DNA of 29,618 nt, taken from a virus. How positions within the stretch are numbered: the stretch's first letter is position 1; each line of letters begins with the position of its first letter. Both the position numbers and the translations under genes were made by a program. Shown here piece by piece: positions 1-29,618 of the stretch. The notes under the pieces were generated by a model, which saw only the letters and a program-made list of their open reading frames with translations, was not told the DNA's origin and did not search any database. The DNA lies in IMG/VR virus record IMGVR_UViG_3300044715_000099, positions 1-29,618 of that record. One strand, given 5' to 3'.

Positions 1-1224
1 AAGAAACTGATGGAGAGCTATAAAGATGGCGAGAAGAAATATTCAATCGACAAAACAGTTCGAGCTAACTTACTTATTCTTGCTGATGAAAACCCCGACG
101 AAATACCGCCGGAAGTTGCAGATGTTATCCAATGTGCGGACGACTTATGGGCGTCTAGTGTTGCAAAATTCAAGAGATTAGCGGAGTTAGCAGATGAAGA
201 AGATTCAAGAGTTAGAGGAGCATTTGTCTTTGCTGGTGGAAGTGCCACTGGACGTGCTTCAAGCTATGGAGCGCAAGTACACAACTTCACACGAAAGTGT
301 GCCAAAGATCCTGAAAGCGTTAGACACGCTATGGTTAGAAGTCACGCAATCGTGCCGACCTACGGACGACGCGTTACGGACGTCCTCAAAGGAATGTTAC
401 GTCCCTCACTCATACCCGAACGGGGAAAATCATTAGTCGTTGCTGACTGGGCGGCCATCGAGGCACGTGTCAACCCTTGGCTATCCAACTGCGAGGCAGG
501 TGAGCGTAAGCTAGAGTTGTTCCGCCAGGGCGAGGATGTCTACAAGGTCAACGCTTCGGCTACCTTCCACGTGCCTGTTGAGGCTGTCAATGGTGACCAA
601 CGTCAGATTGGTAAGGTTCAAGAGCTTGCTTGCGGGTTCGCAGGTGGTGTGGGCGCGTTTGCTGCGATGGGTCGAGCCTACGGCATCTTGTTGCCTGAAG
701 CCGAAGCCAAGCGCATGGTCAACGGCTGGCGCCTGGCTAACTCATGGGCTGTGCCGTATTGGCAGAACCTTGAGAGCGCCTATACACGGGCAATGCGTAA
801 CAAAGGCCATGAGTTCAGCGCAGGTCGTGTGACCTATTTGTTTGATGGTTTACACCTATGGTACGCACTTCCAAGTGGTCGTGTGCTATGCTATCCATTC
901 GCCAAATTAGACGCAGACGGAGTGACTTATGCCAAAGCTTCATGGAAGCCAGCAGCAGATGCCAAAGAGTGGCCAAGAGCTAGATTATGGAAAGGATTGG
1001 CTTGTGAGAACATCACTCAAGCCGTGGCTAACGATTTGTTACGCCACAGTCTGCGCCATCTCGATGATGTGGTCTTACACGTCCACGACGAGATAGTTAT
1101 TGAAACTAGCGACCCTGAATTTGCAACAAAAGAGATGGAGCGTGTCATGTGTTCAACGCCTGAGTGGGCTACGGGCATACCGATGAACATTGAAGTACAG
1201 ACCATGACACGGTACGGTAAGTAA
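1..1224 (+). CDS. Family A DNA polymerase, C-terminal part (5' end outside window)
   Basis: The reading frame is open from the first base, with three codons before the first ATG at position 10, so the gene very probably continues upstream and that ATG is internal. The visible part is the polymerase domain of a Pol I-like enzyme. Counting from the ATG at 10, GRASSYGAQVHNFTR at about residue 81 resembles the template-contacting segment before motif A. DWAAIEAR at 146-153 is motif A with a catalytic Asp, and RQIGKVQELACGFAGG at 198-213 is motif B (O-helix Arg/Lys). HVHDEIVIE near the C-terminus is motif C with the second catalytic Asp. A 3'-5' exonuclease domain would be expected upstream and cannot be assessed. 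The enzyme most likely replicates phage DNA together with the primase-helicase 54 bp downstream. Family assignment is secure; completeness is not. Confidence 0.93.
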   Translation, partial: KKLMESYKDGEKKYSIDKTVRANLLILADENPDEIPPEVADVIQCADDLWASSVAKFKRLAELADEEDSRVRGAFVFAGGSATGRASSYGAQVHNFTRKCAKDPESVRHAMVRSHAIVPTYGRRVTDVLKGMLRPSLIPERGKSLVVADWAAIEARVNPWLSNCEAGERKLELFRQGEDVYKVNASATFHVPVEAVNGDQRQIGKVQELACGFAGGVGAFAAMGRAYGILLPEAEAKRMVNGWRLANSWAVPYWQNLESAYTRAMRNKGHEFSAGRVTYLFDGLHLWYALPSGRVLCYPFAKLDADGVTYAKASWKPAADAKEWPRARLWKGLACENITQAVANDLLRHSLRHLDDVVLHVHDEIVIETSDPEFATKEMERVMCSTPEWATGIPMNIEVQTMTRYGK

Positions 1225-1253
1225 AAAAAAGCCCCTAGTGAGTGCTAGGGGCT
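1223..1253 (-). terminator. Hairpin with A-tract on its left; intrinsic terminator for minus-strand transcripts
   Basis: A perfect 9-bp stem (AGCCCCTAG at 1230-1238 with CTAGGGGCT at 1245-1253, loop TGAGTG) lies just after the polymerase stop codon. The homopolymer run is eight A at 1223-1230, on the left, so the classical stem-plus-U-tract arrangement exists only for RNA made from the minus strand. On the plus strand the stem is followed by AATCAACAA, with no U-tract. It may stop antisense transcription into the polymerase gene, or act as a 3'-end-protecting stem for the plus transcript. The stem is clear; the direction is inferred. Confidence 0.55.
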
Positions 1254-1278
1254 AATCAACAAACAAGGGAAATAACAA

Positions 1279-3570
1279 ATGAATTTCATAGAGTATATAA
1301 CAAAACTAGCACCAGAAGGTGAAACTGCTTTAGTTGTACGTCAAAAGCCTGTCCTAAAGGATGGTGAGCTACAGTTCCACGCTGATGGCGCTATCAAATG
1401 CACATGGCCTGCGTTCTTGCCAAGTACCAAGATTAAGAAGGGTGAGGCTTGGTATGTAAACACTGCCAGCTTTATTGTTGACCGCTTCCAAGATGGCAAA
1501 GTCAGCGCGTCTGCTGCCAACTGCGAGTACGTCTTGTTTATGATGTTAGACGACATCGGTAGCAAGTCCAAGACCCCACCGCTTGACCCTACATGGATTC
1601 TTGAAACGTCTGAGGGTAACTTCCAATGGGGTTACGCCTTCAGCGAGCAACCATCCAAGGGCGACTTCACTGCTGCCATCCGTGCCATCGCTGATGCTGG
1701 CTACACAGACCCAGGCGCTTGCAACGCAGTACGCAACGTGCGCCTGCCCGGCTCAGTCAACATGAAGCCTGGGCGCGGTAACTTTGAGGCTCGCTTGGTT
1801 GAGTTCCACCCAGAGCGTGAGTACACGCTGGCTGAGATCTGCACAGCTCTAGACGTTACACCTGCTGAGGCCGACACCACAGCCAACGCGCCGATTCGCC
1901 TAGCCGACACAGGCAAGGACTCAGTAGTGACATGGATGAACGACAACGGTTTGGTTCTGTCACCTGCCAATGGTGAGGGCTGGATGGGTGTGGTCTGTCC
2001 AAACAGCGCAGAGCATACTGATGGCAACCCAGAAGGGCGTTACAAGCCATTGGATCGTAGCTACTGCTGTCTACACTCGCACTGCGTGGACTTGGACTCT
2101 AACAAGTTCTTGTCATGGGTGGCTGAGAACGGTGGTCCCAAAGTGAGCGCTGGCTTGCGTGATGAGTTGTTGGCTGAAAAGATGAGCTTGACCCTATCCA
2201 AGCTAACCCCAACTGATATGTTCACAGACGATGCCACACAACGCATCGCTGAGATTGAACGCAAAGAACTTGGTCGCATCGAGAAGTCCGAGTGGTATGA
2301 GCGTTTTGCTTACATTCAAGATGATGAGTCCTACTTTGACTTGCGTGACCGCCGTGAGGTCAGTCGCCAGACCTTCAACGCTTTGTTCCGACACATAGAG
2401 TGTAAGTCCATCCACACTGGTCGCAAAGTCGAAGCGTCTGTTTGCTTTGACGAGAACAGACAAGCGATGGGTGCTAAGGCTTTGGTCGGTATCACTTACG
2501 CAGCAGGTGACGATATGCTTGTGTCTAGAGATGGTGACTTGTACGGCAACCGCTGGCGTGATGCTCGCCCTGAGTACGTCGCTGGTGATGTGACGCCTTG
2601 GCTTGACCATTGCGAAACGTTGATTCCAGAACCATCGGAGTTGAATCACCTGTTTGACATCATGGCGTTTAAGGTGCAAAACCCTAAAATCAAGATTAAC
2701 CACGCTGTCCTACACGCTGGTGACCAAGGCTCTGGTAAGGACACCATGTGGGCGCCGTTCATTTGGGCTGTCTGTGGTGAACACATGAAGAACCACGGCC
2801 TGCTAGACAACGACACCATGTCCTCTCAGTTCGGCTATGCCCTTGAGTCTGAAATCCTTATCCTCAACGAACTCAAAGAGCCGGACGCTCGTGAGCGTCG
2901 TGCCTTGGCTAACAAGTTAAAGCCCATCATCGCAGCTCCACCAGAGATGCTGACTGTCAATCGTAAGGGCTTGCATCCATACCAAATGGCTAATCGTGTG
3001 TTCGTTTTGGCGTTCTCTAACGATCCTGTGCCTATTTCGTTGGACTCACAAGACCGCCGTTGGTTCTGTGTCTGGTCACACGCTCCACGCATGGCACCTC
3101 AAGTGGCCGCTAAGATGTGGCAGTGGTATCGCAATGGTGGCTTCGCAGCAGTCGGTGCTTGGTTGCAGGCTCGTGACGTGAGCCACTTCAACCCAGGCGC
3201 AGCTCCTGCCTTGACCGAGTTCAAGCAGAACCTAGTCGAGCATGGTATGAGCATGGCTGAGTCTTACTTGGTTGAGATGATGCGTCACCGCACAGGTGAG
3301 TTTGCCAAGGGTGTGATTGGTTCGCCTTTCCACGCTATCTGTGATCGCTTGGCAGGCGCAGCACCGAGTGGTGTCAAAGTCCCACAGGCTGCTTTGCTAC
3401 ACGCTTTGAAAGAAGCAGGCTGGGTGGACTGTGGTCGCTTGAAGTCACGCGATTATGACAACAAAAAGCACATCTTCGCTGCACCTGAGCTGGCCAATAC
3501 GCTATCCAAGTCAGAGTTGAGAGCTGCCGTTGAGCAACCGCCCACACCTAAACTTGTGAGTGTGAAATAA
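1279..3570 (+). CDS. Primase-helicase: RepB-type primase fused to SF3-like helicase (DUF5906-type)
   Basis: This 763-residue protein is predicted to make primers and unwind DNA for phage replication. Residues about 80-165 (MMLDDIGSK, ETSEGNFQWGYAF, and VRNVRLPGSVNMKPG) match the RepB/NrS-1-like archaeo-eukaryotic primase layout. A putative zinc site follows: C240, H246, and a C263/C264/H266/H268/C269 cluster. The C-terminal half is an AAA+ SF3-like helicase: GDQGSGKDT at 481-489 is the Walker A loop, ESEILILNELKE at about 523-534 is Walker B-like, N581 in AFSNDPVP fits sensor 1, and DRRWF at about 592-596 fits the arginine finger. The start at 1279 follows AAGGGAAATAACAA, an acceptable ribosome site. 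It is the last gene of the plus-strand replication run. A separate single-domain helicase or primase was not seen, but genes outside the window are unknown. Confidence 0.88.
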   Translation: MNFIEYITKLAPEGETALVVRQKPVLKDGELQFHADGAIKCTWPAFLPSTKIKKGEAWYVNTASFIVDRFQDGKVSASAANCEYVLFMMLDDIGSKSKTPPLDPTWILETSEGNFQWGYAFSEQPSKGDFTAAIRAIADAGYTDPGACNAVRNVRLPGSVNMKPGRGNFEARLVEFHPEREYTLAEICTALDVTPAEADTTANAPIRLADTGKDSVVTWMNDNGLVLSPANGEGWMGVVCPNSAEHTDGNPEGRYKPLDRSYCCLHSHCVDLDSNKFLSWVAENGGPKVSAGLRDELLAEKMSLTLSKLTPTDMFTDDATQRIAEIERKELGRIEKSEWYERFAYIQDDESYFDLRDRREVSRQTFNALFRHIECKSIHTGRKVEASVCFDENRQAMGAKALVGITYAAGDDMLVSRDGDLYGNRWRDARPEYVAGDVTPWLDHCETLIPEPSELNHLFDIMAFKVQNPKIKINHAVLHAGDQGSGKDTMWAPFIWAVCGEHMKNHGLLDNDTMSSQFGYALESEILILNELKEPDARERRALANKLKPIIAAPPEMLTVNRKGLHPYQMANRVFVLAFSNDPVPISLDSQDRRWFCVWSHAPRMAPQVAAKMWQWYRNGGFAAVGAWLQARDVSHFNPGAAPALTEFKQNLVEHGMSMAESYLVEMMRHRTGEFAKGVIGSPFHAICDRLAGAAPSGVKVPQAALLHALKEAGWVDCGRLKSRDYDNKKHIFAAPELANTLSKSELRAAVEQPPTPKLVSVK

Positions 3571-3683
3571 CGCAGTCGTTTACCCTGTCGATCAGAAAAA
3601 GTAGATTTGTAAAATAACCGAGCAGATTGCCCTGTCCATTTTATTTCTACTTTTTGAAAAAAACCGAGCAGGTCGCCCTGTCG
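3566..3683 (+). repeat. Three 25-bp direct repeats at 46-47 bp spacing
   Basis: Units start at 3566, 3613 and 3659. Each has the form AAWAAC, an 11-base variable core (CGAGCAG plus four bases in the second and third units), then CCCTGTCS. The second and third units are closest to each other; the first is diverged in the core. The first unit begins inside the last codons of the primase-helicase gene. The even spacing of roughly four and a half helical turns suggests protein-binding sites, such as iterons, more than chance similarity. Confidence 0.55.
3596..3655. repeat. 10-bp perfect inverted repeat around the middle direct repeat
   Basis: AAAAAGTAGA at 3596-3605 is the reverse complement of TCTACTTTTT at 3646-3655, so the second 25-bp repeat (3613-3637) sits in the 40-base loop between the arms. 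The arms are AT-rich, so a stable hairpin is less likely than a symmetric protein-binding arrangement. Confidence 0.5.
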
Positions 3684-3722
3684 GCCAGATTTTGTAAGCA
3701 CAAAATTAAAAAATTTCTGGCC
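3683..3722. repeat. Nested inverted repeat (hairpin potential)
   Basis: GGCCAGA at 3683-3689 pairs with TCTGGCC at 3716-3722. Inside them TTTTGT at 3690-3695 pairs with ACAAAA at 3700-3705, leaving a four-base loop and an unpaired AT-rich bulge on the right. It directly follows the third 25-bp repeat. There is no U-tract of terminator type. Confidence 0.5.
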
Positions 3723-3941
3723 ACATAAGTTGGCAAAAAAATTGCTGCCAAAAAATTGCAACAACGATTTTGTGCGTTGCAACATAAGCCAGAGCTGGAG
3801 CTGGGGTAAGGTCTGGAGCTGGAGCAAGGCATGGTTTGCGGTAAGGTTTACCAGCTGGCAGCATACCCCTAGGACTGATTTTAAGACCCCTAGACTGCAA
3901 TAGAATGTTTTACGCATAGGTAGATATACCCTAGGCATAAA

Positions 3942-3971
3942 AAAAGCCCTAGAGCTTAATCTAGGGCTTTT
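3942..3971. terminator. Bidirectional intrinsic terminator between convergent operons
   Basis: A perfect 12-bp stem (AAAAGCCCTAGA at 3942-3953, TCTAGGGCTTTT at 3960-3971) encloses the six-base loop GCTTAA. A-runs on the left and T-runs on the right give a U-tract in both directions. It lies 20 bp beyond the stop of the last minus-strand gene and downstream of the plus-strand primase-helicase, which is where a shared terminator for converging transcripts is expected. Confidence 0.85.
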
Positions 3972-3990
3972 AGGGTTTGAGGGTTTTTGA

Positions 3991-4056
3991 TTAGTCCATG
4001 TCCAGCAAAATCACCAGCATATACCCCACAAGGACTGCCACAATCGCATAAATCAT
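3991..4056 (-). CDS. 21-residue single-span membrane microprotein
   Basis: This short frame starts with an ATG that overlaps the stop of the previous microprotein gene (shared bases 4053-4056, the pattern ATGA) and stops at 3991-3993. The product starts MIYAIVAV and ends LLDMD. Nearly all of it is hydrophobic apart from the two Asp residues at the end, so it would form one membrane helix. No separate ribosome site is obvious, so translation would depend on coupling to the upstream frame. It is the last gene before the bidirectional terminator. I recognise no family. A lysis-related or membrane-anchoring role is possible but is only inference. The frame is short enough for chance, but its position and overlap support it. 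Confidence 0.5.
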   Translation of the reverse strand: MIYAIVAVLVGYMLVILLDMD

Positions 4057-4139
4057 AGTGACCAGCCGTAAACAAACATACCAGCCAATACAAAAGCCAG
4101 AGCGACCAGCAGTAAACCCTCAATGATTTTCTTAAGCAT
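4053..4139 (-). CDS. 28-residue single-span membrane microprotein
   Basis: The ATG at 4137-4139 overlaps the final codons and stop of the glutamine amidotransferase gene (8-bp overlap) and is preceded by AAGGGAG at about 6-bp spacing, a strong ribosome site. The product begins MLKKIIEG, continues with roughly 18 hydrophobic residues and ends VYGWSL. The two Lys at the N-terminus suggest an N-in orientation. The next microprotein starts on its stop codon. The good ribosome site and the two nested overlaps make a real gene likely. Function is unknown; small holin-like proteins and membrane-targeting partners are both possible. Confidence 0.62.
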   Translation of the reverse strand: MLKKIIEGLLLVALAFVLAGMFVYGWSL

Positions 4140-5103
4140 AATATGCTCCCTTGTAAGTTATCTTTTTAAGATTAAAGTTTTCTTTTGCATAATCAGGGTT
4201 AGTTAATGCCTTATCAAACTGCTCATAATCAATTTGATTTTGCATTAAATAGTCCGCTAAATCAGCAAAAGCATTGAAACCAAAATCAGCAATAAAATCT
4301 TCAATTAATCTTAAGCTGGTCTGGCTGGCTTCATAATGTCCGCAATATCCTAAATCATCTAATATCATCTCAACATCATCATATAAGCTGGGATAGTCAT
4401 AACCAGACTGATAACCAGAGCCATACATAGAGCCAGACAAGCTGGGGTATCGTATCGCTGGAGCTGGTTTTTCTTTTGCTTGCTTTTTAGCGGTCTTAAT
4501 GCTCTTAATAGGGGTCTGGCTGGTCGTATCGCTGGCAGTCCACGCATACTCATTGGAAAGCCAAAGACCAGCCCAATAGACCCCCGCTTTTTGATTAACC
4601 GTGGACATATTGCCAAAGTTGTCCATCAGCACAAACTTATTGCCAGACCCAATATGCGACCCGATTAAATGCCTAAATGCTGGAGTGAAAGCAAAAGCTG
4701 GATTAGTTGCAAGCATTGGGCGTAGATAGTCCCTTATGTAATGCCATGTATCGCTCTTGCTGGTATCACCAGCGTTGCCCGTTGCCAAAATGCCATTGTG
4801 CATCAGCCAGAGGTCTGTCCCATGCTCTTGCTGGTTCAATACTTCGTAGGGGTGGCAGTTTGTTAAATCAGTATCACCATGAGTTCTCATGCGAAGATGG
4901 AAAGCACAATTTTTACCTTGAATATGATTGCGGTAAAAATGCACAAAATCATCAGCATTTTTTGGGAGTATCTTTTCTACAATCAAGCGATTGTCCAAAG
5001 AATACATAACCCCCACACCATCAGAGTTATAAGAGTAAAAATCATTCAGCCAATCATCACTCAATGATGGTGAATTGTTTGTTTGAGTCACTAATAAACA
5101 CAT
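4132..5103 (-). CDS. Class II glutamine amidotransferase (Ntn-hydrolase type)
   Basis: The 323-residue product looks like a GATase II enzyme, which releases ammonia from glutamine for a partner ligase. The N-terminus is MC, so Cys2 becomes the catalytic N-terminal nucleophile after Met removal. Other family marks are NSDGVGVMY (27-35), RMRTHG (71-76), NCHPYEV (82-88) and LMHNG (100-104; Asn/Gly of the oxyanion hole). The last third (after about residue 205) is Ser/Tyr/Asp-rich and unassigned. The start has a good ribosome site (AAAAAGGAAAA before ATG). It is 43 bp downstream of the amidoligase-like gene on the same strand, a pairing that suggests ammonia or glutamine-dependent amide chemistry. 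The microprotein gene overlaps its 3' end. The catalytic-domain call is strong; the substrate is unknown. Confidence 0.85.
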   Translation of the reverse strand: MCLLVTQTNNSPSLSDDWLNDFYSYNSDGVGVMYSLDNRLIVEKILPKNADDFVHFYRNHIQGKNCAFHLRMRTHGDTDLTNCHPYEVLNQQEHGTDLWLMHNGILATGNAGDTSKSDTWHYIRDYLRPMLATNPAFAFTPAFRHLIGSHIGSGNKFVLMDNFGNMSTVNQKAGVYWAGLWLSNEYAWTASDTTSQTPIKSIKTAKKQAKEKPAPAIRYPSLSGSMYGSGYQSGYDYPSLYDDVEMILDDLGYCGHYEASQTSLRLIEDFIADFGFNAFADLADYLMQNQIDYEQFDKALTNPDYAKENFNLKKITYKGAYYA

Positions 5104-5146
5104 AATTATTTTCCTTTTTGTTAATTTTAAAATGTCGCTCTAGGTT

Positions 5147-6550
5147 TTATATGGCTTCTAGGGCTGTTTTTTCTACTGATCCAGCGGGTTTGGCTGGCTT
5201 GCTCTTTTCTGGCAAGTTGAAACCCTTTTCTTTTAAATAGGTACGCAAAAATCTTGTATCGCATCTATTTTCAGCACGACAAATAAACTTTAAAAACTCG
5301 CTTGTCGTGAGCTGGGTCTGGCTGGCATCTTTGCAAAAGTGCCATGTCGCAAAAGTAAACTCCAGACAAGCCATAATCGTTTGATATTTCAAAGTACCTT
5401 TAAACAATCTAAACTCAATGGTCTTATCGTTTTTAAAGTTGAGGGCTTCATAGCGGTCACTATTCAAGTTGCGGAGCTGGTATTTTTTCTGGAGCTTATT
5501 GTTATCCTCAGCCCTTTTGCCAGCTTGCATAGCATCTTTTAACCAATGCTTGTCCGCTTTCTTATCGTGAATTTTTGAATAGCTAGAGCTATCCCGTCTG
5601 GCCAGAGCATAGACCAGCTTTTGATTGTCGTTATCGTTAATGAATAAGACCATCTTGCAAGCGTGGAGCGTGGACATATCAGCTTTACAAATATGAATAT
5701 GCAAGCCACAAGTGCTGGTATTGTGGCTAGATGCACCATTGAATTTTTCTTTGAAAAATTGCAATTGCTCTTTGTGGACATCAAGACCTGTATAGGCAGT
5801 CACCATCTCAAAGCCGTTATCCAGAGAGCCATCTTGTTCGCATAGGGCATAGGTATAGCGGTCATTTTCAGCATCACGATAACTGCCAACATTTTCCAAT
5901 AGCACTCCAGCTCTACCATCTAATGAGTGACTGCTGGCAATTTCCATCTCAAGCTCCAGACCTAGCAAAACCGCTGGAGTGCGATTGTCATACTTACTAG
6001 GAATGTGCCCTAGTTGTTCGGAGCTGGAGTGATACTCACCTATATTTTCAAAGCCACCATTTTCGCTTTCATAATCATCATCAACATAGCAGTCGTGATA
6101 ATCAGACCAATGGTAATTATTCTCTTTGCAACACTCGCAAACAGACCTATCACCATCATTGACCGAGTAAGTATCGTTATCGTGGACAATAGTCCCACAA
6201 TCATCACATGAGTAATAACACCCCCCAAATTTATCGTGCAAGACATCACACGCATTGTTCATGATGCGACCATGCTGGGGTCTGGCTTCATTGACCAGCT
6301 CCAGAGCATAGTCCACATCATCATTTTGGACTGCAATAGCGAATGATTTAGCGAATAACTTGCGATTATGTTTGATTGTCTGGATATTGCTTACATGGGC
6401 ATCTCTATACCAGCGATATGGCATTGTTAGATTGCTTTTAATTGCATCTCTTACCCAATACCTTGCATTGTTTAAACGGCTGGCATCATCAGCATAATTG
6501 CCAGATGTCATGTTGAGTTGCCATCTTGAAACTAGATTTTGACTGCTCAT
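5147..6550 (-). CDS. Amidoligase-like enzyme with internal zinc ribbon
   Basis: The 467-residue product carries the motif series of the putative amidoligase family (COOH-NH2 ligases of the gamma-glutamylcysteine synthetase fold). These are LGLELEMEI (196-204, metal-binding Glu), EQDGSLDNGFEMVT (238-251), CGLHIHI (281-287) and, near the C-terminus, LNFKNDKTIEFRLFKGTL (370-387). Before the catalytic part is a probable zinc ribbon with C111, C115, C118, C138, C140 and C141, followed by an acidic His/Tyr/Asp-rich stretch. The N-terminal 100 residues are unassigned and may bind a substrate. GAGGT precedes the ATG at suitable distance. It leads the minus-strand cassette, with the glutamine amidotransferase next. 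Such enzymes join amino or carboxyl groups on peptides or proteins using ATP; the target here is unknown. The fold call is fairly sure from the four ordered motifs. Confidence 0.8.
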   Translation of the reverse strand: MSSQNLVSRWQLNMTSGNYADDASRLNNARYWVRDAIKSNLTMPYRWYRDAHVSNIQTIKHNRKLFAKSFAIAVQNDDVDYALELVNEARPQHGRIMNNACDVLHDKFGGCYYSCDDCGTIVHDNDTYSVNDGDRSVCECCKENNYHWSDYHDCYVDDDYESENGGFENIGEYHSSSEQLGHIPSKYDNRTPAVLLGLELEMEIASSHSLDGRAGVLLENVGSYRDAENDRYTYALCEQDGSLDNGFEMVTAYTGLDVHKEQLQFFKEKFNGASSHNTSTCGLHIHICKADMSTLHACKMVLFINDNDNQKLVYALARRDSSSYSKIHDKKADKHWLKDAMQAGKRAEDNNKLQKKYQLRNLNSDRYEALNFKNDKTIEFRLFKGTLKYQTIMACLEFTFATWHFCKDASQTQLTTSEFLKFICRAENRCDTRFLRTYLKEKGFNLPEKSKPAKPAGSVEKTALEAI

Positions 6551-6879
6551 ACTTACCTCACTTTACTTTAGGTTATTAAGAGAGCTGGATTGCTCTCACG
6601 CATGAGTGTAATACATTCTTTTGCAGTTGTGCTGATTTTGTGGACATTGTGGACAATGTGTGGACAAGTTTGTGGACAATGCAAAATGACCATGTAAGCC
6701 ACGACCAGACTGATTGTGGACAATGTGGACAATGATTATTGGATATATAGTGGATTTGTAATTCTATGTTAGTGAGTGCTAACAATGTTATAAGCCAGCG
6801 ATTTAAAACTGCTGTCCACATTATCCACATTGTCCACACTTTGCTCGCTGTCCGTTGCTCGCTGGCTAAAAGTTTTTCA

Positions 6880-6933
6880 GTTTGTGGACAATGTGGACAA
6901 TCTAAAATCTAATTGTCCACATTGTCCACAAAC
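6880..6933. repeat. Perfect 22-bp inverted repeat made of paired 9-mers
   Basis: Arms 6880-6901 and 6912-6933 are exact reverse complements, separated by the 10-base spacer CTAAAATCTA. Each arm contains two contiguous TGTGGACAA/TTGTCCACA units plus the flanking GTT/AAC. In single-stranded DNA or RNA it would fold into a long stable hairpin; in duplex DNA it presents four DnaA-like sites with dyad symmetry. Confidence 0.85.
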
Positions 6934-6953
6934 ACTCCAGACCGCTGGCTTGT

Positions 6954-7013
6954 TTGTCATTATGACAATCAATGTTTGTTAAAAAATAACAAACACCAAA
7001 AGATTAACAAACA
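6954..7013. repeat. Palindrome plus inverted and direct TAACAAACA repeats in AT-rich DNA
   Basis: TTGTCAT-T-ATGACAA at 6954-6968 is a perfect 15-bp palindrome. TGTTTGTTA (6973-6981) and TAACAAACA (6987-6995) form a hairpin with loop AAAAA. A third copy, TAACAAACA, lies at 7005-7013 in direct orientation. The stretch lies between two groups of DnaA-like sites and is AT-rich, as expected of a DNA-unwinding element. Confidence 0.6.
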
Positions 7014-7064
7014 TAATCAGCGAATAATAATTGATTGTCCACATTATCCACATTGTCCACAAAG

Positions 7065-7186
7065 CCAGATAATCACCAGATAATGTCTTAATATCACTTT
7101 GCTCACATACTACATAATGATTATCTAATAATGATTATATGTGGACATAATCACTCATTATCTAACGATTATCTAGCTATTATCTC
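7065..7186. repeat. ATTATCT / AGATAAT repeats at 11-bp spacing
   Basis: CCAGATAAT occurs at 7065-7073 and 7076-7084, exactly 11 bp apart. The reverse orientation ATTATCT occurs at 7120-7126, 7157-7163, 7168-7174 and 7179-7185, the last three again at exact 11-bp steps. Spacing close to one helical turn places the units on one face of the DNA, which is typical of iterons bound by an initiator or of cooperative operators. Confidence 0.6.
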
Positions 7187-7295
7187 TCAGCCATTATGTC
7201 CGATTATAAAAGTTAGTAGCCACTAACCAAAAAGGCAATTTTCTGAAAGACCGCGCCCAGGGGCCCAGGGCCATGGGTCAATTTGGCTAGGTGCT

Positions 7296-7324
7296 CTCAC
7301 GAACAAATTTTTTATTTTTATAGA
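7296..7324 (+). promoter_or_regulatory. Candidate late promoter before terminase genes
   Basis: CTCACG (7296-7301) and TATAGA (7319-7324) are separated by 17 bp; the -35 hexamer is poor and the -10 is moderate. The spacer begins AACAAATTTTT, and the 14-base word ACGAACAAATTTTT is also present in the much better promoter at 16537-16565, at the same place relative to the hexamers. That shared word is the main reason for the call. Transcription would start close to 7331, leaving a very short leader before the ATG at 7344. Confidence 0.4.
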
Positions 7325-7343
7325 ATTGTGCTAACATCGCCTC

Positions 7344-7787
7344 ATGTTTCACTCCATACCCTATGAACCTCGCAAGCTCGAAGCCACAGAGGGACGGCTC
7401 GAAGCTATATACGCCGCAGCCAAGATTGGCTTGAAGGGCGACGCCCTTGCTTTAGCTGCAGGGATGTTACCCACTGAATACAGACAACTCACTCAGTTTG
7501 ATCCTGTCGCTGAAATGGCAGAACTCAAAGGCCGCGCTGATGGCGAGCGTGAGATGTCACAGGTTCTGCACGAAGCTGCACGCAACGGCGATGCTAAAGC
7601 AGCGCTTGAAATCCTAAAGCACCAGCACGGCTGGGTAGCCAAACAGCAGATTAATGTGGAAGTGGATCAGCGCATCTCCATCACGCAGGCATTAGAAGAT
7701 GCGCAAAAGCGAGTGATAGAAGCCATCGACATCACACCTAAAGAACATCTAGAGTTCCACGTGGAACAACAACAAAAGGCTGCCTAA
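7344..7787 (+). CDS. terS: Terminase small subunit
   Basis: The 147-residue product is the first gene of the late block and lies directly before the large terminase, the usual place for the DNA-recognition subunit. Residues about 20-55 (IYAAAKIGLKGDALALAAGMLPTEYRQL) read as a helix-turn-helix. The middle is Ala/Glu-rich helical sequence (ALEILKHQHGW is a typical segment of this family), and the tail is Gln/Lys-rich. The ATG at 7344 is the first start after an in-frame stop at 7332-7334. No ribosome site precedes it, so initiation on a very short leader is possible. Its stop codon abuts the GTG start of the next gene. The assignment rests on helix-turn-helix appearance plus position. Confidence 0.8.
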   Translation: MFHSIPYEPRKLEATEGRLEAIYAAAKIGLKGDALALAAGMLPTEYRQLTQFDPVAEMAELKGRADGEREMSQVLHEAARNGDAKAALEILKHQHGWVAKQQINVEVDQRISITQALEDAQKRVIEAIDITPKEHLEFHVEQQQKAA

Positions 7788-9314
7788 GTGCAAGAACCCA
7801 TCTACTCGGCAAAAGACGAACAAGAACTGATGAGCAGGTTGTGGAGTCCTGCGGTTAAAGACAACCCGCTGGCTTGGGTGATGTATACCTTCCCGTGGGG
7901 GCAAAAAGGCACTCCGTTGGAAAACTTCGTTGGGCCACGCAAATGGCAGAAAGAGGTCTTGACCCAGCTAGGCGAACACATCAAAGAAAACAACGGCAAG
8001 GTTGACTTCAACACATTCAGAATGGCAACGAGTTCTGGTCGTGGTATTGGTAAGTCTGCACTAGTCAGTTGGATAGTCATTTGGATGCTAACCACCCGGA
8101 TTGGCTCGTCCACTATAGTGTCAGCCAACAGTGAATCACAGCTACGATCTATCACATGGGCGGAGATTACCAAGTGGTTGTCCATGTCCATCAACTCGCA
8201 TTGGTTTGAAGTATCAGCCACAAGAGTGATGCCAGCCAAGTGGATCACGGAACTGGTCGAGCGTGACCTCAAGATGGGTACAAGATATTGGGGTGCAGAA
8301 GGGCGACTCTGGTCGGCTGAGAATCCCGACGCCTACGCGGGTGTGCATAACTTCTCAGGTGTATTATTGGTATTTGACGAGGCGTCAGGTATTGACGACT
8401 CAATATGGTCAGTCGCCGCGGGTTTCTTCACGGAGAACACGCCAAACAGATTCTGGTTGGCATTCTCGAACCCGCGGCGCAACTCTGGGTATTTCTACGA
8501 AACATTCCACGGCAAGCGTGACTTTTGGAAAAATAAGATTGTGGATGCTAGAACCGTAGAAGGTACAGATAAAGCAGTCTATCAGTCCATCATTGATGAA
8601 TACGGCGCAGACAGTTCGGCAGCACACGTTGAGGTCTATGGTCAATTCCCCAACGCGTCTGATGATCAGTTCATCTCTAGCTTGGTGGTGGATGAGGCCA
8701 TGACAAGAGAGAAGTACAAAGACCTATCCGCGCCCATTGTGATTGGCGTAGATCCAGCCCGTTTCGGTGCTGACTCTACTGTTATTGCTGTGCGCCAGGG
8801 GCGTGACATTCTTGAGATTAAAAAGCACAAAGGCGACGACACGATGGAAACAGTCGGGCGCATCATTGAGGCCATTGAAGAATACAAGCCAGCATTGGTC
8901 TGCATTGACGAAGGCGGTCTGGGTGCAGGCGTGGTGGATAGATTGAAGGAACAAAGGTACAAGATACGGGGTGTGAACTTCTCTAACCGCGCAGCCAACA
9001 TAATGATGTACGGCAACAAACGGGCAGAAATGTGGGGCTTGATGCGTGATTGGTTGAAGTCTGCGGCCATACCATCAGACCGCTATCTTAAGTCTGACCT
9101 GATCAGCCCACTGATGAAGCCAGACAGCAAGGGTGCCATCTTCTTGGAAAGCAAGAAAGACATGAAGTCCCGTGGTCTAGCGTCACCCGACGCAGCCGAT
9201 GCCATTGCTTTGACGTTTGCCTATCCTGTGGCTCATCGTCAGTATGTTGACAAGTCACCGCGGCGTGGCTATTCTAGTATGCAATCTGTCACTAACTCAT
9301 GGATGGGATCGTAA
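7788..9314 (+). CDS. terL: Terminase large subunit (ATPase-nuclease)
   Basis: This 508-residue motor drives DNA into the prohead and cuts concatemers. It starts with GTG at 7788, immediately after the small-subunit stop, with AAAAGG inside the preceding gene as a likely ribosome site. The ATPase part has the Walker A loop SSGRGIGKS (82-90), Walker B LLVFDEAS (193-200) and a coupling segment, LAFSNPRR, at 224-231. The RNase H-like nuclease part has IGVDPARFGADS (319-330, catalytic Asp322), CIDEGGLGAG (372-381, Asp374) and SPDAADAIALTF (about 478-489). Length and motif order are complete. The motifs alone do not decide between headful and cohesive-end packaging; the P22-like context favours headful. 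Confidence 0.95.
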   Translation: MQEPIYSAKDEQELMSRLWSPAVKDNPLAWVMYTFPWGQKGTPLENFVGPRKWQKEVLTQLGEHIKENNGKVDFNTFRMATSSGRGIGKSALVSWIVIWMLTTRIGSSTIVSANSESQLRSITWAEITKWLSMSINSHWFEVSATRVMPAKWITELVERDLKMGTRYWGAEGRLWSAENPDAYAGVHNFSGVLLVFDEASGIDDSIWSVAAGFFTENTPNRFWLAFSNPRRNSGYFYETFHGKRDFWKNKIVDARTVEGTDKAVYQSIIDEYGADSSAAHVEVYGQFPNASDDQFISSLVVDEAMTREKYKDLSAPIVIGVDPARFGADSTVIAVRQGRDILEIKKHKGDDTMETVGRIIEAIEEYKPALVCIDEGGLGAGVVDRLKEQRYKIRGVNFSNRAANIMMYGNKRAEMWGLMRDWLKSAAIPSDRYLKSDLISPLMKPDSKGAIFLESKKDMKSRGLASPDAADAIALTFAYPVAHRQYVDKSPRRGYSSMQSVTNSWMGS

Positions 9315-9592
9315 TGGCCACGAAAAAACATGACAAACCAATACCCCGCACGACCACGGGTAAAGGTGCAAACTACAAACCCACCGAAAAAGGTGCGGGT
9401 ATGACTGCCAAAGGAAGGGCTGAGTACAATGCAAAAAATAACGCAAATCTTAAACCGCCTGCTCCAAATCCTAAGACTAAAGCCGACGCAGGCCGTAAAG
9501 CCAGCTTCTGCGCCAGGATGTCAGGAGTTGTCAAAAACGCCAAAGGCGACGCCCCCCGCGCGAAAGCCGCGCTCAAAAGTTGGAAATGTTAA
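9314..9592 (+). CDS. Small basic phage protein, DUF6321-like
   Basis: The chosen ATG overlaps the large-terminase stop (TAATG) and has GGATGGG about 7 bp upstream, giving 92 residues; an in-frame ATG at 9299 would add five residues. The protein is Lys/Ala-rich with GAGMTAKGRAEYNAKN, then FCARMSGVV, and ends LKSWKC, a pattern I recall as DUF6321 in environmental tailed phages. No function is established. Its charge and place between terminase and portal suggest a DNA- or capsid-associated accessory protein. Confidence 0.75.
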   Translation: MATKKHDKPIPRTTTGKGANYKPTEKGAGMTAKGRAEYNAKNNANLKPPAPNPKTKADAGRKASFCARMSGVVKNAKGDAPRAKAALKSWKC

Positions 9593-9605
9593 CAAGGAGA
9601 AAGAA

Positions 9606-9779
9606 ATGGCAAAACCAGGACTATACGCAAACATTCACGCAAAGAAGGCTCGCATCGCTGCAGGCTCAGGTGAGAAGATGAGAAAGCCAGGCAGTGCAGG
9701 AGCACCAACTGCCAAGGCGTTCAAAGAATCTGCTAAGACAGCCAAGCCTGCAAAGGCAGCCGCTAAGAAAGGCAAATGA
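9606..9779 (+). CDS. 57-residue Lys/Ala-rich phage protein (KPGLYANI type)
   Basis: The ATG at 9606 is preceded by AAGGAGA at good spacing. The same frame is open further upstream, but the only strong ribosome site is here. The product begins MAKPGLYANIHAKKARIAAG, contains GEKMRKPG and ends in a Lys/Ala-rich tail. Proteins of this look recur in environmental phage genomes next to terminase and portal genes, without known function. The strong positive charge suggests binding to DNA or RNA. The next gene begins on its stop (ATGA). Confidence 0.75.
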   Translation: MAKPGLYANIHAKKARIAAGSGEKMRKPGSAGAPTAKAFKESAKTAKPAKAAAKKGK

Positions 9780-9919
9780 TGCCGTTGAAAAAATCTGCAA
9801 GCAAAGAGGCGTTTCGCAAGAATATTAAAGCTGAAGTGCAATCAGGCAAACCAGTCAAGCAAGCCGTGGCAATCGCCTACTCAGTCAAACGTGAAGCTGC
9901 CAAAAAAGGTAAAAAATAA
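9776..9919 (+). CDS. Small basic protein, DUF6496-like
   Basis: This 47-residue frame (46 if the second of two adjacent ATGs is used) starts inside the stop of the preceding gene and ends in a TAATG overlap with the following one. The core GKPVKQAVAIAYSVKREA together with the start MPLKKSASKEAFRKNI fits the DUF6496 family, whose members carry the conserved GKPxKQAVAIA stretch. It is Lys-rich and probably helical. Function is unknown. Translational coupling links it to both neighbours. Confidence 0.75.
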   Translation: MMPLKKSASKEAFRKNIKAEVQSGKPVKQAVAIAYSVKREAAKKGKK

Positions 9920-10224
9920 TGTTTCCAAAACTACCAAGCCTACCTCAAGATAAAGCCAACCACGCCATTTGGGGCGCCATACTAGCCTTTGGTGTGTATG
10001 TTGTTGCCAGCGTATTGGACATTCCATTTGCTGCCGAACTAGGATTAGTGGCCGCCGCAGGTGCAGCCGTTGCTAAAGAAGTGTCCGACAAACTTGCTAA
10101 CATCAAGGCAGCTAAGTTAGGACAAAAACCACCGCACGGCGTTGAAGTCTATGATGCAGTTGCTACCGCAGCAGGCGGTCTAATTATTTATTTATCATCA
10201 CAGCTTGGAAACTACATTAAATGA
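9919..10224 (+). CDS. Small membrane protein with DKxxH and KE..D motifs
   Basis: The 101-residue product has two or three hydrophobic segments (about residues 17-33, 38-51 and 82-96). Polar marks flank them: DKANHAIWG at 11-19, KEVSDK near 54-59 and YDAVATAAGG near 78-87. This Asp/His/Lys-Glu/Asp layout resembles DUF2279/YfiM-like membrane proteins that occur in phages. A role in lysis or membrane passage of DNA is possible, but no holin-specific signature is seen. It starts in a TAATG overlap and ends in an ATGA overlap with the GroES-like gene. Confidence 0.65.
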   Translation: MFPKLPSLPQDKANHAIWGAILAFGVYVVASVLDIPFAAELGLVAAAGAAVAKEVSDKLANIKAAKLGQKPPHGVEVYDAVATAAGGLIIYLSSQLGNYIK

Positions 10225-10493
10225 TGCGTCCCTTAAGTAATTGTGTTTTAATTCGTCAAGATATTGAAAAGTTATCTTCTTTAATAGTTTTACCCCAAAG
10301 CAAGTTATTTAGCGGTATCATTGTGGCTGCAGGCGACGGCAAGAAATTACCAAAAGGTAATCTTGAGCCTATGAACGTCAAAGTCGGCGACCACGTGCTA
10401 TTTGGTGAATATTCAGGCCAAAAGGTTACTGTGGACGGCGAAGAACTATTGATGATGCGCGAACCAGACGTGATCGGGATATTAAATGAGTGA
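10221..10493 (+). CDS. groES: GroES-like co-chaperonin
   Basis: The 90-residue product matches the Cpn10 family along its whole length. It starts with RPLSNCVLIRQD, has a mobile-loop region with the IVL tripeptide (SSLIVLPQSK, about 19-28), then GIIVAAGDGKKL, VKVGDHVLFGEYSGQ and VDGEELLMMREPDVIGIL. It would cap the host GroEL ring and help fold phage proteins, as T4 gp31 does for its coat protein. It sits directly before the portal gene (8-bp overlap), so it is made with the head proteins. The mobile loop is somewhat short compared with bacterial GroES. Of its two adjacent ATGs, the first overlaps the upstream stop. Confidence 0.88.
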   Translation: MMRPLSNCVLIRQDIEKLSSLIVLPQSKLFSGIIVAAGDGKKLPKGNLEPMNVKVGDHVLFGEYSGQKVTVDGEELLMMREPDVIGILNE

Positions 10494-12729
10494 TCCAACA
10501 GGCATAAACAAAGCAGGTCAAGTAGCCAACGTAGGTAGTAATCCTACTGGCCCAGACGATCACCGCGACAAACTCGCCGAAATGCGTCATCGCTACACAA
10601 TGGCGATTTCAGCATATTCCGATAGTCGTGAGGATGAACTTGATGACTTGCGGTTTATGGCAGGATCACCAGACAACCAATGGCAATGGCCAGCAGACGT
10701 ATTGCAAACCCGTGGTTCAGTCCAAGGTCAGACCATCAACGCTCGCCCATGCCTAACAATTAACAAACTGCCGCAACACGTTCGTATGGTTACAAACGAA
10801 CAGCGTCAGAACCGCCCAAGCGGTAAGGTCATTCCAGCAGACGACAACGCAGACGTACAAGTTGCAGCCATCTATGACGGCATGGTTCGTCATATTGAGT
10901 ATATGTCAGACGCTGACGTGGCCTACGACACAGCCTGCGAGAACCAAGTGACGTATGGTGAAGGTTACATCCGCGTTCTTACAGAATACTGCGACGAGAA
11001 CACGTTTGATCAAGACCTACGCATTGGTCGTATTCGCAATAGTTTCAGTGTGTACATGGATCCAATGTCACAAGACCCAACGGGCGCTGATGCCGAATGG
11101 TGTTTTATAACAGAAGATTTAACCAAAGAAGAATATGAGCGTGAGTACCCGAACGCGGCGCCCCTCAGTTCTATGTTGGCAAGCGGTGTAAACGACCAGT
11201 ATCTTAGCCAGTGGTTAGATGAAAACACCATCCGTATTGCTGAGTATTTTTACTACACACACAAAAAAGAAACATTGAACTTGTACCCAGGCAACAACTC
11301 ATTCTTTGTGGGTACGCCTGAAGATAAAGACATGAAGCGCATGGGTGTTAAACCTATCCGCAGTCGTGAAGTAGATCGCCGCAAAGTCATGTGGATGAAA
11401 ACAAACGGCTTTGAAGTCTTGCAAGAGCAAGAGTGGGCTGGTAAGTACATCCCTGTCGTACGCGTGATTGGTAACGAATTTGAAGTAGAAGGTCAAATCT
11501 ACATCTCTGGTTTGGTACGTAATGCCAAAGATGCACAACGTATGTATAACTATTGGACTAGCCAAGAAGCTGAGATGTTGGCTTTGGCGCCCAAAGCACC
11601 GTTTATTGGTTATGGCGGTCAGTTTGAAGGCTACGAAATGCAGTGGAAAACAGCCAATACGACCAACTGGCCGTACTTGGAAGTGAACCCTGACGTCACA
11701 GATGGCGCAGGCGCTGTATTACCGTTGCCACAACGTGCAGCCCCACCGCTACCACAGACAGGCTTGATTCAAGCCAAGATGGGTGCAAGTGAGGACATCA
11801 AATCAACCACAGGTCAGTATGACTCTAGTTTAGGTATGGGTGGTAACGAACGCTCAGGTCGTGCTATTTTGGCTCGCGAAAAACAAGGCGACACAGGTAC
11901 TTATCACTACGTAGACAATTTGGCACGTGCTATTCGTCACGTTACACGTCAGTTAGTGGACATGATTCCTAAGATTTACGATACAGAGCGTATTGCTCGT
12001 ATTGTGGGTATTGATGGCGAAGTGGAAATGGTCAAAATCAACCCAGAACAGCCAGAACCAGTCAAAGAAATCCGTGACATGGAGTCAGGCATCTTGATTG
12101 AGAAGATTTACAACCCAGGCGTCGGTAAATACGACGTGGTTGTGACCACTGGCCCAAGCTATATGACCAAACGTCAAGAATCTATGGACGCAATGAGTCA
12201 AATTCTGCAAGGCAACCCACAGTTGTGGAGCGTTGCGGGTGATTTATTTGTTAAAAACATGGATTGGCCTGGCGCGCAAGAGTTGGCAGACCGCTTGGCT
12301 AAAACAATTGATCCAAAATTGCTTGAAAATGGTGATAAAGACCCTGCGTTGCAAGCTGCAGAACAGCAAATGCAAGCGATGGGTCAAGAAATGGAACAAA
12401 TGTACGCCATGATGCAGAATTTCCAGAAATCTGTGGAAGTTCAAGACTTAGAGCGTAAGAATTTTGAAGCTGACATCAAGGCGTATCAGGCTGAAACTCA
12501 GCGAATCAGTGCAGTTTCAGCAGGCATGACAGCAGAGCAGATTCAAGACATTGTAATGGGTACCATTGCAGCGGCTTTGGACACAGGCGACCTAGTTGGT
12601 CAAGAATTACAGCGTGAACCAATGCAAATGCCTGAGATGCCACAGCAAGGAATGCCGATGGAAGGTCAAATACCCCCTGAAATGATGCCGATGGAAGGTC
12701 AAGTACCGCCTGAAGGGATGCCACAATGA
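10486..12729 (+). CDS. Portal protein, P22 gp1 type
   Basis: The 747-residue product is close in length to P22 portal (725). Family-like segments include FMAGSPDNQWQWP, the INARPCLTINKLPQHVRM stretch followed by NEQRQNRPS, and QVTYGEGYIRV (about residues 55-170). GNERSGRAILAREKQGDTG (about 455-473) also fits. It forms the dodecameric DNA channel at one head vertex and binds terminase and the gp4-like adaptor. The last 120 residues are helical and Gln/Met-rich, ending in a Met/Pro/Gln tail with an 11-residue repeat. The ATG overlaps the GroES-like gene by 8 bp, with GGGAT upstream. The downstream gene starts in its stop (ATGA). Confidence 0.93.
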   Translation: MSDPTGINKAGQVANVGSNPTGPDDHRDKLAEMRHRYTMAISAYSDSREDELDDLRFMAGSPDNQWQWPADVLQTRGSVQGQTINARPCLTINKLPQHVRMVTNEQRQNRPSGKVIPADDNADVQVAAIYDGMVRHIEYMSDADVAYDTACENQVTYGEGYIRVLTEYCDENTFDQDLRIGRIRNSFSVYMDPMSQDPTGADAEWCFITEDLTKEEYEREYPNAAPLSSMLASGVNDQYLSQWLDENTIRIAEYFYYTHKKETLNLYPGNNSFFVGTPEDKDMKRMGVKPIRSREVDRRKVMWMKTNGFEVLQEQEWAGKYIPVVRVIGNEFEVEGQIYISGLVRNAKDAQRMYNYWTSQEAEMLALAPKAPFIGYGGQFEGYEMQWKTANTTNWPYLEVNPDVTDGAGAVLPLPQRAAPPLPQTGLIQAKMGASEDIKSTTGQYDSSLGMGGNERSGRAILAREKQGDTGTYHYVDNLARAIRHVTRQLVDMIPKIYDTERIARIVGIDGEVEMVKINPEQPEPVKEIRDMESGILIEKIYNPGVGKYDVVVTTGPSYMTKRQESMDAMSQILQGNPQLWSVAGDLFVKNMDWPGAQELADRLAKTIDPKLLENGDKDPALQAAEQQMQAMGQEMEQMYAMMQNFQKSVEVQDLERKNFEADIKAYQAETQRISAVSAGMTAEQIQDIVMGTIAAALDTGDLVGQELQREPMQMPEMPQQGMPMEGQIPPEMMPMEGQVPPEGMPQ
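12652..12702 (+). repeat. In-frame 33-bp period repeat at the portal 3' end
   Basis: An 18-base word starting ATGCCGATGG is present identically at 12652-12669 and 12685-12702. It encodes two units of MPMEGQxPPE plus one residue (11-residue period). The tail is probably disordered and could vary by slippage. Confidence 0.7.
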
Positions 12730-13088
12730 GTTGCGAAAAGTTTGTAGGAATGTTGTTTTTAGCTCGTGATGTGACCCATTCAGCACATTTGAACACTCGT
12801 AGCTATGCAAAACACAAAGCTTTGCAGAAGTTTTACGAAAACATTATCGAACGCGCGGACGCGTTTGCTGAGGCTTATCAAGGTCGTAAGGGTTTAATTG
12901 GTCCAATCAGTTTAATGTCTGCAAAAAAGACCAATAATGTTGTTGAGTTTTTAGAAGATCAGCTTGCTGATTTAGAAGCAATGCGTTACGATGTATGCGA
13001 CAAAACAGATGCGCCGTTGCAAAACTTAATAGACGAAATTATTGATTTATATTTGTCAACTTTATATAAATTGCGCTTCTTAGCATAA
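12726..13088 (+). CDS. DUF5856-like helical protein (Dps/ferritin-like appearance)
   Basis: This 120-residue, mostly helical product starts inside the portal stop (ATGA). The segment VTHSAHLNTRSYAKHKAL (16-33), then FYENIIERADAFAEAYQG, fits the DUF5856 phage family, in which conserved His residues lie on a four-helix-bundle scaffold. By fold it may resemble Dps or ferritin proteins, but metal binding has not been shown and cannot be read from the sequence. It lies between portal and tailspike, so it is probably virion-associated or an assembly helper. The final segment, IIDLYLSTLYKLRFLA, is amphipathic. Confidence 0.7.
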   Translation: MSCEKFVGMLFLARDVTHSAHLNTRSYAKHKALQKFYENIIERADAFAEAYQGRKGLIGPISLMSAKKTNNVVEFLEDQLADLEAMRYDVCDKTDAPLQNLIDEIIDLYLSTLYKLRFLA

Positions 13089-13098
13089 GGAACCAAAT

Positions 13099-15177
13099 AT
13101 GTCAGTAAATCTATCTTTATTTGCAGGTGTCGGCGCGCAATTTTTTGATAATAGCGGGAATGTGCTGACAGGGGGTAAGATTTACAGTTACTCCGCGGGT
13201 ACTACTACTCCTTTAGCAACTTATACAACATTTGCAGGCAATATACCTCATAGCAACCCTATTATTTTAGATGCGTCTGGACGCGTTCCATCAGGCGGTG
13301 AAATTTGGTTGACTGATAATGTTGCATATAAATTTGTTTTACAAACATCAGACGCAGTTACGATAGCGACTTATGACAATATAACAGGCAATTTAAGCGG
13401 CATTTATGCGACTTTTGCGGCATCTTCTGGATCTTCTCTTATCGGATACACGCAAGGCGGGGCTGGTGCTATAAATACCACTGTTCAAGCTAAATTGCGT
13501 CAAACTGTAAGCGTTGAAGATTTTGGAGCCGTAGGTGATGGAACAACAGATAACTATGACGCGCTTAAAGCTGCTGCTGATTACATCACCTCTGTTGGTG
13601 GCGGCACGTTGTACTTTCCACCAGGTAACTATTACATTGACCAATATGTAACTGTATCAAATAGTGTTGTTGACCCCATGCAGTTCACAAATTGCGATGG
13701 GTTGGCGTTGCTTGGCTATGGTGCAAAAATTACGACCAAGGGTAATTACAACAGGGATGCCGTTACAACTCGCAGCCTTTCCGTGTTTGTTCTGACCAAC
13801 TGCAAGAATGTCACGATTGAGGGTTTTGAAATTGACGGGCAACTGAACCTGACAACAACATCTGCGACTTATGCAGAACCAGTTAGTCACGGCGTTTACT
13901 TGCTGAGTTGCATTAACGTTACCTTGAAAAATTTAGACATCCATCACGTTATGACGGACGGTGTTTACATGCGTGACGATGGCATACAGACCAACCCTCG
14001 TGTTGCATGTAAATACATTACAGGCACAAACGTATCCAGCACATACTGCGGACGACAAGGAATGTCTATTGTTCAGGCGCGGTGGGTGACGTTTACTGAT
14101 TCAAACTTCAGCTACACATTCAGGGATTCAACGATTGGTTTTTCTCCGTCTGCTGGCGTTGACATTGAACCAAACCGCAGCACTGCTACTACTTCTCCAG
14201 ATCAGATGGACGTTGACACTGGGCAATGTACGTTTATTGGGTGTTTGTTCCAAGAAAACGCTGGTTCTCAATTTGTTGCGTTCAGCGGCGACATTGTTAA
14301 AAACGTTGTTCTTGAAAACTGCTCATTTATTGTCGGCAGTGGTTCGTTTGGCGGCAGTGACTGCATGGTTTTTGAATCAGACCTTATGACCGTCAACGAT
14401 TGCTACTTCAATCTCGGCATCAACAAACGGATGTTCGTTTACAACACTTATACGGTGAGTAACGGAGCAACGTTTACAAACAATTTGTTTGAATTGCCAT
14501 ACCTTAATCGAATTGTTTTCACCAACGTAGTACCTGTTTTGTTTCAAAACAATCGCGTCATCGTGACAGGCGATGCTCCTTGGCCAGGGACTCAGCAAAT
14601 TATTTCAAGCCTCAACACAGAATTGGTTGCAGAAAACAACTATTTCTATGTGCCAAAAGAAATTTATGTTGATGGCGGCGCTGGCGACAGAATGATTGTG
14701 TTTTTGTCTGGTGGAAAACGCTTTAAGGGAAACACATACGAAACAGACTTGTTGGCCGCTGCGGGAGATACAGGAACTGCTCATTATGCGCAGTCTTATG
14801 GTGCAAGCACAATTGCGCAAGATGAAGTATTTATTGGCACAGCACCAGGAACGGCTGACACTTTTAGACCCGTATTTAACGGTGATTTCAATACAAACTT
14901 ACCCTACAACAAATCGTTGCCAGGGTATGCAGAAGTCACTTACAACCCTCCGTCTTTACTAACTGGAACTAGCACAACAACAACAGTGACGGTAACGGGC
15001 GCGGCCATTGGAGATTTTACATTAGCTTCTTTTCAGCGCGATTTATCCGGCATTAGTTTATTTTCTTGGGTTAGCGCAGCAGACACAGTAAGTGTTCAGT
15101 TTCGGAATGACACTGGTGGAACAATTGATTTATCTAGCGGCTCACTGCGTGTTCAAGTAACGGCAGTGCCTAGATAA
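13099..15177 (+). CDS. Tailspike with pectate-lyase-type beta-helix (probable depolymerase)
   Basis: The 692-residue product has three parts. The N-terminal ~110 residues (LFAGVGAQFFDNSGNVLTGG, YSAGTTTPLATYT, ILDASGRVP) form the virion-attachment domain common to podovirus spikes. From about residue 140, VEDFGAVGDGTTDNYDALKA opens a pectate-lyase-3-type right-handed beta-helix. It continues with repeated Asn-rich turns (LTNCKNVTIEGFEIDG, LLSCINVTLKNLDI) to about residue 560. The C-terminal ~70 residues (TVTVTGAAIGDFTLAS, TGGTIDLSSGSLRV) match a capping or trimerisation module of phage tail proteins. It likely binds and may cleave a surface polysaccharide. AAGGAACCAAAT precedes the ATG. Catalytic residues cannot be assigned by eye. 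Confidence 0.85.
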   Translation: MSVNLSLFAGVGAQFFDNSGNVLTGGKIYSYSAGTTTPLATYTTFAGNIPHSNPIILDASGRVPSGGEIWLTDNVAYKFVLQTSDAVTIATYDNITGNLSGIYATFAASSGSSLIGYTQGGAGAINTTVQAKLRQTVSVEDFGAVGDGTTDNYDALKAAADYITSVGGGTLYFPPGNYYIDQYVTVSNSVVDPMQFTNCDGLALLGYGAKITTKGNYNRDAVTTRSLSVFVLTNCKNVTIEGFEIDGQLNLTTTSATYAEPVSHGVYLLSCINVTLKNLDIHHVMTDGVYMRDDGIQTNPRVACKYITGTNVSSTYCGRQGMSIVQARWVTFTDSNFSYTFRDSTIGFSPSAGVDIEPNRSTATTSPDQMDVDTGQCTFIGCLFQENAGSQFVAFSGDIVKNVVLENCSFIVGSGSFGGSDCMVFESDLMTVNDCYFNLGINKRMFVYNTYTVSNGATFTNNLFELPYLNRIVFTNVVPVLFQNNRVIVTGDAPWPGTQQIISSLNTELVAENNYFYVPKEIYVDGGAGDRMIVFLSGGKRFKGNTYETDLLAAAGDTGTAHYAQSYGASTIAQDEVFIGTAPGTADTFRPVFNGDFNTNLPYNKSLPGYAEVTYNPPSLLTGTSTTTTVTVTGAAIGDFTLASFQRDLSGISLFSWVSAADTVSVQFRNDTGGTIDLSSGSLRVQVTAVPR

Positions 15178-15187
15178 GGAGAACTGA

Positions 15188-16225
15188 ATGGCAAACAGAT
15201 TTTGGGTAGGTGGCTCTGGTACATGGAACACCACATCCACTGCAAATTGGGCGACCACCACGGGTGGGGCTTCTGGGGCTTCTGCGCCAACTACAGCCGA
15301 TATTGCAATTTTTGACGCCAACTCTGGGTCAACCTACACCGTCACACTGGGTGAAAACGTCACCATTCAAACGCTTACAGCCAATGCAGCAGTTGGATTG
15401 ACTTTGAATTATGTAACCTACAAAGTTACTGTGACAGGCAACAACGCTAACGTTTACAGGGCAAACGGTGTTATTGAGTATCAAGGCACTCCGGTTGTCG
15501 ATCTCACTTACTCAGGAGCAACAGGAACTCGAACTATTGCTCCGGGATCAGCAACAGTAACTAATCCACCACAATTTAATATTACGGCAGGCTCGGACAC
15601 AGTGTCGTTGTCTGCTGGGTCAATTGGCAGGTACGGAACATTAAATTTTACTGGTTTTTCTGGAACTCTTGTGTCGGCGTCTTCTACTGCAAACTGGACA
15701 ATTTTTGGTGATCTGGTGTTGTCTTCTACAATGACAATGCCATCGCAAACAGGAGCGTTTGTTTTTTCTGCCACCTCGGGAACTCAACAGATTACAAGCA
15801 ATGGAAAAACAATTAACCAGCCTTTGACGTTTAGCGGAGTTGGCGGCACGTTTGCTTTCCAAGATGCCTTGACCCAAGGCTCAACAAGAGCGTTTACCAT
15901 CACCAATGGTACTGTTCAACTTAAAAATGGCGTGACATCTACCGTAGGTAGTTTTGTAGCCAGCAATGCCAATGTTAAGTTTTTACAATCTACAACGCCT
16001 GGATCGCAGGCTACACTATCACAAGCGTCGGGTACAGTTAACGTAGTAGATTTAACAATACAAGACATCAACGCTGTTGGCGGGGCTTCTTGGAACGCGT
16101 ATACTGACTTTGAAAACACGGATGCAGGTAATAATGACGGATGGAACTTTAGCTTGTCGCCCCCGTATTCAATTGCTGAATTACCTGTTACATTAAGACC
16201 GTTCACACAACCTCGGAGATTTTAA
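15188..16225 (+). CDS. Beta-rich virion protein (WVGGSGTW type)
   Basis: The 345-residue product begins MANRFWVGGSGTWNTTS and continues with Thr/Ser/Gly-rich, strand-forming sequence to the end; near the C-terminus lies NNDGWNFS. Proteins with this opening are common in tailed-phage structural regions, where they are usually called tail or adhesin-like proteins. Low charge, no Cys and a repeat-like strand pattern suggest an elongated beta-solenoid. AAGGAGAA gives it a strong ribosome site, 10 bp after the tailspike stop. It may contact host or capsid surface glycans; this is inference. Confidence 0.65.
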   Translation: MANRFWVGGSGTWNTTSTANWATTTGGASGASAPTTADIAIFDANSGSTYTVTLGENVTIQTLTANAAVGLTLNYVTYKVTVTGNNANVYRANGVIEYQGTPVVDLTYSGATGTRTIAPGSATVTNPPQFNITAGSDTVSLSAGSIGRYGTLNFTGFSGTLVSASSTANWTIFGDLVLSSTMTMPSQTGAFVFSATSGTQQITSNGKTINQPLTFSGVGGTFAFQDALTQGSTRAFTITNGTVQLKNGVTSTVGSFVASNANVKFLQSTTPGSQATLSQASGTVNVVDLTIQDINAVGGASWNAYTDFENTDAGNNDGWNFSLSPPYSIAELPVTLRPFTQPRRF

Positions 16226-16226
16226 A

Positions 16227-16532
16227 ATGACGATGAATATTAAAGCCGTAACCACTTGTTTTGGCTACCAACAAATTACTAATTTAAGCGCATCAGTGGG
16301 CTTGACAGTGCCAACTTTGGCACCAGATGGTTTAAATGCTAAACCTGTGTTTGCGTTAATCATTGCTGAAGGCGCTCCTGTACGTTGGAGAGATGACGGC
16401 GTAGCTCCTACAGCATCTGTAGGTATGCCAATTGCTGTTGGAGTACCTTTGCAATATGATGGCGATTTGTCTAAAATTCGTTTTATTCAGCAGTCAGCTA
16501 GTGGTATTTTGAACATCAGCTATTACTCTTAA
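16227..16532 (+). CDS. Small structural protein (VRWRDDG type)
   Basis: The 101-residue product contains ALIIAEGAPVRWRDDGVAPT followed by SVGMPIAVGVPLQYDGDLSKIRFIQ. This pattern recurs as a short beta-rich protein in podovirus-type structural regions, without assigned function. The start follows GGAGATTTTAAA, only 1 bp after the upstream stop, suggesting co-translation. It is the last gene before the internal promoter at 16537. Capsid decoration or tail attachment are possibilities. Confidence 0.65.
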   Translation: MTMNIKAVTTCFGYQQITNLSASVGLTVPTLAPDGLNAKPVFALIIAEGAPVRWRDDGVAPTASVGMPIAVGVPLQYDGDLSKIRFIQQSASGILNISYYS

Positions 16533-16536
16533 TCGC

Positions 16537-16565
16537 TTGACGAACAAATTTTTAAAGAATATATT
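16537..16565 (+). promoter_or_regulatory. Sigma70-type promoter for scaffold and coat genes
   Basis: TTGACG (16537-16542) and TATATT (16560-16565) each match the sigma70 consensus at five of six positions, at the ideal 17-bp spacing. The spacer is AT-rich. This is the best promoter-like sequence noticed in the window. It lies in the gap between two structural genes and would give a leader of about 45 bases before the scaffold ATG. The word ACGAACAAATTTTT is shared with the region before the terminase genes. Confidence 0.75.
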
Positions 16566-16580
16566 AAGTAAATAACCGTA

Positions 16581-16597
16581 CTGATGCGGAACATCAG
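16581..16597 (+). promoter_or_regulatory. 5'-leader stem-loop of the scaffold/coat transcript
   Basis: CTGATG (16581-16586) and CATCAG (16592-16597) form a 6-bp stem with loop CGGAA, about 10 bases after the predicted transcription start and before the ribosome site TAAGGA (16604-16609). A stem near the 5' end commonly protects mRNA from decay; no U-tract follows, so it is not a terminator. Confidence 0.5.
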
Positions 16598-16617
16598 GGT
16601 TTCTAAGGAAACAAAAA

Positions 16618-17409
16618 ATGGACGAAAGTCAAGAAGTAACCCTAGCGGAAGTACCCGCGCCAGAACTGGAAGCAACGGCTGCCCCAGAGTCTGAAGTAGT
16701 AGCGCCGGAAGAAGCGCCAGTTGAGCAGGCCGCTAAAACCTTCACACAAGAAGATTTAGACGCTGCGATTGGCAAAAGGCTCGCAAGAGAGCAACGTAAG
16801 TGGGAAAGAGAACAGGCTGCAAAGCAAGCGGAAACGCAAGCCAAGCGCGCAGTGTCAGTTGAAGTCCCGTCTGTCGATTCGTTTGAATCGCCTGAAGATT
16901 ATGCCGATGCACTGGCAGAACGTAAGGCAGAAGAACTATTGGCTAGACGAGAGCAAGCTAAACAGCAAGCCGAACTCCTTGAGGCATTTCACGACCGTGA
17001 AGAAGAAGCTAGGACTAAGTATGATGACTTTGAACAAGTTGCCTACAACCCTAAACTTCCAATCACAGACGCAATGGCTCAGACGATCCAGCAGTCCGAA
17101 GTTGGGCCAGATATTGCCTATTATCTAGGTAGTAACCCTAAGGAAGCTGAACGTATTTCTCGTTTATCTGCACTTATGCAAGCAAAAGAAATTGGTCGAA
17201 TTGAAAGCAAACTTGCTGACAGTCCGCCCGTAAAGAAAAGCTCGAATGCTCCGGCACCGATTGCTCCAGTGACGGCACGATCCAGCAGTGGATCACCTGC
17301 GTACGACACCACTGACCCGCGCTCTACTAAAAGTATGAGTACATCAGAATGGATTGAAGCAGAGCGCCAACGCCAGATCAAGAAGTACGAAGCTCAGAGA
17401 AACCGCTAA
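16618..17409 (+). CDS. Head scaffolding protein
   Basis: The 263-residue product is rich in Glu, Ala, Gln and Lys and strongly helical. It has an acidic start (residues 1-40), then FTQEDLDAAIGKRLAREQRKW, and a long charged coiled-coil-like middle. A Ser/Pro-rich linker follows, and a basic C-terminus (STSEWIEAERQRQIKKY) would bind coat protein. Sequence character, length and position immediately before the coat gene are those of tailed-phage scaffolds. It is expected to direct procapsid assembly and then leave the head. TAAGGA is placed 8 bp before the ATG, and the sigma70-type promoter at 16537 drives it. Confidence 0.85.
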   Translation: MDESQEVTLAEVPAPELEATAAPESEVVAPEEAPVEQAAKTFTQEDLDAAIGKRLAREQRKWEREQAAKQAETQAKRAVSVEVPSVDSFESPEDYADALAERKAEELLARREQAKQQAELLEAFHDREEEARTKYDDFEQVAYNPKLPITDAMAQTIQQSEVGPDIAYYLGSNPKEAERISRLSALMQAKEIGRIESKLADSPPVKKSSNAPAPIAPVTARSSSGSPAYDTTDPRSTKSMSTSEWIEAERQRQIKKYEAQRNR

Positions 17410-17430
17410 CCCATTTTTTGAAAGAATAAT

Positions 17431-18645
17431 ATGTCAAACTCAATCTTAACCATTGACATGATTACTCGTAAGGCCTTAGAAATCCTCGAGAACAATCTTG
17501 TCTTAACTCGTAACGTAAACCGTCAATATGACGATTCATTTGCTGTAGAAGGCGCTAAAATTGGTTCTACACTACGTATCCGTTTACCAGATCGTACGTT
17601 AGTAACTGACGGCGCTGCTTTGCAAGTTCAAGCAGACAACGAGCAGTTCACAACTTTGTCAGTTGCTTCACAAAAGCACATTGGCGTGAACTTCACATCT
17701 GCTGAAATGACAATGCAGTTAGACGACTTTGCAGAGCGTGTTTTGAAACCACGTATCTCACAGTTGGCTTCTTCTATCGACGCTGACGTAGCGAATGCTT
17801 ACAAAGCAATCTCTAACTCAGTCGGTACTCCTGGCACAACGCCTTCAACATCTTTGGTGCTTTTACAAGCTCAACAGAAGTTGAACGAAAACGCTGCTGT
17901 TATGTCACCACGCTACGCTACTGTTAACCCAGCAGCTAACGCTGGCTTAGTTGAAGGCATGAAAGGTTTGTTTAATCCAACAGACACAATCAGCCGTCAA
18001 TTCAAGAATGGCATGATGGGCATGGGCGTACTAGGCTTCGACGAAGTTAATATGTCACAATCTATCAAGCAGCACACCACTGGTACACGTTCTACAAGCG
18101 ACACAATCCTTGTAAACGGCACTGTTACAACTGAAGGTCAAGCGACTATCAGTATTGACGGCGGTACTGGTTCTGCGACTGTTACTGTTGGTGACGTGTT
18201 CACTATTGCTAACGTATTTGCTGTTAACCCACAAACACGTGAGTCAACAGGTAGCTTGCAACAGTTCACTGTAACTGCTGCTAGCACTGCTGCTGGCGGC
18301 GCTTGGACTAACATCGCTATTTCACCTGCTATGTTCACTTCTAGTAACGCTTTGGCAACTATCAATGCGTTCCCGCAAGATGGCGCAGCAGTAACATTCC
18401 TTGGTGCAGCTTCTAGCCAATACGCTCAGAACTTGGTATACCACAAAGATGCAATCACTTTCGCGACTGCTGACTTGTTGATGCCTCAGGGTGTAGACAT
18501 GGCGTCACGTCAAGTTCACAACGGTATCTCAATGCGTATTGTTCGCCAATACGACATTAACAATGACCGTTTGCCTTGCCGTATTGACGTTCTATATGGC
18601 TTTAGCACAATCCGTCCACAGATGGCCTGCCGTATTTGGGGCTAA
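17431..18645 (+). CDS. Major capsid (coat) protein, P22 gp5 type
   Basis: The 404-residue product matches the P22 coat family (P22 gp5 is 430 residues). The start is MSNSILTIDMITRKALEILE, followed by NLVLTRNVNRQYDDSF, GSTLRIRLP and DFAERVLKPRI, an HK97-fold N-arm and long helix. The middle (about 225-330) holds a beta-rich insertion with GDVFTIANVFAVNPQTRES, as in P22-like coats. The end is FSTIRPQMACRIWG. Hundreds of copies build the shell. The ATG is preceded only by GAAAGAATAAT, a weak ribosome site for so abundant a protein. A strong intrinsic terminator follows. Confidence 0.93.
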   Translation: MSNSILTIDMITRKALEILENNLVLTRNVNRQYDDSFAVEGAKIGSTLRIRLPDRTLVTDGAALQVQADNEQFTTLSVASQKHIGVNFTSAEMTMQLDDFAERVLKPRISQLASSIDADVANAYKAISNSVGTPGTTPSTSLVLLQAQQKLNENAAVMSPRYATVNPAANAGLVEGMKGLFNPTDTISRQFKNGMMGMGVLGFDEVNMSQSIKQHTTGTRSTSDTILVNGTVTTEGQATISIDGGTGSATVTVGDVFTIANVFAVNPQTRESTGSLQQFTVTAASTAAGGAWTNIAISPAMFTSSNALATINAFPQDGAAVTFLGAASSQYAQNLVYHKDAITFATADLLMPQGVDMASRQVHNGISMRIVRQYDINNDRLPCRIDVLYGFSTIRPQMACRIWG

Positions 18646-18652
18646 TCAAATC

Positions 18653-18677
18653 GCTCCCGCGCAAGCGGGGGCTTTTT
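18653..18677 (+). terminator. Intrinsic terminator after the coat gene
   Basis: GCTCCCGC (18653-18660) and GCGGGGGC (18665-18672) form an 8-bp stem (one G-T pair) with loop GCAA, followed by five T (18673-18677). The next gene starts 27 bp later without a visible promoter, so partial read-through is likely, which would reduce expression of the downstream genes relative to coat. Confidence 0.85.
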
Positions 18678-18703
18678 AAACACATTTTTTAAGGAAACAT
18701 ATC

Positions 18704-19114
18704 ATGGCTCAAGCTCCATTACCAAACGGTACAGGCGGTTATCAATTTAATGACGGTAGCGTTGGCGAAGCATTGTTGTTCGTACAAGGCGCTCCAACTG
18801 CTGTAGCTGCTGCTGCAACAATGACGGCTGATCAATTAGCAAACGGTTTGTTTGTATTCAACGGTGCGGCTGGCAATCTTACATTGCCAACTGTTGCTGA
18901 TCTAGAAGAAGGCATCCCTAGCGCAACTAAAGTCAACGCTGCATTTGACTTTTTTATCGTCAACATTGATGCTGCTGGTTCCGATACAGTCACTTTGGCT
19001 ACCGGCACTGGTTGGACAATCGTCGGCGTTGCTGCAGTAACTGTTAACACTTCAGGTCACTTCCGCGCTCGTAAAACAGCCGAAGGTTCTTGGACTGCAT
19101 ACCGCATTAGCTAA
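18704..19114 (+). CDS. Putative capsid decoration or minor structural protein
   Basis: The 136-residue product starts MAQAPLPNGTGGYQFNDGS and is Ala/Thr/Gly-rich, with LANGLFVFNGAAGNLTLPT and a C-terminal GHFRARKTAEGSWTAYRIS. Similar proteins follow the coat gene in several environmental phages, which makes a capsid-surface or fibre role plausible. TAAGGAAACAT gives a good ribosome site. The gene stands alone between two intrinsic terminators, so its dose is probably controlled separately from the tail genes. Confidence 0.65.
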   Translation: MAQAPLPNGTGGYQFNDGSVGEALLFVQGAPTAVAAAATMTADQLANGLFVFNGAAGNLTLPTVADLEEGIPSATKVNAAFDFFIVNIDAAGSDTVTLATGTGWTIVGVAAVTVNTSGHFRARKTAEGSWTAYRIS

Positions 19115-19122
19115 TGTAATAC

Positions 19123-19143
19123 CCCGCCCTTCGGGGCGGGTTT
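19123..19143 (+). terminator. Intrinsic terminator with UUCG tetraloop
   Basis: CCCGCCC (19123-19129) and GGGCGGG (19134-19140) form a perfect GC stem closed by the very stable loop TTCG, followed by TTTAAC and then seven T. It lies 8 bp after the stop of the preceding gene. No promoter is visible before the next gene, so read-through is again expected. Confidence 0.88.
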
Positions 19144-19176
19144 AACTTTTTTTGGAATTAATAAAGGAGTTTTAAC

Positions 19177-19773
19177 ATGGCAAATAATAAGCCTATTGGT
19201 GTCGCATATTCCGACCCACAATTAGATTCATACCAAGTTGGTACCGCAGGTGAGCCGATTGCTATTTCATCAGCAGGCGTACTAAACGGTGCTTACGCAA
19301 CAACAACAGCCGCTTCAGGCGACACACGTCTTAACTATAGCCGTTTAACCTTTACCTCTACAGGTTCAGGAGAAACTGTTCGCATTTTGACTCGTGTAAC
19401 TGGTGCTAATGGCGCTACTGCAGGTACTATTAACGGCGAACACGTAAGTTTGGCCATTAATGGTGCAGGCACAATTAGCGGCGCAGGTAACGCATTGCGC
19501 GCAACTATTGGTGGCTCGTCTACTAACCCAGGCGGTACGCTTGCTGCATTGCAACTTGATTCCGATATTGCGTCTGGCGGTACTTGGACTAACGCTTCTT
19601 TCTTGCGTGTAACCAACTCTGGCACTGGCACACTTGGTAACTTTGCAGCTTTCCCCGCAGCAGCTACAACAGGTGTGTTCCGTGCAGCCGTTGGTACTCC
19701 AGCAGCTACACACACTATCCCTGTAACTAGCGGTGGTGTAACGTATTACATTATGGTTTCTACCATTGCGTAA
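19177..19773 (+). CDS. Ala/Gly/Thr-rich structural protein
   Basis: The 198-residue product begins MANNKPIGVAYSDPQLDSYQ and contains strand-forming Thr/Gly-rich sequence (GEHVSLAINGAGTISGAGNA, GGTWTNASFLRVTNSGTG), ending GGVTYYIMVSTIA. I recall similar proteins in podovirus structural modules but no fixed function. Possible roles are capsid decoration or a head fibre. AAAGGAG is at ideal spacing. The next small gene starts in its stop codon (TAATG). Confidence 0.65.
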   Translation: MANNKPIGVAYSDPQLDSYQVGTAGEPIAISSAGVLNGAYATTTAASGDTRLNYSRLTFTSTGSGETVRILTRVTGANGATAGTINGEHVSLAINGAGTISGAGNALRATIGGSSTNPGGTLAALQLDSDIASGGTWTNASFLRVTNSGTGTLGNFAAFPAAATTGVFRAAVGTPAATHTIPVTSGGVTYYIMVSTIA

Positions 19774-19931
19774 TGCAGATTAATAAAGAGTTTTTGCAAG
19801 CTGAAATCTCTGCCCTAGAGCAAGAATCACAGAAGGCTAACACCTTCTTGATTCAAGCTCAGGCCACCATATCAGCGTATAGAATGTTAATTAATAAGCT
19901 AGACGAACCTGAAAACAGAGAAGAAAGCTAA
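19773..19931 (+). CDS. 52-residue coiled-coil protein
   Basis: This frame starts in a TAATG overlap with the preceding gene and ends in another with the next one. The product begins MQINKEFLQAEISALEQES and is almost wholly helical with hydrophobic residues at heptad-like spacing, ending DEPENREES. Small Gln/Glu-rich helical proteins of this kind are frequent in podovirus structural regions; function is unknown. Its tight double overlap argues that it is real. Confidence 0.7.
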   Translation: MQINKEFLQAEISALEQESQKANTFLIQAQATISAYRMLINKLDEPENREES

Positions 19932-20137
19932 TGCCAATTATTTATTTAAGCCACCCAGATCACGGTACTAAAGTTGCCAACATGGAACAAGAAGCCGAAA
20001 ATGATGAACAAAACGGCTGGACACGCTATACTATTGACACGCCAACTCCCGTAGTTGAAGTGGTCGAAGAACAGCCTGAGTCTGTCGTCGAAGTAGTTAA
20101 TACCTTGAAACCAAAGACACGACGCAAATCAGCATAA
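19931..20137 (+). CDS. 68-residue hypothetical protein (IYLSHPDHGTKVA type)
   Basis: The product begins MPIIYLSHPDHGTKVANMEQ, then EQNGWTRYTID, followed by a Val/Glu/Pro-rich stretch and a basic end, LKPKTRRKSA. The opening pattern with HG.KVA and GW is typical of short proteins next to gp4-like genes in phage genomes, with no known function. Translation is coupled to the upstream gene by a TAATG overlap. Confidence 0.65.
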   Translation: MPIIYLSHPDHGTKVANMEQEAENDEQNGWTRYTIDTPTPVVEVVEEQPESVVEVVNTLKPKTRRKSA

Positions 20138-20147
20138 GGAGTAGGCC

Positions 20148-20858
20148 ATGACCACGGCAAATGACCAAATTAACGGCGCGTTGCGCTTACTAGGTGTGTT
20201 AGCCGAGGGTGAAACGCCTTCCGCAGCAACGTCACAAGACGCTTTGACTGCGCTCAATCAAATGATTGACTCATGGAATACTGAGCGTTTGTCTGTTTAT
20301 GCAACTCAAGACCAAGTAAAAAGCTGGCTTCCTAATCAAATATCCAACACGCTAGGCCCTACAGGGTCGTTTGTTGGACAACGCCCTATTTTGGTAGACG
20401 ACGCAACGTACTTCCGTGATCCAGCGAACAACATCTCGTTTGGTATCAAGCTCATCAATCAACAACAATACAACGGTATCGCTGTTAAAACAGTGACATC
20501 TACATATCCACAGGTAATGTGGGTCAATATGACCTACCCTGACATTGAGATTTACGTGTACCCAGTGCCAACTAAAATATTGGAGTTCCACTTCATATCG
20601 GTTGAGCCAATCGTTAATGTACCTAGCTTGTCCACTGACATCACCATGCCACCTGGCTACTTGAGAGCGTTTAAGTACAACTTAGCGCTTGAGATTGCAG
20701 CCGAGTTCGGTATTCAGCCAAATCCACAGGTGTCACGCATTGCAATGACATCTAAACGTAACTTGAAACGCATTAACAACCCTGACGACATCATGGCGTT
20801 ACCTTACGCTATTGTGGCAACTCGTCAGCGCTTTAACATCTTTAGCGGTAACTTCTAG
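20148..20858 (+). CDS. Head-tail adaptor, P22 gp4 (tail accessory factor) type
   Basis: The 236-residue product has the hallmarks of the P22 tail-accessory family: INGALRLLGVLAEGETPS at the start, then ALTALNQMIDSWNTERLSV. FRDPANNISFGI, YVYPVPTK and ITMPPGYLRAFKYNLALEIA follow. Two-layer helices at the N-terminus and C-terminus would bind portal and close the DNA channel after packaging. P22 gp4 is shorter (166); the longer form is usual in related environmental phages. TAAGGAG precedes the ATG at about 8 bp. Confidence 0.88.
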   Translation: MTTANDQINGALRLLGVLAEGETPSAATSQDALTALNQMIDSWNTERLSVYATQDQVKSWLPNQISNTLGPTGSFVGQRPILVDDATYFRDPANNISFGIKLINQQQYNGIAVKTVTSTYPQVMWVNMTYPDIEIYVYPVPTKILEFHFISVEPIVNVPSLSTDITMPPGYLRAFKYNLALEIAAEFGIQPNPQVSRIAMTSKRNLKRINNPDDIMALPYAIVATRQRFNIFSGNF

Positions 20859-20866
20859 GATTAAAT

Positions 20867-21724
20867 ATGGCAAACGTAACCATACCCCAACTCCCCGTCG
20901 CGTCATCATCTGCAGGTACAGACTTATTGCCAGTAGAACAAGGCGGCGTTACTAAACAAATGACCAAAACGGTCTTTTTAACTAATGCTACGTTAATTAC
21001 GCCTATTCTTGGAACACCTCAATCAGGTACTTTAACTAACTGTACGGGGTTACCAGTATCTACGGGAGTTAGCGGTCTTGGCGCAGGCGTTGCAACTTTC
21101 TTAGGTACGCCTTCAAGTGCTAATTTACGCACTGCGGTGACAGACGAAACAGGTACAGGTGCTTTAGTGTTTGCTAACACTCCTACGCTAGTAACGCCTG
21201 TTTTAGGTGTTGCAACAGCAACTAGCGTTAATAAAATGGCCATCACAGCGCCTGCCACTAGCTCTACTTTAGCAGTAGCGGATGGTAAAACGTTTACTGT
21301 TAATCATAGCCTTACATTAGCTGGTACTGACACCACTACTATGACGTTTCCAGCTACAAGCGCTACGATTGCCCGTACAGACGCAGCGCAGACGTTTACA
21401 GGTAATCAAACATTTAGCAACGCTATTATTGGCGCCGTGCAAGCTTTATCAGGCGCAGGCGCGGTAAATTTAACTACTTTAACTACTGCGTTTACATCTA
21501 CGGCAACAGGTAATGCGTTAACTTTAGCTGACGGTGTTGCAGGGCAATTAAAAATGATTGTTTATGTGGCTGAAGCTGCAGGCGGTGACACAGGTATATT
21601 GACGCCAACTAATCTAGGTGCCGGATCAACTATCACATTTAACGCGGTTGGTAACAGTTGTCTTTTACAGTTTATCGGTACAGACTGGTGGGTTGTTTCT
21701 CTAAACGGCGCTGTGTTAGCGTAA
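20867..21724 (+). CDS. Fibre-like structural protein with TPxLG repeats
   Basis: The 285-residue product opens MANVTIPQLPVASSSAGTD and LLPVEQGGVTKQMTK, a virion-attachment segment. It then has the widespread phage-fibre stretch TPILGTPQSGTLTNCTGLPV followed by GVSGLGAGVATFLGTPSSAN and VTDETGTGALVFANTPTLVT. The C-terminal 100 residues form a different beta domain (ALTLADGVAGQLKMIVYVAE, then a Trp-rich end, GTDWWVVSLNG). It probably forms a trimeric fibre on head or tail. It starts 8 bp after the gp4-like gene. Confidence 0.75.
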   Translation: MANVTIPQLPVASSSAGTDLLPVEQGGVTKQMTKTVFLTNATLITPILGTPQSGTLTNCTGLPVSTGVSGLGAGVATFLGTPSSANLRTAVTDETGTGALVFANTPTLVTPVLGVATATSVNKMAITAPATSSTLAVADGKTFTVNHSLTLAGTDTTTMTFPATSATIARTDAAQTFTGNQTFSNAIIGAVQALSGAGAVNLTTLTTAFTSTATGNALTLADGVAGQLKMIVYVAEAAGGDTGILTPTNLGAGSTITFNAVGNSCLLQFIGTDWWVVSLNGAVLA

Positions 21725-21727
21725 ATC

Positions 21728-23266
21728 ATGCAAACACCTATTCTAGGACAATCATACCAACTTCGCAGCCCTAATGCGGCGGATAACCGCATGGTTAACT
21801 TGTACCCCGAAGCTATCCCTAACGAGGGGCAGACTGCAGGGTGGCTACAACGTGCCCCAGGATTACGTTTGTTAGCGACTATCGGTACAGGCCCTATCCG
21901 CGGTTTATGGGATTTTCAGCCTGACTCAAACACAGCGTTTGTAGTGTCAGGTAATGAACTATACAAAATAAATTCTAGCTACGTGCCAACGTTGCTGGGT
22001 ACGGTAGCAGGCACAGGCCCTGTTAGCATAGCTGACAATGGTACGCAGTTGTTTATTGCTGCTAATGGCCCTAGCTACATTTACAACAACACGACTAACG
22101 CATTCCAACAAATTACCGACCCTGACTTTCCAGGTGCAGTAACTGTAGCGTATTTGGATGGGTACTTTGTGTTTAACGAACCAAACAGCCAAAAAATATG
22201 GGTGACTGCGCTGCTAGATGGTCTGTCTATTGATCCGCTTGACTTTGCTAGTGCTGAAGGTACCCCGGATCAATTATCTAGCCTTATTGTTACCAACCGT
22301 GAGGTGTGGTTGTTTGGTACTAACTCAATTGAAGTGTGGTACGACGCAGGTACGCCTGACTTTCCATTGGCTCGTATTCAAGGCGCATCTAACGAGCTTG
22401 GTTGTGCAGCGCCCTACTCAGTAGCCAAGTTAGACAACAGCGTGTTTTGGTTAGGCGCAGACGCGCGCGGTAGCGGTGTGGTCTATAGATCAAATGGCTA
22501 CACTGGTGTTAGAGCGTCCAATCACGCTTTAGAGTGGCAAATACAAAGCTACGGCGACATTACAAATGCTATTGCGTTTACATACCAACAAGATGGCCAT
22601 TTTTTCTATGTATTGACTTTCCCAAGCGCAGGCAAGACTTGGGTGTATGACGTTACTACTCAGTCATGGCATGAACGAGCAGGCTTTTCTAATGGTTTGT
22701 TTGTACGCCATAGAGCTAACTGCCAAATGAATTTTAATACTGAAATTGTTGTAGGTGATTTTGAAAACGGCAACATTTACGCTTTTGATAAAGAATACTA
22801 TTCTGACAACGGCGCCCCACAGAAATGGTTGCGGTCATGGAGAGCTTTACCATCAGGCACGAACAACCTTAAACGTACGGCACAACATAGCCTACAACTT
22901 AACTGCGAATCTGGCGTAGGTTTGAACGGTATTGATCCCACAGATAATGTGCAATGGTTTTTTTACACATCTAGCGGAGATCAGCTAGTAACTTCTAGCG
23001 GCGATTTTTTACTATTTTCGCCACCTACAGTAGAGGGTGCAAACCCAGAAGTCATGCTACGTTGGTCAGATGACGGTGGTCACACCTATTCAAACGAACA
23101 TTGGTCTACTATGGGGCGAATCGGTGAATACGGGTTTAGAGTATTTTGGCGTCGTCTTGGCATGACTTTGAAGTTGCGTGATCGTGTGTATGAGGTGTCA
23201 GGTACTGATCCAGTCAAGATTGCTATTATGGGTGCTGAACTAATCGTTGATGGAACCAATGCGTAA
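21728..23266 (+). CDS. Packaged-DNA stabilisation protein, P22 gp10 type
   Basis: The 512-residue product resembles P22 gp10 (472 residues), the hub that follows gp4 in tail assembly and keeps DNA in the head. Recognisable parts are SPNAADNRMVNLYPEAIP near the start, WLQRAPGLRLLATIGTGPIR and VVSGNELYKI. NREVWLFGTNSIEVWYDAG and WLGADARGSGVVYRSNGY follow, fitting a propeller-like repeat. The position after the adaptor matches the P22 order. It starts 3 bp after the fibre-like gene and its stop overlaps the next start (TAATG). Confidence 0.88.
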   Translation: MQTPILGQSYQLRSPNAADNRMVNLYPEAIPNEGQTAGWLQRAPGLRLLATIGTGPIRGLWDFQPDSNTAFVVSGNELYKINSSYVPTLLGTVAGTGPVSIADNGTQLFIAANGPSYIYNNTTNAFQQITDPDFPGAVTVAYLDGYFVFNEPNSQKIWVTALLDGLSIDPLDFASAEGTPDQLSSLIVTNREVWLFGTNSIEVWYDAGTPDFPLARIQGASNELGCAAPYSVAKLDNSVFWLGADARGSGVVYRSNGYTGVRASNHALEWQIQSYGDITNAIAFTYQQDGHFFYVLTFPSAGKTWVYDVTTQSWHERAGFSNGLFVRHRANCQMNFNTEIVVGDFENGNIYAFDKEYYSDNGAPQKWLRSWRALPSGTNNLKRTAQHSLQLNCESGVGLNGIDPTDNVQWFFYTSSGDQLVTSSGDFLLFSPPTVEGANPEVMLRWSDDGGHTYSNEHWSTMGRIGEYGFRVFWRRLGMTLKLRDRVYEVSGTDPVKIAIMGAELIVDGTNA

Positions 23267-24042
23267 TGGCTAGTCCACTAAACGTCACCAAAATACCTGC
23301 CCCACGCGTACCGTTAATTGACGAGCGCACAGGATACATTTCGCGTGAATGGTATCGTTTTTTTCTTAATTTGTTTGATTTAACAGGCGCAGGCTCTAAT
23401 CCAACAACATTAGAAGATTTACAGATTGGACCGCCAAACAACGACCAGTTTGTGTTAAATTTGCAAAACGCCACGGATGCGCAGACTAACGACTCACCTT
23501 TGTTGTCACAAATTGCTGAACTTCAAAAGCAAGTGCAAGCCTTGGAAGTTGCTCCGCCTACAACACCGCAACTAAAACGTGCTAGGTACGGGTCGTTTTA
23601 TGACACCACCACGCAGACTGGTACGGTAATTAACACGGCTAAAGCCATTACTTTTAACACCACCGATTTAAGTAGCGGTGTGTACCTTGGTACGCCGACC
23701 TCACGCGTTTACGTTGATACGCCTGGTATCTATAACTTTGACACTTCGTTTCAGCTAGATAAGACTAGCGGCGGCGTAGGCGACTTTTATATTTGGTTTA
23801 GGCTTAACGGCGTGGACGTAGCCAACAGCGCTAGTTACATACAGATTCAAGGTAATAACCATGAAATTTTTTCCTCGTTAAATTACTTTTTTGACTTAAA
23901 ATCAGGTGATTACGTAGAGATAATGTTTTCGGTATCCACTCTTAGCGTTGAAATTGCGGCGTTTGCTGCTGCTGCACCTGTCCCTGCTATACCATCTATC
24001 ATTCTTACTGTTGCAAATAATATCGAAGGAGCATCAATATGA
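23266..24042 (+). CDS. Structural protein: attachment motif plus jelly-roll-like C-terminus
   Basis: The 258-residue product starts in the stop of the gp10-like gene. Residues about 10-45 (PAPRVPLIDERTGYISREW, then YRFFLNLFDLTG) form a segment often found at the N-terminus of podovirus tail-associated proteins. A short coiled coil follows (LLSQIAELQKQVQALEV, about 79-95). The last 140 residues (ARYGSFYDTTTQTGTV, GIYNFDTSFQLDKTSGG) look like a C1q/TNF-type jelly roll, a common receptor-binding or trimerising fold. It probably forms a trimeric tail component. Confidence 0.7.
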   Translation: MASPLNVTKIPAPRVPLIDERTGYISREWYRFFLNLFDLTGAGSNPTTLEDLQIGPPNNDQFVLNLQNATDAQTNDSPLLSQIAELQKQVQALEVAPPTTPQLKRARYGSFYDTTTQTGTVINTAKAITFNTTDLSSGVYLGTPTSRVYVDTPGIYNFDTSFQLDKTSGGVGDFYIWFRLNGVDVANSASYIQIQGNNHEIFSSLNYFFDLKSGDYVEIMFSVSTLSVEIAAFAAAAPVPAIPSIILTVANNIEGASI

Positions 24043-24377
24043 CCGTAACTGTACGGGTTTTAATCCCAGCGAAAATCGCTGAAAATTCACAAACAACTCA
24101 ATACACCGCAAATGGCGTAACAACCATTATCGACAAGTTCACTGCGACCAATTACGGCGCAGCAGCTGCAACCATCAGCGTGAACTTGGTCACAGCCGCA
24201 GGATCAGCAGGCGACGCTAACTTAATCGTTAAGACCAAAACGCTACAGCCTACAGAAACTTACACGTTTCCAGAGCTAGTAGGCGCAGCGTTGGTGGCAG
24301 GCGGGTTCATCTCAACGATTGCTGGTACAGCCACATCCATCAACATTCGTGCTAACGGACGTGAGATTACAAGCTAA
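24039..24377 (+). CDS. Small beta-sandwich structural protein
   Basis: This 112-residue frame starts with ATGA overlapping the previous stop and ends in a TAATG overlap. It reads as alternating strands (TTIIDKFTATNYGAAAATIS, LQPTETYTFPELVGAALVAG, SINIRANGREITS). The pattern resembles small phage proteins annotated as capsid or tail decoration, but I recognise no defined family. It is coupled translationally to both neighbours. Confidence 0.6.
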   Translation: MTVTVRVLIPAKIAENSQTTQYTANGVTTIIDKFTATNYGAAAATISVNLVTAAGSAGDANLIVKTKTLQPTETYTFPELVGAALVAGGFISTIAGTATSINIRANGREITS

Positions 24378-25264
24378 TGCAAATTAAAGTAACCTACGGC
24401 AAAGGGTTTGAACCCAAGCAACAACCTTTAGCAACGTTTGCTAATATGGGGGTTGCAACGCTTGAAGTCACAAAAGAAAAGATTGTTAAGCTTCAAGACG
24501 AACTGCTCAAAATGAAGCAAGCAGACATTGTGACAGAGCACACATTTGCACCAAGCGTTTACGAACGTAAAATCACTATACCCCCGTGGACGGTGCTAAC
24601 AGGTGCAGCACACAAGACTGCGTATAAGATTAGGCTTGAAAAAGGTACTATTGCTGTAAACGTGGGGACAGAAGTCAAAGTGTTGACAGCACCGCTAGAA
24701 TTTAACGCAAGCGCAGGTGAGCAACGCGTAGGACGCGTATTTGACGAAGAAGTTGTTTGGGTGGATGTTTACGAAAATTTAGACGATTGTACGGATATTC
24801 CTACACTAGAAGATCGTTTATACGTTGTACCAGAGTACGGGCTAGGCGACAGCCGTACGGCGGTGCAACAAGCAAAGTTAGACTACAAACTGTTTTTAAA
24901 TCAAATTAACATGACGTATGAGCAAGTACAAGCAATCGCCGAAAACGAATCGGATTTAATACCTATGCCTGACGGTTATTTTGTTCAGCTACAAGATTCA
25001 CCTATACATGGCCAAGGGTTGTTTGCAACAAAACCTTTTAAAATTGGCGAAATTGTATGCCCTGGTCGTTTAAATGGTAAAAGAACACCTGGCGGTAGGT
25101 TTATAAATCATTCATTTAATGCTAACATTGAGCCATTAAAAGATGGTGATGATATTTATTCAGTTGCAATTAAAAATATTGACGTCGGCGATGAACTGTT
25201 GTTAGATTATAGGGCCTCTATGCGAGTAAACTTTGGCCTAATGTTACAAGGAGAATTAACATGA
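24377..25264 (+). CDS. Cupin-like plus SET-domain protein (predicted lysine methyltransferase)
   Basis: The 295-residue product has two parts. Residues about 55-135 look like a cupin-type beta-barrel (ERKITIPPWTVLTGAAHKTA, KIRLEKGTIAVNVG). Residues about 200-285 carry the SET motifs: SPIHGQGLFAT (208-218), RFINHSFNANIE (241-252) and DELLLDYRA (272-280). These correspond to the AdoMet-binding NHS-type motif and the catalytic-site Tyr. SET enzymes methylate protein lysines. The domain is short; a pre-SET zinc cluster is absent and the iSET region is minimal. It sits in the structural block, starting in a TAATG overlap and ending in an ATGA overlap with an ejection-type gene, so a virion protein is the natural candidate substrate. 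Activity and target are inferred. Confidence 0.78.
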   Translation: MQIKVTYGKGFEPKQQPLATFANMGVATLEVTKEKIVKLQDELLKMKQADIVTEHTFAPSVYERKITIPPWTVLTGAAHKTAYKIRLEKGTIAVNVGTEVKVLTAPLEFNASAGEQRVGRVFDEEVVWVDVYENLDDCTDIPTLEDRLYVVPEYGLGDSRTAVQQAKLDYKLFLNQINMTYEQVQAIAENESDLIPMPDGYFVQLQDSPIHGQGLFATKPFKIGEIVCPGRLNGKRTPGGRFINHSFNANIEPLKDGDDIYSVAIKNIDVGDELLLDYRASMRVNFGLMLQGELT

Positions 25265-26079
25265 GTGGATATGTAGCGGCAGCCGCCACAGTCTATAGTG
25301 CATACACAGGATCTAAAGCGGCTAAATCAGCCGCGCAAACACAAGCAGGCGCAGCCGCAGATGCAACAGCTGCACAAGAACGGATGTTTGAACGCCAGAT
25401 TGAGTTGCAAGAACCGTTTAGAGAAGCGGGGATGGCGGGTCAAAACCGCTTATTGCAACTATTAGGTTTATCAAATAAACCAGAAGCGCTAGGCGCAGAC
25501 GCCTCAGCAGATGAAAAAGCGCAATACGCTAGAGATTTAGCTGAATATAACGCTTTAATAGGGTCAAAAGATTATGGTAAATACGCATCTGCTGAGTTTG
25601 GCATGGATAAGTTTACCGCCGACCCAGGCTACGCATTTAGAATGTCTGAAGGTATGAAAGGTCTTGAGCGTTCAGCCGCCGCAAGAGGTGGTTTGCTATC
25701 AGGATCCGCATTAAAAGGCATCCAACGCTACGGCCAAGATTTAGGATCCCAAGAATACCAAAACGCGTTTAATCGTTATCAAACAACACGTACTAACACC
25801 CTTAACCCATTTGCTAGCTTGAGTGGTCTAGCTCAATCATCAGCTAACACCTTAACAGGCGCTGCTGGTCAATTAGGCGGTCAGATTGGTTCTAACATTA
25901 TTGGTGCAGGCAACGCTATGGCTGCTGGTCAAGTTGGCTCTGCTAACGCCATTAGTCAAGGACTTGGGCAAGGTCTTAACTTCTATCAAGGTCAGCAATA
26001 CTTAAACAGATTACCTAACTATGGTGGTGGTAATTATGCGCCAGTTGTTGATTACAGCACAACTTACACACCGGGGTAA
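25261..26079 (+). CDS. Ejection-type DNA transfer protein (gp7-like position)
   Basis: The 272-residue product is Ala/Gly/Gln-rich. It starts with a short hydrophobic segment (YVAAAATVYSAYTGS), continues with helical sequence, and carries FTADPGYAFRMSEGMKGLER followed by AARGGLLSGSALKGIQRYGQ. That stretch is typical of phage proteins annotated as DNA transfer or internal virion proteins. Such proteins leave the capsid at infection and help form a path through the envelope. Its place before two longer ejection-type genes fits the three-protein set of P22 (gp7, gp20, gp16), though sequence identity with those cannot be claimed. AAGGAGAA precedes the ATG. Confidence 0.72.
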   Translation: MSGYVAAAATVYSAYTGSKAAKSAAQTQAGAAADATAAQERMFERQIELQEPFREAGMAGQNRLLQLLGLSNKPEALGADASADEKAQYARDLAEYNALIGSKDYGKYASAEFGMDKFTADPGYAFRMSEGMKGLERSAAARGGLLSGSALKGIQRYGQDLGSQEYQNAFNRYQTTRTNTLNPFASLSGLAQSSANTLTGAAGQLGGQIGSNIIGAGNAMAAGQVGSANAISQGLGQGLNFYQGQQYLNRLPNYGGGNYAPVVDYSTTYTPG

Positions 26080-26081
26080 TT

Positions 26082-27209
26082 ATGGCAACTATTGATTCAA
26101 GCATCGCTCTAGGCGTAAAACCAATACAAATTGAAGATCCTATTAATCGTTTTGCGCGTCAGCAAGAGTTAAGCGTCAATATGCTAAAGGGTCAAGAGAT
26201 GCAACAAGCGGTTGAAGATAGGAATATGTTGCGTCAGCTAGACCCAAGCGATCCTGATTATTTAAATAAAGTCAGCCGTGTTAACCCTAAGCTAGGTGCA
26301 GAACTAGGTAAAAGCCGTCTAGAAACTAAAAAAACAAAATTAGAAATTAACGAAAAGACGTTAAAAGCGCATCGTGAACGTATGTCTGATTTGGCACTTA
26401 ACCCATCCCCTGAAAACACGACTGCGCATATTCAAGACGCTATTATACGTGGTGACATTACGCCCGAACAAGGTGCAATGACATTAAAACAAACGTTGGC
26501 TATGGCTCCAGAACAACGCAAGCAATACTTTTTACAGCTAGGCGCAGACGCAGCCAAGCGCATAGAGCAGATGACGCTTAGTGAATCTCAAAAACAAAAC
26601 CTTGGTATTCAACGCGAAGGCCAACGCCTACAGTACGACCCAACAACACAAGCTAACATTACTAAAGCTAAAAAACGTGCTGAAGGTGAAGTTGCACAGG
26701 AAGTTGCGGGCCAAATTGACGTTAAAGCTAACCGCAAAGCCTTGGCTACTGCAGGTTACGATGTGGAAACAGGTAAAGACGAAATATCAGATCTTATTAG
26801 AAAATCTACTGGTAGCTACCTTGGTAAAGGGTATGATATTGGCGGGCGTCTATTTGGTGCTTCTAACGAAGGCTCTCGCGCCTTACAAACCCTTGTACAA
26901 AAAGGCAACGCAATTACATTTGGTTTGTTAAACGGCAAATTGGGTGCGGGTATTTCTAAGTCCGACGCAGAATTGGTGGCAAGTTTAGTTGCGCAAGTAG
27001 GCGACGGTACTTTACCAAGAGAAGATCGTTTAGCAGCTTGGGGTAGTGCTGTAGATCAAATGGTTCGTTTAGGTTTAATTGATAAGCCAAAAGCGCCTGC
27101 AAATAACGTAAACGTCCCTGGTGTAGGCTCACAAGTTAATGTCCCTGGCGGCGCGGCTGCACCTGCAGCTAAACCATCTCTTAACGATATTTTTAATCCT
27201 AAAAAATGA
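26082..27209 (+). CDS. Ejection-type internal virion protein
   Basis: The 375-residue product is helical and Lys/Gln/Glu-rich: IDSSIALGVKPIQIEDPINR at the start, a charged region with LETKKTKLEINEKTLKAHRE, and a Pro/Ala-rich low-complexity tail (about 335-365). It starts 2 bp after the preceding gene and overlaps the next by 4 bp (ATGA). Composition and position between two other ejection-type genes suggest an internal head protein delivered with DNA. I recognise no enzymatic domain. Confidence 0.68.
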   Translation: MATIDSSIALGVKPIQIEDPINRFARQQELSVNMLKGQEMQQAVEDRNMLRQLDPSDPDYLNKVSRVNPKLGAELGKSRLETKKTKLEINEKTLKAHRERMSDLALNPSPENTTAHIQDAIIRGDITPEQGAMTLKQTLAMAPEQRKQYFLQLGADAAKRIEQMTLSESQKQNLGIQREGQRLQYDPTTQANITKAKKRAEGEVAQEVAGQIDVKANRKALATAGYDVETGKDEISDLIRKSTGSYLGKGYDIGGRLFGASNEGSRALQTLVQKGNAITFGLLNGKLGAGISKSDAELVASLVAQVGDGTLPREDRLAAWGSAVDQMVRLGLIDKPKAPANNVNVPGVGSQVNVPGGAAAPAAKPSLNDIFNPKK

Positions 27210-29587
27210 CAACTATTCAGGAACAAATCGCTCAAGCTAAAGCCGCAGGATATGATGACGCCGCAATCACTAAGCACTTAGGTGGTTTGCCTGAATACAG
27301 CGGTAAAGTCAAAACGGCCTTAGACGCTGGGTATCAACCTAGCGACATTCTAGGCTACTTAGCTCCTATGACGGTTACTGCAAAACGTGAGAACGTGCAA
27401 CCTGAACTTACGCGTGGTGATTTATATAAAAGTGAATTGCAACGTGTAGCAGCGCCTTTTGCTGGTTTTAGCAAAGGTGTTGGTAATGTGATGTTTGGTG
27501 GTCAAAAGCTAGTAGGTATGGGTTTAGAAGCCCTTGGTGCAGATGAAACTGGTAAAGCTTTAATTGCAGACGCAGCCAAACGAAAACTTGAACAAGAACA
27601 GTTTATAGCTCCATACAAAGAAGTTGCGCCTGGTATGACTGGCGCTGGTGAGTTTGGCGGTGAAGTATTAGCGACCTATCCGGTTGGTGGTTTTATAGGT
27701 AAAGGTGTAACTGCAGTCGGTCAAGCAGTTCCACAAGTTGCTAGGTTTACTGCGCCTTTAGGCACGTCTATTCAATCAGGCGGCTTTAGAACAGGTATGG
27801 CAACGCCTACAACCATTGGCGGTAAGATTATTGAAAAAGGCGTTCAAGCCGCTGGCGGCGCGGTTATAGGCGGTACAACCGCAGCGTTGCTCAATGCAGA
27901 AGACGCAGGGACAGGCGCTGGATTTGGTGCAGCTATACCGTTAGTGGTGCCTGCGGTAGTGCAAAAAATTGCAAGCGGCGCGGGTAAAGTCCTTGATATG
28001 CGTAAAATACCTACGCAAAAAGCTGCTAATATTTTGCGAGAGTCTATTGGCGGTGATGTAGATGAGGTCGTTAATGCTTTACGTAACGCCAAGCCAGGCG
28101 TCACACCAGCGCAAGCGTTAGCAGACGCAGGGTTAAACGAACCTGTAGCTCAAGCTTTACTTCAACGCGCGGCTGAACGTGAGCCTAAATTTTTTACCGA
28201 TTTATTAAAAAAACAAGATTTTGAAACAGCTAATAAATTAGCTAATTTAGCAGGTGGTACAACTGAAACAGCCACTAGAACTACATTAGCTAACATGAAA
28301 AACGCTTTAAACACTATGACTGGTCCACAACGCGATGCGGCGCTAAATCGCGCTAATTTAGGTAAAGCTGTAACTGAATACGAAACTCAAGCAGGTAAGC
28401 TAAGTAAAGAAGCCGCGGCTAAAGTACAAGAAGTGCGTGATTTAATCAATGCAGGTAACAAAGCAGAAGCATGGGCTAAGTTGCAAGTTATCAAGCAAGG
28501 TCTACCAACAAGCACGGCTCGTTACACTTATGCAGATGAATTAGCCCAAAAAGCATTTAATGAGTGGTCAGACAAAGCTGCATCTGCATCTTTAGACCTT
28601 GGTCAAGGCGCTCAATTTGCTGGTGCAGCAGCGGATACTTTGCGTCGAAACGGAGTCAATCCAATTCAAGGCAGCGTATTAGCTCGTCAAATATCAGGTA
28701 TTGCGGACAACCCAGCGTTTGCGGGTAATGATGTAGTGACTACTGCAGTTAACCGCGTTGCGGATGACATTGCCGCATGGACTAACTCAGGCGGTGTAAT
28801 TGACGCACAAGCTCTAGCATCTATTCGTAAGAACTCGGTTAACGCAGCTATACGAGATTTATTGAAAGGTGAAGCGCCTTCTGTTCAACGAGAAACTGCG
28901 GCGTCTGTAATGGTTAAAATTAAACCTTTTATTGACGACACAATTGAAGCTGCTGGTGGCGCAGGATGGAAAAAATATTTGGCAGACTACACTAAGGGTT
29001 CTCAAAATATTGCAGCGCGTAAATTAAGTGCTGAAGCTCGTACGTTATATCGTGAATCGCCAGATTTATTTGTTAAGTTAGTTGAACTTAACTCACCCGA
29101 AGCCGTAGAAAAAATTATGGGTAAGGGTAACTATAATCTTGCGTTGCAACTTAGCGAAGATGCTATGGAAACACTTGCAGGCGCAGCTAAACAAATTACA
29201 TCTCGTGGTGAAATGGCTAAACAAGCTAGTGCAGGTGAAAAAGCGTTGGTCGATTTAATGGGTGAGCACACTGCGGTGTTAAAGATTCCTAACTGGTTTG
29301 ACCCTAGAATCACTACAGCTAACAAAGCATTAGACATTGTTGAGAAAAAAGTTGGTAAAGCAACCTTGGCTAAACTAACTGAAGCAGCTAAAACTGCTAA
29401 AGGCTTTGATGAGTTACTTAACACTTTGCCTGCATCTGATCGTATTAAAGTATTAAAAGCTATTAAAGACCCTAAGGTGTATACAGAGCTAAAAGAAACA
29501 GGTAGGAAAATTACAGGAGCAAGCGCAGTTGGTGTAAACGCTTTGTCGCCTAAAAATGAACAAAATCAAAATGCATTGGCAAAATAA
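27206..29587 (+). CDS. Large ejection-type internal virion protein
   Basis: The 793-residue product begins with a short repeat-like region (AQAKAAGYDDAAITKHLGGL, then ALDAGYQPSDILGYL). Similar AxxAGYxxxxIxxyL repeats open many phage ejection proteins. Gly/Ala-rich hydrophobic stretches at about 150-260 (AGEFGGEVLATYPVGGF, GGAVIGGTTAALLN) could enter membranes, and the rest is long amphipathic helices with many Ala and Lys. No lytic transglycosylase signature is apparent. It is the third and largest of the ejection-type set, as gp16 is in P22. It starts in an ATGA overlap; the next gene begins in its stop. Confidence 0.72.
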   Translation: MTTIQEQIAQAKAAGYDDAAITKHLGGLPEYSGKVKTALDAGYQPSDILGYLAPMTVTAKRENVQPELTRGDLYKSELQRVAAPFAGFSKGVGNVMFGGQKLVGMGLEALGADETGKALIADAAKRKLEQEQFIAPYKEVAPGMTGAGEFGGEVLATYPVGGFIGKGVTAVGQAVPQVARFTAPLGTSIQSGGFRTGMATPTTIGGKIIEKGVQAAGGAVIGGTTAALLNAEDAGTGAGFGAAIPLVVPAVVQKIASGAGKVLDMRKIPTQKAANILRESIGGDVDEVVNALRNAKPGVTPAQALADAGLNEPVAQALLQRAAEREPKFFTDLLKKQDFETANKLANLAGGTTETATRTTLANMKNALNTMTGPQRDAALNRANLGKAVTEYETQAGKLSKEAAAKVQEVRDLINAGNKAEAWAKLQVIKQGLPTSTARYTYADELAQKAFNEWSDKAASASLDLGQGAQFAGAAADTLRRNGVNPIQGSVLARQISGIADNPAFAGNDVVTTAVNRVADDIAAWTNSGGVIDAQALASIRKNSVNAAIRDLLKGEAPSVQRETAASVMVKIKPFIDDTIEAAGGAGWKKYLADYTKGSQNIAARKLSAEARTLYRESPDLFVKLVELNSPEAVEKIMGKGNYNLALQLSEDAMETLAGAAKQITSRGEMAKQASAGEKALVDLMGEHTAVLKIPNWFDPRITTANKALDIVEKKVGKATLAKLTEAAKTAKGFDELLNTLPASDRIKVLKAIKDPKVYTELKETGRKITGASAVGVNALSPKNEQNQNALAK

Positions 29588-29618
29588 TGGATCAATCTCT
29601 AATAAACTGGGTGTTCGC
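29587..29618 (+). CDS. Start of a further gene, cut by the window end
   Basis: ATG at 29587-29589 overlaps the preceding stop (TAATG). Only MDQSLINWVF and part of the next codon are visible. A short Met-Asp-Gln start running into hydrophobic sequence is seen in small membrane proteins after ejection genes in related phages, so a holin-like or membrane protein is possible. Too little is present for a call. Confidence 0.5.
   Translation, partial: MDQSLINWVF

Follow-up and report, generated by a model that had tools for sequence, protein, structure and literature searches.

A variable array of short repeats as the probable replication origin of a phage group, read by the phages' own primase-helicase

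Results and discussion

The main finding of this analysis is that a dense array of short repeats at positions 6639-7148 of the window, by which we mean the whole stretch of 29,618 bases of a virus record (probably a fragment), is most likely the replication origin of the phage, made of iterons bound by the phage's own primase-helicase. Judging from sequence comparisons, we put the probability of this reading at roughly 0.87. The repeats found at this locus in related phages change in step with two residues of the primase-helicase, and therefore an origin read by the phage initiator is the most likely function of the array. An earlier note on this DNA had proposed an origin recruiting host DnaA, a sink titrating DnaA or an operator for a phage initiator not yet known. 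The last of these is now strongly supported, and the covariation between residues and bases names the primase-helicase as the initiator; the two DnaA readings are not supported as the reason for the array, because the units of the relatives are not DnaA boxes and the unit follows the residues of the phage primase.

Genes of the window

The window encodes a PolA polymerase, a RepB-primase/DUF5906 protein, a terminase (TerL), a P22-like portal and a major head protein, and no near-identical counterpart of it was found among the phage records searched. The phage does have its own polymerase and primase-helicase, as had been claimed. A family A DNA polymerase gene lies at 10..1224 (+) and, in the same replication module, the gene of the primase-helicase, our proposed initiator, lies at 1279..3570 (+) and combines a RepB-type primase (PF16793) with a DUF5906 helicase-like domain. 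Between the primase gene and the array there is a variable cassette on the minus strand (4132..6550), which here holds two genes, one for an Amidoligase_2 protein and a neighbour that by eye, with no Pfam hit, resembles a class II glutamine amidotransferase; in other relatives this position is taken by small genes of unrelated kinds. The terS-position gene (7344..7787, +) is directly to the right of the array and its sequence does not track the repeat type. Among the late genes of the phage we also observed a SET-domain protein at 24377-25264 (PF00856, E 2.6e-9).

The repeat array in the window

The exact pattern TTRTCCACA was found at 14 sites, all of them within 6648-7061, against a mean of 0.53 and a maximum of 3 per whole window in dinucleotide shuffles. 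DnaA-box-type 9-mers are therefore well above chance expectation, though 12 of the 14 are the TTG variant TTGTCCACA and 2 are the exact classical consensus TTATCCACA. Three extra TGTCCACA cores with a different first base start at 6639, 6813 and 7140, which brings the array to the 17 sites, spanning 6639-7148, that the earlier note had counted. Its description of zero-spaced head-to-tail groups in both orientations also agrees with the site positions on the two strands (6715/6724, 6821/6830, 6883/6892, 6913/6922 and 7035/7044/7053), and both triplets, at 6812-6838 and 7035-7061, indeed have TTATCCACA as the middle unit. The array occupies the gap between the minus-strand amidoligase gene (start 6550) and the plus-strand terS-position gene (start 7344), which was correctly called the only large divergent gap.

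From left to right, the first cluster (6639..6679, minus strand) consists of ATGTCCACA at 6639-6647 and TTGTCCACA at 6648-6656, 6659-6667 and 6671-6679. The second (6715..6732, minus strand) is a contiguous pair that forms the left border of an AT-rich spacer, a layout seen again in relatives whose repeats are of other classes. This spacer (6733..6811; 79 bp, about 70% AT) separates the minus pair from a plus triplet and is our candidate melting site. The triplet, cluster 3 (6812..6838, plus strand), is contiguous and reads CTGTCCACA, TTATCCACA, TTGTCCACA. In cluster 4 (6883..6930) a minus pair at 6883-6900 faces a plus pair at 6913-6930, and this inverted block is common to many relatives. 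A second AT-rich stretch, beginning with TTGTTAAAAAATAACAAAC, extends over 6931..7034 and is followed by cluster 5 (7035..7061, plus strand), the other contiguous triplet, and by a lone outlying minus-strand site at 7140..7148 (ATGTCCACA). Among 400-bp segments of the record, the one lowest in GC has its centre at 7048. The region 7062-7200, which separates the last iterons from terS, is AT-rich and contains repeated ATTATCT/GATTAT motifs.

Regarding GC skew, its minimum in the window is at 7387. However, the extremes of near-complete relatives either bracket the leftward cassette or lie far from the array; the skew thus appears to track the coding strand, and we set it aside as evidence for an origin.

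The same locus in related phages

Relatives were fetched from IMG/VR via their TerL. TTRTCCACA is absent from the 21.5 kb of the two nearest ones, L007 (TerL 96% identical) and L008 (94%), which instead carry, upstream of terS, an array of ATTGTCAA/TGACAATT with a period of 8 and an array of ATGACCTAC with a period of 9, respectively. A k-mer scan together with a tandem search found an array in nearly all relatives, with about 30 repeat types. The unit is TTTAGGCCA in L014, and further units at this locus are ATTGTCCAC, ATGACCCAA, ATGACTCAC, ATGACCCAC, ATGACCTAG, ATTGCCTAG, ATGGCCTAA, ACTGCCGAA and ATAGCCAAC. Nearly all of them fit a common frame: A, T/C, T/G/A, G/A, C/T, C/T, any base, A, any base. 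The search of related phages at the same locus, which the earlier note had recommended, shows that close relatives keep an array, built from repeats that are not DnaA boxes.

The sites are confined to the locus. With a strict pattern, 14 of 14 sites in the window and 12/12, 12/12, 12/12 and 11/12 in four near-complete relatives (47/48) lie there; L007 and L008 were scanned with looser patterns, which gave more matches outside the cluster. Unit-specific scans also revealed a layout that recurs across units: a minus pair, an AT-rich spacer, a plus pair or triplet, an inverted minus/plus block and plus pairs toward terS. In 63 of the 89 loci with at least 6 sites, the window included, minus and plus sites are separated by 60-140 bp (median 98 bp), and in 62 of these 63 the spacer has a higher AT content than the rest. 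An AT-rich region with iteron sets on either side, as in the origins of the SaPI/PICI/Cch2 type, is thus found at 63/89 loci, and the frequency of the layout varies with the class, from 24/25 for the repeat type of the window to 3/8 for ATGACTCACA. The element CGATTTAAAA was considered as a conserved part of the spacer and dropped, being present in 16 of 111 loci only.

The distance from the primase gene to terS is 2-7 kb (3.8 kb in the window), with the variable cassette in between. A distant relative, MW202483.1, whose primase is 56% identical, has another wing and another repeat and is outside the residue-base rule described below. In some G+C-rich relatives a long CCCTG microsatellite lies directly upstream of terS (L013, 9400-9474; L248, L261 and L268), and in automatic calls it masks the TAGGC-type iterons that are predicted from the wing. 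L043 and L100 have in the array region a repeated CTAAGTTAG-like sequence, apparently separate from the iterons.

These comparisons bear directly on the idea that the array is a set of host DnaA boxes, there to recruit DnaA for the start of replication or to titrate it against the host. The resemblance is real at the level of the letters, as described above, and TTGTCCACA is the commonest single repeat type among the fetched loci (31), though one search selected for TTGTCCACA. A conserved host binder, however, should go with a conserved unit, and L007, L008 and most relatives carry other units at this locus. Furthermore, TTATCCACA, which makes the better DnaA box, is the rarer one in the 31 loci of TTGTCCACA type, with 29 sites against 234, and occurs in 17 of the 31. 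A DnaA domain-IV-like protein encoded by the phage itself was considered as the binder and discarded: it scores above the cut-off in eight relatives, all of them with other repeat types, and a search of the window and of TTGTCCACA-type records gave none. This small protein (PF08299 above the cut-off) is encoded in L192-L197 and at 31477-31671 of MW202483.1, in the latter within the leftward cassette. Given that the unit varies among relatives and, as shown below, follows the phage primase, we reject DnaA recruitment or titration as the main reason for the array and regard it as quite unlikely. The TTGTCCACA-type arrays resemble DnaA boxes because one of the states allowed by the frame happens to match them, TTATCCACA being a TTGTCCACA-type unit with A replacing G at base 4; the most likely explanation of the match is a chance outcome of the current iteron type of the phage. 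DnaA might additionally bind the array of the window, but nothing we found points to it as the array's reason.

Repeat letters follow two residues of the primase-helicase

When the primase-helicase alignment was sorted by repeat type, a short stretch close to the C-terminal end (in the window, GRLKSRDYDNKKH) was seen to vary with the repeat. Close relatives of unlike repeat type are also unlike in this stretch: KSREFDT goes with TCCACA in L111/L112 and ASADFKS with TCAAAT in L113/L117/L159, and likewise in L115/L156 versus L034, whereas in L084/L093 versus L064/L068 it is KSREF with TCCACA and ASGDF with CCCAAA.

We then scanned about 600 variable columns for changes on the same tree branches as changes in the repeat letters. 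The tree was built from primase residues 1-675 only, the training repeats were registered partly by hand, and the p-values, which are hypergeometric on tree branches, are best taken as ranks. In the first scan, all 12 of 12 changes of base 7 and residue 722 fell on the same branches (p=1e-15), and so did 11 of 14 changes of base 9 and residue 724 (p=4e-11), each pair being the best of all columns. Both residues came first again with fully automatic repeat calls (4e-8 and 5e-7), under the initial automatic register and the corrected one alike. In a larger scan of 131 distinct proteins, p was about 1e-11 for residue 722 with base 7 and about 5e-13 for residue 724 with base 9, and no column outside the C-terminal domain went beyond 6e-4 and 2e-3, respectively, for these bases. 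The pattern can be read almost as a table: Lys at 722 goes with C7 in 47/47 cases and His with A7 in 10/10; Arg at 724 goes with C9 in 41/41, residues other than Arg with C9 in 0/46, and Val with G9 in 6/6. For bases 3-5, in the 5' half of the iteron, the co-change scan gave no clear partner residue, and L054 and L037 have an identical wing, yet their repeats are ATGACCTAG and ATTGCCTAG.

The rules of the first set were applied, with automatic repeat calls, to 69 new loci from two scans with other primases as queries; 7 had no usable call and 62 could be scored. Base 7 was predicted correctly in 46/46 cases and base 9 in 57/59, although the new loci are from the same group and their lineages are thus not independent throughout. 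Arg went with C9 in 37/37 new loci and residues other than Arg never did (25/25), and 17 of the 24 wing sequences among these loci had not been seen before. The two misses at base 9 were L202, where Ser goes with G9, and L219, where Val goes with T9. L114 and L357, both with Arg, have TTGCTTACA-type repeats with, by eye, C at base 9. The L357 contig, with a primase 75% identical, is binned with an uncultured lake actinobacterium MAG, which may be a hint about the host or a binning error.

The position of the array directly upstream of terS would also suit a packaging site (pac/cos) recognised by TerS. Nevertheless, the TerS-position proteins of the window and of L007 begin almost identically although the two carry different repeats, and no TerS column tracks the repeat letters (best p about 2e-3). 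With automatic calls, TerS and TerL columns gave no comparable co-change (p not beyond about 1e-4), and both proteins were dropped as candidate binders; a packaging site is hardly credible.

Another reading takes the units as single-stranded start sites of the primase, read by the primase plus helix-bundle domain, like TTTGGTTA in NrS-1. The helicase domain is related to that of the NrS-1 primase-polymerase (6k9c/6k9e; E 1.8e-10), and the repeat types TTTGGGTCAT and TGTGGACAAT are similar to the NrSPol sites TTTGGTTA and GTG(G) (PMC8718748). The covariation, however, has its maximum at the two C-terminal residues and not in the primase or helix-bundle region (6e-4 and 2e-3 at best for columns beyond the C-terminal domain), and the sites come in fixed pairs and in both orientations, which fits double-strand binding. 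We therefore hold this reading to be very improbable.

Predicted domain and proposed mechanism

The proposed iteron-binding domain is a C-terminal winged-helix-like domain of the primase-helicase (residues 640-763; 3196..3567, plus strand), suggested by the AlphaFold prediction and by covariation. The model of the C-terminal 124 residues has helices followed by a beta hairpin (716-721 and 730-734) with a loop at 722-729; pLDDT is about 90 over helices and hairpin, and the full-length model agrees. The wing loop, K722-S-R-D-Y-D-N-K-K730 (3442..3468, plus strand), contains both residue 722, which tracks base 7, and residue 724, which tracks base 9. A Pfam scan of the domain gave no significant match, and Foldseek returned mostly winged-helix proteins (MarR, PadR, replication terminator) with weak scores, E 0.05 or worse. 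Protein-DNA contacts in which Arg or Lys reaches the G that pairs with a C are of a standard type.

We propose that the iteron is a unit of 9-10 bp, canonically ATTGTCCACA, which the C-terminal domain of the primase-helicase would bind as double-stranded DNA. The wing loop would read its 3' half, residue 722 setting base 7 (Lys with C) and residue 724 setting base 9 (Arg with C, presumably via the G on the opposite strand). Initiators could then load on the iteron pairs and triplets that face outward from the AT-rich spacer at 6733-6811, melt it and assemble the helicase ring; priming and unwinding would begin there, with a later hand-over to the phage PolA-type polymerase. The conserved locus, its partly conserved layout, the variable unit, the residue-base covariation, the out-of-sample prediction and the predicted fold are computed results, from which we infer the physical binding, the melting and the origin activity of the array.

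The same domain might instead bind the array as an operator, for the leftward cassette or terS, or for genome organisation, and not for replication. The array does sit between divergent transcription units, and covariation tells the identity of the binder and not the purpose of binding. We consider this unlikely, since the proposed binder is a primase-helicase encoded beside a DNA polymerase, the layout with an AT-rich region between two sets of iterons is that of PICI origins (PMC6092414), and the leftward cassette is swapped between relatives while the array stays.

Comparison with known systems

The origin reading has clear precedents. The Rep protein of SaPIs is a self-loading helicase, sometimes fused to a primase, and its C-terminal domain recognises short iterons (PMC7581432), and PICI origins have an AT-rich region flanked by two iteron sets (PMC6092414). 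In the phage studied here, PF16793 and PF19263 are likewise in one protein, primase plus replication helicase, and the C-terminal domain would specify the iteron, as suggested by covariation and out-of-sample prediction. The likeness to SaPI and PICI is one of domain role and origin layout. Unlike these satellites, our phage encodes a TerL, a P22-like portal and a major head protein of its own and is thus no satellite; moreover, SaPI origins lie directly downstream of rep, whereas the array here is kilobases away from the primase gene, behind the variable cassette, and there are many more repeat types.

In SCCmec, the isolated C-terminal domain of the initiator helicase Cch2 binds the direct repeats of the putative origin (PMC7581432). 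That system has only three short iterons and a separate primase, and the parallel with the domain described here is one of role. The P4 alpha protein has a different type of primase from that of our phage. Like the initiator proposed here, alpha is a primase-helicase with its own cognate ori (PMC6092414), again a parallel of role.

NrS-1 likewise joins, in one protein, a primase and an AAA+ helicase domain related to that of our phage (6k9c/6k9e). NrSPol recognises the specific 8-mer TTTGGTTA and GTG(G) (PMC8718748), and the 8-mer is read on a single-stranded template via the helix bundle domain (PMC8775771), whereas our covariation points to the C-terminal wing. In the PLE satellites of Vibrio cholerae, RepA/ori pairs show covariation of initiator and origin, with an origin-directed nuclease as the likely driver (PMC8263062). 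There, however, two replicon types with iterons of about 30 bp are involved, against about 30 types of 9-10 bp units here, and the residue-by-base pattern that we describe is in a different initiator.

The mode of action is thus of a known kind, and two features stand out as unusual, the number of repeat types that close relatives carry and the readable residue-to-base pattern. No description of the same mode of action in this phage group was found in the literature searched, and a text on a related phage, DSL-LC05, uses none of the terms origin of replication, repeat and iteron (PMC10611076).

Conclusions

A hijack of host DnaA is a tempting and probably wrong reading of this array, and it is replaced here by one that is sharply testable. 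As a caution, runs of TTGTCCACA in phage genomes are not necessarily DnaA boxes. More tentatively, these environmental phages may have an evolving system of origin specificity, in which about 10-20 iterons per genome and two or three wing residues change together, so that near-identical phages would have mutually incompatible origins; this is possible, although we would not bet on it. Escape from competitors, satellites or defences that target the origin may be the driver, by analogy with the PLE/Odn conflict. If true, such a system would give a readable protein-DNA code. Origin recognition in these uncultured phages is partly predictable from two residues of one protein, and the about 30 iteron types, each paired with its initiator, form a natural series that would be useful for understanding how DNA is read by winged-helix domains and how a large number of dispersed sites can change in concert with a single protein.
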